Both the position numbers and the translations under genes were made by a program. From assembly GCA_026416715.1 (NCBI GenBank), contig JAOAEQ010000005.1, positions 79,546-143,545 on the forward strand: a DNA stretch of 64,000 bases, in the 5' to 3' direction. The DNA comes from a bacterium. GTDB lineage: Bacteria; UBP4; UBA4092; JAOAEQ01. The notes below the pieces were generated by a model. The model did not search any database, was not told the origin of the DNA, and saw only the letters and a program-made list of their open reading frames with translations. Positions within the stretch are counted from its first letter, which is position 1; the number at the start of each line of letters is the position of its first letter. Positions 1-64,000 of this stretch are shown here, in pieces.

Positions 1-1150
1 ATTTCGGAAATTTTCGGGTTTTCAAATCGATTGGTTCAGATAATCGGACGATTTTAACCAATCCAGTCTGATTCAATTTCAATGCGGTTTTTTTACTCTT
101 GCCAGCGAGATTCCGCAATTCCTGTTGTTCTTGTTCAATTCGCTGTAAATGGAGTTTGATTAACTCTTGGGCAGCTAATTGCATTTGCATATTCATCGTG
201 GTATACACACGGAGCCCTTCTTTATAAATTGCATTCGTTCCATAGTTCGGATCGCTTTCCAACTCGCGCCGTACCTGTTCAGTAAAATATGCAGCTGCGG
301 TAAATCGTTCACGGCGTTTGGACAAGATGATTGCAGAAAGTTGCGCCCGCGTTGCAAGATTTTTAGTGATATAACCTTCTTCGAGCATTCGAGAAATAAC
401 ATAATTCCGGCGTTTTTTCGCTCGGTCAAGATTCCGAAACGGCGAATAATATTCCGGAGCGCGAATTAATCCAGCTAACAACGCGCATTCTGCTAGATTT
501 AATTGTGTAGCAGATTTCCCGAAATAGAGATTTGCCGCTGCTTCAACTCCGTATGCGCCATGACCAAAATAAATCTGATTCAAATAAATTTCAAGGATTT
601 GTTCTTTCGAATACTTTTTCGATATCTGCATCGCTAGTACTGCATCTTTTATTTTCCGTTTAATTGTTCGTTCTCGACCGGTATAGAGGATTTTCGCTAG
701 TTGCTGCGGGATCGTTGACCCGCCTTGAACCACTTTCCCTGCTAATAAGTTCCGCCAGGCAGCCCGAACTAATCCACTATAATCTATCCCATGATGTTTA
801 TAAAAATTTTTATCTTCAACAGCAATAACCGCATTCTGCAGATTTTTGGGGATTTTCGAGAGTGGTATGCGAATTCGGTTCTCAATGGCAAGTTCGCCAA
901 CCAGTTCATTCGTATCGGAATATATTTTGGTTACCTGAAATGGCTGATATTGCATTAGAGCGTCCAGGTCAGGCGTTTTGAATACCGCCGGTGCAGTTAT
1001 CGCGAATACCACCCCAGAAACTAAAATGAGTCCGATTAACACTAAACAAATAATTAACATTCGACGGAACCACGGATGTCGATGACGCCAAGTACCGCTC
1101 GTTCTCTGAAGATATCTAGGCGGGTTCCGTTGCGCAAAATCCTTTCCCAT
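1..1150 (-). CDS. mrcA: Class A penicillin-binding protein (PBP1A type), 5' part only
   Basis: Bifunctional peptidoglycan synthase acting on the outer face of the inner membrane; only the first ~383 residues lie in the window and the gene runs off the left edge. A cytoplasmic basic N-terminus is followed by one membrane anchor (about residues 25-47, LIICLVLIGLILVSGVVFA). The transglycosylase (GT51) domain follows, with the catalytic glutamate in AVEDKNFYKHHGID, then GGSTIPQQLAK and the KRKIKDAVLAMQISKKYSKE region. The usual third motif residue T is P here (STIPQQ rather than STITQQ). The transition into the transpeptidase linker (YKEGLRVYTTMN) is seen, but the SxxK serine is outside the window. 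The start at 1150 is preceded by GGAAAGAGG, a good ribosome binding site. It is transcribed divergently from mscS. Confidence 0.93.
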   Translation of the reverse strand, partial: MGKDFAQRNPPRYLQRTSGTWRHRHPWFRRMLIICLVLIGLILVSGVVFAITAPAVFKTPDLDALMQYQPFQVTKIYSDTNELVGELAIENRIRIPLSKIPKNLQNAVIAVEDKNFYKHHGIDYSGLVRAAWRNLLAGKVVQGGSTIPQQLAKILYTGRERTIKRKIKDAVLAMQISKKYSKEQILEIYLNQIYFGHGAYGVEAAANLYFGKSATQLNLAECALLAGLIRAPEYYSPFRNLDRAKKRRNYVISRMLEEGYITKNLATRAQLSAIILSKRRERFTAAAYFTEQVRRELESDPNYGTNAIYKEGLRVYTTMNMQMQLAAQELIKLHLQRIEQEQQELRNLAGKSKKTALKLNQTGLVKIVRLSEPIDLKTRKFPK

Positions 1151-1529
1151 CTTCAATTCCTCTTTCCTAAAATAATAGTTAAACCATAATATATGAGCAA
1201 AAAATACACCAAGATATTAATTGGATTTTAGTAGATACATTTTTAATTGATTTTATTTAAGTTAGAAAAAATATTCAATTTGTTTATTTATATAATTAAG
1301 AATACCCTGAATTCTGTTCTGTGTCAACTTATCTACATAACAAAAAGATAACGTTTGATATTAACCAATTTACATTTTTTTAAGTTTAGTTTTGTACCAA
1401 TCTTTTACAACGATTTTATCCGATAAAAATTAACGTTATCTCTATTGTTATGAAGATTATATTGTCAATAAATTTATGATATACTATTCATTAATTTATA
1501 AAACCGGCAAATATTACTTGATATACAGT
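1151..1529. other. Divergent AT-rich intergenic region
   Basis: About 380 bases between the divergent penicillin-binding protein and mscS genes. It is very AT-rich. A TATACT at 1480-1485 could be a -10 box for mscS, but no convincing -35 hexamer lies 16-18 bases upstream. No open frame with a ribosome binding site and no terminator hairpin is seen. Confidence 0.5.
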
Positions 1530-2411
1530 ATGACGTCAAATACCACGAGCCAGTATTCAGGTCAAACTACGATAAATTTCTTTGATTTCCATCAAGTTAT
1601 TTTGAATTATATTGACCGATTTTTTAATCTTTTACCGAATATTTTCCTCGGTCTACTCATTTTCCTACTATTTTATCTCCTATATCGGTTTTTGCGGGTA
1701 ATTTCAGAACGCGCAATGCAGAAAGCGAAATTAGCCCCTTCGGTTATTGACGCGCTCCTATCTCTATTAAAATATTCAGTGCTCGGGTACGGTATCATTC
1801 TCGGTTTAGAACCGATTTTCCCGCGGATAACTTCGCTTCTCGCTGGATTAGGAATTCTCGGAATTGCTATCGGTTTTGCTGCAAAAGATACACTGGCGAA
1901 CCTTATTGCCGGATTTAGCATTTTTTGGGACAAACCATTCGAAATCGGCGATATTGTTACACTCGATGGCACTACAGGGAAAGTTGACCGGATTACCCTT
2001 AGAACAACTCGATTGGTTACTCCGGAAAATTATATGGTTAGTATTCCGAATCAAAATGTAATTAATAATAAAGTAATTAATCTAACTAAACTTAAAAAAC
2101 AACGCATTGTGGTTCCGTTTTATATCGAATATACTGATTCGATAGAAAATATGCGCAGTGAAATTCAGGCATTATTCAATCAATGGCAAAAAGAAAATCG
2201 GATACTTGCAGAACCAGCTCCACAAATTGTCGTGACCGAACTACGCTCTCCACTTCCCGCTCAACCGATTGCGACATTGGAAGCGTGGGTATGGATAGAC
2301 CCGACAGATAATAAGGCTTTAACTCCGTTTATCCTACGGGAAAAAATACTAGCGATACTCACATATTATCGTAAGATAACCGGACAAAAATCTTCGAATA
2401 ACGTTAGTTAA
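1530..2411 (+). CDS. mscS: Small-conductance mechanosensitive channel, MscS family
   Basis: Inner-membrane channel that opens on hypo-osmotic shock. The 293-residue protein has an N-terminal membrane helix (LLPNIFLGLLIFLLFYLLYRFL), a second helix near SVLGYGIILGL, and the pore-lining TM3 with its Gly/Ala packing (LLAGLGILGIAIGFAAKD). The cytoplasmic beta domain follows, with the family signature FEIGDIVTLDGTTGKVDRI and VSIPNQNVINNKVINLT. Length is close to E. coli MscS (286). An ATG at 1476 would add 18 residues, but it sits at a TATACT that may be a promoter element, so 1530 is preferred. Neither start has a clear ribosome binding site. It is followed 53 bases later by the polysaccharide genes. 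Confidence 0.9.
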   Translation: MTSNTTSQYSGQTTINFFDFHQVILNYIDRFFNLLPNIFLGLLIFLLFYLLYRFLRVISERAMQKAKLAPSVIDALLSLLKYSVLGYGIILGLEPIFPRITSLLAGLGILGIAIGFAAKDTLANLIAGFSIFWDKPFEIGDIVTLDGTTGKVDRITLRTTRLVTPENYMVSIPNQNVINNKVINLTKLKKQRIVVPFYIEYTDSIENMRSEIQALFNQWQKENRILAEPAPQIVVTELRSPLPAQPIATLEAWVWIDPTDNKALTPFILREKILAILTYYRKITGQKSSNNVS

Positions 2412-2464
2412 AAAGGTTACTGCTTTTTAGGTTTAAGGCTACAAGCAATATTGGATTCTTTGCA

Positions 2465-4969
2465 ATGACACGTTCTCTATTTTGGATTAGTTTTATTTTT
2501 TTCCTTATTGCTTTCGGTTTATTGCTTATCGACTCTGATTATCTCCCCTGGCTGGTTATCCTAATAACAATCGTATATTTATTTATTCTCAATCTGGACT
2601 TACTATCCGGTTTAATATTATTTATTTTTATTTTCCCAATGCTTACACTTTTACCGACACAATTAAAGGGGTTTCCCATTTCGTTAGCTGTAATCATGTT
2701 ATGTTGGTTAATGTTTATCACCTTATTTAAAAGAAAAGAAGCTAGAATCCTGAAAAAATCACCGTTGGATATTCCCCTAACCTATTTAGTGATTCTACTA
2801 TCATTTTCAGTTGTTACTACACTTCTTACTCTTAGTTATGCACCGATAACATTCGTTTTCTTGAAATGGTTCCAAAGTATCCCAAGTATTTTTACGACTT
2901 ATCCAGAAGACCGGTTTATCAGTGCTATTCACAGTTATCGAACCCTAGTTATCGGCATTGCGTTTTTCTATTTATTATTATTCTACCTGAAAGAACACGA
3001 TAAAAATTGCGACCGTATTATCACTACGCTCTTAATTGCAAGCGGGTTTATGAGCGGGTACGGTCTCATTCAATACGTTACTCAATGGAATCTATTGGAA
3101 TACTGGAAACACATTTCACCGAACTTAACCCGGATAAACTCAACATTCACTGACCCGAACACCTATGGTGTATATCTTATTCTCGTTATTCCGATAGTTA
3201 TCGCAAAGGTGTTATCCGCTCGAGGGGTATCATTCATCAAATACAGTGGATTAATCTTCTTATTATTGCTCAATTTACTTTGGACAGGCTCGCGTGCTGC
3301 TTGGTTTAGTTTTGTATTGAGTTCAATTTTCATGGTAATAATCATTTCCTTTTCTCGAATGCGGAAAGAAATTTCATATCAGTTTATTCGAAACCATTTC
3401 ACTAAAATTAGTATTATACTGCTGATTGTAGGCATATCCACCACCATAATCCTGATTATCATTTCTACCCAAAATCCTACCACAACAGATTTAAGTCAAC
3501 ATAAATCGTATTGGGATGTGTTGAAATTTTCGCTTAATACCCACGCGGACGCAGATACGATTCTCAAAAATCGGATTCCGTTATGGCAAGCAGCATTCGC
3601 TATGGTTACTTATCAGCCGTTGGTAGGAATCGGGATTGGTTCATATCCATTTTGGTTAGAATATTTCCTTAAACCGGGTGTAACCACTTTTTTGCGAATC
3701 GCATATGCCCATAATTATTATTTACAATTTGCAGCAGAACTCGGGTTAATTGGATTCGGTTTATTTCTGTGGCTGATTATCGTAATCTTCATTATTGGCT
3801 GGAAAGCGATTAGAAATAATGGATTGGTTCCCTTAGGGTTGTTGACGGGGCTTATAGCATTCCTGCTAGCGCAATTAACCCAGCATTCTCTCGTTCAAGT
3901 TGAAATGCAACTTTTATTCTGGATCCCTGTTGCATTACTCACTTCGTTGTCCCCTGATTGTTCTTCGACTACAACGTTCCGACACGAAACGAACCTGCAA
4001 AGAAAAAATATAAATGTCATATCTGCAAAAGCGAACATTGGAGTATTTATTCTTCTTCTTATCGCGGTTTATGGGTATAATTCTATTACTTCAGACAAAG
4101 TTAAAGACCGGTTGGATTATACGGTGGGAATGTATAAACCGGAACAAAATTCCGGATATTATTTTCGCTGGATAAATAAACTTGCTTATAAAAAGATTGG
4201 TATCCGTGCGCGGAAATTTACGCTACCGATACTTACCTATCGACTCGATACCACACAATATCCGGTTACTGTTTCAATTTATCTGAATCATACACTAATT
4301 GACCGATTGACTCTAACCCGAAATGGCTGGGGAGAATATGAATTTATCGTTCCGAATACTATTCCATCAAGTAAACCAGGGAAAAAAGATGCGGTATTAT
4401 CCATTCTGGTTGATAAAACTTGGAATCCTTGGCAGAGGCAGGAAGGAACGACCATCTGGGATTACCGTCGGCTTGGGATAGGTGTAGCGCAAATTCAATG
4501 GGCACAACCGATGGAACCTACTGATCACCTCGAGCTCGATCTCGGTAACATCTCTGCTCGACCTTATCTGGCAACCGGTTGGTTTGCTGATGAATTAACA
4601 GCTGATAAACGAACTTCTTACATCTGGTCACAAGGAACCCGTTCAGAACTGTTTCTCCCGTTAATTCCCGAAAAAAATTATGCAGGAATACTTCGAGTTA
4701 TGCCATTTGTTTACCCAAATGCACCGCCGCAAATAATTCATATTTTTATGAACAATTTCCCGCTACAATCAATTACTTTAAAAAATGAATGGTCCTGGCA
4801 GGAGGTTAAATTTTCAATACCTTCATATACCTTATCAACAACTGCAAATAATATTCTCAAATTGGAATATAGCCGTGTTAATGTGCCGAAAGATGTGATT
4901 CCGGATAGTATTGATACGCGGGAGATAGCGGTTTCGTGTGATTCTGTTATCGTTATACCTGAACCTTGA
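2465..4969 (+). CDS. O-antigen ligase/polymerase-like membrane protein with C-terminal soluble domain
   Basis: Multi-spanning inner-membrane protein of the Wzy_C family, which joins or polymerises undecaprenyl-linked glycans on the periplasmic side. The first ~530 residues hold about a dozen hydrophobic helices. The family region is seen at INSTFTDPNTYGVYLILVI, at a large periplasmic loop after TRIPLW-like sequence (KNRIPLWQAAFAMVTYQPLVGIG), and at AHNYYLQFAAELGLIGFGLF. A last helix (ANIGVFILLLIAVYGYNSI) leads to an extra ~290-residue soluble tail rich in beta-type sequence (for example VSIYLNHTLIDRLTLTRNGW), which typical WaaL lacks. The tail looks like carbohydrate-binding modules, but this is inference. 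Ligase and polymerase members of the family cannot be separated by sequence alone. It heads a run of four polysaccharide genes. Confidence 0.8.
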   Translation: MTRSLFWISFIFFLIAFGLLLIDSDYLPWLVILITIVYLFILNLDLLSGLILFIFIFPMLTLLPTQLKGFPISLAVIMLCWLMFITLFKRKEARILKKSPLDIPLTYLVILLSFSVVTTLLTLSYAPITFVFLKWFQSIPSIFTTYPEDRFISAIHSYRTLVIGIAFFYLLLFYLKEHDKNCDRIITTLLIASGFMSGYGLIQYVTQWNLLEYWKHISPNLTRINSTFTDPNTYGVYLILVIPIVIAKVLSARGVSFIKYSGLIFLLLLNLLWTGSRAAWFSFVLSSIFMVIIISFSRMRKEISYQFIRNHFTKISIILLIVGISTTIILIIISTQNPTTTDLSQHKSYWDVLKFSLNTHADADTILKNRIPLWQAAFAMVTYQPLVGIGIGSYPFWLEYFLKPGVTTFLRIAYAHNYYLQFAAELGLIGFGLFLWLIIVIFIIGWKAIRNNGLVPLGLLTGLIAFLLAQLTQHSLVQVEMQLLFWIPVALLTSLSPDCSSTTTFRHETNLQRKNINVISAKANIGVFILLLIAVYGYNSITSDKVKDRLDYTVGMYKPEQNSGYYFRWINKLAYKKIGIRARKFTLPILTYRLDTTQYPVTVSIYLNHTLIDRLTLTRNGWGEYEFIVPNTIPSSKPGKKDAVLSILVDKTWNPWQRQEGTTIWDYRRLGIGVAQIQWAQPMEPTDHLELDLGNISARPYLATGWFADELTADKRTSYIWSQGTRSELFLPLIPEKNYAGILRVMPFVYPNAPPQIIHIFMNNFPLQSITLKNEWSWQEVKFSIPSYTLSTTANNILKLEYSRVNVPKDVIPDSIDTREIAVSCDSVIVIPEP

Positions 4970-5039
4970 TACCAGACAGGTAATTTCGTAGACAAAAACT
5001 ATGATACCTTACGATTCAATCAAATCCATTTAAAAATGT

Positions 5040-6221
5040 ATGAAAATAGCTATCGTTATACATCGGTATGGTCTCGACATAAACGGCGGCTCAGAACTGC
5101 ATTGTCGATGGATTGCAGAACGACTCGCTAAAACCAATCAAGTTGATATACTAACAACCTGCGCGAAAGATTATATAACTTGGCGAAATGAGCTCCCGGA
5201 AGGAACCCAAGAACTCAACAGCGTTACCATCCACCGATTTAAGGTTGAGCGAGAACGGAATATATATGAATTCGCCTTGCAATCAAAAAGAGTATTTCGC
5301 AATCCGAAGATGAACTCTGAAAAAGCGGAACTTGCCTGGTTAAAATCAGAAGGACCGTATGCTCCGAAATTGATTGAATATATAACACGATACCAACATA
5401 ATTATGATATATTCATTTTCTATTGTTATCGTTATTATTTAAGCTATCATGGCATACTTACTGTTCCTAAAAAGAGTATCTTAATCCCAACTGCTGAACA
5501 CGACCAGACGATATATTTAAAAATTTCGAAAACTCTGCTGAATAAACCGAAAGCCATAATCTATCTAACCCCGGAAGAAAAACAACTGATCGAAAGTATA
5601 ACCCATAATGAATCGATACCAAATGCAATACTCGGGGTCGGAATCACCCCTCCTGCTACTTTACAAATAGAAGATTTTAAAAAGAAATATCAGCTAAACG
5701 ATGATTTTTTACTATATGTTGGCCGGATTGACCCGAATAAAGGATGCGACCAGCTATTCCAATATTATTTGCACTATTTAAAAACTCATCGTGAAAGCAG
5801 ACAAATCCCTAAATTGGTTTTGCTCGGGAAAAATGTAATGAAAATCCCAAAACATCAGCAAATTGTTTATCTCGGTACTTTAAATGAGCAAGATAAATGG
5901 AACGCACTCGCTACCGCGAAACTATTTATCATGCCATCAAAATATGAAAGTTTGTGTATAGCATTACTTGAAGCAATGAGTGTAGGAAAAGCAGTGCTAG
6001 TTAATGGAACCTGTGACGTACTTAAAGGGCATTGCCGACGGAGTAACGGCGGACTATATTATCAATCATACGAAGAGTTTGTAGCAACCCTAGACTATTT
6101 ATTACATCACGATGCCGAACGAAGACAACTCGGCGTTCAAGGTAAAGAATATATAGATAAAAATTATTCTTGGGAAACGGTAGAATTTGCTTATCGTGAA
6201 TTTATCGAAAAACACATATAA
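5040..6221 (+). CDS. GT4-family glycosyltransferase
   Basis: Cytoplasmic retaining glycosyltransferase of the GT-B fold, 393 residues, probably adding a sugar to a lipid-linked surface glycan. The N-terminal acceptor domain starts MKIAIVIHRYGLDINGGSELH with the glycine-rich loop expected near the active site. The donor-binding domain has LLYVGRIDPNKGCDQLF, the loop common to GT4 enzymes, and the E-x7-E type motif in MPSKYESLCIALLEAMSVGKAV. The stop is 23 bases from the next start, so the two are very likely co-transcribed. The sugar donor and acceptor cannot be read from the sequence. Confidence 0.88.
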   Translation: MKIAIVIHRYGLDINGGSELHCRWIAERLAKTNQVDILTTCAKDYITWRNELPEGTQELNSVTIHRFKVERERNIYEFALQSKRVFRNPKMNSEKAELAWLKSEGPYAPKLIEYITRYQHNYDIFIFYCYRYYLSYHGILTVPKKSILIPTAEHDQTIYLKISKTLLNKPKAIIYLTPEEKQLIESITHNESIPNAILGVGITPPATLQIEDFKKKYQLNDDFLLYVGRIDPNKGCDQLFQYYLHYLKTHRESRQIPKLVLLGKNVMKIPKHQQIVYLGTLNEQDKWNALATAKLFIMPSKYESLCIALLEAMSVGKAVLVNGTCDVLKGHCRRSNGGLYYQSYEEFVATLDYLLHHDAERRQLGVQGKEYIDKNYSWETVEFAYREFIEKHI

Positions 6222-6243
6222 TCAATTCCATTCAATCTATTAC

Positions 6244-8991
6244 ATGCATCGGTTGCTAAAATACATTACAGAATACCTATTTCCATTAGTATTATTTTTG
6301 TTTATAGCTTTATTGATTTTTGGTAAACCTATTATTACCGGAAAATGGTTGGTAGTCTTCGATGAATTTGATGAAGCATATCCGTTACAAAAATATTTTT
6401 TTGACTCTATAAAATCTGGTATATTCCCATTATGGAATCCATATATTCTTTCTGGATATCCTCTAATTTCACAGACGCAAGCAAGTATTTTTTATCCCTT
6501 AACCTGGCTGTTGTTAATCTTGCCGTATCGTATAGCAGCAAATACTCTATTAACCTTACCTTATGTGTTAAGCGCTTTTTTCACCTATCTTTATTGTCGG
6601 GAAATCAAATGTAGTCGAATAGCTAGTATCCTTTCCGGTTTAACCTTCGCTTATTCGGGATATCTTATCGGTCATTTTTCGTATAACCTCGGCGTAACGC
6701 ATACTGCGATTTGGCTTCCGGTTATCCTATTTTTTGTTCAAAAAGCAATATACCAACATAATTGGATATACCTTTCCGGTAGCGCATTAGGTTACGGGCT
6801 AGCAGTATTAGCTGGACATGGACAAATTTTTGTATATACTGCTCTGTTGATAATTGGATATGGAATCTATATGAGTTATATTCAGAAACGTTTTTTCCCA
6901 ATAGTATTTTGTTCGCTCACCATATTTCTTGGTGGACTCCTTGCCAGCATCCAAATTCTTCCTTCTTTCGAAGCATTACAACTTAGCATCCGGAGTAAAT
7001 TATCCTACGCTGCATTTAGTGCAGGTTCTCTCAACCTGCCACAAATCTTAAAAGCGATATTAGTTCCCATCACCATTTCACCCGATGCAAGTATATTCGT
7101 TTTACCTGTTTCTTTATTCCTCGTAGGTCTTTTGGTAATTGTAATATTCACAAAACGAAACCATCTTGAATTAATCCATAACCAATTGGTTATATTTTGG
7201 GGATGCATAGCATTTCTAGCCTTACTGCTCATCGCGGGTCGACATACTCCATTGTACCGTTTATTATACCTTGTGCCTCCATATAATTTATTTCGGGGTG
7301 CATTTCGGAATAGTTTTGAGTTTTGCTTTGCCCTATCTATTCTTGCAGGAATCGGATTTGATATTGTACAGAACCAAATTACTAAAACGCTCCAATGGAA
7401 ATGGTCTTGTTACCTCGGGACGATTATTCTCTCTATCATTTTCATTTTCTTATGTCTTTCCTCACAACTTGCGATGCAATATTCATTATGGTTTCTTATG
7501 TTGAAATTCATATTAGCTGGCAGTATAATCAGATTACTTTTTTCGATTAAAAAACCGGCGATACAACTTGGGTTAATACTGATTTTTCTATTCGAACCAA
7601 CACTCTATTTAAAAACCTGGTTTATTCAATATTCACATACTTGGTTATCAACCTATACAGAATTACCGCTAGTTAAATTTCTTCGTTCACAATGTCCTGT
7701 TGAACGATATCGATACTTACCCTATAACTTTTTCGAAAATCTGCCACAAAATACTCGAGTGTTTGGAATGAACCTACCGAATCTTATCGCTGCAGGCAGT
7801 ATCGCTGGTGTTGAACCGGTTATGCTGAAACGTTACGACCAACTTCTTGGCAATAACACTGGAACAATACCTCCTAGCATTGGAAGCAATACATTTTCTT
7901 TTTCTAGTATATTCCGAAATCATCAGCCCCTTTTAAATTTACTCAATACCAAATATGCCTTAATCCCACATGAATGCGAAAATCTACATTTTGAATATCC
8001 TGATGGCACTAGCGCTACCGGTAGAACAGTTGCTGTAGAAATTAAACCCACTTATATTTCTCGAGTTGATGTTGTTTCCTATCTCAGCAATGCGGTAGAA
8101 ATCGCACAAAATGAACCTGTAGCTAATATATATCTCACTACTACCCAAAATCAACAGATAAAAAAAACGATGCGTGCCGGGGTAGATACCGCAGAATGGG
8201 CTGCGGATAGACCAGATGTCACCTTGCGCTTAAAACATCAGAAAACCGCAATTCAAACGAGTTTCCTGGTTGCTTCAACGTATCAAGGGCATATATATCG
8301 AACTAGCTTCAAACTTGATACCCGTTCAGAAATAAAACATATTGAATTTGAATTTATAGCACCTGTTCCGCAAATAGGGATTCATATTTGTGATATACTT
8401 GGATATGATGCATCAATAAAACAGGGCAAGCGATTTTTTATCATCAAGACACTGATAGACCCTATTTGGCAAAAAATAACCACGATATCTCAAATTGAAA
8501 TTTACGAAAATAGAAACGTTCTCCCTCGAGCCTGGTTAGTATCCCAAGTCAAAAGTTTACCAGCTGAAGAAATTTGGAGAACAATTTATACCGGAAAATT
8601 TGATGATGGTCATGAATTTAACCCTCATAACGAAGCGCTGATAGAACGTGAGGTAAATTTACAATTTGAGAAACCAACTCAACAACCATCGGTAAATATT
8701 ATCAAGTATGTTCCAAATAAAATAGAATTAGAAACGTTCTCTCTTACTTCATCATTCTTAGTATTGAGTGAAATAGATTATCCCGGTTGGAAAGCGTTCG
8801 TAAACGGTAAAGAACAGCAAATATATCAGACGAACTATATTTTACGTGGGCTCATATTACCTCCGGGAAATAACCGAATACAGTTTATATATCAACCAGT
8901 TTCATTTAGGGTTGGATTTATTATCTCTAGCATTACCTTCATTGTTCTTATGGGAATGATTGTAATTAACTTTCTTAGAAGGAAAGAATAA
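6244..8991 (+). CDS. YfhO-family multi-spanning membrane protein
   Basis: A 915-residue membrane protein of the YfhO group (GT-C-like), which in Firmicutes is linked to glycosylation of lipoteichoic acid; in diderms its role is unclear. About twelve hydrophobic helices occupy residues 1-460. The stretch SGYPLISQTQASIFYPLTW and following (tyrosine-rich loop then FTYLYCREI) is typical. A large soluble region follows, ending in the usual family tail: DYPGWKAFVNGKEQQ, then PPGNNRIQFIYQP and a final helix. An in-frame ATG at 6187 would overlap the previous gene by 35 bases; 6244 avoids this and starts at the membrane helix. Next gene begins 3 bases after the stop. Confidence 0.82.
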   Translation: MHRLLKYITEYLFPLVLFLFIALLIFGKPIITGKWLVVFDEFDEAYPLQKYFFDSIKSGIFPLWNPYILSGYPLISQTQASIFYPLTWLLLILPYRIAANTLLTLPYVLSAFFTYLYCREIKCSRIASILSGLTFAYSGYLIGHFSYNLGVTHTAIWLPVILFFVQKAIYQHNWIYLSGSALGYGLAVLAGHGQIFVYTALLIIGYGIYMSYIQKRFFPIVFCSLTIFLGGLLASIQILPSFEALQLSIRSKLSYAAFSAGSLNLPQILKAILVPITISPDASIFVLPVSLFLVGLLVIVIFTKRNHLELIHNQLVIFWGCIAFLALLLIAGRHTPLYRLLYLVPPYNLFRGAFRNSFEFCFALSILAGIGFDIVQNQITKTLQWKWSCYLGTIILSIIFIFLCLSSQLAMQYSLWFLMLKFILAGSIIRLLFSIKKPAIQLGLILIFLFEPTLYLKTWFIQYSHTWLSTYTELPLVKFLRSQCPVERYRYLPYNFFENLPQNTRVFGMNLPNLIAAGSIAGVEPVMLKRYDQLLGNNTGTIPPSIGSNTFSFSSIFRNHQPLLNLLNTKYALIPHECENLHFEYPDGTSATGRTVAVEIKPTYISRVDVVSYLSNAVEIAQNEPVANIYLTTTQNQQIKKTMRAGVDTAEWAADRPDVTLRLKHQKTAIQTSFLVASTYQGHIYRTSFKLDTRSEIKHIEFEFIAPVPQIGIHICDILGYDASIKQGKRFFIIKTLIDPIWQKITTISQIEIYENRNVLPRAWLVSQVKSLPAEEIWRTIYTGKFDDGHEFNPHNEALIEREVNLQFEKPTQQPSVNIIKYVPNKIELETFSLTSSFLVLSEIDYPGWKAFVNGKEQQIYQTNYILRGLILPPGNNRIQFIYQPVSFRVGFIISSITFIVLMGMIVINFLRRKE

Positions 8992-8994
8992 CCT

Positions 8995-10137
8995 ATGAAC
9001 GTTGCTATTGATGCTCGTGCATTAATACCTCAGCCGACGGGAATTGGTGTTTATCTAAAACATCTGCTTGATGAATATGCGCAAATGACAGAGGAACATA
9101 CCTATTATCTCCTTTCAAGTCGTAATATCTGTTATACAGCACCAGCAAACTTAGCACGATTTAATCGTATTGAACAATATGGTCTACCAGGTAATATCTG
9201 GCTACAACTACAGGTACCGAAATTGCTAAAGCGATTGGGAATAGATATATTTCATTCGCCGTTCGGCGTAATCCCATTTCGGTGTCCCTGTGCCTCGGTA
9301 ATTACCGTCCATGACTTAACGTTCCATTTTTATCCGAAATTAACCGATATAAAGAATCGGTTACTCTTGCCGCGATTAATTCCTAAATCATTGAATCGAG
9401 CAACAGCAATCATTGTTGACTCAAAAGCGATAAAAAACGAGCTGGTTGAGCTTTACAAAATCCGAGAAAATCAAATCGAAGTTATTCATCTCGCTCCAAG
9501 TTCTTTTTCACGTCTTATCCCAAAAGAAACCGCTAGAAAATATCTTGCTGAGCGCTACGGTATTCAATCTCGATTTATCCTTTTTGTCGGTACGTTAGAA
9601 CCACGGAAAAATATCGAAGTATTGCTAAAGACATACCACCAACTTCCTACAGAATTACGGGAAAAATATCAACTCGTTCTGGTTGGTAAAAAAGGATGGC
9701 AATATCAATCTATTTTTAAATTAATTGATGAATTAAATTTACAAAACCAGATCATTTTCATGAATTATGTTTCCGAAGAAGATTTACCTTTTTTTTATAA
9801 TGCAGCAGCAGTGTTTGTGTATCCTTCACTCTATGAAGGGTTTGGATTGCCGCTGGTAGATGCACTCGCTTGCGGAACTCCGATTATAACCTCTAAAATC
9901 TCATCTATGCCGGAAGTTGTTTCGTATGCTGGAATTTTAATAGATCCGAAAAATGAATCTGAGTTAATTAAAGCTTTATCCCGATTGCTCACCGACCAAG
10001 AATTAGCTAACCATTTATCGGAAAAAGCATTGAGTCGAGCACACCATTTCTCTTGGCAGGATACCGCACGTAAAACGTTCGAGGTATACCGCAATGCGGT
10101 TCGGAAATTTACCGTCCAGCAATTTCAATCAAAATAG
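8995..10137 (+). CDS. GT4-family glycosyltransferase (mannosyltransferase-like)
   Basis: A 380-residue GT-B enzyme starting MNVAIDARALIPQPTGIG, the classic opening of the GT4 subgroup that includes bacterial mannosyltransferases. The middle has ILFVGTLEPRKNIEVLL (donor-site loop), and the C-terminal half has YPSLYEGFGLPLVDALACG with the E-x7-D variant of the E-x7-E motif, then SSMPEV. It follows the YfhO-type gene after 3 bases and ends the polysaccharide block. GDP-mannose would be available from the guanylyltransferase at 14734-15819, which makes mannosyl transfer plausible but unproven. Confidence 0.9.
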   Translation: MNVAIDARALIPQPTGIGVYLKHLLDEYAQMTEEHTYYLLSSRNICYTAPANLARFNRIEQYGLPGNIWLQLQVPKLLKRLGIDIFHSPFGVIPFRCPCASVITVHDLTFHFYPKLTDIKNRLLLPRLIPKSLNRATAIIVDSKAIKNELVELYKIRENQIEVIHLAPSSFSRLIPKETARKYLAERYGIQSRFILFVGTLEPRKNIEVLLKTYHQLPTELREKYQLVLVGKKGWQYQSIFKLIDELNLQNQIIFMNYVSEEDLPFFYNAAAVFVYPSLYEGFGLPLVDALACGTPIITSKISSMPEVVSYAGILIDPKNESELIKALSRLLTDQELANHLSEKALSRAHHFSWQDTARKTFEVYRNAVRKFTVQQFQSK

Positions 10138-10157
10138 ATAAATATAGAATTTTTCAC

Positions 10158-10186
10158 TTGACAAAAGCATGGGTTAGGAGTAAACT
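10158..10186 (+). promoter_or_regulatory. Strong sigma-70-type promoter with short leader
   Basis: TTGACA at 10158-10163 and TAAACT at 10181-10186 are separated by 17 bases, an almost ideal vegetative promoter. Expected transcription start is near 10193. The RNA would contain GAGGG, then an ATG-AAA-CAA-TAA mini reading frame (10227-10238), then the terminator hairpin at 10237-10277. It could make an ~87-nucleotide RNA or act as an attenuated leader for the winged-helix gene at 10347. Confidence 0.6.
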
Positions 10187-10236
10187 AAGAGTGGTAAATG
10201 GTTATAATCATACTGAGGGTATTCTTATGAAACAAT

Positions 10237-10279
10237 AAACCCACCGAAGTATTATTCAAGGCTACTGCGGTGGGTTTTT
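10237..10279 (+). terminator. Rho-independent terminator
   Basis: Ten-base perfect arms (AAACCCACCG at 10237-10246, CGGTGGGTTT at 10268-10277) enclose a 21-base loop and are followed by T residues. It ends either the short RNA from the promoter at 10158 or the polysaccharide operon, or both. Confidence 0.8.
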
Positions 10280-10346
10280 CTATTGATAAAAATAAACCAA
10301 CGGTTAATCCAGGGATTTGAGGGGGACGGCTAATGAGGTGAGCCAA

Positions 10347-10670
10347 ATGTATTATCCATTAAAAAAGAAGAATTTTTTGGATAGAATCAAACAGTCCCCA
10401 GATGAACAGCAAATCGTTAATTATTTCTATCATCATCCAAATGCTTGCCAGACTTTAGAAGAAATTGCACAAGACCTCGGAAAACAACCTGATGAAATCG
10501 AACCATTCGTCCGTGAACTGGAAGAACTCGGCGTGTTGCATAACTGCGGTCCGTTATGGGGAAGTCCTTTCTATGCTAGCAGATATACCGAATTCTATTC
10601 TCTGTCAAAAAATGAAGAATTGCAAAAGGTTTTTGAAGAATTAATTGATACCCAACTGCTTAGTTCGTAA
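10347..10670 (+). CDS. Small winged-helix protein of unknown function
   Basis: 107 residues. The central region (CQTLEEIAQDLGKQPDEIEPF, then VRELEELGVL) reads as a helix-turn-helix followed by the wing-approach helix of a winged-helix domain, so DNA binding is likely. The C-terminal ~35 residues (SRYTEFYSLSKNEELQKVFEELI) may be a dimerisation helix. The start at 10347 is chosen because GAGGTG lies seven bases upstream; a TTG at 10317 in frame has no such site. It stands downstream of a terminated leader, so its own expression may depend on read-through. I recognise no specific family; a role as a regulator is inference. Confidence 0.7.
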   Translation: MYYPLKKKNFLDRIKQSPDEQQIVNYFYHHPNACQTLEEIAQDLGKQPDEIEPFVRELEELGVLHNCGPLWGSPFYASRYTEFYSLSKNEELQKVFEELIDTQLLSS

Positions 10671-10678
10671 CTATCCTT

Positions 10679-11167
10679 CTATTGATATCGCGGGATATAT
10701 CGTATCCAAATAACGGCTTCAACAATTTGCCTGCCGTCATTGTCATACATTATCTTGTATCCTTTAGAGATATTTTCGATATCCCGTAGATTTATTCCAC
10801 GTTCAATTGCATCAATAAAATTGAAAATATCGTTTTTATCCCGGGCACGTAGTCGCATTGTTACGGTACCGATTTGCAGTTCATCGAACGACAATATTTG
10901 CACCTGATTTTCATCCGCCATACGCCGTATCTTAAGGTATTCAGATATCGGTTTTCCTAGCGGTGCAGATTGGGGTTGACTTGGCTGATAAACTTGCTGC
11001 GAATTAGGTTGTGCTTGGGTCGTGTTCGTCGCCAATTTCTTTTCTTGCTGTTTAATCGGATTAATCGAATCGCTGAAATATCCGATAACATTTTCCCGTG
11101 GAAAATAAAGATATACTAAAACCCCAACGGTTATCAATATTCCGATAGTCACTAATTTTCTACTCAT
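10679..11167 (-). CDS. Single-pass membrane protein, possible pilus-assembly-like fold
   Basis: 162 residues with an N-terminal signal anchor (LVTIGILITVGVLVYLYF), a Q/P/S-rich linker (about residues 45-75) and an 80-residue C-terminal domain with alternating hydrophobic beta and helix pattern (VQILSFDELQIGTVTMRLRA, then DIFNFIDAIERG). That layout resembles PilO/PilN/GspM proteins, which sit in the inner membrane with a ferredoxin-like periplasmic domain. The similarity is by layout only and I would not name it. The gene is convergent with the winged-helix gene, 8 bases from its end, and has its own promoter at 11196-11224. Confidence 0.6.
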   Translation of the reverse strand: MSRKLVTIGILITVGVLVYLYFPRENVIGYFSDSINPIKQQEKKLATNTTQAQPNSQQVYQPSQPQSAPLGKPISEYLKIRRMADENQVQILSFDELQIGTVTMRLRARDKNDIFNFIDAIERGINLRDIENISKGYKIMYDNDGRQIVEAVIWIRYIPRYQ

Positions 11168-11195
11168 AATTGCGAACGGCCTCTATTACGGTAAA

Positions 11196-11224
11196 AGTAT
11201 AATACTAAACCAACTCTTTATCAA
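11196..11224 (-). promoter_or_regulatory. Sigma-70-type promoter for the 10679-11167 gene
   Basis: On the minus strand, TTGATA (11224-11219) and TATACT (11201-11196) are 17 bases apart. The expected start near 11189 would give a leader of about 20 bases before the ATG at 11167. Confidence 0.6.
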
Positions 11225-11340
11225 CTAGTCTGTTAGTTACTCCCATCCCAATATACAGTTCAATTAGCTTCCAAGCAAAAATTACCGTAGAATAAAATCG
11301 AAGCATTTGATAAATTCATCTCGACTCTTAATGAAACTGG

Positions 11341-11742
11341 TTATAAGAGGATCAATTTTGCCGTAGCAAAAGCATACCGGATAGTTCGATCAGCTGAGAG
11401 AAGCTCAGCTTCCGTTTGGACTAATCGTTTATTCTGCTGGATTAGCTTTGATTCCGCTACTAACGGTGTACCTATTTTAACTGCTTTTTTATATCGGATA
11501 TTAATTTCCGCGGTCATCACACGCAAACCAAGTTCATAAGCCAAGCGAACCATAACTTCGTCAAGAATCGTTGAAATTAATCCACCATGAAGATATTCTG
11601 CCCAACCCTGATGATATTCCCTAGGAGTAAATGTAGTTCGGAGAGAATTCTGGTCTATCCGAGTAAATTCCAAATGCAAACCGTAAGGATTAAGTTTTCC
11701 ACAAGCAAAACATTTCTGTTCATCCTTCAAAGGAATTACCAT
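11341..11742 (-). CDS. Hotdog-fold thioesterase, PaaI-like
   Basis: 133 residues, probably an acyl-CoA thioesterase in the cytoplasm. The N-terminus has CFACGKLNPYGLHLEF, a C-x2-C-x2-N-P-x-G-L-H/G-L opening common in this group. The hotdog helix motif follows with WAEYLHGGLISTILDEVM (H-G-G and the acidic residue that normally acts in catalysis). The central strand is TAEINIRYKKAVKIGTPL. Length fits the family. No ribosome binding site is obvious. The substrate cannot be told. It is separated from neighbours by over 100 bases on each side. Confidence 0.8.
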   Translation of the reverse strand: MVIPLKDEQKCFACGKLNPYGLHLEFTRIDQNSLRTTFTPREYHQGWAEYLHGGLISTILDEVMVRLAYELGLRVMTAEINIRYKKAVKIGTPLVAESKLIQQNKRLVQTEAELLSADRTIRYAFATAKLILL

Positions 11743-11854
11743 AAGATTTTTTTCTTTAACAAAAGAATACCTCCATTAAGAAACGAATAACATCTATCTC
11801 GCCACAATTAGACCGATATCCAGCGTGAAGATTTGAATATAAAATAGATTAAAT

Positions 11855-14596
11855 CTATAATTCTTTAACCGCATCAACAATTTTTGAATCTAATCCTTTG
11901 AAATTCTGGATATATTCAATTCGTTCAAGTCGTAATTGATGTACTAATTCTTCTATTTTAACCTCGGGATAAAATTTTGTTAATTCAAATCGATTGATAT
12001 CCATACCTTCTACACTGTTAGGAACCATCACATTCCAATATTCATCTTTCTTCCATTCAATAGAACCTCGCGCAATACCTCGAATGATTGCAGCCATTTC
12101 TGGTATCTGGACTCGTAGTACTTTTTGTCGGACAACTTTTGTCCCCTCTTCAGAAATTTCGGTTATTTCACCTACTCCGCCAGTGTTCAATAAATAACAA
12201 TGTACTTTCTCCGGATGTGATTTTAAAAAGTTGTAGAAAATATTGCCTTCTTCAGCTTCACTACCAACTATGAAAGGATTAGTTCCTACTTCACGCACGG
12301 ATTCGCCAGCTCGGCGCGGGTCTGAACCCGAACTCTCGATTGATTCTCCAAGCATAAACGCAGCTGCTGCTTGTTCGATAGTTAATTTGGATACGATTGG
12401 AACGACTGTATTCCTGCGAGTGATAAAAGCAACAATCATACCGTCAACTTCTTCTAACGGCGGTAAATTAATACTCGGACTTGCATAGGTACCAAAATCT
12501 GAGCGCTGCATAATTCCGCGTCCATTTCCGGTAAGCGTTTCATCATCAAAAAGAACATTACCGAGATAATCTACCATAACATTTTCGAAAATAGCGTTGG
12601 GAGTTGTTGCCGCTTGATAGATTAATGGCTGGACTTCCGGATTAACCCCTTCCGTTTTAAGATAGAACCCTTGTTCTGTTCCTAAACAAGCCCCATCTTT
12701 CCGTAATGCAACAAAATCATCCTGTACGATTTCTATTCCTTCACCTTTTCCGGTCAAACCATGGTCATGACAGGAATGAGTTGTTTTCCCTGTGGCAGTT
12801 AATCCGAAAATAATCATACTATATTTACGAATCTTACCATCTATACCACGAGCTTTCAGGATTTTTGCGCCTGCATGTAACCCAAGCATACCTTGTTCTT
12901 TCGCGTGCCACATTGCCATCCGCAAAAATCCTTTTTTTGCTTCTCCATAATAATCTGACCCAAGCACATAGGTTATCCCAATTTCCGGAAACACCAATAT
13001 CTGTCGGTCTTTTTCTTGCCATTCTGGAATATAAACGAGGTTAAGCAATGGTCCTTTTGTTTTTTCTTTTAAAGGCAACAATGTTTGGTTAATCATATGC
13101 GCTAACCGAACCATCTCTTTTCGATGAACGGAAACAAATAAACGGCATCGAGGCGCAAAATAATTATTATCTCCCATAGTTCGTTCAGTGCAGACGAATG
13201 GGGCTCGTTTTAAATATTTATTGACTTCTTCAATTGTTCGGGGTAGACTTTTTAATATTTCTTTCTGTCGCGGATTCAATTTTGACTGCATTACCCGTGG
13301 ACTACCAACATACACGGTCAATCCTGCACTGCGATTTTTTACGGTAGAAACAAAATTATAATTCCCGAACCGAGTTTTCGTACCATAAGGTTCTGCCATG
13401 CGTTTCGCTTCAAGCGGAGTAATATGTTGTACATTCGACTGTTGATATAATTCCGTTACAGCTGCACTTAATAATTTCGTATCAATCTGTGGAAGTTTTA
13501 ATTCTAAAGCAACCGGCATAACAATTTCTTTCATCGGTTTCATATATTCGCCGGAAATAATAATCTCGCGCATTTTCCGTTGGACTTCGAAAACCGGATG
13601 GACAGTATTAATTTGATATGCAGCCGCGAAATTGAATACTTCTTTAAAAAATTCGGTTTGTAATGCTTTCCGTTGATTGTTGATTACTAAAGCATGCGGA
13701 TTAAAAAACGGCTGTTTGGCATTGACTAATAGAGATAACGCTTCTTCTGGTTTCAATCGCTTCGCTAATTTTGGATCATTCACGTCAGGTACAAGAAAAA
13801 AGAATAGTTTGATACGAGTCGTATCGAGGTATTTCTCCTGACCACCGATCCAAAGTGGGTCGAGCATTATATATCCATCTTTTTCTTTACATTTTTTCAA
13901 CAGTTCTTTAATTCGCGGATTAATTTTAGCTGTGCTGGATTTGAGATAAAATTTTCTATCAGAAACATGAGTGGATAACCGTCCTTTTTCACCACCAAGA
14001 TGTTCAACATAAATCCATTCATTCGAATGAATCCGAGCGCGATCCATTTGTAATAATAAAAAACTATGAGTCGAACGACCACTATCGGTCAATCCGGTGA
14101 TAACGACTCCTTCACCATTAACATCAACGAGTGCTCCCCGGATAAAATGTACCGCATTGTGCTCTTCAGAAATATCTAACGCTATGCCAAGCGCTAAAGA
14201 CCGTACTTCACCATAAAAGTTTGAACTCAATATAAATCCGGTTTTACTTCCTGAATGATAAAATAACCCCGGTGCCATATCAGTTATTCCACTAATTGCA
14301 TAGAGTGTCCCATGAGGACGTAGACTATGGTCAAGGAGTGCAGGATACCAATTTTCACGCCAGAAATCATCTAGATGCGCATCATTAGTTCGTAATTGCA
14401 AAATTATCCCATTGAGGTTTGCGTTCCAAATATAAAGTGAGTCGTATCCGAGATATCGTTCAGCAAGTTTAATCAACTCATTTCGTTCCTGCAGTGAAAT
14501 ATTAAGGTTACGTGATATCGGTTTCGGTTCAGCCAATGGTATCACTTCATTTACTTTTTCATGGCTTGGTTTTGGTTTATCTTTTTCTTTTTTCAT
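11855..14596 (-). CDS. Tandem (two-copy) PEPCK-like protein
   Basis: 913 residues, far longer than ATP-type phosphoenolpyruvate carboxykinase (~530). The C-terminal copy carries recognisable PckA motifs: YYGEAKKG (549-556), the P-loop GLTATGKTT (598-606), IVQDDFVAL (kinase-2 region), ENVMVDYLGNVLFDD, and YLLNTGGVGE. The N-terminal copy aligns to it piece by piece: SSNFYGEVRSLALGIAL against GSDYYGEAKKGFLRMAM, GLTDSGRSTHS (168-178) against GLTATGKTTHS, RKFYLKS against QGFYLKT. The first copy has lost the KK pair (VRS) and its P-loop lysine is arginine. The second copy may be an active kinase or carboxykinase; the first looks like a dead, possibly regulatory, copy. Whether it is a true PEPCK is uncertain: the P-loop reads GLTATGKT rather than GLSGTGKT. 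It has a possible ribosome binding site AAGGATGG somewhat far from the ATG. Confidence 0.8.
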   Translation of the reverse strand: MKKEKDKPKPSHEKVNEVIPLAEPKPISRNLNISLQERNELIKLAERYLGYDSLYIWNANLNGIILQLRTNDAHLDDFWRENWYPALLDHSLRPHGTLYAISGITDMAPGLFYHSGSKTGFILSSNFYGEVRSLALGIALDISEEHNAVHFIRGALVDVNGEGVVITGLTDSGRSTHSFLLLQMDRARIHSNEWIYVEHLGGEKGRLSTHVSDRKFYLKSSTAKINPRIKELLKKCKEKDGYIMLDPLWIGGQEKYLDTTRIKLFFFLVPDVNDPKLAKRLKPEEALSLLVNAKQPFFNPHALVINNQRKALQTEFFKEVFNFAAAYQINTVHPVFEVQRKMREIIISGEYMKPMKEIVMPVALELKLPQIDTKLLSAAVTELYQQSNVQHITPLEAKRMAEPYGTKTRFGNYNFVSTVKNRSAGLTVYVGSPRVMQSKLNPRQKEILKSLPRTIEEVNKYLKRAPFVCTERTMGDNNYFAPRCRLFVSVHRKEMVRLAHMINQTLLPLKEKTKGPLLNLVYIPEWQEKDRQILVFPEIGITYVLGSDYYGEAKKGFLRMAMWHAKEQGMLGLHAGAKILKARGIDGKIRKYSMIIFGLTATGKTTHSCHDHGLTGKGEGIEIVQDDFVALRKDGACLGTEQGFYLKTEGVNPEVQPLIYQAATTPNAIFENVMVDYLGNVLFDDETLTGNGRGIMQRSDFGTYASPSINLPPLEEVDGMIVAFITRRNTVVPIVSKLTIEQAAAAFMLGESIESSGSDPRRAGESVREVGTNPFIVGSEAEEGNIFYNFLKSHPEKVHCYLLNTGGVGEITEISEEGTKVVRQKVLRVQIPEMAAIIRGIARGSIEWKKDEYWNVMVPNSVEGMDINRFELTKFYPEVKIEELVHQLRLERIEYIQNFKGLDSKIVDAVKEL

Positions 14597-14733
14597 ACGT
14601 TATTAACCATCCTTATTTAATCTAACAATTGACTGATCTATTCATTTTGTCAAATTAGAGAAAAATATAATTCCGTTTTATAGAACATTGTTAAAAATTC
14701 AATAGATAAAAGTAGTTTAAAAAATTAAAGATA

Positions 14734-15819
14734 TTACAAATATCGACCATATTTGGGATCTGACGCTAATTGGGTAACAATCTGTTTAACTTCCTGGGTT
14801 CGCTCCTTAGGGCAAATCAAGACCACATCTTTCGTTGCTACAACCACCATATCTTTAATTCCTATCGCTGCCACTAATTGGTTGTCAGAAACTATAATAT
14901 TATTTTTAGTATCTATCCCTAAGTAATCTCCAAGCGCAACGTTTCCATCCCCATTTTTTTCTCGAATTAAATCTAAGGTCAACCAAGAACCAATATCTGA
15001 CCATGGAAATATACTTTTAACTACTGCAACTCGGTCAGATTTCTCCATAATTCCTTTATCAATCGGTATTTTATCGAGGTTACGATAGACAGCGTGAATA
15101 ACTGATTGTTCCTGTGGCGTTCCAATAACCGACTGGATTTTTTGTAAACCATTATAAAGCTGCGGCATAAACCGCTGGATTTGTGCAAGGATAGTTGACG
15201 CACGCCAGACAAACATCCCGCTATTCCAAAAATAGGTTCCGCTGACGACATAGCGTTCCGCAGTCGGTTTATCGGGCTTTTCAATAAACCGTTTCACCCG
15301 ATACACTGATAAACCATTGGAAGTAAGTAACATATCTCCGGATGCGATATATCCAAATCCAGTTTCGGGATAACTCGGATTTATCCCAAAAGTTACCAAA
15401 TAATCATGCTGTTCAGCGATTTGCACCGCTAACAAGAGATGTTGTCTGAAACTATCACCATCCGGTATTAGATGGTCGGCACAAATAACCGCAATGATCG
15501 CATCCGGATATTTCTGGGTAATATATACCGTTCCTAATCCGATACAAGCAGCGGTGTTTCTTCCCATCGGTTCGATAATAAGATTCTTTGCTGGAAATGT
15601 CTGCGGAAGAACCGCACAGATCGGTTTCGCAACCGATTTTTCAGTAACAATAAAAATCCGCTCTTGCGAGATCACAGGGGTTAACAGATTCAGTGCACTG
15701 TTGATAAGGGGTTGTCCATTGAATAAGGTTAAGGTTTGTTTTGGGGATTTCTTTCTACTTTTCGGCCAGAATCGTTCTCCTCGCCCTCCAGCCATGATGA
15801 GTGCAGTTAATGTCATCAT
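14734..15819 (-). CDS. manC: Mannose-1-phosphate guanylyltransferase
   Basis: Makes GDP-mannose from GTP and mannose-1-phosphate for surface glycans. The 361-residue protein opens MMTLTALIMAGGRGERFWPKSR, the nucleotidyltransferase signature with the G-G-x-G-x-R loop, followed by SPKQTLTLF. It also has ICADHLIPDG, FGINPSYPETGFGYI, VKRFIEKPDKPTAERYV, YFWNSGMFVW and FPWSDIGSWLTL, all standard for the GMP/ManC catalytic domain. The isomerase half found in bifunctional ManC is absent, as in many bacteria. The start at 15819 is preceded by AGGGA with six bases spacing; an upstream in-frame start would run toward rpoN. It lies 53 bases downstream of rpoN on the same strand and could serve the polysaccharide block at 2465-10137. 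Confidence 0.92.
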   Translation of the reverse strand: MMTLTALIMAGGRGERFWPKSRKKSPKQTLTLFNGQPLINSALNLLTPVISQERIFIVTEKSVAKPICAVLPQTFPAKNLIIEPMGRNTAACIGLGTVYITQKYPDAIIAVICADHLIPDGDSFRQHLLLAVQIAEQHDYLVTFGINPSYPETGFGYIASGDMLLTSNGLSVYRVKRFIEKPDKPTAERYVVSGTYFWNSGMFVWRASTILAQIQRFMPQLYNGLQKIQSVIGTPQEQSVIHAVYRNLDKIPIDKGIMEKSDRVAVVKSIFPWSDIGSWLTLDLIREKNGDGNVALGDYLGIDTKNNIIVSDNQLVAAIGIKDMVVVATKDVVLICPKERTQEVKQIVTQLASDPKYGRYL

Positions 15820-15872
15820 ATGTTGTCCCTGCTGATTTGTAACGTATAATGTTTTTCCCAATTCTTCCGTTT

Positions 15873-17402
15873 TTAGGTAATTCGTTTCCGCATATGCGCA
15901 GGTAGTATTTTCATTTGTTCCCGATATTTTGCGACAGTCCGGCGTGCGATGTTTATTCCTTTCGCGTTGAGAATATCCGCAATAGTCTGGTCAGATAACG
16001 GCTTTTGGGGATTTTCATTTTGGATTAATGATTGAATCATCTGCCGAATACTCCGTGCAGAAACCATATCACCGCCATCACTATCAACGCCGCTGCTAAA
16101 GAAATATTTTAATTCGAACAATCCATGCGGTGTCTGAACATATTTATTGGTAGTTACTCGCGCTACCGTAGATTCATGGACACCAACCTGTTCGGCAATT
16201 TCCCGTAGTTTGAGCGGTTTTAAAAATTCTATTCCTTTTTCAAAAAAATCACGTTGCATTTTAACGATACTTTCAGTAATCAGTAGTATAGTCTTCTTTC
16301 GGCGTTCAATATTGCGAATCAAATTTTTCGCTGATTTATACTTGTCAAGGAGAAATTCATATTGTTCTTTCGATAGTTTCTCTCGGTTACGTAGCATCGA
16401 TTGATACACCGGACTAATCCGCAACTGCGGAATATCATCATCATTCAACCGAACCTGATATTCACCGTCAACTTTTTCTACAATAACATCAGGAATAATT
16501 GTCTGCGGAACAATTGCAATAAATTGCCGACCTGGTTTAGGTTCTAATGTAGAAATAATATCGATTGCTTTCTGAATGCGACTTAACGGTACTTTCAACT
16601 TTTTGGCTAATTGCGGATATTTATGTCGTTCTAACTCTTGGAAATGATTCGTTAATATTTCTTTTACAATCGGGTCATCAATTTTTCTTGCTGGGAGTTG
16701 AAGCAGGAGACATTCTTGCAGAGAACGCGCTGCTACCCCTGGTGGGTCAAACTGTTGGATTTGATCGAGAACTTTCTGAACCTCTTCTGCCGTTATATCT
16801 TGTAATCCTTGGATACCGCGTTCCGCTGCTTCTTTTTGTACCTCTTGAACAATTTCCTCGATGGTAACATTCAAATAACCATCAACATCAATATTACCAA
16901 TAATTGTCTCTGCAATCAGCGATTCGCGCTTAGATAACTCGGCGAAACTAAGTTGGGAAAGCAGATATTCTTGTAAAGTCTGGCCACGAGTTGCTATATT
17001 AGAAATATATCCGCCCCGTTTTTCTTCACTATATGGTTCAACTTCTGATGATGTACTTTCCCAAATTCGGTCATCCGAAAATAAATCATCCCAATTTATC
17101 TCTTCAACGGCTTTTAAATCATCCGCGGTCAATTGTTCACTCGAATCTGACCCTTCGGTTCGCTCAGGTTCTGATAAAGGGGGAACGCTGATTGATGTAT
17201 CTACCTCATCAGAAGCCACGGTCGGTTCTTCTTCCGGTTCAATAGCCTCAACCTGCTCTAGCATCGGATTCTGTTCCATTTCTTGTTCAATCAACTGGGC
17301 AAGTTCCATGGTTTGCAGCTGCAAAAGTTGGATCGCCTGCTGCATTTGCGGTGTCATGACCAATTTTTGAACCTGTCGTTGTAATAACCGTTGAGTAAGC
17401 AT
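15873..17402 (-). CDS. rpoN: RNA polymerase sigma-54 factor
   Basis: 509 residues. Region I is the glutamine/leucine-rich activator-interaction segment (KLVMTPQMQQAIQLLQLQTM), followed by an acidic region II (about residues 55-120). The core-binding domain contains SLQECLLLQLPARK. The helix-turn-helix region recognising the -12 element is RLREIAEQVGVHESTVARVT-like sequence, followed by the near-invariant FELKYFFSSGV. The C-terminus carries the RpoN box ARRTVAKYREQ, which reads the -24 element. The chosen start is ATG 17402; a TTG four codons upstream is also possible, and no strong ribosome binding site is seen. A promoter of the type it recognises is seen at 27808-27824. Confidence 0.97.
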   Translation of the reverse strand: MLTQRLLQRQVQKLVMTPQMQQAIQLLQLQTMELAQLIEQEMEQNPMLEQVEAIEPEEEPTVASDEVDTSISVPPLSEPERTEGSDSSEQLTADDLKAVEEINWDDLFSDDRIWESTSSEVEPYSEEKRGGYISNIATRGQTLQEYLLSQLSFAELSKRESLIAETIIGNIDVDGYLNVTIEEIVQEVQKEAAERGIQGLQDITAEEVQKVLDQIQQFDPPGVAARSLQECLLLQLPARKIDDPIVKEILTNHFQELERHKYPQLAKKLKVPLSRIQKAIDIISTLEPKPGRQFIAIVPQTIIPDVIVEKVDGEYQVRLNDDDIPQLRISPVYQSMLRNREKLSKEQYEFLLDKYKSAKNLIRNIERRKKTILLITESIVKMQRDFFEKGIEFLKPLKLREIAEQVGVHESTVARVTTNKYVQTPHGLFELKYFFSSGVDSDGGDMVSARSIRQMIQSLIQNENPQKPLSDQTIADILNAKGINIARRTVAKYREQMKILPAHMRKRIT

Positions 17403-17465
17403 AAGATATGCCAAATTATGTTGTTTTGACTAATATCTTACCATAATCTACCTATTCTGATAAAT

Positions 17466-17508
17466 AAAAAATGGGAGTGAATACATTTTTCCGAATGATT
17501 CACTCCCA
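17466..17508 (-). terminator. Rho-independent terminator after cpoB
   Basis: Eleven-base perfect arms (TGGGAGTGAAT, ATTCACTCCCA, 17508-17498 and 17482-17472 on the minus strand) are followed by a T-rich run. It closes the tol-pal-cpoB transcription unit and separates it from rpoN. Confidence 0.88.
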
Positions 17509-17534
17509 AATTATGTCTCGCTAACTGTTAGAAT

Positions 17535-18473
17535 TTATTTTTCTGATTTCAATTCATCAATGGCAATTTCTGCTTCCGGAGACAAGGGATACTTTTTAAT
17601 CAACGATTTCAATTCTGCAACGTATTCTGTATCCTTTTTTTGTTCGCGGTATATATATGCTCGTTTCAACATCACAGCAGGAATTTTATCGCTTGTTGGT
17701 GTCTGTTTAATAATTTTATCAAATTCAGCTAATGCCAAGTCATATTGCTTTTTGTTGTAATAGCAATCACCTAGCATATAGCGAATAGAATGCGCGTTTT
17801 CGGATTCAGGAAAATGTTGAAGATAGAGTATCATTTGTTCAATTGCTATATCGTAATTCCCTTTGACGTAATCACTATAAGCGGTACGATACAATTGGTC
17901 TGGATCGGGTGGTTCAGTAGTATCAATCGTTGGATTAACTCCAGTAGTATCACTGATTGGTTCAACAACACCACTCGTTCCACTAGCAGCAACTTTTGCT
18001 TCCAACGTATCAATCCGTTTATTAATCGTTGATTTTAATGAATCTAGTCGTTTCCCTAAATTCACTTCAATAGTATCAACTTTTTGCGCGGTAGCAGTAA
18101 TTCGGTCTTTATATTCATCCAATTTCCCTTGAACGACACTAATATCTTGACTTAACCCATTGATTTTCATATTCATTTCCGCCTGATTCTTCTGGATCCG
18201 ATCTATATTATCTCTCAATGCTGCTGTTTCTGCTTTTAGCTCTTTCGTATTCTGGGTTAATATTTTTGCTGTTTCTTCTTTATTCATCAGCATATCTTTA
18301 CGTAACGTTGCAAAATCATCACGGTTTTGAGCTAATTGTTGTTGAATTAATCTTAAATCTATGGACATCTGTTCAGCTTGTTGAGTTGTTACACAACCGG
18401 AAAAAAGTAATAATATAGCTATACCTGAGATACCTATAATGATGCCAGTATTATTTTTTATGAATGTCTTCAT
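17535..18473 (-). CDS. cpoB: Tol-Pal system coordinator CpoB/YbgF, as a lipoprotein
   Basis: Periplasmic protein that couples Tol-Pal to peptidoglycan synthesis. From the start at 18473, it has a lipoprotein signal (GIIIGISGIAILLLFSGC), so it is membrane-anchored here, whereas E. coli CpoB is soluble. A long coiled coil (about residues 30-155) with heptad leucines and lysines follows. A linker rich in proline, threonine and aspartate leads to tetratricopeptide repeats at the C-terminus (YRTAYSDYVKGNYDIAIEQM, HSIRYMLGDCYYNKKQYDLA). This is the normal CpoB order. The upstream ATG at 18518 lies inside a terminator-like hairpin, so it was not used. The gene follows pal after 97 bases. Confidence 0.88.
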   Translation of the reverse strand: MKTFIKNNTGIIIGISGIAILLLFSGCVTTQQAEQMSIDLRLIQQQLAQNRDDFATLRKDMLMNKEETAKILTQNTKELKAETAALRDNIDRIQKNQAEMNMKINGLSQDISVVQGKLDEYKDRITATAQKVDTIEVNLGKRLDSLKSTINKRIDTLEAKVAASGTSGVVEPISDTTGVNPTIDTTEPPDPDQLYRTAYSDYVKGNYDIAIEQMILYLQHFPESENAHSIRYMLGDCYYNKKQYDLALAEFDKIIKQTPTSDKIPAVMLKRAYIYREQKKDTEYVAELKSLIKKYPLSPEAEIAIDELKSEK

Positions 18474-18490
18474 AAGAAACGTAAGAAAGA

Positions 18491-18531
18491 AGCTGAAGGT
18501 TTTATTTATAATATGCATAAAACCTTCAGCT
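18491..18531 (-). terminator. Terminator-like hairpin between pal and cpoB
   Basis: Perfect 15-base arms (18491-18505 and 18517-18531) enclose an 11-base loop, and the minus-strand RNA continues with UUCUUUCUU. It lies between pal and cpoB, so it may end part of the transcripts and lower cpoB expression relative to pal. Confidence 0.75.
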
Positions 18532-18570
18532 ATACTCAATCTGGTTTAACAAATACAGCACAGCAAGATA

Positions 18571-19176
18571 TTATTGAATTTCTTTGACGGTCTCGCTACG
18601 TCGATTTTTCGCCCAAGCTTCTTCGTTATGTCCAGGATCAATCGGTCGTTCTTCACCGTAACTAATAATACGAATACGACTTTTATCAATTCCAGCAGAA
18701 ATATAGTAATCCCGGACAGCTTTCGCTCGCCGTTCACCTAACGCCATATTATATTCAACTGTCCCCCGTTCATCGCAATGTCCTTCAACGACTACTTTCA
18801 GGTCCGGATTCGCTTTCAGCACTGCAACGTTTTTATTTAAGGTTGCTATTGCTTCAGGAGTTAAATCCGATTTATCAAACGCAAAATATACCGGCAATAA
18901 CTCGATTGCTTTCGGCGGTGCTGGCGGTGGCGGCAATTTAACCTCTTCTTCAGTTGGTGGCGCTGGTGGTGGCGGTTCAGGTTTCTCCATGGGCTCTTCC
19001 GGTGGTTTCACCGGTGGTTTCGCTGGTGGTGGCGGCGGTGGTGGTGGTTGCTGTTTTACTTCCGGTTTCGCTTCAACCTTTTTTGCTTTTTTAAAACAAC
19101 TACAACCGAATGAAAAAATCAACACTACTACCAACGTTGTTACCACCATAAACCACATCGTTCGTTTTAAGGTCAT
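18571..19176 (-). CDS. pal: Peptidoglycan-associated lipoprotein Pal
   Basis: Outer-membrane lipoprotein that binds peptidoglycan and completes the Tol-Pal trans-envelope complex. Signal peptide ends in the lipobox FSFGC (cysteine at about residue 25). A striking proline-rich linker (about residues 42-95, including eight prolines in a row) spans the periplasm. The OmpA-like domain follows: PVYFAFDKSDLTPEAIATL, VVVEGHCDERGTVEYNMALG (the diaminopimelate-binding D and R in this motif are present), RRAKAVRDYY, ISYGEERP. Total length 201. A strong ribosome binding site (run of G then AG) precedes the ATG. A promoter lies at 19231-19259, so pal can be expressed independently of tolB. Confidence 0.96.
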   Translation of the reverse strand: MTLKRTMWFMVVTTLVVVLIFSFGCSCFKKAKKVEAKPEVKQQPPPPPPPPAKPPVKPPEEPMEKPEPPPPAPPTEEEVKLPPPPAPPKAIELLPVYFAFDKSDLTPEAIATLNKNVAVLKANPDLKVVVEGHCDERGTVEYNMALGERRAKAVRDYYISAGIDKSRIRIISYGEERPIDPGHNEEAWAKNRRSETVKEIQ

Positions 19177-19230
19177 AAATCGTTCTCCCCCCCTTCAAAA
19201 TTAATTTTCTTAAACAACACAATTAACTAT

Positions 19231-19259
19231 ACTATATCAAATTTTAATAGTTTTGTAAA
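19231..19259 (-). promoter_or_regulatory. Sigma-70-type promoter for pal
   Basis: TTTACA (19259-19254) and TATAGT (19236-19231) on the minus strand have 17 bases between them, giving a start near 19224 and a leader of roughly 48 bases before pal. Confidence 0.6.
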
Positions 19260-19312
19260 CATAAATCGGATGATTTTTTTGTCTTTTTACCCGATATAAA
19301 CAGTTATAAGTA

Positions 19313-20623
19313 TCATTTCGTCCAGTCAGGTTCGGTATTATTCCCTTTCAAATTGCTCAGCTGAACAATATGGTTATCGGAAACTCTCACTGCAAAAATC
19401 TGTTCACTCCCATATCGATTTGAACTGAAACAGATATGCCGACCATCGGGAGACCACGAAGGATTTTCGCAATTACCATATCCAGTAGTCAATTGTCGTA
19501 ATCCTTGCCCATCAACTTGAATAATACAAATATTCAATTCATTTCCCTGCATGGTAACATAACTGATATAGTCACCTCGCGGCGACCAGTTCGGCGAAGC
19601 ATTATATTTCCCTTCAAAGGTTAATCGGCGGAGATTACTACCAATAGCATCCATAATATAAATTTGCGGACTCCCACTCCGGTCAGAAACAAACGCAATT
19701 TGCTTGCCGCTCGGAGACCAACACGGAGATGTATCAATCCCGCGGTCAAACGTCAATCGGCGTGGAACACCATGTCCATCAGCAGGAATTAAGTATATTT
19801 CCCCATTCCCATCTTTGCTCAACGATGCGGCAATATATCGTCCATCAGGGGACCACGCCGGTGCTGTATTTTGCCCTTGAAACGAAGCAATACATTTCGT
19901 CACTCGAGACGAAACATCAATCACATATAGATCCGGATTTCCGCGTTTATAACTTACATAGGCGATTTTTGTTGTATCCGGAGACCACGATGGTGATAAC
20001 GTGATAGATTTATCGTTAGTTAACTGGATGACATTATAACCATCATAATCCATCATGTATAACTCTTTATTTCCTTTCGCATTGGAAATGAATGCAATTT
20101 TACTATTTCCAATACCAGATAGACCAAAACTTGCTAAAATAGTATCAGATAACCGATGCATTATTTCCCGTTGTGATTCTACATCGCCGGTATATCGTTT
20201 GCCCCAAATCATCGTTCCTTTCGCCACATCATAAACTTCCGTGTCAACCTGCAATTGCTCCCCTTTCAGCGAATAGGTTCCTTTCGTCGCAACGATCGCT
20301 TTCAATTCACGTAAAAACGGATAATCGAGCTCCGCAGTTAATTCCTGACTGGTAGTTATCACATCAAATAATCCGGTAAACTCTAAATCAAATTTTGGAA
20401 TTGCAGATAAATTCTTCACTGAGTAATGTGAAGGAGATGATTCGGATCCAGATTGTGCTAACCATTCATTCAAAACCACTACTATTTTCCGAACCGTGCC
20501 TTCCGTTTGCAGATATACATCCTGCGTATGAACTATACTTCCAAAAAGGAAAATGAGCATGATAAGTATTAATAATTTGAATGTTATTTTCTGTTGTACA
20601 ATTATTTTATATTTCAATGCCAT
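19313..20623 (-). CDS. tolB: Tol-Pal system protein TolB
   Basis: Periplasmic protein linking the inner-membrane TolQRA complex to Pal. 436 residues. An N-terminal signal (LLILIMLIFLFGSIVHTQ) precedes an alpha/beta domain (IPKFDLEFTGLFDVITTSQ, GLFDV being typical), then a six-bladed beta-propeller of PD40 repeats. The repeat signature NAKGNKELYMMDYDG-NVIQLTND and SPSWSPDTTKIAYVS recurs five or six times with W-S-P-D/S-G motifs. It overlaps nothing; its end is 136 bases from pal. The gene runs 17 bases downstream of the TolA/TonB-like gene. Confidence 0.96.
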   Translation of the reverse strand: MALKYKIIVQQKITFKLLILIMLIFLFGSIVHTQDVYLQTEGTVRKIVVVLNEWLAQSGSESSPSHYSVKNLSAIPKFDLEFTGLFDVITTSQELTAELDYPFLRELKAIVATKGTYSLKGEQLQVDTEVYDVAKGTMIWGKRYTGDVESQREIMHRLSDTILASFGLSGIGNSKIAFISNAKGNKELYMMDYDGYNVIQLTNDKSITLSPSWSPDTTKIAYVSYKRGNPDLYVIDVSSRVTKCIASFQGQNTAPAWSPDGRYIAASLSKDGNGEIYLIPADGHGVPRRLTFDRGIDTSPCWSPSGKQIAFVSDRSGSPQIYIMDAIGSNLRRLTFEGKYNASPNWSPRGDYISYVTMQGNELNICIIQVDGQGLRQLTTGYGNCENPSWSPDGRHICFSSNRYGSEQIFAVRVSDNHIVQLSNLKGNNTEPDWTK

Positions 20624-20640
20624 ATGTTTCTCACTTTCGG

Positions 20641-21342
20641 TTATTCTGCATAGTAGACGAACCCAAAATGGATCCGTAGTACCTCCGATTGAAACCCTTG
20701 TGGTAATGGCGGTAATGGGTCAGCTAATTGCACTGCACGAACTGCCGCCGCATCAAGCTGTATCGAGCCAGAACTCTGTTCAACTTGAATATTAGTTATC
20801 CGTCCAGTTCGTTGTATCTGAAAAAAAACAACGGTTTTTGATTCACGTGAAGCGGTAGCTCTCGCTGGCGGTTGCCAATTTTCACTAATTTTATTCTGAA
20901 CGGCGACTAGATAATATGGATACGGAAACGGAATCCCATCGGTTGCAAGTCCGGTCCCTGCTGGACCGATAACAATGGTTGGAGATTCTCTACCAGCAGA
21001 ACTTACGGACGGAACATTCGTCCCTGGTATTGATTCTTTCAGGAATGACGTGGATATTTTCGGTTCAGGAATTTTCGCAACGATGACCGGAATTTTTTCT
21101 TCTTTACTTATTTTTGGCGTAATATTAATTTGAGGAATTTGTTTCACTGTCGGTTCTACTAGCTGTGGTGCCGCTGCATTCGGCACGAAAAAGCCTACAC
21201 CTGATGGTAAATCAACTAAACTAACATTATATACCGGTACATAGTGTGGTTTCGGTTTTAATGTAGTGCCCCAAACCCATAGCATCGAAATGAAAAGTAA
21301 ATGTATTGCCGTTGAAAATGATAATGAAATTCGCATGTTCAT
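20641..21342 (-). CDS. tolA: TonB/TolA-type energy transducer
   Basis: 233 residues with an N-terminal signal anchor (about residues 5-27, SFSTAIHLLFISMLWVW), a proline/lysine-containing periplasmic stretch, and a C-terminal TonB-like domain (WQPPARATASRESKTVVFF, GRITNIQVEQSSGSIQLDAAAVRAV). The position between tolR and tolB makes it the TolA of this system, though the domain is of TonB form and the long helical stalk of E. coli TolA is absent. It starts 4 bases after tolR. This is a common arrangement in non-proteobacterial diderms. Confidence 0.85.
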   Translation of the reverse strand: MNMRISLSFSTAIHLLFISMLWVWGTTLKPKPHYVPVYNVSLVDLPSGVGFFVPNAAAPQLVEPTVKQIPQINITPKISKEEKIPVIVAKIPEPKISTSFLKESIPGTNVPSVSSAGRESPTIVIGPAGTGLATDGIPFPYPYYLVAVQNKISENWQPPARATASRESKTVVFFQIQRTGRITNIQVEQSSGSIQLDAAAVRAVQLADPLPPLPQGFQSEVLRIHFGFVYYAE

Positions 21343-21346
21343 AATC

Positions 21347-21766
21347 TTATTGGGTTCCGGTTATATCCGGACTCGTTACAATACCTAACCGATGTATTCC
21401 GGCTTTCTTAATAACATCCATGACCTGAACTACATAGCCATACGATACTCTTCGATCCGCACGAAGAAACACCTCAGCACTTGATGTAGTCTGTCCAATC
21501 GCATTCATTTTCGATGCTAGTTCAGATAAGGTAATCGATTTATCATTCAAATAAATCTTTTTATCATCTGCGATGGTAACCACCCACTTGCCGGTCACTT
21601 CGGTTCCTTGCGATTTGGTTTTTGGTAACTGAACGTTTAAACTCTGATGTAATACCGGCGTAACTATCATGAAAATAACTAATAATACCAACGCTACATC
21701 TATCAATGGAACCACATTGATAGTTGACATTGTTGTAATCGAATCATTTTTTTTATTGAATGGCAT
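21347..21766 (-). CDS. tolR: ExbD/TolR biopolymer transport protein
   Basis: 139 residues. The single transmembrane helix with the conserved aspartate appears at INVVPLIDVALVLLVIFMIV; the aspartate takes part in proton-motive-force use. A short periplasmic domain follows (VFLRADRRVSYGYVVQVMDV, IKKAGIHRLGIVT), as expected for ExbD/TolR. It sits 55 bases downstream of tolQ and 4 bases upstream of the TolA-like gene, so they form one operon. Confidence 0.95.
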   Translation of the reverse strand: MPFNKKNDSITTMSTINVVPLIDVALVLLVIFMIVTPVLHQSLNVQLPKTKSQGTEVTGKWVVTIADDKKIYLNDKSITLSELASKMNAIGQTTSSAEVFLRADRRVSYGYVVQVMDVIKKAGIHRLGIVTSPDITGTQ

Positions 21767-21821
21767 AATGATATTAAAGCAAAATGGTAATATTCAACAT
21801 AATTTTTAGATTGTTTTGGTT

Positions 21822-22571
21822 TTACTGTTTTTCAACGAGACTTAATATTTCTGACCCTACTTGTTCCATCTGTCGACTGATAAATTTAATTTGTCCGATA
21901 AAATAGTTATAGGCTATTAACGCAGGGATAGCTGCAGTTAATCCCGCAGCGGTCGCAATCAGCGCTTCAGCTAAACTTGGACCGATAGTTGTTATACTTG
22001 CGGTTCCTGCAGAACCCATAGTATAGAAAGCACTTAATATTCCCCAGACAGTTCCGAGTAATCCCCAATATGGACAAGCGCTAGCGGTTGTCCCTAAAAA
22101 ATTTAAATATTTCTCCAATTGCGCTACTTGCATTTGCATCACCCGGGTTAATACTCGGTCAAGATTTCGCAGTTTACTTTCGTTCTCTAACGGATTCGAG
22201 ACTGAGAGATGCGGTCCTATTTCGTGATACGCAGCTCGGACTACTGCGACGACCGGATTATCCGGTACCTTTTCCAATTCGGTTACCTCCGGCAAACGAC
22301 CTATCCTTGTCCAAATAGCATTGATAAAATTAACTGCTCGTGTTTTTGCTCTATGAATAACGAAAAAACGATTGAAGATAATCGCCCAGGATACTATCGA
22401 ATAGAATAATAAAATTAACAGGATAAGTTTACCGACTGGTCCGCTATGGATAACTGATTGAACGATAGTTTGTATAAATATATTCCATGCACTATTATTG
22501 TTCGCCACATCAATCAATTGGACATTTTGTTGCGTCTGGATATGAGCAATACTGAAAAAAAAGGTTAGCAT
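21822..22571 (-). CDS. tolQ: MotA/TolQ/ExbB proton channel protein
   Basis: 249 residues with three membrane helices. The first (VGKLILLILLFYSIVSWAIIF) is near residue 45-65. The family core is GTTASACPYWGLLGTVWGILSAFYTM and GPSLAEALIATAAGLTAAIPALIAYNYF, with the small-residue packing and conserved threonines of proton channels. It works with TolR in the inner membrane to energise outer-membrane constriction. It follows the DUF4340 gene by 15 bases. Confidence 0.95.
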   Translation of the reverse strand: MLTFFFSIAHIQTQQNVQLIDVANNNSAWNIFIQTIVQSVIHSGPVGKLILLILLFYSIVSWAIIFNRFFVIHRAKTRAVNFINAIWTRIGRLPEVTELEKVPDNPVVAVVRAAYHEIGPHLSVSNPLENESKLRNLDRVLTRVMQMQVAQLEKYLNFLGTTASACPYWGLLGTVWGILSAFYTMGSAGTASITTIGPSLAEALIATAAGLTAAIPALIAYNYFIGQIKFISRQMEQVGSEILSLVEKQ

Positions 22572-22586
22572 GGTACCTATAACTCC

Positions 22587-23972
22587 TTATTGAGATTTTG
22601 ACTCTGATTTCTGTTCCTGTAACTCTGTTTCATCAACCTTTAGCTCTTGGAATATACTGGCATCAAGTTGAAACACAAAATCTTTATCACTACTCTGAGC
22701 ATACAGTAACCCAGATTTATGATCTATCGTACCAAAAGATAATGTTGGTAATTCTATATTACCTGTTCGCAACTTGATGATGAGAGAAGGTTTACTTAAT
22801 CCATATCGAGCAAGGTTTTTCGGGTTTGTTTCCCCGAACTCTTTAATAGTTATACCATTTATTTGCCAAATAAGCTCGTCTATTTTCGACGCATCCGCTT
22901 TGCATGTTTTCGGTGAGATTATATACCATCCCCTTTTTTCCTTATTACAGATAATAGTTTTATTTGGGTATTGCAATTCAATTCGCGTGATACTATCAAC
23001 ATCAAAGGTTAAAACCGTCCGATCACGCAATTCGGTTAGTGAACGAACCATCAACTCGTTAATCGCAGATGTTTCTATACTAAATATATACGATTTATCT
23101 GCTGTTTTTGCATACACCGCCTTAGATTGCGCGTCTATTTTCCCAAGCGATAGTAAATATATTTTTCCATCCGGCGATTGCAATTTAAACTCTGCTTGCG
23201 GTTTATCTAATCCATACTTGCGCAATTCGTTCGGCGATTCATCAATAAACTGTTTAACTTCCAATCCTTGAATTTTCCAGAGAATATCATTGAGTTTATT
23301 CCGGTCAGCTTTAACTCTTACTGGTTTAATTACCCACCATTCATCTTTTTGTTTTTCGCAGAGAAATTCAGTATTCGGGTATTTTAGGTTAACCTGAACG
23401 ATACTATTCGACTCAAACTCGAATACTTTTTTATCCCGTAAATCTATCGGTTCTTTTTTCCACTGATTGATACTATGAGCCGGAAGCAAATATATTTTGT
23501 AAGGTTCATTTTCCCGCCGAACATAATAATCTTCATCATTCGGCGTTTTATTCCCGACATAGATATTTACGGTAGAACGTTGCACGGTATTGAATGTTAG
23601 TCTAATACTCATTGCTGGACTATCGAGTCCATACGTTGCCATTTCCAATTCTTTTCCTTCAATAATTCGTGATGGTTTAAGCTCTTTGAATTCATTAATA
23701 AGACTATCCACTTCAAATTTATCTGCTTTTGCGACAACCGGCAATTTCATTTCCCATTGATTATCTTTTGTCCGTTCAACTCGAATTATGTTCGTGGTAT
23801 CCTGCTGAATAATTTCAAACTGCACTACTGCTGCTGGGTCATATTTAGCAATAAACGGTTCGCTCGGTTTACCCGGTTCCTGCTCCGGAATAGGTTTTCG
23901 TTCAAAAACATAGATATAACTACCGAGTAAAATTACAATAATTATTGCAATGATGGTGTTTCGATATTTCAT
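22587..23972 (-). CDS. DUF4340-type protein with three tandem repeats
   Basis: 461 residues with an N-terminal membrane anchor (IIAIIIVILLGSYIYVF) and a long extracytoplasmic region. Three copies of a ~125-residue unit are seen; each begins with a strand near VVQFEI, then KADKFEVDSLINEFKELK, then YGLDSPAMSIRL and then a strand. The other copies have KADRNKLNDILWKIQGLEVK/YGLDKPQAEFKL and KADASKIDELIWQINGITIK/YGLSKPSLIIKL. DUF4340 proteins in other bacteria lie beside ABC-type gliding or secretion systems. Here it leads the tol cluster. The function is unknown, and membership in DUF4340 is my recognition of the pattern, not a search result. Confidence 0.8.
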   Translation of the reverse strand: MKYRNTIIAIIIVILLGSYIYVFERKPIPEQEPGKPSEPFIAKYDPAAVVQFEIIQQDTTNIIRVERTKDNQWEMKLPVVAKADKFEVDSLINEFKELKPSRIIEGKELEMATYGLDSPAMSIRLTFNTVQRSTVNIYVGNKTPNDEDYYVRRENEPYKIYLLPAHSINQWKKEPIDLRDKKVFEFESNSIVQVNLKYPNTEFLCEKQKDEWWVIKPVRVKADRNKLNDILWKIQGLEVKQFIDESPNELRKYGLDKPQAEFKLQSPDGKIYLLSLGKIDAQSKAVYAKTADKSYIFSIETSAINELMVRSLTELRDRTVLTFDVDSITRIELQYPNKTIICNKEKRGWYIISPKTCKADASKIDELIWQINGITIKEFGETNPKNLARYGLSKPSLIIKLRTGNIELPTLSFGTIDHKSGLLYAQSSDKDFVFQLDASIFQELKVDETELQEQKSESKSQ

Positions 23973-24224
23973 AGTTTGGAAATAAAAAATAATAGGTTAA
24001 TATTAATATCAGATTATTTTACACGAAAATGGCGGAATCCTGCTAGCGATATGGGTTATATACTTTCAGGGTTCAGAACGACTCAGTGCTTAATGAACGA
24101 ATCACAACGAAGTTGCGCCCAGATAACCATGGGGTAAAAATCATTAGGGTTTCAACGTTGACTTCTCATCCCTTGAAAGTGGGGTGGAATGGATAGTGTT
24201 GCAGGATGCAGAACAACCATGGAG

Positions 24225-25322
24225 CTAATGGAGATATTTTTTAGGATTGAGGGTAATTTCTTTCATGCGATTCAAGTAATACATATAATGCTCAAATGAA
24301 ACATCTGGCGGTACTAAATGGTCACACCACGGAACATATCCCCCGGATACACATAAATACGGTAATTTCGTTTCCAGTTCCTGGTCAATCGCCTGTTTCC
24401 CTTGCGCTAGAGCGCGTTTATCTATTCCGCCGAGTAACTGGAGGGTTTTACCATATTTTTTCCGTAACGCAACGGGATCCATTCCGCTCGCTACTTCTAT
24501 TGGATACACTCCGGTAACTCCGCCTTCTAGCCATAACGGAATAAGTTCTTCGATATTACCATCGCAGTCAACCAGAATAATATCTATCCCATGCTCTATT
24601 AGGAAAGACGTAACTTTTTTATAACAGGGAAGAATAAATTCTTTAAACATCGCTGGAGATAATAACGATGCGGTTTTATAACACATATCTTCCCACATCG
24701 TTGCGTAATCTATATCCGGAATTTCTACAACTGCACGACGAATGACCTGAATATAGAACTCGGTCAGATACTCCATCATTTCGTGAACGAACTCTGGCGA
24801 GTCATAGAACATCAGCGAGAAATTTTCCACACCAATCCAATTCCGTAGAACACCATAGAAACTCCCCGCATGGATTGATATTGGATAATCCCGCTCTTTC
24901 CACATACGTTTACGGTCTTCCCAATCATAAGGGTATCGTCGGGGTGAATTCGGATTAAGCCGTTCTTTTTTCAATTTCTCCCAATCAGCGCGAGTTTTTA
25001 TCGGATATTCGAGAAATAACGGCATCGTTGCCCGACCGTGCTCTTTAAACTCTTGACGTTTAACGCCGTTCCAATCGATAAAAATGCGGTATTTATCCGT
25101 TTCTTCCAACGTTGTTTCTTTAAACGCAGGAACCAAACCGGTATTAACACCGACACTTTCTCTACGATCAACACCGAAGTAATCTAAAAGATGTACATCT
25201 TGCGGTAACCCTTCTTGATACCATCTTTCTACCGTATCGTCCCAATACCACAGTTCCCACCACGGCGGGCGGTCAACCTCCTGAAATCGCATGGTACGGA
25301 GAAATCGTTCTCGTGCATTCAT
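24225..25322 (-). CDS. Uroporphyrinogen-decarboxylase-like methyltransferase
   Basis: 365 residues of the UROD/MtaA fold. Many of these proteins are corrinoid-dependent methyltransferases rather than haem enzymes. The opening MNARERFLRTMRFQEVDRPPWWE matches the family (R-E-R-F-x-R-x-M). Later motifs include HGIDIILVDCDGNIEELIPL, GVTGVYPIEVASGMDPVALR and LLGGIDKRAL, where the conserved zinc or substrate residues (D, C, E) lie. The start 25322 is chosen because GAGGAA lies six bases upstream; an in-frame ATG at 25340 is also present. The true substrate cannot be told. A second paralogue is at 56539-57747. Confidence 0.82.
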   Translation of the reverse strand: MNARERFLRTMRFQEVDRPPWWELWYWDDTVERWYQEGLPQDVHLLDYFGVDRRESVGVNTGLVPAFKETTLEETDKYRIFIDWNGVKRQEFKEHGRATMPLFLEYPIKTRADWEKLKKERLNPNSPRRYPYDWEDRKRMWKERDYPISIHAGSFYGVLRNWIGVENFSLMFYDSPEFVHEMMEYLTEFYIQVIRRAVVEIPDIDYATMWEDMCYKTASLLSPAMFKEFILPCYKKVTSFLIEHGIDIILVDCDGNIEELIPLWLEGGVTGVYPIEVASGMDPVALRKKYGKTLQLLGGIDKRALAQGKQAIDQELETKLPYLCVSGGYVPWCDHLVPPDVSFEHYMYYLNRMKEITLNPKKYLH

Positions 25323-25376
25323 ATATTTTTCCTCTTTCATAATAACGATTTAAACTTCAATCGTAAATTTTCAATC

Positions 25377-26447
25377 TCATCGAATCCAACCACCACCGAG
25401 AACAATATCGTCTTGATAGAATACTGCCGCTTGACCGGGAGTAACCGCACGTTGCGGTTGGTTAAATTTAACGATAACGGAATTAGCAAGTCTAGGATTC
25501 GGAGTTATAACCGCATCCGCAGGTTCGTGTTTATATCGGATTTTAACCTGCGCTACAATCGGTTCAGTCAGCGTATCGAACGCTATCCAATTCAAGGTAT
25601 CTACGACCAGTTCATCACGATATACATCCTCCGCCCCGCCAACGATTACTTCATTTTTCTTGGCATCTATGCCAACGACGTATAATGGCCGTCCGGCAGA
25701 GATTCCTAACCCGCTTCGCTGTCCGATGGTATACCGATAAATCCCCTGGTGTTTCCCCAGTTTTCTCCCCGCAAGGTCAACAATGTATCCTTCTTGTGGT
25801 TGCAACGCTAACTCTTTTTGAATGAATCGGATATAATCATTATCCGGGATAAAACAGATTTCTTGACTATCCGGTTTATCAGATACCGGAAGACCGAACT
25901 GTCGCGCTAATTTCCTCGTTTGCGGTTTCGTATATTTCCCCAGCGGAAACTGAATCCGTGCAAGTTGCTCCTGTTTCATTGAAAATAATGCATAGGATTG
26001 GTCTTTTGCCTTATCAACACCTTTTTTGAGTAGATACCGCGATTTCTGGGAATCATACTCGATATTCGCATAATGACCGGTGGCAAGTTGTTCTATCCCA
26101 AGTGCTGCAGATTTATCCAGCAAAAAATGGAATTTTATTTCCTGATTACAGAGAATGCATGGATTCGGAGTCCGCCCGTTAACATATTCGCGGCAGAAAT
26201 AATCAATAACATACAGTTTAAATTCTTGTTCATAATTCATCACATAAAACGGGATATCTAGTTGCGTGCAGACACGCCGTGCATCATCGATATCGCCGAC
26301 TCCACAACATCGGCTAGCTTCAGACCAGAGTCGCATGGTTATCCCAACCACGGTATACCCTGACTGTTTCAAGAGCGCTGCTGCCGTGCTACTATCCACG
26401 CCGCCGCTCATAGCGACAGCTATTTTCGGTTTATTCCGTTGCCTCAT
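25377..26447 (-). CDS. mnmA: tRNA-specific 2-thiouridylase MnmA
   Basis: Adds sulfur to U34 of tRNA-Lys, -Glu and -Gln. 356 residues. The PP-loop SGGVDSS is at residues 14-20. The two catalytic cysteines are C100 (TPNPCILCNQEIKF) and C198 (SQEICFIPDNDY). Other signatures are ATGHYANIE, AKDQSYALF, FPLGKYTKPQTRKLA and TIGQRSGLGI. Length matches the family. The gene is followed on the same strand by the UROD-like gene after 54 bases. The tRNA-Lys and tRNA-Glu substrates are encoded at 42308-42560. Confidence 0.97.
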   Translation of the reverse strand: MRQRNKPKIAVAMSGGVDSSTAAALLKQSGYTVVGITMRLWSEASRCCGVGDIDDARRVCTQLDIPFYVMNYEQEFKLYVIDYFCREYVNGRTPNPCILCNQEIKFHFLLDKSAALGIEQLATGHYANIEYDSQKSRYLLKKGVDKAKDQSYALFSMKQEQLARIQFPLGKYTKPQTRKLARQFGLPVSDKPDSQEICFIPDNDYIRFIQKELALQPQEGYIVDLAGRKLGKHQGIYRYTIGQRSGLGISAGRPLYVVGIDAKKNEVIVGGAEDVYRDELVVDTLNWIAFDTLTEPIVAQVKIRYKHEPADAVITPNPRLANSVIVKFNQPQRAVTPGQAAVFYQDDIVLGGGWIR

Positions 26448-26594
26448 ATATAGTTACTAAATGATTAATAATGATACAATACGATTCGGGAGAAATAATA
26501 ACCGGAATAGACACGTGGAGGCAAGATTGATTATTTGATATTTTTTACGTAGAACCTGGCTCTTCGTCCTTGACACTCTGAGCAGTTGAGTATC

Positions 26595-27308
26595 CTACCA
26601 CCAAACCATACTTCGTAAATCTTCAATCCGATGGATAACAGCATCACGGACTTTAATCGCTTGTTGGAACAGGGTATCGGTTTGTGATGGTAAGACGGTT
26701 TCAGTTTGTTTAATTTTTACTATTGCATCTAAGCAAATATTGATACTACGTAACGCACGTTTACATTTGGCAATATTACCAACAATCCCGTCGCGATCAT
26801 ATCCATATGCATGACCACCGGCAATATGCGCAGCAATCTGATATCCGTGATAATGCAACTGACGGATTGACTCGTTCTCAAACGGGGTGTCGTAGAGTGG
26901 TTTAACGAACTGGTTGACTAAAATAGCGAACTCATATGCTATCTGGTATGCATAGATGTTATGGAAATCATCTAATTCTTCTTCGAATTCTTCTACCGTC
27001 CATGGCGGTTCTTCCGGTTCGTATTCGACTTCAGCTTCAACATCCGATTCATTAACCGTGTCGTCAATTTCAGCGGGAACTTCTGGAAACTCAGCACCTT
27101 CAATTTCAGCAAATAATTCGTTGAACGCCGCTTCAACCGGGTCAGGGGTTCCTGCTGCTTCATATTTTTTTAATGACTGTTCAAACTTTTTTAGAAAATA
27201 ATCCGCTCGCCGGTCTTGCTCCTGAAAAAACGCTTCCCACTGGTCTTCAGTCCAATCAGCAGCATCATCCCAGTTATTGACTGAGTTCTCTTCTTCCCAA
27301 ATCGCCAT
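26595..27308 (-). CDS. Acidic, tryptophan-rich protein of unknown function
   Basis: 237 residues. The N-terminal half is rich in W, D and E (several tryptophan-acidic pairs such as WDDAADWTEDQWEAFF) and continues with a long E/P/V-rich stretch (about residues 60-115). The C-terminal half (HYHGYQIAAHIAGGHAYGYD, KRALRSINICLDAIVKIK) reads as a helical bundle and ends in MVWW. No signal peptide. No ribosome binding site is obvious at 27308. I recognise no family. It lies alone between mnmA and the sigma-54-type promoter region. Confidence 0.55.
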   Translation of the reverse strand: MAIWEEENSVNNWDDAADWTEDQWEAFFQEQDRRADYFLKKFEQSLKKYEAAGTPDPVEAAFNELFAEIEGAEFPEVPAEIDDTVNESDVEAEVEYEPEEPPWTVEEFEEELDDFHNIYAYQIAYEFAILVNQFVKPLYDTPFENESIRQLHYHGYQIAAHIAGGHAYGYDRDGIVGNIAKCKRALRSINICLDAIVKIKQTETVLPSQTDTLFQQAIKVRDAVIHRIEDLRSMVWW

Positions 27309-27557
27309 AAAACAGTGTATGCAAAATGAGACGATTATTTCGGTTATATCTTCCGCTAATTAAGATAACCTGAAACCGGAAAAAAAGCAAGTCGAAAAAT
27401 AATAATAATGAACCAACGACGAAATAGCGGGGTAGAATGAGAATTGAACCGTTCAATTCTCATTGAACTCCGCTAGTGCAAAAGAGCGGAGAAACACCGT
27501 AACAAGATATTAACCCTATGTAAATCAATAATTTATAAACATAGGGAATGAAAAAGA

Positions 27558-27595
27558 ATAAAAAAACCGACTTTGGTGATAATCCAAAGTCGGTT
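27558..27595 (-). terminator. Rho-independent terminator of the small membrane peptide gene
   Basis: Perfect 12-base arms (27595-27584 and 27576-27565 on the minus strand) with a 7-base loop are followed by a run of seven T. It lies 31 bases beyond the stop codon of the small gene at 27626-27772, so that gene is transcribed as its own short unit. Confidence 0.88.
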
Positions 27596-27625
27596 GTAGC
27601 TCAGATAGTATCGATTAAGTTCCGG

Positions 27626-27772
27626 TTATTTCTTAATATCAGCTGATTGTTTCGCCAAGAAAAATTCCATAGTCCGGAATATAACCGATAATGACCATGA
27701 AGCTAATCCGATAGTGATAAGCGTTATACTACTCATTACGATGATGGTTGATATATTCATTATTTCTGCCAT
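27626..27772 (-). CDS. 48-residue membrane peptide (small gene)
   Basis: The sequence starts MAEIMNISTIIVMSSITLIT and continues with a hydrophobic helix (about residues 7-32), then RTMEFFLAKQSADIKK, giving one membrane span with a charged C-terminal tail. A good ribosome binding site (AGGGGG, ten bases upstream) precedes the ATG. A terminator follows the stop and a sigma-54-type promoter precedes the gene. These three signals together argue that it is real even though it is short. The protein has no homologue I recognise. The segment does not overlap any longer gene. It could be a small membrane regulator or a subunit of a membrane complex; the function is unknown. Confidence 0.72.
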   Translation of the reverse strand: MAEIMNISTIIVMSSITLITIGLASWSLSVIFRTMEFFLAKQSADIKK

Positions 27773-27807
27773 AAAGATACACTCCCCCTTCGTTAACTAT
27801 TTATAGG

Positions 27808-27824
27808 AGCAATATTTATGCCAG
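27808..27824 (-). promoter_or_regulatory. Sigma-54-type (-24/-12) promoter
   Basis: Reading the minus strand, CTGGCATAAATATTGCT matches the RpoN consensus YTGGCACGnnnnTTGCW at 14 of the 16 or so fixed positions expected, with the GG and GC doublets at the required ten-base spacing. Expected transcription start is about 27797, which leaves a ~25-base leader with a ribosome binding site in front of the ATG at 27772. Confidence 0.68.
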
Positions 27825-27886
27825 AACCTATCTATATCGTAACTATAATATTTACAATAAAATATAAAAATATTATTAGGGGATAA

Positions 27887-27953
27887 CCTGCATTTGTGGC
27901 AGGGATTAGACAGGGGTGATAGTTCTACCTGTGGAGAAAAAGCAACAGGGGTG
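27887..27953. promoter_or_regulatory. Possible enhancer-binding sites upstream of the sigma-54-type promoter
   Basis: ACAGGGGTG occurs twice (27910-27918 and 27945-27953), 35 bases apart. An inverted repeat CCTGC-N7-GCAGG is at 27887-27903, and CCTGTGG at 27928-27934 is an inverted partial copy. They lie about 90-156 bases upstream of the expected transcription start, the usual place for activator (bEBP) sites. No activator with an AAA+ domain is in the window. Confidence 0.4.
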
Positions 27954-28015
27954 TTTAAGTAAGTTTGATAATATCACTCAATAAATCTTAGGGGGAAAAC
28001 TTGTTGAAGTCAGTC

Positions 28016-28564
28016 CTATGATTTTTTCTTTTCAGCAGTATCTTTTTTATTCTCAATGAACGACTCGAGCTTTTTCGTCCATTCTTCCAACTTTTTACTA
28101 ACATTCCCGGCACCGGTTTCAACATCTTTATTTATCTCTTCTAATTCTTTTTTAAGTTTTTCGATCCCAGGTTTAGCTTTTTCTTCTGCTGTTTTCGATG
28201 CGGCATCTAATTCACTACCAGCTTTTTCTAACAATCGTTTAACCTTTTCTTTACCTTTTTGCGTGGCAAGTTCCAACCGTGCCGCTGCAACTTCTGCTTT
28301 CGACTGCAACAGATGGAGTTTCAACTCTAATGTCTGTTCTTTTTGTCGCTGTTCATCGACCGCAGCAGCAGACTCTTGCTCTTTCTCCGATTTCATCGAT
28401 TGCGATTGAAGCTCGCGAGAAGCAGCAGTTCGGTTTATCTGTTGTAATTCTTTAGTTTGAAAATAAACATATACCGCTAATCCTAACGCTACCAGCGCAA
28501 TGAGAAACGTTAGAAATGTCATAATTCCGCCATAAGATTTTAACCGTTGTTGTTCAAAGTTCAT
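28016..28564 (-). CDS. Coiled-coil membrane-anchored protein
   Basis: 182 residues. A short cytoplasmic start (MNFEQQRLKSYGG), one membrane helix (MTFLTFLIALVALGLAVYVYF), then about 140 residues of charged coiled coil rich in K, E, A and Q, ending in a lysine-rich tail. A ribosome binding site (GAGGGGAG, seven bases) supports 28564; the longer in-frame start at 28597 has none. The function is unknown. It resembles several small envelope or apolipoprotein-like coiled-coil proteins but I would not assign it. It is divergent from a second coiled-coil protein at 28669-29067, so the two may be partners. Confidence 0.65.
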   Translation of the reverse strand: MNFEQQRLKSYGGIMTFLTFLIALVALGLAVYVYFQTKELQQINRTAASRELQSQSMKSEKEQESAAAVDEQRQKEQTLELKLHLLQSKAEVAAARLELATQKGKEKVKRLLEKAGSELDAASKTAEEKAKPGIEKLKKELEEINKDVETGAGNVSKKLEEWTKKLESFIENKKDTAEKKKS

Positions 28565-28668
28565 AGGTAAACTCCCCTCAAATAAAAATGTTTGCAAACG
28601 CGTTATTTTATGCTACCATATTACCACTAAATTTGATACATTTCAATAACTTTTTTGAGAGGAATCTT

Positions 28669-29067
28669 ATGGAACTCACTCGCTCACAAAAAGGAAGTAC
28701 GAATTGGATATTAATCGTTCTCTTAGTTATCGCTATTGTATTAGCGATATGCTTTTATACTCAAAAACGGATTATCGAAAAAGACCGGGATAATCTTGCT
28801 GCAGAATTACAGTCTTCCAAAGATACGACGAGTACGACGCTAATGCACGGCGCTAATCAAGAACTAGAATCATTGAAAAAACAGAATCAAGATTTAGCTC
28901 AACAATTAACCTTTGCGCATGATAGTATCAAACAGTTACAATCGGAACTCGCTGACCTGAAAAAGAAACAGAGTCAACCGGATAAAAAACCAAAAACGAC
29001 AGTAAAAAAACCCACCTCGAAAACTTCAACCAAGAAAACTACCACCGCTAAAAAAACGAAGAAGTAA
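28669..29067 (+). CDS. Single-pass membrane protein with coiled coil and basic tail
   Basis: 132 residues. The start at 28669 has GAGAGGA six bases upstream; a longer in-frame start at 28588 lacks one. A membrane helix (WILIVLLVIAIVLAICFY) is followed by a coiled coil (about residues 45-105). The tail is extremely lysine/threonine-rich (KKPTSKTSTKKTTTAKK), which could bind nucleic acid or acidic polymers. The function is unknown. It is divergent from the coiled-coil gene at 28016-28564, with 104 bases between the starts. Confidence 0.65.
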   Translation: MELTRSQKGSTNWILIVLLVIAIVLAICFYTQKRIIEKDRDNLAAELQSSKDTTSTTLMHGANQELESLKKQNQDLAQQLTFAHDSIKQLQSELADLKKKQSQPDKKPKTTVKKPTSKTSTKKTTTAKKTKK

Positions 29068-29202
29068 TCGTATGCGGTGATAGATAGAAAATCATGCTGA
29101 TGCTATAACAATAAACCTACCCAAAACTAGTTCCGAGACCAAATCGGGGTTAAATCATAGTGCCGTCTTTCGCATCAGATAAATCTGCATAAATCAAGAT
29201 TA

Positions 29203-29220
29203 GCCGGAGCAAACTCCGGC
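29203..29220. repeat. Short GC-rich hairpin between convergent genes
   Basis: GCCGGAG (29203-29209), four-base loop CAAA, then CTCCGGC: a perfect 7-base stem in a ~250-base AT-rich gap between convergent genes. No T-run follows, so it is not a clear terminator. It resembles the palindromes at 42583-42673 in style. Confidence 0.55.
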
Positions 29221-29316
29221 GTCTGGACTTTGATAAATCCCTAATGTATTTAGGATTAGATAATCCGGATTTGTTGCTATATCAGTTCCGCTTGTCTCAG
29301 ATAATGTTCTTCTCGA

Positions 29317-30597
29317 TTATTCCTGCAGTTTACTCACGTATTCAAGACATTTGAGCGCAGAATCGCGAATGATGGTTATTTTTTGCCGAGCGGTTATTTC
29401 CGGATGAATATATGGATTCCGAAAATGCTGGAGTTTAATCAACTCATGCGCTAGTTGCAGAATTTCATCTTCATTAGCCAACCCTTTCAATCCCAGCGGA
29501 TTATAAATATCCACCGCTCCGTGGGTAGTTGGCGCTTGATATTCTCTACCGAAACAAAAAATGATAATGCCCATCGCTTTCAATCCATCGGGTTTATATC
29601 GTTCACCATGCTGTAACATTTTTTCGAACACCAGTTTAATTTTATCTACCTGAAAATCAAGCGATTTATTCTGTTGCAATCGCATAATATATTGATAGAA
29701 AAATAAATCGATATTTTTCAAACGAGCATCATACAATTTCTGTAGTAAATCACGGAGCGTTGCAGAACGCAGAAATTTCGGGAGTTTATATCGGAACTTA
29801 TGTTTCGTTTCATTTTCAACGGCAAAACAGTATGAGAATCCGATACTTCGAGTGAAATCATAGCCGGTCTCGAATTCTGTTTGATAGCGATATAAAAATT
29901 CTGCGGTTCGGATATTTTCCTTTGATTCCTCCTGCAATTCCGGAAACTGCGAAAATACCTTTTCAATATCGCGTTCAACCTGTTGGGGTAACGTAACTGT
30001 AGTCTGTAATTGTTGCGCTTGGTACAAAGCGGATTTCGTTTCTGCGGTCAAACTCGGAACGGAATACATATACAGTAATTCTATAGCTTCACTTTTCACG
30101 TAGTTACTTAACGTATCATCATTCAGAATATTCCGCAATTGCGTGATGATATTATCTACTTGGCTTGGTTCAACCGTATCCTTCCATTGTTCGAATTGAT
30201 GGAGTAACCGGGTTTCTTTCTCCTGATGCGATATCGCACGTTCAATCAGTTTAAATAAATGTTCTATTTCATTCCCGACTCGACTTTTACTAATCACATA
30301 TTTCGCACCATATTCTTTCGCCAGCGCCCCTTCATCAAAAGTACCGACTGCGGAGATAAGAATAATTGGTATTTCCGGTCGTTTCGCTTGCAGTTCTTTA
30401 ATCAAATCTAACCCTTCGGTTCTGGTGCGCATATCCAAATCGGTAACGACCACCTGCGGCGTCTCGCGTTCGATTGTAGCCATCGCTTCGGTAGCGTTTT
30501 CCGCTTCAATGACATGATAGTTCCGAAGGAGCAGATTCCGTTTAACTGCCTGACGATATAACGGGTTATCATCTACGATAAGAATCGTTTTTCGCAT
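29317..30597 (-). CDS. Response regulator with unknown C-terminal output domain
   Basis: 426 residues. The N-terminal receiver domain (residues 1-125) has the paired aspartates D9-D10, the phosphoacceptor D53 (VVVTDLDM), and the conserved S in ILISAVG and K in YVISKS. The next ~300 residues contain no DNA-binding, HD-GYP, GGDEF or AAA+ motif that I can see; they are helical with FNPLGLKGLANEDEI-type segments and end in a helix near residue 420. This output is of unknown type. The sensor kinase upstream (30722-32662) is on the same strand, 125 bases away, so they form a likely two-component pair. Confidence 0.85.
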   Translation of the reverse strand: MRKTILIVDDNPLYRQAVKRNLLLRNYHVIEAENATEAMATIERETPQVVVTDLDMRTRTEGLDLIKELQAKRPEIPIILISAVGTFDEGALAKEYGAKYVISKSRVGNEIEHLFKLIERAISHQEKETRLLHQFEQWKDTVEPSQVDNIITQLRNILNDDTLSNYVKSEAIELLYMYSVPSLTAETKSALYQAQQLQTTVTLPQQVERDIEKVFSQFPELQEESKENIRTAEFLYRYQTEFETGYDFTRSIGFSYCFAVENETKHKFRYKLPKFLRSATLRDLLQKLYDARLKNIDLFFYQYIMRLQQNKSLDFQVDKIKLVFEKMLQHGERYKPDGLKAMGIIIFCFGREYQAPTTHGAVDIYNPLGLKGLANEDEILQLAHELIKLQHFRNPYIHPEITARQKITIIRDSALKCLEYVSKLQE

Positions 30598-30721
30598 AAT
30601 CTAAAACCTTATTCGTTGAATAAATCCATTATAATATCCAATAAAAATATAAAATGTTCAATAGTTTCGATCGAATATTAGTTCACCTTATTTCTAAGCG
30701 CAACAATTCCAACCTCTGATT

Positions 30722-32662
30722 TCAGGGTTCATGACTCGGTAATTCTATACAGAACGTTGCGCCACCAGTAGGATTATTCCGCGCACTAATTTTACCGCCG
30801 TGGAATTCACTGATAATTGTCTGCACCCACGCCAATCCCAACCCACCAGCGGCATCTTTATCTTTCGTTGAATAACCATAATTGAATAACCGTTTAGTTT
30901 GCTCTTCAGGAATGAGATTACCGCGTTCATCGCGAATACCCCAACCGTTATCTTTGATGAGAATCGTTATCCGACCATTTTCTTTATTGATGGTTGTTTG
31001 TAAGGTTACAGTTCCATTCAACGGTTGGGAAATACTCGCCAGTTTAATCGCTTCCAAAGCATTGGTTATGAGATTAAAGATTGCTAATTTGAATAAGCGT
31101 GGTTCTAGTTCGATTTGTGGGAGCTCGTTATCCAGCTCAAGTAAAAACTCTATTTTCCCGGCAGTAGATAATCGAAACAAATCTACCATACCCAGTAAAA
31201 GTTGATTCAGGTCAACCAGTTCATATTTCGGTTTTTTCAAATACGCAAATGCGCGATAGATATCAACTATTTCTTGCAGGAATTCGGTATTATTTTTCAA
31301 TCCTTGAATCGCATCAATAAACAATGTTTTTTGGTTCGGCGGTAATGCGTTCGGGTCAAATTGTTCGATTAACGATTGTAAGGTATTTAAATCCCAGCGG
31401 GTTGCTGCAATGACATTGGTTAAATCGTGCCCTAAATTCCGGGCGAGATTGATACTCACCTGATTTTTCTCTTGGTCAATCAATCGGCGTTGATATTCTT
31501 TCTTTTGCAACGCCAAACTCATTTGCTGAGCAATAAACGTAACAATTTCCTTATCTTGTTCGGTAAACGCGCTATATTTCTGGGACGAGCTGACTGCGAG
31601 TAATTCGATACTATCCTCTTTTGTACTCACGGGACAGAGGACTAAAGATTGCGTCTGAAAATAATCCAGCAGCACGTTTGCCGATTCTTCCGAACGATGG
31701 AGTATCATCGCACGATTCGTTTGTCCCAATTCTACTAAACGTTTATATAATGGCGTATCGAGCGGAATTTTTTCTTTTACATGATATACTTCAAGTTGGT
31801 GCGTTTGCTTATCCAGAAGCAGCAGTGACACCCGGTCATATTTCATCTGTTGTTCGACGATGTTACATATTTGCGCAATCGTTTCTTCAATAGTCAAATT
31901 CGGTTGGGATGCTACTAATTCCGCTATTTTTAAGTTTACGGTTAACAGTTTGGTATTTCGTGCCATCCGATTATATACATGTTCAATCAACGTTTTCGGC
32001 TTCCGAATAACTTCGATTGTTTCAAGGTCTGGAATCGATAAATGGTCAACCACGCGTTTAACCGGCAGGAGAAACCAGCGCATGATTAATCCATAGAGCC
32101 CGATTAAACATATCGGGATCAATAGCGCATAGTGAACATACCGACGGGTTAATTGCTCTATTTCCGGTGAATTGATTGGCGATGTATAATATGCAACTAA
32201 TCGGCCATATTCCTTATCGCCAACACTAATACTAATCTGGGTTAAATGCGAAAAAGAACGGGAAATCAGGCAATTATTCCGATTATTCATCCGGCGGAAC
32301 TTCGCTTTATCTTCATAACTAAATTTAACCGTATTATTATTGGTAAACAGTTCAATCCCATAAATGATACTTTCTGGATTCGCTACGATTTGTTCAACCA
32401 GTTTCTTGAATTCCAAATAATTTTGTGAGTTGCCTTGCGTTAACACCTGGATAGATAATTCGGTAAGTTGGGTGGTATAAGTCTGCCGCAGGTCGGCAAA
32501 ATACCGATTCGGATTACTCACAATCAGACTATTTTTTTCCCGTTGAAAGGTTACTTCGAGATAATATAATACTGCACCAATAGCTAAGATTAACCCTAGC
32601 GTAGCAAATAGGATAACAGAATAATTTCGGAGTGTTTGAATAAATCGAACGATTCGTTTCAC
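30722..32662 (-). CDS. Sensor histidine kinase with GAF domain
   Basis: 646 residues. Two membrane helices flank a periplasmic sensor region (first at residues ~13-35, second near 180-200 around YALLIPICLIGLYGLIM). A GAF domain follows (about residues 250-395; EQMKYDRVSLLLLDK, LVLCPVSTKEDSIELLAVSS). The dimerisation histidine lies in NLGHDLTNVIAATRWDL, the HD-type H-box found in several GAF kinases. The ATPase domain has NLITNALEAIKLAS (N-box), IKDNGWGI (G1) and GGLGLAWVQTI (G2). It phosphorylates, presumably, the response regulator encoded immediately downstream. The signal sensed is unknown. Confidence 0.93.
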   Translation of the reverse strand: MKRIVRFIQTLRNYSVILFATLGLILAIGAVLYYLEVTFQREKNSLIVSNPNRYFADLRQTYTTQLTELSIQVLTQGNSQNYLEFKKLVEQIVANPESIIYGIELFTNNNTVKFSYEDKAKFRRMNNRNNCLISRSFSHLTQISISVGDKEYGRLVAYYTSPINSPEIEQLTRRYVHYALLIPICLIGLYGLIMRWFLLPVKRVVDHLSIPDLETIEVIRKPKTLIEHVYNRMARNTKLLTVNLKIAELVASQPNLTIEETIAQICNIVEQQMKYDRVSLLLLDKQTHQLEVYHVKEKIPLDTPLYKRLVELGQTNRAMILHRSEESANVLLDYFQTQSLVLCPVSTKEDSIELLAVSSSQKYSAFTEQDKEIVTFIAQQMSLALQKKEYQRRLIDQEKNQVSINLARNLGHDLTNVIAATRWDLNTLQSLIEQFDPNALPPNQKTLFIDAIQGLKNNTEFLQEIVDIYRAFAYLKKPKYELVDLNQLLLGMVDLFRLSTAGKIEFLLELDNELPQIELEPRLFKLAIFNLITNALEAIKLASISQPLNGTVTLQTTINKENGRITILIKDNGWGIRDERGNLIPEEQTKRLFNYGYSTKDKDAAGGLGLAWVQTIISEFHGGKISARNNPTGGATFCIELPSHEP

Positions 32663-32695
32663 AGTATATCACTCGCATTGGAATACTAACCGTTG

Positions 32696-33169
32696 CTATG
32701 TCTTGATTTTCTTTTTCGTTAAGTCAATAATCAGTGGTACTTCCTTACAATCAGGGAATTTAACGCATTTAATACATTCAGTCCAGATTTTATGCGGCAA
32801 TAATGAACGGTCAATTTTTCTGAAACCGAGTTTCATAAAAAATTTCGGTTTATAGGTTAATGCAAAAACTCGATAGACACCGAGTTTTTTCGCTTCGGTT
32901 AAACAGGCGGTAACCAGTTGTTTTCCTAAACCTTGATTCTGATACGCACTCGATACCGCAAGTGATTTTAGTTCCGCTAAATCCTTCCAGGTAATATGTA
33001 AAGCACCGCAGGCAACAATTTTCCCGTTATGTTCAACCACAAAAAAATCTCGCAGATTTTCATACAGTTCACTCTGCGACCGTGGTAACATTTCATCTAA
33101 CGCCGCGAAATGATTGATTAATTCTTGGATTTGGGTTACGTCTTGGATTTTTGCTTTTCGTAATTTCAA
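32696..33169 (-). CDS. argA: GNAT N-acetyltransferase, N-acetylglutamate-synthase-like
   Basis: 157 residues of the GNAT fold. The acetyl-CoA loop is YQNQGLGKQLVTACL. The C-terminus LPHKIWTECIKCVKFPDCKE, with the cysteine pattern C-x2-C-x5-C, is typical of short stand-alone N-acetylglutamate synthases that make the first step of arginine biosynthesis in many bacteria. The start codon is TTG at 33169 with GGAGGGG nine bases upstream. No other arginine gene is in the window, so the assignment is by motif only. Confidence 0.75.
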   Translation of the reverse strand: MKLRKAKIQDVTQIQELINHFAALDEMLPRSQSELYENLRDFFVVEHNGKIVACGALHITWKDLAELKSLAVSSAYQNQGLGKQLVTACLTEAKKLGVYRVFALTYKPKFFMKLGFRKIDRSLLPHKIWTECIKCVKFPDCKEVPLIIDLTKKKIKT

Positions 33170-33273
33170 CTAGTTTTTCCCCTCCCACATAGAGTATGAC
33201 CAACGGTATAGATAAAGTTTTTCTTTCGTTACCGTTAGCAGGTATCACAGACACACCGATAGAATATTATCCT

Positions 33274-33495
33274 CTACGATACAATGTCGATTATTTTTAA
33301 ATACAATGAGTTCGATAAATCGTGTAAAATTTCAATAACTTCAGGATAAAAATCCGGCGAAACCCAAAGCTGAATCAACCCTAATTTCGCATCATCCGTT
33401 CGAACCACAGCAAACCCAGGATATCCCTCGAAAATATTGTTCAGATATCCAATCTCCCGAGGGTTAATCTGACATCGGATAGTAATGGTATTCAT
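33274..33495 (-). CDS. DUF4911-type small protein
   Basis: 73 residues. The pattern REIGYLNNIFEGYPGFAVVRT fits the DUF4911 family as I know it, a short alpha/beta protein without assigned function. It lies between the GNAT gene and the first pilT gene, on the same strand. A weak to absent ribosome binding site is seen. The family call is by recognition, not by a search. Confidence 0.7.
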   Translation of the reverse strand: MNTITIRCQINPREIGYLNNIFEGYPGFAVVRTDDAKLGLIQLWVSPDFYPEVIEILHDLSNSLYLKIIDIVS

Positions 33496-33555
33496 CGCTT
33501 AAGGTCACGGTAATATTAGTACTTTGAACGGAATATTGACATGTGGATATACTTC

Positions 33556-34653
33556 TCACCGGATAGTTCTGATTTCCGCAGTATTCGATTCATTCGTTCG
33601 TAATCGTTCTATTTCCGCAGGGACACGGGCATGGAGTAACGCGGTTTCAAACGATATTTTTTCTTGTAAATATAACTCTTTGAGCGCTCGATCCATCGTA
33701 ATCATTCCATCGCGCATCGAAGTCTCCATCTGGCTATGGAGCTGATGCGTTTTATTCTCACGGATAAGACTCCCGATAGCAGGCGTGTTAATCATGATTT
33801 CTACCGCTAGCACCCGCCCTTTTTTATCCGCACGAATTAATAGCTGTTGTGCAACTACCGCTAACAATGTCGCCGCTAATTGAGTCCGCACCTGCGGTTG
33901 CTGATGTGGCGGAAAAACATCGATGATTCGATCGATCGATTGCGGTGCGTTATTCGTATGTAACGTTGCTAACACGAGATGCCCGGTTTCCGCTGCGGTT
34001 AATGCTGCAGAAATCGTTTCTAAATCTCGCATTTCACCTATCAGGATAACGTCAGGATCTTGTCGCAACACATATTTTAACGCGCCAGCAAACGATTCGG
34101 TATCGGTATTAACCTCACGCTGGTCAACAATACTTTTCTTATGATGATGGACATATTCAATCGGGTCTTCAATCGCAATAACATGGCATCGGCGATGGTT
34201 GTTGATATAATCAATAATTGCGGCTAACGTTGTAGTTTTCCCATGTCCAGTCGGTCCCGTGATCAGAATCAATCCTTGATGTCGTAACGCTAACGATGCA
34301 ATCACCTTGGGTAAACCTAATTCAGCAAATGACGGGATACGCGATGGGATAGCGCGTATTGCACAGGATAACGACCCGCGCTGGTAATATACATTGACCC
34401 GGAACCGATTCTCCTGATGGAATCCTAACGAGAAATCTAACTCTTTCTTCAGTTTGACTTTCTCTTGCTGTTCGATACTCAACATACTATTGATTAACCG
34501 TGCAGTATCTCCTGGGGTTAGGATACCAAAATCTGTCGGAACTAATTCGCCATGGATTCGTAGTATCGGCGGTGCACCTGCGGTGAGTAATAAATCAGAA
34601 GCGTTCTTTTCAATCGCTAAATTTAATAACGTCTCTATTTTCAATTCACTCAT
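33556..34653 (-). CDS. pilT: Type IV pilus retraction ATPase PilT, copy 1
   Basis: Cytoplasmic hexameric ATPase that pulls pilins back into the membrane. 365 residues. The Walker A is GPTGHGKTT (133-141), with H where S is usual. The Walker B region IAIEDPIEYVHHHKK is followed by the Asp-box VNTDTESFAGALKYVLRQDPDV, the AIRAIPSRIPSF N-terminal domain end, and the PilT signature ILIGEMRDLETISAALTAAETGHLVLATLHTN. It lies in a run of same-strand genes just after a second PilT; the two have the same length and clear paralogy. No PilB, PilC or pilin gene is in the window. Confidence 0.93.
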   Translation of the reverse strand: MSELKIETLLNLAIEKNASDLLLTAGAPPILRIHGELVPTDFGILTPGDTARLINSMLSIEQQEKVKLKKELDFSLGFHQENRFRVNVYYQRGSLSCAIRAIPSRIPSFAELGLPKVIASLALRHQGLILITGPTGHGKTTTLAAIIDYINNHRRCHVIAIEDPIEYVHHHKKSIVDQREVNTDTESFAGALKYVLRQDPDVILIGEMRDLETISAALTAAETGHLVLATLHTNNAPQSIDRIIDVFPPHQQPQVRTQLAATLLAVVAQQLLIRADKKGRVLAVEIMINTPAIGSLIRENKTHQLHSQMETSMRDGMITMDRALKELYLQEKISFETALLHARVPAEIERLRTNESNTAEIRTIR

Positions 34654-34709
34654 AGTACTATCTTTTACCTGAAGGTTAGGAAACGTTCTCCTTTAAGGTT
34701 TGCTGACTA

Positions 34710-35807
34710 TTAATACATATCATGGACAGATTTCGCTTTCACGCCAGTAACGATACCTTCAACACTCTGTTTAAATTCTTCCGGACTCGTCGCATTAGCA
34801 ATTGCTTCTTCATAGGTTATAAGATTCTTACGATAAAGTTTCAAAAGCGATTGATTGAAAGTCTGCATGCCATAGTATTCCCCTTGTTCAATATACGTCG
34901 CAAGTTCGGTAGTTTTCCCTTCTAAAAGCAGTTTTTTAATCGTCGGCGTAACTACCATAACCTCAACTGCAGGAACTCGACCGACACCACTCGCTCTCGG
35001 TAATAGACGCAACGAGATGACACCACGCAAACACAACGCTAATTCTAACCGAATCTGCTGCTGCAAATATGCCGGGAAATAATTGATAATCCGTTCGATA
35101 GTAGTTGTAGCGTCTATAGTATGCAACGTTGAAAAAACTAAATGACCGGTTTCCGCAGCGGATATCGCCGTTGAAATGGTCTCTAAATCCCGCATTTCTC
35201 CGATCATAATCACATCCGGACTCTGCCGAAGTACATGCCGTAACGCTTCCGCAAATGAAATGGTATCCAACCCGATTTCCCGCTGATTGATGATACTCAG
35301 ATTATCTTCATGGACAAATTCAATCGGGTCTTCAATAGTCATAATATGACATTTCCGAGTATTATTGATATGATTCAACATTGCCGCTAAACAGGTGGAT
35401 TTCCCGCTGCCGGTTGTTCCAGTTACCAAAACCAATCCACGCGGTAATTCCGCTAATTCTTGCACGACCGGCGGTAGGGTTAATTCTTCAAACGTTAACG
35501 TCGGTCGTCGAACTAATCGTAGCACCATGCCCATGGTTCCGCGCTGACGGAAAACATTTATCCGAAACCGACCTACTCCACTTAACCCATAGGCTAAATC
35601 CATTTCCCAGGTTCGTTCAAACTGTGCTAGCTGTTCTTCGCTCATTAACTTTTTAGCGATACTTTGCACATCTTCCTGTTTTAACGCAGTAGCTTTCATC
35701 GGATAGAGTTTTCCATCAACGCGCATCACCGGCGGTCGACCGACTTTAATATACAAATCGGACGCATTCGAAAACGCCATTTTCTTAAGTAATTCTTCGA
35801 TTTCCAT
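34710..35807 (-). CDS. pilT2: Type IV pilus retraction ATPase PilT, copy 2
   Basis: 365 residues, same length as the neighbouring copy. The Walker A is GTTGSGKST (130-138), the standard form. Others: IMTIEDPIEFVHEDN, REIGLDTISFAEALRHVLRQSPDV, IGEMRDLETISTAISAAETGHLVFSTLHT. The C-terminal segment differs from copy 1. The start has a ribosome binding site-like AAGGAGG. Likely paralogous PilT or PilU. The pair may form a heterogeneous retraction motor; this is inference. Confidence 0.93.
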   Translation of the reverse strand: MEIEELLKKMAFSNASDLYIKVGRPPVMRVDGKLYPMKATALKQEDVQSIAKKLMSEEQLAQFERTWEMDLAYGLSGVGRFRINVFRQRGTMGMVLRLVRRPTLTFEELTLPPVVQELAELPRGLVLVTGTTGSGKSTCLAAMLNHINNTRKCHIMTIEDPIEFVHEDNLSIINQREIGLDTISFAEALRHVLRQSPDVIMIGEMRDLETISTAISAAETGHLVFSTLHTIDATTTIERIINYFPAYLQQQIRLELALCLRGVISLRLLPRASGVGRVPAVEVMVVTPTIKKLLLEGKTTELATYIEQGEYYGMQTFNQSLLKLYRKNLITYEEAIANATSPEEFKQSVEGIVTGVKAKSVHDMY

Positions 35808-35872
35808 AATCTTACCTCCTTAACGACGAAACACCAAATCGTGCTGCCGATTGAACAATATGGTATTGCTCT

Positions 35873-36052
35873 TTATCGAGATAACAGAAACACCACTACT
35901 GCTAATGCAACCACACCGCCAACTAACTGACCGAAAACAACCAAACCATGGTACACCTGTTTTTTGAACGTATCTTTCGTTAATGCTGCTACGACCACGG
36001 CAATAATTGCACTTAACGCTAAAAAATAAAATATATTCTGTATCGCTAGCAT
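35873..36052 (-). CDS. Small two-helix membrane protein
   Basis: 59 residues with two membrane helices (LAIQNIFYFLALSAIIAVVV and FGQLVGGVVALAVVVFLL) separated by a charged loop (TKDTFKKQVYHGL). It starts only 2 bases after the stop of the next upstream gene (TGATTATG), so the two are translationally linked. The function is unknown. Confidence 0.7.
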   Translation of the reverse strand: MLAIQNIFYFLALSAIIAVVVAALTKDTFKKQVYHGLVVFGQLVGGVVALAVVVFLLSR

Positions 36053-36054
36053 AA

Positions 36055-36552
36055 TCAAGTTTGGATTGCGGATTGTACGTTACGGATAGCGGCGCGATAA
36101 GTATCTAACGCATCTAACACTACAAAAAAGTTTAATGACCCGGAAACTACCATGTATAATGTTCCTACTTCGTAGGTAACCGCAGCGAGATTCCCGACAT
36201 GGAACCACGGGGTTAATTCTAATAGAGACATCAATCCATTCCCTAAACCGAATATGAACACAAAAATATTGACGATATTAAATTCCGGTGAAGAAAGTTT
36301 TAATACCGGAAACGCTATTTCTCCTTTAAGCCACATCCCCCAGAGAAATAATCCGTTAAGTAACAGGAAAAAAAGCCAACCTTTTTTGATAAGTCCGAGA
36401 TACCAATGCCCACTTCCTGGAACCAACCAACCTAAAATACACAGGAACACACAATGCCGTTTTTCTTTCCCAGTCAACGGCCGTTGTGCGGATTCAACTG
36501 GTTTTTGTTTTTTCGTCTCTTTGGAAGCAGTCCGTAGTCGTTTCGTCGCCAT
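36055..36552 (-). CDS. Multi-spanning membrane protein, TM2/DUF6677-like
   Basis: 165 residues. A basic N-terminus (KRLRTASKETKKQKPVE) precedes about four hydrophobic segments. The early motif ILGWLVPGSGHWYLGLIKKG resembles the TM2-type G-x2-Y/W-LG motif of small membrane proteins called DUF6677; that family label is my recognition only. Followed directly by the two-helix protein. Possible envelope or secretion accessory; function unknown. Confidence 0.65.
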   Translation of the reverse strand: MATKRLRTASKETKKQKPVESAQRPLTGKEKRHCVFLCILGWLVPGSGHWYLGLIKKGWLFFLLLNGLFLWGMWLKGEIAFPVLKLSSPEFNIVNIFVFIFGLGNGLMSLLELTPWFHVGNLAAVTYEVGTLYMVVSGSLNFFVVLDALDTYRAAIRNVQSAIQT

Positions 36553-36570
36553 AGTGAGTTATATCAATCG

Positions 36571-37545
36571 TTAACTAAAATCAACTTCTGAAGAATCTCC
36601 AACATTCAGTTTATTAAATTTGCCATTTACACTCGCTTTATCGCCGACGACTGATTCTGCGAGTAAAATATTTTTAACCACCGCATTTTTATTGATGATA
36701 CTGTTTTTGATCACCGAATTGCTGATAAACGAATTATCCGCTATAGATACATAGGGACCGATAATTGAATTCTCTATGGTAACGGTATCAGCAATGAATA
36801 CTGGCGGGATAATGATTGACCCTTCAACCGAAACTTCATGGTGGATTTGTTCCAGAATATACCGATTGGTTTCCAGCAACGTTTCTGGTTTCCCGCAATC
36901 ATACCAGCCGTCAATTAAAAAGGTTTTGATTTTTTCATCTCGTTCAATCATCATCTGGAGCGCATCGGTTAATTGATATTCCCCTTTCGTTCGAATATCG
37001 TTCGTAATCAATTCATCCAGACATTTAAACAACAAATTGCTATTTTTGATGTAATAAATCCCGACGATAGCTAAATCGGTTTTCGGTTCATCCGGTTTCT
37101 CAACCAGTCGGGAAATAAACCCATTTTTCATTTCAACGATTCCGAACCGATGCGGGTCGCGGACATTCTTAACGCCGATAGCGCTATATTCTCCATTCAG
37201 CACAGAGTGTAAATCCGCTTTGAATATGGTATCACCAAGAATAATCAAGATCGGTTCATCTTTCACATAATATCGTGCGAGATGAATTGCATGGCCTAAT
37301 CCTTTCAATTCTTCTTGACGGACATAATAGGATTTAAACCGATAGGTTGCATCAACGTATTCGGTGATCATTTCACCGAGATACCCGATAATGAAAATGA
37401 TTTCGGTTACCCCTAACGATTCTAATTCATCTAATATATGGCCAAGAATCGGTTTGCCAGCAACATAAATCAACGCTTTCGGAACGGTATGAGTATGTGG
37501 TTTCAACCGGGTTCCTGCCCCGGCAACAGGAATAATTGCTTTCAT
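36571..37545 (-). CDS. Sugar-1-phosphate nucleotidyltransferase
   Basis: 324 residues. N-terminal nucleotidyltransferase domain with the signature IIPVAGAGTRLKPHTHTVPKALI, then GYLGEMITEYV, LIILGDTIF and FISRLVEKPDEPKTDLAIVG. The C-terminal ~80 residues (IIPPVFIADTVTIENSIIGP-type hexads) are a left-handed beta-helix as in GlmU and bifunctional RmlA-like enzymes. This suggests a glucose-1-phosphate thymidylyl- or uridylyltransferase; the nucleotide and sugar cannot be told. It is 18 bases upstream of the membrane protein gene on the same strand. Confidence 0.85.
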   Translation of the reverse strand: MKAIIPVAGAGTRLKPHTHTVPKALIYVAGKPILGHILDELESLGVTEIIFIIGYLGEMITEYVDATYRFKSYYVRQEELKGLGHAIHLARYYVKDEPILIILGDTIFKADLHSVLNGEYSAIGVKNVRDPHRFGIVEMKNGFISRLVEKPDEPKTDLAIVGIYYIKNSNLLFKCLDELITNDIRTKGEYQLTDALQMMIERDEKIKTFLIDGWYDCGKPETLLETNRYILEQIHHEVSVEGSIIIPPVFIADTVTIENSIIGPYVSIADNSFISNSVIKNSIINKNAVVKNILLAESVVGDKASVNGKFNKLNVGDSSEVDFS

Positions 37546-37672
37546 AGGTTTCCTTTATTTTAAATTCAATTTTATCAATTTAACTGTTGAATATACCATA
37601 ACTTTCGAATGCTTTTCAAATCCACATACTGCTAAACGGAATCTGCATGTACATAAAACCGTTATTTCTCTC

Positions 37673-37701
37673 TTGACACAACTAGCTAATCTCGGTTAAA
37701 T
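37673..37701 (+). promoter_or_regulatory. Sigma-70-type promoter of the serine genes with direct repeats
   Basis: TTGACA at 37673-37678 and TTAAAT at 37696-37701, spacer 17. TAAATTAGTTA occurs twice (37697-37707 and 37709-37719), overlapping the -10 box and the expected start, which could be an operator. Leader about 80 bases to the ATG at 37789. Confidence 0.6.
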
Positions 37702-37788
37702 TAGTTACTAAATTAGTTAAGTATATTGTATTCAATATATCAAAATTTATCAAATCACTGCTAGATTTTTTGAAAGGAGTATCAAACG

Positions 37789-38925
37789 ATGAAAAAGAGA
37801 TATTTATTAACTCCTGGTCCGGTAGAAGTCCCGCCGAAAGTTTTACTCGCGATGGCACAACCGATGATTCACCATCGTGCGCCGGATTACATCCCGTTAT
37901 TTCGTGAAGTGAATGAAGGATTAAAATATGTGTTTCAGACCAAGAATCAGGTATATACGTTTGCGTCATCTGGAACCGGTGCAATGGAAGCGGCAGTAGT
38001 CAACATTCTTTCACCTGGGGATAACGTTATCACGGTACAAGGCGGTAAATTCGGTGAACGATGGACTGAGATAGCTCGCGCATACGGTGCAAATCCGATT
38101 GTCATTGATGTCCCTTGGGGAGAAGCGGTATCCGCTGAAGTGATTGACCAGAAGCTGAAAGAGCATCCAGACGTTAAAGCGGTATATATAACATTATGTG
38201 AGACCTGTACTGGCGTGGTAACTGATGCGCAAGCTATTGGCGCGGTAGTAAAAAACTATCCGGCAGTATTAGTGGTTGATGCGATTAGCGCGCTCGGTTC
38301 AATTCCCTGCAAAACTGATGAATGGAATTTGGATATAGTCGTTGCCGGGTCACAAAAAGCGCTGATGATTCCGCCGGGATTAGCGTTTTGTTCCGTGAGT
38401 GAAAAAGCGTGGCAACTCGTTGAAACAGCGAAAATGCCGAAATTCTACTGGTCATTTAAAGCGGCGAAGAAAAATCTGGAAAAAGACCAGACTGCGTTTA
38501 CGCCTGCGATATCACTGATTGTTGGACTTAAAGAGTCGTTAGCGATGATTAAAGAAGAAGGGCTCGAAAATGTTTGGGCGCGACATCATCGGCTAGCGAG
38601 TGCAATGCGGGCAGGCGTGGTTGCGTTAGGGTTGGAACTATATGCAAAAGTTCCTGCGGATACGGTTACGGCAATTAAGGTTCCGCAAGGGATTGATGGG
38701 AAAGCGTGGGTTAAGTTATTACGAGATAAATACGGTTTAACCGTAGCTGGTGGTCAATCGCAACTTGAAGGGAAAATTATACGGATTGCGCAAATGGGAT
38801 ATTCGGATACGTTCGATGTTACCATTGCGTTATCTGCATTAGAATTATCGTTAAGCGATTTAGGGTTCCCGGTTAAACTCGGTGAAGGAATTAAAGCTGC
38901 TGAATCTGTTCTATTACAAAAATAG
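37789..38925 (+). CDS. Class V aminotransferase (serine-glyoxylate/phosphoserine type)
   Basis: 378 residues, PLP enzyme. The opening RYLLTPGPVEVPPKVLLAM is typical. The substrate-binding area is MIHHRAPDYIPLF, and the PLP lysine is in VAGSQKALMIPPGLAF (SQK). DAISALGSIPC is the aspartate that binds the pyridine nitrogen. The family includes alanine- and serine-glyoxylate aminotransferases. Directly upstream of serA, it most likely supplies the phosphoserine aminotransferase step in place of SerC, as in several bacteria and archaea; this is inference. Strong ribosome binding site AAAGGAG. Confidence 0.9.
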   Translation: MKKRYLLTPGPVEVPPKVLLAMAQPMIHHRAPDYIPLFREVNEGLKYVFQTKNQVYTFASSGTGAMEAAVVNILSPGDNVITVQGGKFGERWTEIARAYGANPIVIDVPWGEAVSAEVIDQKLKEHPDVKAVYITLCETCTGVVTDAQAIGAVVKNYPAVLVVDAISALGSIPCKTDEWNLDIVVAGSQKALMIPPGLAFCSVSEKAWQLVETAKMPKFYWSFKAAKKNLEKDQTAFTPAISLIVGLKESLAMIKEEGLENVWARHHRLASAMRAGVVALGLELYAKVPADTVTAIKVPQGIDGKAWVKLLRDKYGLTVAGGQSQLEGKIIRIAQMGYSDTFDVTIALSALELSLSDLGFPVKLGEGIKAAESVLLQK

Positions 38926-39048
38926 CCGGGTAACCTGAATCGGCGATAACATAACCGTACGCTGGGATTGATTTTTTCCCGAACCGTGCTGTTTGTTCAC
39001 AGTTCTCATTGGTTAGTTCTTTAATACTATTATCAAGGAGGTATGCAA

Positions 39049-40629
39049 ATGAAAATATTAGTGAGCGACCCATTATCAGAAAAAGGATTAGAGATTCTTA
39101 AATCAGAACCTGGGATAGAAGTAGATGTGAAACCTAAAATGTCGAAAGAAGAATTGCTCGCCTGTATAGGGAACTACGATGCGCTGGTAGTCCGTAGTGA
39201 AACGAAAGTTACGAAAGAGGTTATTGAAGCGGGTAAAAATCTTAAACTAATCGGCCGGGCGGGAGTCGGACTCGATAATGTTGATGTAGAAGCGGCATCA
39301 AAACGTGGGATAATTGTTATGAACACGCCGGGCGGGAACACCATTTCGACTGCAGAACAAACCATGGCGTTATTATTATCCTTATCGCGGAATATCCCGC
39401 AAGCGGTTGCTTCGCTGAAAGCGAAAAAATGGGATCGGAAAAAATATACCGGCGTTGAAGTGAATGGGAAAACGTTAGGTATCCTTGGTCTCGGTCGTAT
39501 CGGCGCTGAAGTCGCAAAACGAGCGCAAGCGTTCGGAATGAAAGTTATCGCGAATGACCCATTTATCGCACCGGAACGAGCGCAACAACTCGGGGTTGAA
39601 CTAGTTAAAAAAAGTGATTTAATTAAACGGGCGGACTATATCACGGTTCACACGCCACTCACTGCAGAAACCAAATCATTAATCGGTCCGGAAGAGTTTG
39701 AATATATGAAAGATGGGGTACGGATAATCAATTGCGCACGAGGCGGAATTATTGATGAAAAAGCGTTGTATGAAAATCTGAAATCCGGGAAAGTTGCGGG
39801 AGCTGCACTTGATGTGTATGAAGAAGAACCGCCGTTCAACAGTCCGCTACTGGAATTAGAAAATTGTATTACAACACCGCATCTCGGCGCTTCAACTGAA
39901 GAAGCGCAAGTCAATGTTGCAATTGAAATCGCCCAGCAGGTAATAGATGCGTTGAAAGGGCGAACGGTTCGCAATGCGATCAATGTTCCGGCAATAGAAC
40001 CGGAAGTATTAGCGTTAGTCCAGCCGTATCTGACGTTAGGCGAAAAACTCGGGAGTTTGCAAGCGCAACTTACTGAAGGGCGAATTCAGGAACTTCGGGT
40101 TCATTTCGGCGGTGAGGTATGTAAATGCAATGTTTCCCCGATAACCACCGCTGTGCTCAAAGGAATGCTCGATCCGATTCTCAATGAAACAGTGAATTAT
40201 GTTAATGCACCGTTCCTCGCAAAAGAACGCGGAATTAAAGTTATCGAAAGTAAAAGCAGTGAAGCGGAAGATTTCGCGACGTTAGTTGCGGTAACCGTTA
40301 AAACGGAATCGAAAGAAAGCACCGTGGTAGGAACATTATTCGGGAAAAATGACCCGCGTATCGTTCGTTTTGACGGATTTCATGTTGAAATGGTTCCGTT
40401 CGGATACATTGTGATTATTACGAACGAAGATATGCCAGGTGTTCTCGGGAGTGTTGGGGTTATGTTAGGGAAACATAACATTAACATTGCCGGATTAACC
40501 CTCGGTCGGAAAGAAAAAGGTGGTTTAGCGTTCACCGGATTAAATGTCGATGAGTCTGTTCCGGATAATGTGCTGAACGAAATCCGGAAACTACCGCATA
40601 TCATTAGTGCGCGATTGGTTAAACTATAA
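39049..40629 (+). CDS. serA: D-3-phosphoglycerate dehydrogenase
   Basis: First step of serine synthesis: oxidises 3-phosphoglycerate with NAD. 526 residues, the long form. N-terminal substrate domain begins MKILVSDPLSEKGLEIL, and the Rossmann motif is LGILGLGRIGAEVAKRAQAF. The catalytic R-E-H set is in INCARGGIIDEKAL, DVYEEEPP and TTPHLGASTEEAQ (H). An intervening domain is followed by a C-terminal ACT domain (PGVLGSVGVMLGKHNINIAG) that normally binds serine for feedback inhibition. Start 39049 is set by GGAGG seven bases upstream; the ATG at 39043 would be too close. Same strand as the aminotransferase and purA. Confidence 0.97.
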   Translation: MKILVSDPLSEKGLEILKSEPGIEVDVKPKMSKEELLACIGNYDALVVRSETKVTKEVIEAGKNLKLIGRAGVGLDNVDVEAASKRGIIVMNTPGGNTISTAEQTMALLLSLSRNIPQAVASLKAKKWDRKKYTGVEVNGKTLGILGLGRIGAEVAKRAQAFGMKVIANDPFIAPERAQQLGVELVKKSDLIKRADYITVHTPLTAETKSLIGPEEFEYMKDGVRIINCARGGIIDEKALYENLKSGKVAGAALDVYEEEPPFNSPLLELENCITTPHLGASTEEAQVNVAIEIAQQVIDALKGRTVRNAINVPAIEPEVLALVQPYLTLGEKLGSLQAQLTEGRIQELRVHFGGEVCKCNVSPITTAVLKGMLDPILNETVNYVNAPFLAKERGIKVIESKSSEAEDFATLVAVTVKTESKESTVVGTLFGKNDPRIVRFDGFHVEMVPFGYIVIITNEDMPGVLGSVGVMLGKHNINIAGLTLGRKEKGGLAFTGLNVDESVPDNVLNEIRKLPHIISARLVKL

Positions 40630-40663
40630 TCGGGTTCAATTCGGGGAATACGCGCGTTTCATA

Positions 40664-40686
40664 AGCGACTCTTACGATGAGTCGCT
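40664..40686 (+). terminator. Possible terminator between serA and purA
   Basis: AGCGACTC (40664-40671), loop TTACGAT, GAGTCGCT (40679-40686): perfect 8-base stem. It is followed by a weak T-rich stretch (AACTCTTCTTT). Partial termination or an RNA-stability structure is possible. Confidence 0.45.
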
Positions 40687-40710
40687 AACTCTTCTTTACA
40701 GCTTCAATGA

Positions 40711-42039
<1,329 letters not shown>

Positions 42040-42172
42040 GTGTAAAATAGTATCCATCATTTGCGGTTGTTGAACGAACCCGACATTATTTCACGCTTTA
42101 ATCATACGATAATAATCCACCGTAGTTGATGTGATTATATTCGTTTTTACACTTAAAACCGAATAATTAAAA

Positions 42173-42202
42173 TTGACAAAAATAACGATATTAGAGTAAA
42201 AT
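42173..42202 (+). promoter_or_regulatory. Promoter of the tRNA-Lys/tRNA-Glu unit
   Basis: TTGACA at 42173-42178 and TAAAAT at 42197-42202 with an 18-base spacer. Start expected near 42209. The ~100-base leader holds a hairpin CCCTGC-TACG-GCAGGG (42269-42284) upstream of tRNA-Lys, likely involved in tRNA processing. Confidence 0.6.
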
Positions 42203-42307
42203 ATTTAGCTCAAAAACTCGATTGAACTGTTATGTTGATAAGCAGCGTTTAATTTCCGTGAGCTGTTGCCCTGCTACGGCAGGGAATGTTGCGTGAATAC
42301 TGAATGG

Positions 42308-42382
42308 GGGCCGCTAGCTCAGTGGTAGAGCACCTGCCTTTTAAGCAGGGAGTCGAAGGTTCGATCCCTTCGCGGCTCACCA
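42308..42382 (+). tRNA. tRNA-Lys (UUU)
   Basis: Cloverleaf visible: acceptor GGGCCGC/GCGGCTC with one G-U pair, D-arm GCTC/GAGC, anticodon stem CCTGC/GCAGG around loop CTTTTAA (anticodon TTT), T-arm GAAGG/CCTTC around TTCGATC. The 3' CCA is encoded. Confidence 0.96.
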
Positions 42383-42482
42383 GGTTTACCAGTTGTCAGT
42401 TGTTAGTTGAATACTCTCAGAAATTTCTATATATTTTAACATTTAGATTTGGGATGTTAGATTTCCCCTCATCGAGAGGTAT

Positions 42483-42560
42483 GTCCCCATCGTCTAGCCC
42501 GGTCTAGGACATCGCTCTTTCAAGGCGGTAACGTGAGTTCAAATCTCACTGGGGACACCA
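42483..42560 (+). tRNA. tRNA-Glu (UUC)
   Basis: Acceptor GTCCCCA pairs with TGGGGAC, followed by encoded ACCA. The anticodon loop CTTTCAA gives anticodon TTC (Glu), with G-U pairs at the ends of the anticodon stem. T-arm GTGAG/CTCAC around TTCAAAT. 100 bases after tRNA-Lys, likely same transcript. Confidence 0.95.
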
Positions 42561-42582
42561 ACCTTATTGTGCATTCAGGTTA

Positions 42583-42602
42583 CCCCGAGCTTAAGCTCGG
42601 GG
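42583..42602. repeat. Perfect 20-base palindrome after the tRNAs
   Basis: CCCCGAGCTTAAGCTCGGGG, a perfect palindrome, lies 22 bases after tRNA-Glu. It can form a hairpin on either strand, but no T-run follows. Possibly a terminator, a processing signal, or a REP-like element. Confidence 0.7.
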
Positions 42603-42633
42603 CAATTCATTTCCTTGTAAATCCTTGTGAACC

Positions 42634-42673
42634 AGCTGACTAGCCCCTAGCTTTAGCTAGGGGCTAGTCAGCT
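42634..42673. repeat. Perfect 40-base palindrome
   Basis: Arms of 19 bases (42634-42652 and 42655-42673) surround a TT centre, all paired perfectly. No T-run follows. It is 31 bases beyond the first palindrome. It shares the CCC-x-AGCTT/AAGCT style of the first palindrome and may be a REP-like mobile hairpin. Confidence 0.75.
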
Positions 42674-42824
42674 CAACAAAAATGCATCGCTTCGTGGTTG
42701 TTCAACGAGGTTTGACCGCAAGAGTTCTAAATTGTTCAGGCTGATTTTTCCCTATGCTTCCTCCGTGGTTTTACAGTATAATATAGTGTCGTACAACTTC
42801 ATCAGAACTTCATTTCAATCTTCT

Positions 42825-45800
42825 ATGTCGGGTGAACCGATATTAACGAAAGATACCGAGTTGCAGTTCCCGAACTTTACTATCCTGAAAGCATCCGCTG
42901 GCTCGGGTAAAACCCATGCGTTATCGCTTCGGTTCGTCCAGTTCCTCTTATCCGAACAAATCCCGTATAACCAATTGCAAAATATTCTGGCGATAACCTT
43001 CTCGAATAACGCTGCAAAAGAAATGAAAGACCGGATTCTCGATTGGTTGAAAAAAATCTATTTTGCTGACCCGGATAAAACTGACGAGATTTTAGCGGTT
43101 ACTTCCCTTGACAAAAATAGCTTGAGTCAAAAAGCGGAACAAGCGATAACCAATATCCTATCGAATTATACGGATTTACAAGTCCGAACGATTGATAGCT
43201 TTATGACCTCGATTTTTAAATCGTCTGCGCTCGACCTCGGGTTTCCGCCGGAATTCGATATTGTGATGGATAATAGCGAGTTGATTGAGTATGCGTTCTA
43301 TCGTTACCTGCGTAATGTTAAACCGGGTACGGAACCAGCGGTTCTAATTGAATCAATCATCCAACGGATACAGGAACAAATCGGTAGTGAAAAAGGTTAT
43401 GTTTGGGATCCGGCATCGAAAATATTGGAGGAAATTAAGCAACTCTATACGAAACTTTCCGCACTTACGAAACCACCAACGGTTTACGATTACCAGCGAG
43501 AAATTGAAGAAACGAAACAAACGATTGCTGACCGAGCAGAGAAATTGTATCAGGCATTGCGTAACTCTAGTTTAGTTATCAGCGGGAAAAACACGTTTAC
43601 CAAAATCTACGAGGCAATTCAACGGAACGCATACGCTGACCTGCTCGACTGTGGAATTAAGTCGAACCCGGTGAATCAACCAAAGGGTAACAATGCGAAG
43701 CAAAATGAAATGTATCAGCGGATTCTATCGTTATGGACAGAGTTAACCGATGCGATTCGGCTATATCGCGAATATCATGCGAAATCATTCTATTATCCCT
43801 ATCTTAAAATGTATACGGAACTCATGGAAACCTTGAACCAGGTTAAACGACAGGAAGGAACGGTTTTCATTGAAGATATCAGTAAACGGTTGGTGGAATA
43901 TATCAATGCAGAAATTATCCCGGATGTGTATTTCCGACTCGGAGATAGAATTTATCACTATCTGATTGATGAATTTCAGGATACTTCCCCGATCCAATGG
44001 GAGAACTTAAAACCGCTCATTGAGAATTCGCTCGCTACCCAAGGGAGTTTGTTTATCGTCGGCGATACCAAACAAGCGATTTATGGATTTCGAAATGCGG
44101 ATTTTCAAATCATGCAACGAATGGTTACCGGAGAAGTTCAACCGTTCGGGTCGGTTCACCAACAGGTAGATGAACTGCCGATAAATTATCGGAGTTATGA
44201 GAAAATCGTTGAACTTACCCGAACAGTTTTCCAGGGTATTCTACCGACACTAAAAGATTCGCTCGCTGAATATCGTTCCGCAGGGGAACGCTCCGGATTA
44301 ACGAGCTATCAACAATCGGTTAAAGATGAACATAAAAATAAAGGGTATGTTGAAATCAAACTATTCGCTAAGAATGCGGATGTTCCGGAAGAAAAAACAT
44401 ATATTCAATCGCTCGTGCAAGAATTAGCATCACGCGGGTATCGTTGGTCAGATATCGCCATATTAACCTATAAAAATGATAAGGTTACAGAAATTTCATC
44501 GTGGTTGAACGAAATCAGCGTCCCTTTTATTTCATATAGCGCGCTGGATATCCGGAAACAGCAGGTTGTTGGTGAACTGATTGCATTATTAAAATTTCTC
44601 GATTCACCGCCGGACGATTTATCGTTTGCAACGTTTATTTTAGGTGATATTTTCCAGCGAGCGTTGGCTCAGGATACTTCGCATTCGATCTCTATCGAGA
44701 GGATTCATCAATTCTTGTTTCAAACTAATACGCAAAAACTCCGCCCGATATATACCGCATTTCGGACGGATTTCCCCGAACTCTGGCAGAAATATTTCGA
44801 CCCGTTATTTAGATCGGTCGGATATCTGCCGCTGTATGATTTAATGACGGAAATATATCGGATATATTCAATACTACCACGGTATGCATCGAGCCATGAA
44901 GCGACGTTTATCAAACTGCTTGAAGTGATTAAAGATTTCGAAGGGAAAGGATTGAATTCGCTCGGCAGTTTTTTAACGTATTCCGCTGATGAAGAATCGG
45001 AAGATACCAGCTGGAATATTGCGGTACCGAAATCGGTTGATGCGGTATCGGTCATGAGTATCCATAAGGCAAAAGGACTCGAATTTCCGGTAGTGATTTC
45101 TGTCGTCTATGATGCTGATGCGATACGATTCGATTATGTAATGGATGATTCTGGCGAAAATATCACGGTGTTAAAAATTACCAAATCACTGGCTGAAGCA
45201 ACTGATTATTTACAGCAACGTTATGACCAAGAACGGTTGAAAGAATGTGTGAATCGGTTGAATACGCTTTATGTCGCTATGACTCGCGCGATTGGAGAAC
45301 TGTATATTATTGGGGTTAGCAATGACGAAAAATATTTTGCTGGTGAACAGACGGTTCCAGCTAAATTTCCGATGCCATTACTTCCGATATCCGATTATCC
45401 GCCGCAAAGTAATAAACCGCTGAAAACTATTGGAAAAGAAAGAGAAACACCGAAACGATTCACCCTGCGCCATACTTCTGCAGGGAAAACATTCCTATCA
45501 AAGCAGCAAGATAAGTTAACTGATGCGGTGCAAGAACGCGGTGAATTAATCCATCGGATTCTATCGGAAATAGAGTTTCTAGATCAAGATAGTAACCTCG
45601 ACCAGCAACTCAACGGAATTATCGATAAAGATACGACGTTATCGGATAAATCACTTGATTCGCAAGGATTGATTCAGAGTTTGATTCCGTTCTTATCGAA
45701 TCCGGATGTTAAAGAATATTTTACGTCAAAACCTGGTCGGCGCGTTCTCCGTGAACAGGAATTGGTAGCGCCGGATGGACGATTATTCCGTCTGGATAGA

Positions 45801-45983
45801 ATTGTTCTTGATGATGACCGCATTACCGCTGTCTCTTATAAAACGGGAACGGAATCTGACCGTGAAGAATTATACCACGCACAGGTTAAGCAATATCTAG
45901 AATTAGTATCAGCTATATATCCGCATAAACCTGTTGAAGGGTATATCGGATATATTGATTTGAACCGATTAGTTAAAATTTAA
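42825..45983 (+). CDS. addA: AddA-type helicase/nuclease subunit
   Basis: RecB-like DNA helicase for double-strand break repair, acting with AddB. 1052 residues. UvrD-type motifs in order: ASAGSGKT (23-30, Walker A), LAITFSNNAAKEM (Ia), VRTIDSFM, YHYLIDEFQDTSPIQ (II), FIVGDTKQAIYGFRNAD (III), LPINYRSY (IV), SVMSIHKAKGLEFPVV (V), LNTLYVAMTRA (VI). The C-terminal nuclease box reads RLDRIVLDDDRITAVSYKTG: D991 and K1006 are present, but the second catalytic aspartate, expected at 1004, is serine. The AddB partner keeps D811/D824/K826. So AddA probably is a helicase with an inactive nuclease domain; inference. In-frame start at 42825 is chosen; a TTG-initiated longer form is unlikely. Confidence 0.88.
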   Translation: MSGEPILTKDTELQFPNFTILKASAGSGKTHALSLRFVQFLLSEQIPYNQLQNILAITFSNNAAKEMKDRILDWLKKIYFADPDKTDEILAVTSLDKNSLSQKAEQAITNILSNYTDLQVRTIDSFMTSIFKSSALDLGFPPEFDIVMDNSELIEYAFYRYLRNVKPGTEPAVLIESIIQRIQEQIGSEKGYVWDPASKILEEIKQLYTKLSALTKPPTVYDYQREIEETKQTIADRAEKLYQALRNSSLVISGKNTFTKIYEAIQRNAYADLLDCGIKSNPVNQPKGNNAKQNEMYQRILSLWTELTDAIRLYREYHAKSFYYPYLKMYTELMETLNQVKRQEGTVFIEDISKRLVEYINAEIIPDVYFRLGDRIYHYLIDEFQDTSPIQWENLKPLIENSLATQGSLFIVGDTKQAIYGFRNADFQIMQRMVTGEVQPFGSVHQQVDELPINYRSYEKIVELTRTVFQGILPTLKDSLAEYRSAGERSGLTSYQQSVKDEHKNKGYVEIKLFAKNADVPEEKTYIQSLVQELASRGYRWSDIAILTYKNDKVTEISSWLNEISVPFISYSALDIRKQQVVGELIALLKFLDSPPDDLSFATFILGDIFQRALAQDTSHSISIERIHQFLFQTNTQKLRPIYTAFRTDFPELWQKYFDPLFRSVGYLPLYDLMTEIYRIYSILPRYASSHEATFIKLLEVIKDFEGKGLNSLGSFLTYSADEESEDTSWNIAVPKSVDAVSVMSIHKAKGLEFPVVISVVYDADAIRFDYVMDDSGENITVLKITKSLAEATDYLQQRYDQERLKECVNRLNTLYVAMTRAIGELYIIGVSNDEKYFAGEQTVPAKFPMPLLPISDYPPQSNKPLKTIGKERETPKRFTLRHTSAGKTFLSKQQDKLTDAVQERGELIHRILSEIEFLDQDSNLDQQLNGIIDKDTTLSDKSLDSQGLIQSLIPFLSNPDVKEYFTSKPGRRVLREQELVAPDGRLFRLDRIVLDDDRITAVSYKTGTESDREELYHAQVKQYLELVSAIYPHKPVEGYIGYIDLNRLVKI

Positions 45984-46153
45984 ACTATACTGAAGAACAG
46001 AATTTTGTTTCACCGCAAAGTTCGCTAAAACCGCAGAGAAATATTAGACTGGTTCTTTGTCAAACGTTCAGCTCGGCGGTAGAAAAATGAAATATAACCT
46101 CCAAAATACAACGGCACTAAGGTAGCAGCGGATGGAATCCGGTACCGTATTCT

Positions 46154-49009
46154 ATGCAATATCAAATTATCTCAGCTAAAGAAAATTTCATTGAATGCAT
46201 TGCGCATAATCTCATTGCTGATGGCAAAGATTATTCATCGAATCTGGTCGTGTTTCCGGGAAAACGACCTGCGCATTTCCTCCGGAAAGAACTTGCTCGG
46301 ATAAACCAAACGAGTATTATCCCGCCGGTTATCTTTTCAATAGATGAATTTATTGATTTTATATATATCGAAAAGTTAGGAAAATACGATCGGCACCTCG
46401 ATGTCCTCGATGCAACTGCGCTCTTATTCAACTTACATACGCAACCGACGGAAACCTACCAACCGCTTGGCGGTCAGTATTTTCTGACTGCGGATAATTT
46501 TTTCCCGCTCGGTATCAAGCTGTTTAATGATTTAGAAGAACTGTATATCGAATCGGTTCCAGTTGATAGAATTCGGCAAATCGAACCAGCACTCGCTATT
46601 CCAGAACAAACCGCAGCGCGATTACAATCTTTATCCTATTTTTATACGCAGTTCTATCAATCGCTCGCGGAAAAAGGATATTCAACTCGGGCGTATCGGT
46701 ATCGAACTGTTGCGGAGAATATTTCGAAAGACTATCTTAACGAATTCAACCGGATCATATTTGCTGGGTTCTATGCATTTACCGAATCGGAAAAACAAAT
46801 CGTCCGAAAACTTAAAGGTGCTCAAACGGTTTTCTATTATTTCCAGCAGGGGGTTGGATTAGATACAAAACTTGAGGAATTGGGCTTTAAACAACCGCAG
46901 TTTCCGGAGCAACCGCCGGCTACTCCGCAATATTATTTTTATAAAAGTCCGGATACGCATGGGCAGGTGTTCGCTTTGCAAACGCTCTTACATCCTAATT
47001 CCGATATGGGAAAACAGACGGCGTTAGACGAAAAAACGGTAATCGTTCTACCGACATCAGAAACTTTATTTCCACTGTTACATCAGACATTATCGCAATT
47101 TGATGAATCCGCATATAACATTGCACTCGGTTATCCGCTGAACCGAACTCCGATATTCGGATTTTTCAATTGTTTAATGGAACTCATCAATTCGATTGAT
47201 GATGAGGGCAGAGTCTATATCCCGCGATATATCGAGTTTATTCTCCATCCCTATACGAAAAACATTTATTTTAACGGAACGACAGCAACTGAACCGACTC
47301 GAATTCTAATGCATACGGTTGAAGAAATCCTTTTACAGAAACGGAACCGCACGTTCTGGACATTAACTGAAATCGAATCCGATTCCGATTTGCGAACAGC
47401 ATTATCAAAAAAACTGGAAAATGTACCTGATTCGAACATGAACGCTGATACCTTACTAGCCCATCTGCAGTCCATCCATAAGGAAACAATCTTAAAATTA
47501 ACCAAGTTCAATAATATCGCTGAATTCGCACAAAACGCTATCTCTATTCTGAAATATATTTATGACCATAGCACGGCAAAAATGCATCAGTTTTTTTATC
47601 CGTATTCAGAAGCGTTTATCGCTGTCCTCGATACGGTATCGAATTCGCTCATTTCCAACCTGCAATTTACGGAAAAAAATAATTATTTTTTACTATTTAA
47701 AAAATATATTGAAACCTGTTCGGTTCCATTTTCCGGGACTCCGCTTCGTGGTCTGCAAGTGCTCGGTCTGCTCGAAACCCGAAATATCAAATTCGATACG
47801 GTCTATTTCCTTGATTTCAATGAAGGGATTATTCCGTCAACTAAACGGGAAGATACGTTACTGCCGGTGAAAGTTCGTGAGCAACTCCATCTGCCAACGT
47901 ATCGCGATCGAGAACAACTTCTCGCCTACTATCTCGATACCTTATTTAAAGGAGCGAACTCGGTGCATCTCTTGTTCATCGAGACTGATGAAAAAGAAAA
48001 AAGCCGGTTCGCGGAACGATTGCTCTGGCAAAAACAACAGACGGAAAAAGTTAAAACTGCGGAACAATATATCCAGACTATCCAATATGCGGTAGATTTA
48101 CATACTGACCAGCCGAAACCGATTGCGAAAACAGCGGATATGATTAAATTCTTAGAGCAATTTGAATTCAGCCCGAGTTCACTGAACCGGTATTTAGTAT
48201 GCCCGCTGCAATTTTACTTTGCGGATGTGCTCGGATTGCAGGAGAAAGAAGGGATTACTGACCAGACTGAACAACGAGAAATCGGAAGTATGGTGCATGA
48301 TTTATTAAACAAATATTTCAAAGATTTAATCGGTCAGCCGTTAACCGAACAAGCATTGTCATTAAACAAGTTAAGGCGGTTGGTTCAAGAACGATTCCGA
48401 GAAGATTATGGTTCAACGTTAACCGGGGCAAGCTATATGTTATACCTTCAGGTATTGCAGCATCTACAAGAGTTTCTCGAAGAATACCAAAAAGAAATCA
48501 TTAAAAATACTTCCGTAACTATTCTCGAATTAGAGCGCCGAATAGCCATAACTAAAAATGGTTTTGTTCTGAAAGGATACCTCGACCGAGTTGAATCTCG
48601 GGGTGACAACTATGTTATTATCGATTATAAAACTGCAGCGAATCCTAATAACTATAAGATTAAATTCGATAAACTCAATGTTACCGACCGTAACACTTGG
48701 CAGAAAGCGATTCCGACGGTGCAACTCCCGTTCTATCTCCTCTTATATTCCGAGGATAAAAAGGTTCCATTATCTCAACTGCAGAGTATGTTCCTACTCC
48801 TTGGGAAAAATCGGTTAACCCCGAATTTAATCGAGTGTCCCCTATTCGCTCAAAATGAGCCTGAACCAATGGATAAACTTTATGAGAAGTTAGAAAAGAT
48901 TATTTTTTCATTACTAAAGGAGATTGTGGATCCAAAGGTTCCGTTTAAGCATACTGCGGAATCGAAAGAAACCTGCCCAACCTGTGAATTCTATCATATC
49001 TGTTATTAG
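46154..49009 (+). CDS. addB: AddB-type nuclease/Fe-S subunit
   Basis: Partner of AddA, 951 residues. N-terminal helicase-like domain without Walker A, as in AddB. The nuclease box is GYLDRVESRGDNYVIIDYKT with D811, D824 and K826 at the RecB spacing (13 and 2). An Fe-S cluster is predicted from C683 (LVCPLQFYF), C941, C944 and C950 (CPTCEFYHIC), the AddB cysteine pattern. Several segments (FLDFNEGIIPSTKREDTLLP) are typical of the inactive helicase part. It lies 170 bases after addA, same strand, with no ribosome binding site in sight. Confidence 0.85.
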   Translation: MQYQIISAKENFIECIAHNLIADGKDYSSNLVVFPGKRPAHFLRKELARINQTSIIPPVIFSIDEFIDFIYIEKLGKYDRHLDVLDATALLFNLHTQPTETYQPLGGQYFLTADNFFPLGIKLFNDLEELYIESVPVDRIRQIEPALAIPEQTAARLQSLSYFYTQFYQSLAEKGYSTRAYRYRTVAENISKDYLNEFNRIIFAGFYAFTESEKQIVRKLKGAQTVFYYFQQGVGLDTKLEELGFKQPQFPEQPPATPQYYFYKSPDTHGQVFALQTLLHPNSDMGKQTALDEKTVIVLPTSETLFPLLHQTLSQFDESAYNIALGYPLNRTPIFGFFNCLMELINSIDDEGRVYIPRYIEFILHPYTKNIYFNGTTATEPTRILMHTVEEILLQKRNRTFWTLTEIESDSDLRTALSKKLENVPDSNMNADTLLAHLQSIHKETILKLTKFNNIAEFAQNAISILKYIYDHSTAKMHQFFYPYSEAFIAVLDTVSNSLISNLQFTEKNNYFLLFKKYIETCSVPFSGTPLRGLQVLGLLETRNIKFDTVYFLDFNEGIIPSTKREDTLLPVKVREQLHLPTYRDREQLLAYYLDTLFKGANSVHLLFIETDEKEKSRFAERLLWQKQQTEKVKTAEQYIQTIQYAVDLHTDQPKPIAKTADMIKFLEQFEFSPSSLNRYLVCPLQFYFADVLGLQEKEGITDQTEQREIGSMVHDLLNKYFKDLIGQPLTEQALSLNKLRRLVQERFREDYGSTLTGASYMLYLQVLQHLQEFLEEYQKEIIKNTSVTILELERRIAITKNGFVLKGYLDRVESRGDNYVIIDYKTAANPNNYKIKFDKLNVTDRNTWQKAIPTVQLPFYLLLYSEDKKVPLSQLQSMFLLLGKNRLTPNLIECPLFAQNEPEPMDKLYEKLEKIIFSLLKEIVDPKVPFKHTAESKETCPTCEFYHICY

Positions 49010-49240
49010 GGATATACGAAGAGCAGTTTGCCTGCTACACTGCACCGCATTAACTCCGACAGGAGCAAGTAATTCTACCCTAGTATTATAGTATTATAGT
49101 ATGCTGGTTTTTTTTCTGGTGATTGAATTCGTCCCGAAAGATTCCGTCATCCCAAAAACCTATGACTGGCTTGAAAAAAATTGAATAGCGCTTGCGTTCT
49201 GCTGCAATATTCGGGTTCCATTCGTTCCATTCACGGTGAT

Positions 49241-50107
49241 TTACATGATTATTTTTATACATTTCGGTAGAATCGTATAGGTTGCAGTTGTTGCGGTTCC
49301 CATAAACTCACCATCGCATTGGATCGGTTGCTCGGATTCAGTTGTAATCGTAACATTCTTCCCGGAAAAATATGTTTTTGGGGTTAACGTTCCGTAAAAA
49401 GCATAGAGAATCCGCCAGCTTATTGATGCTGAAGACTCGGTTATTGGCCGAATATGAATCAATCCATCGTTCCATTTTGCATACGGATTCGCTTTAATTC
49501 CATAACCATAATATGGATGTTTTCCTAGACTGATGGTGAGAATATTATCGACCGATTTTTTTTCGCCATCAATTTCAATCGTTGCTGAAAACCGTGGTTC
49601 TCGGAACAGTATCCCTTTTGCTATCGGAATACCATACGCTAGCAGACCGTTATATCCTTTTCGGCGCATCACCTGCCGGTCTTGCATCACTTTCGCTTCG
49701 AATCCGAATCCGGAAAAACAACAGCGATATGTAGTATTATAGAGTATCAAATCCAGTTCTTGTATCTGTTTCCGAGAAAAAACGGTTAGCCATTTTTCAA
49801 CCGAGTTCGGTAAGTGCAATCCGTACCGGAGCGCATTGCCGGAACCGAGCGGTAAATACGCTAATATAATTTTAGGATTTATCTTCGCGTTGAGCACATC
49901 AGAAAACGTACCATCTCCGCCAGCAACGATGAGTATCTCGCTCTCAAAAGAGAGCGATTGTGCTATCGATTGAAATTCAGATTTCGATTTCGAATCTAAC
50001 CCGTAAATCGGAATGTTCAATCGTTTCGCCACGAGGTTAAGAATCGCTTTCTTCCGGTCGAACGATTTCGGATTCCCAGCGGTCGGATTAGCAATAAGTG
50101 AAATCAT
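49241..50107 (-). CDS. Diacylglycerol/lipid kinase, YegS-like
   Basis: 288 residues. The DAGK catalytic motif GGDGTFSDVLN and the LPLGSGNALRYGL motif (normally LPLGTGND) are present, preceded by SLIANPTAGNPKSF. This family phosphorylates diacylglycerol, ceramide or other lipids with ATP at the membrane. The lipid cannot be inferred. Followed downstream on the + strand by the end of addB. Confidence 0.88.
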   Translation of the reverse strand: MISLIANPTAGNPKSFDRKKAILNLVAKRLNIPIYGLDSKSKSEFQSIAQSLSFESEILIVAGGDGTFSDVLNAKINPKIILAYLPLGSGNALRYGLHLPNSVEKWLTVFSRKQIQELDLILYNTTYRCCFSGFGFEAKVMQDRQVMRRKGYNGLLAYGIPIAKGILFREPRFSATIEIDGEKKSVDNILTISLGKHPYYGYGIKANPYAKWNDGLIHIRPITESSASISWRILYAFYGTLTPKTYFSGKNVTITTESEQPIQCDGEFMGTATTATYTILPKCIKIIM

Positions 50108-50170
50108 TGGTAGTGCAAAATACGTAAGATGAAGATGTCTTGAGTTCCATCCAATCTCAAACGCAACGTT

Positions 50171-51487
50171 CTATCCAGTTTTCTTTACTTTGGTTAAAAC
50201 ATACGGTCCGTCTGGAATAACCGCAATGGTTGCGTTTGATCCATATCTAGTCAAAGCAAGGTTAATTCCAGCTTCAACGCTCGAAATCGGCTGGACGTGA
50301 CATCGTTTCAGTTCTTCAAACGATATGCCAGTTGAATAAAATTGAACGGTTACCTTGCGTAATACCTTTATTAACTCTTCTACTTCCCATTGGTCGAGTT
50401 GAAAATAATCCGGCGCTGAAATCATCTGGATAAACTGTTCCGGCGATTGCATATTGAATAATAATTTACGGAATTCCGGACTCCCAACTCCGTCAGAACA
50501 TTCCGCAGCACAAATTATCGTTCCGCCATTTTTAACAATCGCTAACGCACCAACTAATCCTTTAACCGATTGATAGAAGTTCTGGTCGAGCGGATACCCG
50601 CCGTTCGTGGTTATAACAATCTCAAACGGTTGTTCAACGGTAACCAACGTCTGCAATTCACATTGTTGTACCCCAGCGTAAAACGCTTGGTCTAAATCAC
50701 CAGAGAAAACGCCGGTAATCTGCTGCTCTCGGTTTACGAGCACGTTCAGAATAAAATCTACCCCTACCCGTTTAGCTACCGCTACGGCAAATTCATGGCA
50801 AGGATTATGGTCGAGGTTTCCCGGGATAGCAAACGGTGATTCAAGTAACTTCGGCCCGTGAAAATATTTCATCGTATCGAGTCCGGATATACCAGGACAG
50901 ATAGATTTTCTCCCACCGGAAAATCCGGTCATAAAATGCGGTTCGATACATCCAGTTAAAATTTTCATATCTGATTCCACATACCGTCTATTCACCGAGA
51001 CCGAAATATCGTTGAGCGTAAAAGAAACTAACGAAGTTTTATCCAGTGCAGTATGGTCGAACACACGATAGGATTCTAGAATCTCTTGACCGAATAAGGT
51101 TAATCGTTCTTCGGGAGTAGATGCTCGATGCATGCCGGTCGCAATCAGAATGGTTATTTGTTCGTTATGAATCCCAGCTCGGTGTAATTCTGATAATAGC
51201 GGCGGTAGAATAATTTTATACGGTACCGGGCGAGTATAATCCGAAACGACAATACACACCGTTTTAGGGCGTTTTTTTCGGATAAGTGCATATAACGATA
51301 CCGAACCGATTGGATTTCGTAGTGACTCTAGAATACTTTCATGCGGTCGAGCGAGTGGAACGATGGTATCATCAGGAGTGAGAACTTGCGTCTGTTTGGG
51401 GACAGTTACGGTTAATGTATCTTTCCCATACGCTAACTGTATCTGGTGAGATGGATGCATGGCTTTACAGCTTGATGCTTGAGCCAT
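50171..51487 (-). CDS. larA: Lactate-racemase-like protein LarA
   Basis: 438 residues of the LarA (DUF2088) family, nickel-pincer racemases or epimerases. Signature CIEPHFMTGFSGGRKSICPG contains the histidine and the lysine (GGRKS) that attaches the nicotinic acid-derived cofactor. The earlier ATGMHRASTPEERL holds another conserved histidine. LarB, LarC and LarE (cofactor makers) are not in the window. The start at 51487 lies 14 bases after the mature tRNA-Leu; a longer frame that reads through the tRNA is an artefact. A downstream ATG at 51460 is also possible. No ribosome binding site is visible. Confidence 0.85.
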   Translation of the reverse strand: MAQASSCKAMHPSHQIQLAYGKDTLTVTVPKQTQVLTPDDTIVPLARPHESILESLRNPIGSVSLYALIRKKRPKTVCIVVSDYTRPVPYKIILPPLLSELHRAGIHNEQITILIATGMHRASTPEERLTLFGQEILESYRVFDHTALDKTSLVSFTLNDISVSVNRRYVESDMKILTGCIEPHFMTGFSGGRKSICPGISGLDTMKYFHGPKLLESPFAIPGNLDHNPCHEFAVAVAKRVGVDFILNVLVNREQQITGVFSGDLDQAFYAGVQQCELQTLVTVEQPFEIVITTNGGYPLDQNFYQSVKGLVGALAIVKNGGTIICAAECSDGVGSPEFRKLLFNMQSPEQFIQMISAPDYFQLDQWEVEELIKVLRKVTVQFYSTGISFEELKRCHVQPISSVEAGINLALTRYGSNATIAVIPDGPYVLTKVKKTG

Positions 51488-51500
51488 AATTGAGATGGAT

Positions 51501-51589
51501 TGGTGCCGGAGGGGGGAGTTGAACCCCCACGAGGGGTGAGCCTCGGTGGATTTTGAGTCCACTGCGTCTGCCAGTTCCGCCACTCCGGC
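51501..51589 (-). tRNA. tRNA-Leu (CAA)
   Basis: On the minus strand, acceptor GCCGGAG/CTCCGGC with encoded ACCA. D-arm present; anticodon stem GTGGA/TCCAC around loop CTCAAAA (anticodon CAA), and a long variable arm typical of leucine tRNAs. It lies just upstream of larA on the same strand, so a shared transcript is likely. Confidence 0.95.
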
Positions 51590-51658
51590 ATTGCAACCAG
51601 AATTTGAATCTAATGGAGCAATAATTTTACTTGGGAATAGTTCTTTTAAGCAAGTGTA

Positions 51659-52108
51659 TCATAAAGACCGAGTTGTTATCTGATGATCTACCCAGCTCTG
51701 GATACATTCCGCTAACGTATCCTGGGTATATCCTTGTACGGTTAATAAAGGAGAAGGATTACCCCGAATTATGGCTGAAATCCGTTGTTTTGCAGATTCA
51801 GCAATATCGTAAAGGCAGAGAACCGGTTTGTTCTGATGAATAGCGGTAGCGATTTCGTAGCCAACTCCTAGACTCGGAATAGAAATTTCTGCAATCACCA
51901 GTTCAGATTCCGCTAACTGCTGCATATCTCGTAAAAAGATTTGGGTAGGGTCAGCGGGTTCACCTTTACCATCATCGGTAACATTCGGGTCAAAAACCTG
52001 CGGGCTGGTTATCTTATGACCTAGCGAATAAACGATTCCTGCTATTCGCTGATATACAGCTACCTTTTGGCGACCGGCAGCTATTGCGCCTGATAAATAG
52101 ATATTCAT
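51659..52108 (-). CDS. Nucleoside 2-deoxyribosyltransferase-like protein
   Basis: 149 residues, resembling the nucleoside 2-deoxyribosyltransferase/DNPH1 group. Opening MNIYLSGAIAAGRQ, then the acidic D-x-x-x-L segment RDMQQLAESELVIAEISIPSLGVGYEIATA, where the catalytic glutamate of GVGYE is expected. It would cleave 2'-deoxynucleotides or similar. Start ATG 52108; a TTG two codons upstream is less likely. Confidence 0.78.
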   Translation of the reverse strand: MNIYLSGAIAAGRQKVAVYQRIAGIVYSLGHKITSPQVFDPNVTDDGKGEPADPTQIFLRDMQQLAESELVIAEISIPSLGVGYEIATAIHQNKPVLCLYDIAESAKQRISAIIRGNPSPLLTVQGYTQDTLAECIQSWVDHQITTRSL

Positions 52109-52232
52109 CACCAAACCAATGTTGAAAAAGAGATTTGAGGGTATGAAACTAAAAATTCAGCATCGGGATAAAAGAAAAGGTTCAACTGCTTCTAGACTCA
52201 AATCTCTTTCTCTAGATTCTTTTCTTCTCAAA

Positions 52233-52958
52233 TTATTTACCAGCTTTAAATACCGCTGCTTGTAAAATTTCTTTCGAACTATCGTCCTGAATGAATGCAA
52301 CGATGCCAAGATTCGTATATTTCCATGCCGGATTGACCTTAAACGTTCTTTTTATATCTACCGGTTTTTTCCCTTGTAAGGGCAAACTATCTTCGGTAAC
52401 TATTTCCCGAACTACAAACCGATACCGCTTGCCTTTCAATTCAACATTATCTTCATACATCGCCCAGCGAAATTTCAGGTTTGACCGTGTCGCTGTTGTT
52501 AGGGGAGTAACAGTAGCTTTCATCATTGCATGTTCCGAGCTGATGTTTCCTGAAAGAGTTATGCTGAACGATGCTGTAGTTTGCATGAGTTCATTAACGA
52601 TTTTTTCATATTCGGTCTGGATGGTTTCCGAACCGCCAACCTGAGTTTTCGTTCCGTTAAATTTTGCGGTCGGTAATCCACGGGCATTATACCACTGCGC
52701 TCGCGATTCAGTTTGCGAAGTAGCAAGTTCGTCATTCGTATGGTATTCAAGAACGATACATTTTTCAGACCCATACTTTTCAGCCAACTGGCTGAACGCT
52801 GATTCAGCGTATTTGCAGTAGGGTCACCAATTGGCGGTGAATAGTTCAGCAAGAACAGTTTTCTGGACAGGCGCAGATACCACGAAATTAATCGCTCCGG
52901 CAATTCCAATTAACCCAATACAAAGAACAATTAAATGAAACCGTGATAACCTATTCAT
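52233..52958 (-). CDS. Thioredoxin-fold protein with in-frame TGA (putative selenoprotein)
   Basis: A 241-codon frame from ATG 52958 is interrupted only by TGA at codon 45 (52826-52824). The start has GGAGGG nine bases upstream, then a signal anchor (FHLIVLCIGLIGIAGAINFVV). The context is LAELFTANW-[TGA]-PYCKYAESAF, which matches the thioredoxin motif W-C-x-x-C with TGA at the first cysteine, and the frame continues with EKYGSEKCIVLEYHTND and the cis-proline GLPTAKFNG. The upstream and downstream parts are in the same frame, 57 codons apart, arguing against decay. So Sec (U45-P-Y-C48) is the best reading. Alternatives are a premature stop in a pseudogene or a sequencing error. No Sec-insertion genes are in the window. 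Periplasmic redox or disulfide handling is inferred. Confidence 0.75.
52779..52808 (-). promoter_or_regulatory. Possible bacterial SECIS hairpins
   Basis: Within 15-45 bases after TGA are overlapping hairpins on the minus strand: GCTGAA-TCAGCG-TTCAGC (52808-52791), and TTCAGCC-AGTT-GGCTGAA (52796-52779), a perfect 7-base stem whose loop has G at its second position and lies about 34 bases after TGA. Both fit the published bacterial SECIS placement (loop 16-37 bases from the UGA). Only one would form at a time. Confidence 0.45.
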
Positions 52959-53095
52959 AGAAAATAACCCTCCTTTTTCAGAATGTATAGTATCCAATGG
53001 TGAGTATACCTTACATTATCTAATTTTGTCTATCAATATTTTATTTATTATTTTATTTATTTGACCAAACACAATCAGGTCAAGTATAATTTTGT

Positions 53096-53776
53096 ATGAT
53101 GGACGGAATATTATATATCGTTAGCACGCCTATCGGTAACTTAGAAGATATAACGTATCGGGCAATACGGATTCTAAACGAAGTTGACGTGATTGCCTGC
53201 GAAGATACCCGGCATACTCGAATTCTACTTAACCACTACCACATTCAAAAACCGACAACTAGTTATCATGATTTCAATAAATATACGAAAGGAAAAGCAT
53301 TATTACGAGACCTTCAATCCGGTAAAAAAATTGCGCTCGTATCCGATGCGGGTACGCCAGGTATCTCAGACCCGGGATACGTTTTAATTAATCTGGCTAT
53401 AGAAGCAGGCATAAACATTATACCCGTTCCGGGAGTGAGTGCAATCATTACTGCATTATCAATAGCTGGATTACCCACAGATAGTTTTCTTTTTCTCGGG
53501 TTTCTCCCGAGGAAATCCGTTGCTCGGCAGAATAAGTTACAGTCGATATCAGAATTGGATTGTACTTTGGTATTCTATGAATCTCCCTATCGGATAACCA
53601 GTTTACTTGCAGATATACAAACTGTTCTCGGTAACCGACGCATAGTACTCTGTCGGGAGTTAACAAAAAAATTTGAAGAAATTATACGCGGGACAGTAGA
53701 AGAAGTCATTCTGCAAACGGTAAAGCGAACTTGGAAAGGTGAGCTGACGGTGATTGTTGAAGGGAAAACACCATAA
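53096..53776 (+). CDS. rsmI: 16S rRNA 2'-O-methyltransferase RsmI
   Basis: Methylates C1402 of 16S rRNA. 226 residues. Typical opening GILYIVSTPIGNLEDITYRA; then VIACEDTRHTR, LVSDAGTPGISDPGY, IIPVPGVSAIITALSIAGLP, FLFLGFLPRK and FYESPYRI, all conserved in RsmI. Start could be ATG 53096 or 53099; no ribosome binding site is seen. The next gene (histidine kinase) starts 32 bases on. It is divergent from the selenoprotein candidate. Confidence 0.97.
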   Translation: MMDGILYIVSTPIGNLEDITYRAIRILNEVDVIACEDTRHTRILLNHYHIQKPTTSYHDFNKYTKGKALLRDLQSGKKIALVSDAGTPGISDPGYVLINLAIEAGINIIPVPGVSAIITALSIAGLPTDSFLFLGFLPRKSVARQNKLQSISELDCTLVFYESPYRITSLLADIQTVLGNRRIVLCRELTKKFEEIIRGTVEEVILQTVKRTWKGELTVIVEGKTP

Positions 53777-53808
53777 TCACCTAAAAAACTAAAAACGGAT
53801 TTGAAATT

Positions 53809-55128
53809 ATGCCGCATGCTAACCGCAGACGGAAAGCTACTCGCCGAAACATAATCTTAATGATTATCCTGCTGGTATTAATCAATTTTATCGGCTGGGT
53901 ATTTTATCTTTCGATTCGCGAAACGCTGGATGACGAATTCGGATACCGGCTCGTCTACATTGCGAATACCGCTGCGTTATTCATCGATGGTACGATGGTT
54001 TCTCAGCTGAAATCCGGTGATGAAACGAAACCGGAATATATCCGTTTGCGAACGCAACTGAATAAGATAAAAAATCTCAATGGATTACGCGAAATATTTA
54101 TTATCAATCGCCATTTACAGACATTAGTAGATGCAAATACCACGATCGCAATCGGATATCCTAACCGATTATTAGAAATCGATGCGGCTGAAATCGATTC
54201 AGCGTATGCTGGTCAAGCGCAATCGTCTATCCTCTATACCTTAAAACAGAATTTTTATAAACGCGGATATGCGCCGATTCGGAATAACGAAAATCAGGTG
54301 GTTGCAGTACTCGGAATAGAAGCGGGTGCAGATTTTGCGCGGGTGATTTTCCGTATCCGCAATAGTCTCCTCGTGCTTGGTCTCATTAGTGTAGTGTTAA
54401 TCATTGCGACGATAACCACGATGAATCGAATCTATACTACCCTCTGGCATTATGAAGAGCAGGTACTTTCTGCAGAAAAATTCCGTGCCGTAGGTCAACT
54501 TGCTGCCGGCGTCGCGCATGAAATACGCAATCCACTCGGAATCATTCGCGGTACTGCCGAATTGCTGAAAGACGATGTATCGAATCAGGAAAATGTACTG
54601 AATAAAATTAATGATATTCTGCATGAAGTTGACCGGATGAATCAAATTATTTCGAATTTTCTCGATTTTTCGAAAACGATGCCGATAAAGGTTACCGAAC
54701 AGGATATTAACGCTGTCCTCGAAAAAGCATTACAGTTATGTCAATATCAACTTGAACAATCGAATATTATTATTCAAAAAAACTATTCAGAGCAACTACC
54801 TGCGGTTAACCTTGATACACAACAGATGACCCAAGTTTTTCTCAATCTGATATTAAACGCCCGAGATGCAATGCCGAAAGGTGGAACGCTCACATTAACC
54901 ACAACGAAAAAGGGGAATAAAATTATTATAGAAATATCTGACTCTGGCTGTGGGATACCCGCCACGCAACTATCACGTTTATTCGAACCGTTCTACAGCA
55001 CCAAACCTGATGGTATCGGGTTAGGATTAACAATTTCGAAACGGATAATTGAAGACCATCACGGAGAAATCGAAATCGAGAGTGCGGTAAATAAAGGAAC
55101 CACTGTCCGAATCATATTACCGCAATAA
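53809..55128 (+). CDS. Orphan sensor histidine kinase, NtrB/PAS-less type
   Basis: 439 residues. Two membrane helices (IILMIILLVLINFIGWVFY, and LLVLGLISVVLIIATITTM near residue 185-205) flank a periplasmic sensor of ~150 residues. The phosphoacceptor histidine is in AAGVAHEIRNPLGIIRG, the N-box is FLNLILNARDAMPKGG, G1 is ISDSGCGI, and G2 is GIGLGLTIS. This group often pairs with NtrC-like activators of sigma-54, but no response regulator lies next to it. Following gene is convergent. Confidence 0.9.
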   Translation: MPHANRRRKATRRNIILMIILLVLINFIGWVFYLSIRETLDDEFGYRLVYIANTAALFIDGTMVSQLKSGDETKPEYIRLRTQLNKIKNLNGLREIFIINRHLQTLVDANTTIAIGYPNRLLEIDAAEIDSAYAGQAQSSILYTLKQNFYKRGYAPIRNNENQVVAVLGIEAGADFARVIFRIRNSLLVLGLISVVLIIATITTMNRIYTTLWHYEEQVLSAEKFRAVGQLAAGVAHEIRNPLGIIRGTAELLKDDVSNQENVLNKINDILHEVDRMNQIISNFLDFSKTMPIKVTEQDINAVLEKALQLCQYQLEQSNIIIQKNYSEQLPAVNLDTQQMTQVFLNLILNARDAMPKGGTLTLTTTKKGNKIIIEISDSGCGIPATQLSRLFEPFYSTKPDGIGLGLTISKRIIEDHHGEIEIESAVNKGTTVRIILPQ

Positions 55129-55241
55129 CACCTTATTTCAAACTCCGAATACTCCAGTTAACAGTAACCTTAACTCTCTACTTTTTAACCGCCCAGCATC
55201 AAATCTCATTTCAGATTTCGCATAGCAACATTGCGTAATAT

Positions 55242-56366
55242 TTATATTAGGATTTCTTTAACCACATCAATGGTTGCGGCAGCATCTCCAGTCGCTTGCG
55301 CTTTTTTAAGTACAGATTTTTTCGCATAAATCAACAGCGCTTTTTTCATGATATTAGCGAATAACTCGCGGGATAACGCCATTGCTTTAGTCGGTTCAAT
55401 CCGATAGGTAAACTGGTCTTCACCGAACCAGCCAGAATACCCGGTATCAATCGCTGCATAACAGAATTCCGCAAGTTTCCAGTTATCGCCAGTACCCGTT
55501 ATTCGGTCTTCATCATTACTATGATACTTAGCATTATTCAGATGGAAATTGGTTACTGGCACACCAAACCGTTTCATGGTATATAACATCGCTCCAGGTT
55601 CAACGCCATACATCTGTTCATGACCGTAATCAATAGCTACCCCCATATTTTTACCGCCACACACCTGATTGACTTCTTTTGCAATCAACGCAGCTAGATG
55701 CGTGGTAGATACTACCATATTTCCTTCCCGCGGTTCTTTTAATTTCGCTTCTATCCCAAACTTCAACCCATACGATTTCGCTTTTTTATTTATCGCAATA
55801 CACCCGTCAATGAACCAATCAAGCATCTGTCCATAATCTACTTCAAAATTGTAATCCCATCCATCAGAACCAGGCCAGAGCGATACACTCGAACACCCAA
55901 CCGCATCAGCGATTTCTACCGCTTGTAACGCTATAGCCAGCGCGTCTTTCCGAATCTGTTTATTTGCATTGGTTATCCCACCAAGTTTCCATTTCGGGTC
56001 AGTAAATAAATTGGTATTCATATTCGTCGGGGTAACCTTAAACTTTTTTAAGGCTAATTTAATCTCGTTAATTTTATTTTTATCAGCTCTATAGTTCGCA
56101 TCGATAAACACTTGTTCGTGAAATTCAATACCTTCAATTCCAGCAGCTGCAACTCGCTTAATCTGCCCGATTACCCCCGGTTCAAAGGTTTTATCTTGAC
56201 TGAAATATCCCGCTGGCGCAAATCGGTCGCAAAAATCACCCGCCGCCCAATGCCCGGCAGCGAATTTTATCCCAAACTCACGAAAAAATCGACTGATTTT
56301 ATCACCTGTTAAATATCCCCGATATTCAGTAGTTAATTTGGCTAAATTCGATTGAGATATGTTCAT
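55242..56366 (-). CDS. Sugar phosphate isomerase/epimerase-like TIM-barrel protein
   Basis: 374 residues of the xylose-isomerase-like TIM barrel. Seen: GIEGIEFHEQVFIDANY, VGCSSVSLWPGSDGWDYNF, the metal-site segment GLKFGIEAKLKEPREGN (E), MGVAIDYGHEQMYG (D, H), NFHLNNAKYHSNDEDRITG and SGWFGEDQFTYRIEPTKA (E, D). Similar proteins are described as sugar isomerases in rhamnose- and related pathways. The substrate cannot be told. A promoter is at 56419-56448. It is divergent from the UROD-like gene at 56539. Confidence 0.82.
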   Translation of the reverse strand: MNISQSNLAKLTTEYRGYLTGDKISRFFREFGIKFAAGHWAAGDFCDRFAPAGYFSQDKTFEPGVIGQIKRVAAAGIEGIEFHEQVFIDANYRADKNKINEIKLALKKFKVTPTNMNTNLFTDPKWKLGGITNANKQIRKDALAIALQAVEIADAVGCSSVSLWPGSDGWDYNFEVDYGQMLDWFIDGCIAINKKAKSYGLKFGIEAKLKEPREGNMVVSTTHLAALIAKEVNQVCGGKNMGVAIDYGHEQMYGVEPGAMLYTMKRFGVPVTNFHLNNAKYHSNDEDRITGTGDNWKLAEFCYAAIDTGYSGWFGEDQFTYRIEPTKAMALSRELFANIMKKALLIYAKKSVLKKAQATGDAAATIDVVKEILI

Positions 56367-56418
56367 AGTTATGGTTGGTTTTTACCTCCCCAAAGAAAAA
56401 TGTATTGAATATGCACTA

Positions 56419-56448
56419 ATTATAGCGGTTTTTATCAAACTTTTGCAA
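56419..56448 (-). promoter_or_regulatory. Promoter of the TIM-barrel isomerase gene
   Basis: On the minus strand, TTGCAA (56448-56443) and TATAAT (56424-56419), spacer 18, with GC before TATAAT. Leader about 45 bases to the ATG. Confidence 0.5.
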
Positions 56449-56538
56449 TATCCGAAATTTTATATTCCGTTTTTTCCCATTTTACGATATACTAATAAAT
56501 ACAAAATAAATATTTAATAATTGGATCCAATCGTAATT

Positions 56539-57747
56539 ATGACGTCACGTGAACGGGTATTAAAAGCGTTAAACCACCAGGAACCGGATAAAGTTCCTAT
56601 TGATTTCGGGTCAATGCGGTCAACTGGAATTATGGCAGTAGCATACCATCGGTTAAAAGAAAAACTCGGGATTACAACCGGTGTAACGCGGATATATGAT
56701 TGGATGCAACAGTTAGCTGAAGTTGAAAAAGAGATAATTGATTTATTTGAAGTTGATGTTGTAGATTTAGAAAATACTTCAATATGTCCTGATCGGCGTC
56801 GGTGGAAAAAATGGACGTTACCCGATGGTTCACCAGCCGAAATTCCGAGCGCATTGAACTTGCGCCGTCAGAAAAATGCTTGGGTGGTTAAAGATAAACG
56901 GGGTAAGATTATCGCACAAATGCCGGATGGCAGTTATTATTTTACCCGATGTGAGCATCCGCTCGAAAAATCAAAATATCCGAAAGATATTCGGAAATAT
57001 AAATTTTATATTTATACTGACCAAGAATTAGAACGGTTACATCGTCGGGCACAATGGCTTTATCGATATACCAACTATGCGATTATGGGTGGCTTCGGTG
57101 GAAATATTCTAGAATCTGGCCAGGGACTTCGCGGTTGGGAACAGTTTATGATTGATCTCGCTAGTGACCGAGTTTTTGCGGAAGAACTCATGGACCGTCT
57201 TGTGGAAACGCATCTAATTAATCTTCGTGATTATCTTGCTGCCGTTGGTGACTATATCCAAATCATCCAGATGGGTGATGATTTAGGTACCCAAATTTCA
57301 TCGCAAATCTCACCCCAGATGTATGCAGAACTGATTAAACCGCGACATAAGAAAATATATCAATATGTTCGGGAGCATTCCCAAGTTAAAGTTTTCCTGC
57401 ATAGCTGTGGAGCTATTTATGACCTTATACCCGACTTAATTGATGCAGGAGTAGATATTCTTAACCCGGTTCAGACCTCGGCTGCTAAAATGGATCCGAA
57501 AAAATTAAAAGAACGGTTCGGTACTCAGGTCTCGTTCTGGGGCGGTGGTTGTGATACCCAGAGTATCCTGACTAGTACCCCAAAACAAATCGAACATCAT
57601 GTGAAAGAACGGATAAAAATTTTCGCACCCGGTGGTGGATTTGTTTTCTGTCAGGTACATAATATCCAAGCAAACGTTCCGCCGGAAAATATTATTGCTA
57701 TGTTCGAAGCGGTAAAAAAATATCGAACATATCCTATTCGACTATAG
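56539..57747 (+). CDS. Uroporphyrinogen-decarboxylase-like protein, second copy
   Basis: 402 residues, UROD/MtaA fold. Opening MTSRERVLKALNHQEPDKVPID is the family start (R-E-R-V-x-x-A-x-x-H-x-x-P-D-x-x-P). Later: IQIIQMGDDLGTQISSQISP, VKVFLHSCGAIYDLIPDLID, GVDILNPVQTSAAKMDP and FWGGGCDTQSIL, which contain the H, C and D metal-site positions. Start ATG 56539; a TTG six codons upstream is an alternative. It is divergent from a sugar isomerase gene, suggesting a shared pathway such as breakdown of a methylated or modified sugar; inference. Similar in family to the protein at 24225-25322. Confidence 0.82.
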   Translation: MTSRERVLKALNHQEPDKVPIDFGSMRSTGIMAVAYHRLKEKLGITTGVTRIYDWMQQLAEVEKEIIDLFEVDVVDLENTSICPDRRRWKKWTLPDGSPAEIPSALNLRRQKNAWVVKDKRGKIIAQMPDGSYYFTRCEHPLEKSKYPKDIRKYKFYIYTDQELERLHRRAQWLYRYTNYAIMGGFGGNILESGQGLRGWEQFMIDLASDRVFAEELMDRLVETHLINLRDYLAAVGDYIQIIQMGDDLGTQISSQISPQMYAELIKPRHKKIYQYVREHSQVKVFLHSCGAIYDLIPDLIDAGVDILNPVQTSAAKMDPKKLKERFGTQVSFWGGGCDTQSILTSTPKQIEHHVKERIKIFAPGGGFVFCQVHNIQANVPPENIIAMFEAVKKYRTYPIRL

Positions 57748-57819
57748 CTTTTATCCAGATGCTATTATGAGGAAAAACTCACACCATTGGTAAGTTGGCT
57801 TTCCATTTCGTAGTGTATA

Positions 57820-58395
57820 TTATCTCTTGGGGACCTTTCGTACTCTTTTTATCAGCTCCATCAGTAATACTAATGGCAAACCGACGACGTTGAAATAATC
57901 CCCTTCAATTCGTTTAACGAATAGTGCTCCCTTTCCCTGAATACCATACGCACCAGCTTTATCAAACGGTTCTCCAGTTTTGATATATTCGTCTATCTCA
58001 CTTTTGGTTAATTTTCGAAAGGTCACAAAAGTAACACAATGACCAACCACTTTTCGATTCGATTTTGCATCTACTATTGCAATGCCAGTTATAACTCGAT
58101 GCGTTTTCCCGCTTAATTGAGTGAGAAGCCGTTGCGCTTCCGTGATATCTTTAGGTTTCCCGAGTATTTTTTGGCCTAAAACGACTACGGTATCCGCTCC
58201 GACTATCAAACCAGCTTTATATTGTTTCGCAACGAATTTCGCTTTTGCTATTGCTAATTGTCGTACTGCAAGAACCGGATTCTTTGATACATGAATAGAT
58301 TCATCAACATGACTCGGAACGATTGTGAATTTGAGTCCAATCTGGGTTAATAACTGCGCGCGACGAGGAGATTTTGAGGCAAGGATAACCTGCAT
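57820..58395 (-). CDS. maf: Maf-like nucleotide pyrophosphatase
   Basis: 191 residues. Opening MQVILASKSPRRAQLLTQIG is the Maf signature; VGADTVVVLGQKILGKPKD and SGKTHRVITGIAI follow, with DKAGAYGIQGKGALFVKRIEGDYFNVVGLPL near the end. This family removes wrong nucleotides such as dTTP or UTP derivatives. Start ATG 58395 (a TTG four codons upstream exists). Confidence 0.95.
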   Translation of the reverse strand: MQVILASKSPRRAQLLTQIGLKFTIVPSHVDESIHVSKNPVLAVRQLAIAKAKFVAKQYKAGLIVGADTVVVLGQKILGKPKDITEAQRLLTQLSGKTHRVITGIAIVDAKSNRKVVGHCVTFVTFRKLTKSEIDEYIKTGEPFDKAGAYGIQGKGALFVKRIEGDYFNVVGLPLVLLMELIKRVRKVPKR

Positions 58396-58535
58396 AGAAC
58401 TCGACAAATTTTCAGTTGGTGTTGGTTAGTTGGTTGACTGAAAGCTAACCACTAAATTAATATAAGAAAATTCATAATCAATCTGTTTCGATTTGGTTTC
58501 CATTCTAATAGTTCATGTGATGTCGGACTGGTAAC

Positions 58536-59327
58536 TTAACTATCATGTTCCTCATCAGAAGCATTGTTATCCTGTGGTTTACTTCTCCCTTTCGGTTTAA
58601 CATTGTTCTGATACGCATCGAATTCGTATGCCAGACAACACATCAGCCGACCGCATAACCCAGAAATCCGTTGCGGGTTTAACGCAAGATTCTGTGCTTT
58701 CGCCATTTTCATTGAAACAGACGGTAGTTCATCGCTTGAAATCATCGTGCAACAGAGCTGTAACCCACAGCTGCCAATTCCGCCAAGTAAACTCCCTTCA
58801 TCTCGGGCTCCGATTTGTCGAATCTCAATTTTCGCTTTTAATATATGCGCGATATCTTTCGCTAATTCGCGGCAATCAATTCGTTTTTCAGCAGTATAGA
58901 AACAATAATAGGTATTCTCTTCTGGATGGTATTCAACATTAACAATTTTTATCCCGATTTCACGTTCTTCGACTTCTTCCCGGCAGAGTTGATATGCTTC
59001 TTTCTCTTTTTTAACCTGAAGTTCGTATTTTTCTATATCCGCTTGTTGTGCTAAACGAACAATGCGAAATAGTTTCTTCTGTCGACAACGTGTACCTACT
59101 CGCAATTTATACGGCATCGATATCGCTTGCCCTAACTGCAAACCGGTTTCCGTTTCTAGGATACAATATTTCCCCGGTTCGATAAGGATTTCGCTATCGA
59201 GCAATCCGAGATAACAATGCATCGCGCGTGAACTGCAGAGTAAAATATCGACTACGGTTTTCTCTTCCGTTTGTTCTCCTCGATGTTGTCCAGGTTTAAT
59301 TGACATATTCATACCATGTTCATTCAT
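58536..59327 (-). CDS. ricT: PSP1-domain protein RicT-like
   Basis: 263 residues. The PSP1 core is seen with YYCFYTAEKRIDCRELAKD and the conserved cysteine-rich segment GSCGLQLCCTMI, ending in ISGLCGRLMCCLAYE, which in RicT binds a [4Fe-4S] cluster. RicT in Bacillus is in the RicAFT complex that affects RNA processing and development. The usual neighbour holB lies directly upstream (59380-60408), as in many bacteria. The tail is charged. Same operon with maf possible. Confidence 0.88.
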   Translation of the reverse strand: MNEHGMNMSIKPGQHRGEQTEEKTVVDILLCSSRAMHCYLGLLDSEILIEPGKYCILETETGLQLGQAISMPYKLRVGTRCRQKKLFRIVRLAQQADIEKYELQVKKEKEAYQLCREEVEEREIGIKIVNVEYHPEENTYYCFYTAEKRIDCRELAKDIAHILKAKIEIRQIGARDEGSLLGGIGSCGLQLCCTMISSDELPSVSMKMAKAQNLALNPQRISGLCGRLMCCLAYEFDAYQNNVKPKGRSKPQDNNASDEEHDS

Positions 59328-59379
59328 CTTGGTTCAATTTCTGCGATTATTAAAACTATGCTCTGGAATTTAGACCTTT

Positions 59380-60408
59380 TCACTTCGATAAGAGTAATAG
59401 TACCGATTCTAACGCTAACTGCTGGTTCATGCCACCATACCAGCTAGTCGATCCATATCCTTTCCCGCCAAGTTTGCGATATATTTGTTTAATGTAATTC
59501 AGTTGTTGAATCGCTTGTTCGATTTGTGCAGTTGACCACATCATAGCGGATTGTGCGACTGCCGGTTCTCTATCCGGATTCAATAAAACCCGACTCTTTT
59601 TCTGGCTGATTTTCTGATAGATTAGAATATCACGGAACCATAAAATCAATAATTCGATTAATTCAATAAAATCAAGCTCTGCTTTTAATAAATCTTCTGC
59701 TGTACGAAAAACATTAATCGGTTTCACTCCGATAAACTTGCTGAGGATATCTAACACTTGATTTCGTAACGTTAAAAAATCACCTTCTACAAGACGTAAC
59801 GCCCGACCGAGCGAACCTTCCGCTAACAAAGCATATAGTTCTGCATCCGATTCTTTAATCTGAAATTGTTTAATCAACTGGGATTGAATCAAGTCCCGTG
59901 ATAGACGATAGAATCGAACCAGCTGACATCGAGATATAATCGTCGGTAATATTGCCTGGATATCCGTTGTGATGAGAATTAATACCACATTCTCCGCTGG
60001 TTCTTCTAACGTTTTCAGCAGTGCATTTGCAGCTTGCGGCATCATCCGATGCGCATCCGGAATTACGTATACTCGTCGTGCTCCTTCAAACGCTTTTAAT
60101 CCAATTTCTTTTCGAAACTCGCGGATAGTATCTATTTTGAGAAAACTATCCGTTTCTTTCTGCTGGAGACGGATGAAATTGGGATGCACCTGATGCTGCA
60201 TCCGTTTGCAGGATTCACATAACCCGCAGGAATCACCTTGGTTCGGCGTCTCACAGAGTAACGCAGTCGCAAATTTTGTCGCTATATACTCTTTGCCAAT
60301 CCCTTCAGGTCCATAAAATAAATAAGCGTGTGAAATTCTTCCGAATTGAAGAACATTGCGTAAAAACGTTAGTTCTGCGGTATGCCCGATTATCTCGTTA
60401 TACCCCAT
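59380..60408 (-). CDS. holB: DNA polymerase III delta-prime subunit
   Basis: 342 residues, clamp-loader subunit. Typical opening GHTAELTFLRNVLQFGRISHAYLF, a P-loop with the K (GPEGIGKEY), the zinc cysteines near CGLCESCKRM, then LLKTLEEPAENVVLILITT and ILPTIISRCQLVRFYRLS (SRC motif of clamp loaders). The C-terminal domain continues to the stop. Four to five bases upstream of the ATG no strong ribosome binding site is visible. Confidence 0.92.
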   Translation of the reverse strand: MGYNEIIGHTAELTFLRNVLQFGRISHAYLFYGPEGIGKEYIATKFATALLCETPNQGDSCGLCESCKRMQHQVHPNFIRLQQKETDSFLKIDTIREFRKEIGLKAFEGARRVYVIPDAHRMMPQAANALLKTLEEPAENVVLILITTDIQAILPTIISRCQLVRFYRLSRDLIQSQLIKQFQIKESDAELYALLAEGSLGRALRLVEGDFLTLRNQVLDILSKFIGVKPINVFRTAEDLLKAELDFIELIELLILWFRDILIYQKISQKKSRVLLNPDREPAVAQSAMMWSTAQIEQAIQQLNYIKQIYRKLGGKGYGSTSWYGGMNQQLALESVLLLLSK

Positions 60409-60917
60409 AAAACGCTAGTTGTTAATTTTTATGTTATGTATCGTTGATTAAATCTATAAAATGAACAATGTAACCTAAATAATTTTATCCTATCATGACC
60501 TATTTCGCTAGTCGAAACCCCATTTCAAGTAATATTTTAGGAAATACTGTATTCTTATAGTGAACACGATAGTTTTTAGTTATAACTGCTATATACCATT
60601 GATATATTTATGATTATAACTGATACTACAAGTTAATTTTGAAATATTCTAGACCAATTTTTTTACCGCATTTAATCCCATCAATCTGGATTTTTTAGGA
60701 TTCTTCATCAAACGGAATGTTTTGAAAATTTATTATTCACTGAGATAAGATTGTCTTTTGCAAGAGATATTTATTCTGTACTTTAAACTGTATGGATTCT
60801 CAGTAGTTTTAGAGGTAACCTCCGCAAGAATCGTTTAGGTTACAGTGCTATTAGTTATTTGACCAAAGGAACTAATCATTGCTAAAATTAAATATTTAAA
60901 ACAAGAATAAATAATGT
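60409..60917. other. Divergent intergenic region, nothing recognised
   Basis: About 509 bases between holB and murI. Very AT-rich. Contains small palindromes such as GAGGTAACCTC near 60811-60821, but no riboswitch, terminator or open frame with a ribosome binding site that I can support. Confidence 0.4.
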
Positions 60918-61736
60918 ATGAGTAATGCACCGATAGGGATATTTGATTCTGGAGTTGGTGGATTAACTGTCGTTAAAGAACTGATTCGTCAGTTACCGAA
61001 CGAATCGCTGATATACTTTGGTGATACTGCACGGGTGCCGTATGGCTCCAAAACAATCGAAACGATTCGACGATATGCGTTTGAATCCGCCCAATTTTTA
61101 ATTGCCCATCAGGTTAAAGCGCTCGTTGTCGCTTGTAATAGTAGTACTGCCGCTGGATTAGACCATATCCAATCGCAGTTTAAGCAACCGGTTATCGGTG
61201 TTATCGAACCGGGAGCAAAAGTCGCAGTAGCAACAACAAGAAATAATCGCATCGGTGTAATCGGAACGAAAGCGACTATACGTAGTGAAGCGTATCCGCG
61301 GATAATCCAGCGAATAAATCCAGCCATTAAAGTATATTCTGTCGCTTGTCCATTATTAGTCCCGTTAGTTGAAGAAGGTTGGCTAACCGGACCGATTACT
61401 GAATCGATTATCCGCGCGTATTTAACCCCGTTATTAACGCAACGGGTTGATACCATAGTGCTCGGTTGTACCCATTATCCCCTATTAAAAAAAAGTATAA
61501 CAACTGTGGTCGGAAAAGAAGTGAAACTCGTTGATTCCGCATCAGCTACCGCGCATAAGGTTAAACAGGTTTTAAGTGAAGCGAATCTTACTGCGGATCG
61601 TTCGCTGAAACCGGAATATACATTCTACGTTAGCGATGTGGTAGCGGACTTTGAACGGATTGGGAAAATGTTTCTCGGTCAGCAATTGGCAAAAGCGATT
61701 AAAATTAATGTATCGGATTATATAGAAAAGGGTTAA
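60918..61736 (+). CDS. murI: Glutamate racemase
   Basis: Makes D-glutamate for peptidoglycan. 272 residues. N-terminal IGIFDSGVGGLTVV, with D10 and S11. The catalytic cysteines are C73 (VVACNSSTA) and C184 (LGCTHYPLL). FGDTARVPYGSKT and VIEPGAKVAV are also typical. Start ATG 60918. No ribosome binding site is strong. Confidence 0.97.
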   Translation: MSNAPIGIFDSGVGGLTVVKELIRQLPNESLIYFGDTARVPYGSKTIETIRRYAFESAQFLIAHQVKALVVACNSSTAAGLDHIQSQFKQPVIGVIEPGAKVAVATTRNNRIGVIGTKATIRSEAYPRIIQRINPAIKVYSVACPLLVPLVEEGWLTGPITESIIRAYLTPLLTQRVDTIVLGCTHYPLLKKSITTVVGKEVKLVDSASATAHKVKQVLSEANLTADRSLKPEYTFYVSDVVADFERIGKMFLGQQLAKAIKINVSDYIEKG

Positions 61737-61816
61737 CTGCAGAGACCGTAGAAGAGACAGAGCGGCCGTAATGATACCTTTTTGTTCTTATTTATTTCAA
61801 TCTTTGGAGGGAATAC

Positions 61817-62956
61817 ATGCAACTTAATCGAACGCGGTTATTAGAAACATTCGTTGACTTAGTTAAAATCGAAGGGAAATCTAAGTCAGAACGGAATGTC
61901 GCTGACTATATCAAATTACAATTGCAAAAGGTAGGACTCACGGGAACGGAAGACGATACCGGTTCGAAAATTCAAGGAAATTGTGGAAATCTGGTTTACC
62001 ATCTACCAGCAGTAGCAAAAGATATTCCCCGCTGGTTGCTGTTAGTTCATATGGATACGGTTGTTCCCTGTGCTGGGGTTAATCCGGTAATTAAAGATGA
62101 CACGGTTTATAGTTCCGGGGACACGATTCTCGGTGCGGATGACCGTGCGGGTATAGCGATTCTGATTGAGCTAGCCCGTGTCATTCGTGAATACAATCTA
62201 CCGCATAATGAAGTATGGCTAGTGTTCACGGTAGCGGAAGAAGTTGGACTTCTGGGAGCGACCCATCTTGATATCGAACCGATTAATGTAGATTATGGGT
62301 TAGTGTTGGATAGTTCTGGAAACGCAGGGCGGATAACGGTTCGGCAACCGACAGCAATTACACTGGATGCAACGTTTATCGGTAAATCTGCGCATGCCGG
62401 AGTTTGTCCAGAAGATGGGATTAGTGCAATTCAGATGGCAGCATGGGCAATTAGCCAGATGCCGCTCGGTCGAATTGACCCGGAAACTACAGCTACCATC
62501 GGGTTGATTTCCGGTGGCACCGCTCGTAATATCATTCCGGAAAAGACAGAAATTAAAGGCGGTGCCCGCAGCCATAATGAAACGAAGTTAATCCAGCAAA
62601 TAGCGCTGATGAAAAAGTGTATTGAAGATGCTGCGGGTAAGTATGGCGGAAGCGTGGAAATAACAACAACAGAATCATTTAAGCGGTTTGCATTTGAAGA
62701 GAACCATCCGTTAGTCCAGCATTTAATTTGCGCTGGAAAAGATGTCGGGTTGACCCCAGTACTCGAAAGTACCGGTGGCGGAAGCGATGCTAATGTGATA
62801 AATCAAAAAGGGATTCCGACTGTAAGCCTTACGGTTGGATATCAAAATGCCCATACTACCCGAGAATGTATTTCTATTTCGGAATTAAGTAAATCTGCGG
62901 AATGGATTTTGATGGCAATCACGACGCAATATAATAATGTAAAACGAACATCGTAA
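61817..62956 (+). CDS. M20-family peptidase (PepT/PepD-like)
   Basis: 379 residues. Zinc ligands fit the M20 pattern: H78 and D80 (LLVHMDTV), D108/D109 (LGADDRAG), E141-E142 (VAEEVG), then a later H in the lid GKSAHAGV. Metal and peptide site segments GVSGGTAR-like GLISGGTARNIIPEK follow. Peptidase T or a similar tripeptidase is most likely. Strong ribosome binding site GGAGGG seven bases upstream. Confidence 0.88.
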   Translation: MQLNRTRLLETFVDLVKIEGKSKSERNVADYIKLQLQKVGLTGTEDDTGSKIQGNCGNLVYHLPAVAKDIPRWLLLVHMDTVVPCAGVNPVIKDDTVYSSGDTILGADDRAGIAILIELARVIREYNLPHNEVWLVFTVAEEVGLLGATHLDIEPINVDYGLVLDSSGNAGRITVRQPTAITLDATFIGKSAHAGVCPEDGISAIQMAAWAISQMPLGRIDPETTATIGLISGGTARNIIPEKTEIKGGARSHNETKLIQQIALMKKCIEDAAGKYGGSVEITTTESFKRFAFEENHPLVQHLICAGKDVGLTPVLESTGGGSDANVINQKGIPTVSLTVGYQNAHTTRECISISELSKSAEWILMAITTQYNNVKRTS

Positions 62957-63098
62957 AAATATTTTTTGAAACATCAAACAACAGGATAGATGACTTTAAT
63001 CTATAGGGTATAAACAAGTAGGTTATCTTTTAAGAGCTAAAGTGCATATACTGCACGGCTACCGTCAGCTGAAGATATAATATATACTTAAAGTTTTC

Positions 63099-63121
63099 CT
63101 TCGACTAAACTTAGGTCGAAG
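63099..63121 (+). promoter_or_regulatory. Hairpin just upstream of rel/spoT
   Basis: CTTCGAC (63099-63105) and GTCGAAG (63115-63121) pair with a 9-base loop. The GAAG that could serve as ribosome binding site for the ATG at 63128 is inside the right arm. Translational control is possible. Confidence 0.35.
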
Positions 63122-63127
63122 ATATAT

Positions 63128-64000
63128 ATGACCATAGCAGAGCTAATTGATAAAGTTAAACAGCAAAATCCCCAAACGGATATCTCAAGATTAGCCCGTG
63201 CGTATGAATTTGCTGAACATGCACATCAGGGACAAATGCGGTTATCTGGTGACCCGTATGTTTCACATTGTCTAGAAGTAGCAAACATTCTCACCGAACT
63301 TCAGCTCGATTTAACCACTATCATCGCTGGATTACTCCATGATACTCTGGAAGATACTTCAACCACCCAAGAACAACTCAAGTCCGAATTTGGAGTAGAT
63401 ATATCGAATCTGGTTGCTGGCGTATCGAAAATTAGCGCTATTGCATTCCGTAGTCAGGAAGAACGACTTGCGGAAAATTTCCGTAAAATGATTATCGCTA
63501 TGGCAGAAGATGTTCGCGTTCTGCTGATAAAACTTGCTGACCGCTTGCATAACATGCGGACGCTGCAATATTTACCGGAAGCTAAGCAAAAACGGATTGC
63601 GCGGGATACACTTGATATTTATGCCCCGCTTGCTCATCGGTTAGGGATAGGAAAAATCAAGTCGGAATTAGAAGATTTAAGTATGCGGTATTTATTTCCG
63701 GAAATATATTTTAAACTTCTTGAACAAGTCGCTAAAAAACAGCAAGCGCGAGAAGCAAGTATTGCAACCGTTAAACAAATGTTACAATCAAAATTAGAAG
63801 AACATCATATCCCTGCAGAAATTAGCGGGCGCCATAAGCATTTATACAGTATATATCGGAAAATGGAACGACAGAAAAAAGAACTGAACGAAATTTATGA
63901 TCTCACTGCAGTCCGAATTATTACCGATACCATCCGAAATTGCTATGCAGCATTAGGTATTGTCCATACTCTCTGGACACCCATTCATGGCTATCTCTTA
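63128..64000 (+). CDS. spoT: RelA/SpoT (p)ppGpp synthetase/hydrolase, N-terminal part
   Basis: Makes and/or degrades (p)ppGpp. The first 291 codons lie in the window and the gene runs off the right edge. The HD hydrolase domain is complete, with HCLEVA, HDTLEDT (HDxxED motif) and KLADRLHNMRTL, then DIYAPLAHRLGIG. The synthetase domain begins at GRHKHLYSIYRKM, followed by IYDLTAVRII. The intact HD motif suggests a bifunctional SpoT-like enzyme. A TATAAT at 63076-63081 could be a -10 box. The regulatory C-terminus is not seen. Confidence 0.93.
   Translation, partial: MTIAELIDKVKQQNPQTDISRLARAYEFAEHAHQGQMRLSGDPYVSHCLEVANILTELQLDLTTIIAGLLHDTLEDTSTTQEQLKSEFGVDISNLVAGVSKISAIAFRSQEERLAENFRKMIIAMAEDVRVLLIKLADRLHNMRTLQYLPEAKQKRIARDTLDIYAPLAHRLGIGKIKSELEDLSMRYLFPEIYFKLLEQVAKKQQAREASIATVKQMLQSKLEEHHIPAEISGRHKHLYSIYRKMERQKKELNEIYDLTAVRIITDTIRNCYAALGIVHTLWTPIHGYLL

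Follow-up and report, generated by a model that had tools for sequence, protein, structure and literature searches.

A probable exported selenoprotein with a thioredoxin-like and an Omp28-type domain in the candidate phylum UBP4

The window analyzed here, a stretch of 64,000 nucleotides from what is probably a MAG of the candidate phylum UBP4, encodes a protein that is very likely an exported selenoprotein with SelB-dependent selenocysteine (Sec) at residue 45, acting as a thiol/selenol-disulfide oxidoreductase of the cell envelope. Judged from sequence, insertion of Sec at codon 45 is close to certain and, given Sec at this position, a redox function in the envelope is highly probable. A selenoprotein had already been proposed in a preliminary description of the window made from its letters, and that reading now finds support in the sel genes of the source genome, in the exchange of TGA and Cys codons among homologues, and in hairpins that covary after the TGA.

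The coordinates given for the gene in the preliminary description are correct, however the strand, which was not stated, is the minus strand (Table 1). Starting from the ATG at 52958, the only in-frame stops are the TGA at codon 45 and the TAA at codon 242, in agreement with the 241-codon frame described as open but for the TGA; the translation reads MNRLSRFHLIVLCIGLIGIAGAINFVVSAPVQKTVLAELFTANW-U-PYCKYAES..., placing W-U-P-Y-C at codon 45, and the frame is intact on both sides of the TGA. The GGAGGG reported ahead of the start is present at the distance listed in Table 1, and the cis-Pro motif GLPT, said to follow in the same frame, is found at residues 94-97. Frame decay elsewhere in the gene had been named as an observation that would speak against a selenoprotein, and none is seen: there is no other disruption, and GC3 is 0.34 before the TGA and 0.39 after it, a similarity in base composition that speaks neither for decay nor for a chimaeric frame. 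An ordinary ORF listing returns only a 184-aa ORF from the TTG at 52787, as had been anticipated for automated gene callers; since this fragment lacks the redox site, such exported selenoproteins are likely under-annotated.

Table 1. Features of the selenoprotein gene, its surroundings and the selD gene of the same genome.
Feature	Coordinates	Strand	Remarks
Selenoprotein gene, 241 codons + TAA stop	52233..52958	minus	In-frame TGA = codon 45
TGA read as selenocysteine (U45), probable	52824..52826	minus	
U-P-Y-C redox motif, residues 45-48	52815..52826	minus	
Ribosome-binding site GGAGGG	52968..52973	minus	ATG 9 nt further on
Hairpin 1, presumed SECIS	52797..52809	minus	nt 18-30 from T of TGA
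Hairpin 2, presumed SECIS	52780..52795	minus	nt 32-47 from T of TGA; TCAGCC-AGTT-GGCTGA
Probable N-terminal export signal, residues 1-29	52872..52958	minus	From sequence features and homologues
Thioredoxin-like domain, ~residues 31-110	52629..52868	minus	cis-Pro P96
Omp28 beta-domain (PF11551), residues 88-238	52245..52697	minus	
Nucleoside 2-deoxyribosyltransferase family (PF05014) gene	51659..52114	minus	Next downstream
selD	L034 1501-2427 (G000:C14:30425-31351)		In-frame TGA

The source genome (64 contigs, 2.96 Mb, estimated 100% complete) contains selA, selB, selD and a tRNA-Sec, the genes that the preliminary description had suggested looking for. SelA is matched at 548 bits, SelB at 417 bits (cut-off 242), and SelD at 368 bits, while the tRNA-Sec scores 70.7 bits against a cut-off of 47, has the anticodon TCA, and shares its strand with selB, which is 90 nt away. 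The selD gene has an in-frame TGA of its own, located within SCSG-U-AAK and followed by a strong hairpin; because of the TGA in this motif, the SelD of the genome is probably itself a selenoprotein.

Homologues were collected by a profile search of 386 genomes, 67 of which hold copies, and the codon was read in frame for the listed TGA copies and for a sample of the other copies. Among the matches listed, TGA occupies precisely the codon of the first Cys in CxxC in 43 stretches, corresponding to 42 distinct genes as one gene of genome G059 was counted twice, and 38 aligned stretches have Cys at the same position, which answers the question raised earlier of whether homologues carry Cys or UGA at this codon. 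No TAA or TAG was found inside the homologues among the matches listed, and an internal stop, where reported, is always a single TGA. The only two single TGAs placed off the motif column both belong to stretches counted among the 38 with Cys; in L085 the TGA is two codons on and reads U-A-A-C, which is still U-x-x-C, and in L076 it stands at the domain end and may be the normal stop. The gene selB is over cut-off in all 28 of the other genomes with a TGA copy compared with 15 of the 36 Cys-only genomes (Fisher p = 2.4e-7). Placing the Sec/Cys label on a tree of 72 copies requires 17 changes, and the well supported branches alone force 6. Up to seven family matches are seen in some genomes, with Sec and Cys forms mixed and partly clustered, as in the multi-copy genomes G103 and G106 (L050, L053, L074, L077, L078, L081, L082, L087; one cluster is at G106:C186:34489-44365). 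Relatives in phage and viral collections were searched for, with none found.

Hairpins suited to a SECIS had also been described after the TGA, and these are confirmed by the fold of the region and by compensatory changes in relatives. For the sequence around the TGA (52763-52832, minus strand) the folding energy is -26.8 kcal/mol (z = -4.4). The hairpins span 15-44 nt past the TGA codon, with a stem-loop directly 3' of the UGA that is conserved as RNA; hairpin 2 (16 nt, TCAGCCAGTTGGCTGA) recurs unchanged at the same position in UBA6127, the second UBP4 genome. In seven copies from several families, hairpin 1 has 80% of cells paired with both-side changes at 2 of 5 pairs, hairpin 2 has 100% of cells paired with both-side changes at 3 of 6 pairs and an invariant AGTT loop, and the two combined have 91% of cells paired; as these copies were picked for likeness to hairpin 2 of the window gene, the paired-cell percentages are favored by the choice, and the both-side changes less so. 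For both hairpins in the seven copies the covariation score reaches 0.468, whereas shuffles give 0.213 (sd 0.048) and sliding the partners gives no more than 0.104.

Across the wider family, a stretch of 54 nt from the codon has a folding z of -1.09 if the copy carries TGA and -0.16 if it carries Cys (p = 0.001), and within the TGA genes the value of -1.09 at the codon compares with -0.29 further downstream (p = 0.0008). Roughly one in three TGA copies shows no excess of folding here, so that the support from RNA, strong in the case of the window gene and the set nearest to it, is not uniform. A single hairpin in fixed register for all TGA copies was considered and rejected, with hairpin 2 (at least 6 of 7 pairs) occurring in 7 of the 43 TGA stretches and 1 of the 38 Cys stretches. 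The Rfam search of the window returned tRNAs only, which has no bearing on a family-specific SECIS.

At the protein level, the N-terminus displays a basic start, a hydrophobic core and VVSA before the mature part. This segment had been described as a membrane anchor; a cleaved signal peptide is more likely, as homologues show clear ordinary signal peptides when inspected by eye. The thioredoxin fold, with TGA at the first Cys of its CxxC, stands: PF00085 reaches 24.4 bits against a cut-off of 23.5 over residues 33-105, a marginal match obtained with C replacing U, and the structural match to HBP35 detailed below agrees with it. The Omp28 family PF11551 is matched at 44.8 bits against a gathering cut-off of 34.9. 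The AlphaFold model, built from three sequences, has a pLDDT of 56 and is good in the beta-domain only, the thioredoxin half being mostly below 50.

In comparing the protein to known families, the top NCBIfam match for the window protein and for the seven other TGA homologues tested is NF045500, named Omp28-related selenoprotein, which a 2026 review equates with the hypothetical protein GOS_C (PMC13188914). Sec at the UxxC of the thioredoxin-like protein GOS_C was published in 2008 by Zhang and Gladyshev, with a set of 74 Sec and 312 Cys sequences (PMC2398784). The earlier suggestion that the layout may be undescribed is therefore withdrawn, as a UxxC thioredoxin-like/Omp28-related group was already in print. 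The window protein shares with GOS_C / NF045500 the thioredoxin-like fold, a UxxC with Sec first and Sec/Cys exchange among homologues, and it has the same layout, with UxxC in a thioredoxin-like domain and then an Omp28-like domain; it differs in its short length (241 aa), its occurrence in UBP4, and its score, which at 69 bits (over model positions 38-265 of 377) stays under the cut-off of 200 and indicates a divergent relative of NF045500 and not a strict member. Scores for the UBP4 relative and for six further TGA copies lie at 46-71 bits, likewise below the cut-off of 200. As the cut-off misses all eight TGA homologues tested, both UBP4 genes included, a broader profile would recover many more. 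A further NF045500 paralogue was not found in the source genome. Omp28 named together with a selenoprotein was not found in the open-access literature, and it is the accession NF045500 and the name GOS_C that tie the window protein to that literature.

The best structural match of the AlphaFold model is HBP35 from Porphyromonas gingivalis (PDB 5y1a; residues 34-241, Z 15.6 against 10.1 for the next), which is also matched by sequence profile over residues 24-222 (7e-8). Both proteins have the thioredoxin-like plus beta-domain architecture; however, HBP35 has Cys where the window protein has Sec, the two are 13% identical, and the C-terminal domain of HBP35, proposed for cell-surface attachment (PMC2907840), is missing from the window protein. 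Recombinant HBP35 exhibits thioredoxin activity in vitro, which is lost on mutating both active-site cysteines (PMC2907840). The C-terminal beta-domain further resembles that of the Omp28 outer membrane lipoprotein (PF11551 / NF033782, PDB 2r2c; structural Z 9.7). NF033782 stands for the lipoprotein subfamily, whereas the window protein lacks a lipobox, the only Cys of its signal, C13, being outside one, and its score against NF033782 is 50.6 bits with a cut-off of 150. A thioredoxin-like domain with a following domain is also seen in Agrobacterium Atu2684 (PDB 2axo), presumably a member of DUF1223 (PF06764), with a structural match of Z 10.1 and a profile match of 2e-7 over the thioredoxin part; PF06764 itself is below cut-off for the window protein, at 21.4 against 30.7.

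The TGA at codon 45 could instead be a true stop, produced by nonsense mutation or assembly error in a decaying Cys-type thioredoxin/Omp28 gene, as the assembly is a draft and a single base change makes TGC or TGT into TGA. This is very improbable in view of the TGA at the same codon in UBA6127 and about 40 other genes, the restriction of TGA copies to selB genomes, the otherwise undisrupted frame of like composition on both sides, and the covariation of the hairpins that follow. An open frame alone does not name the residue inserted, and a recoded genome or a suppressor might place Trp, Cys or Arg at TGA; the chance of this is almost negligible, since Cys is the only alternative residue in the homologues, the tRNA-Sec with its TCA anticodon is present alongside SelA, SelB and SelD, and, by a crude count in which non-gene frames are included, TGA ends 6 of the 34 open frames of at least 250 codons in the window.

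With Sec as the preferred reading of codon 45, SelB and Sec-tRNA(Sec) would bind the two-hairpin element after the UGA, leading to selenocysteine at residue 45, and the N-terminal signal would direct export through the inner membrane. Once mature, the protein would consist of the thioredoxin-like domain (UxxC, cis-proline) and the Omp28-type beta-sandwich domain. Its most likely function would be that of an oxidoreductase, either periplasmic or located at the outer envelope, in which the selenolate of U45 may make the attack and the thiol of C48 resolve it, with the beta-domain holding or presenting a substrate. No catalytic function of the Omp28 domain is known to us, which would also suit a protein in which Sec is inserted and the main role is the binding or delivery of a ligand, such as haem, and not disulfide exchange. 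HBP35, the best structural match, does bind hemin besides its thioredoxin activity, the 27-kDa form included (PMC2907840). Such a ligand role is nonetheless unlikely to be the main one here, as the conserved UxxC/CxxC and the cis-Pro argue for redox chemistry and no haem genes were recognised adjoining the gene.

Taking the family as a whole, the balance of evidence leans towards the window gene being one of many for exported selenoproteins of the thioredoxin/Omp28 type that the curated GOS_C model does not cover, a large and mostly unrecorded pool that spans many bacterial families, is often multicopy, has undergone repeated Sec/Cys switches and in part uses a two-hairpin SECIS with an invariant AGUU loop. 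New elements, judged against the open-access literature and with an earlier report elsewhere possible, appear to be the finding of the gene in UBP4, the extent of the group beyond the curated model and the covariation of the two-hairpin element. The group may be useful in that it offers naturally occurring Sec/Cys switches in an oxidoreductase that probably acts outside the cytoplasm, accompanied by covarying SECIS-like structures.

Close orthologues of the window gene are limited to UBA6127, as the search of the phylum covered two UBP4 genomes (the source genome and UBA6127). The UBA6127 relative has TGA at the same codon, and its protein is 31% identical. The PF05014 gene that follows the selenoprotein gene in the window is also found downstream of the selenoprotein in UBA6127 (L113 9801-10253; 51% identity), and this conserved pair supports the orthology of the UBP4 genes. 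Further along, a lactate racemase LarA-like ORF (50171-51583) with a GTG call begins within a tRNA-Leu (51501-51589); its true start is probably further in.
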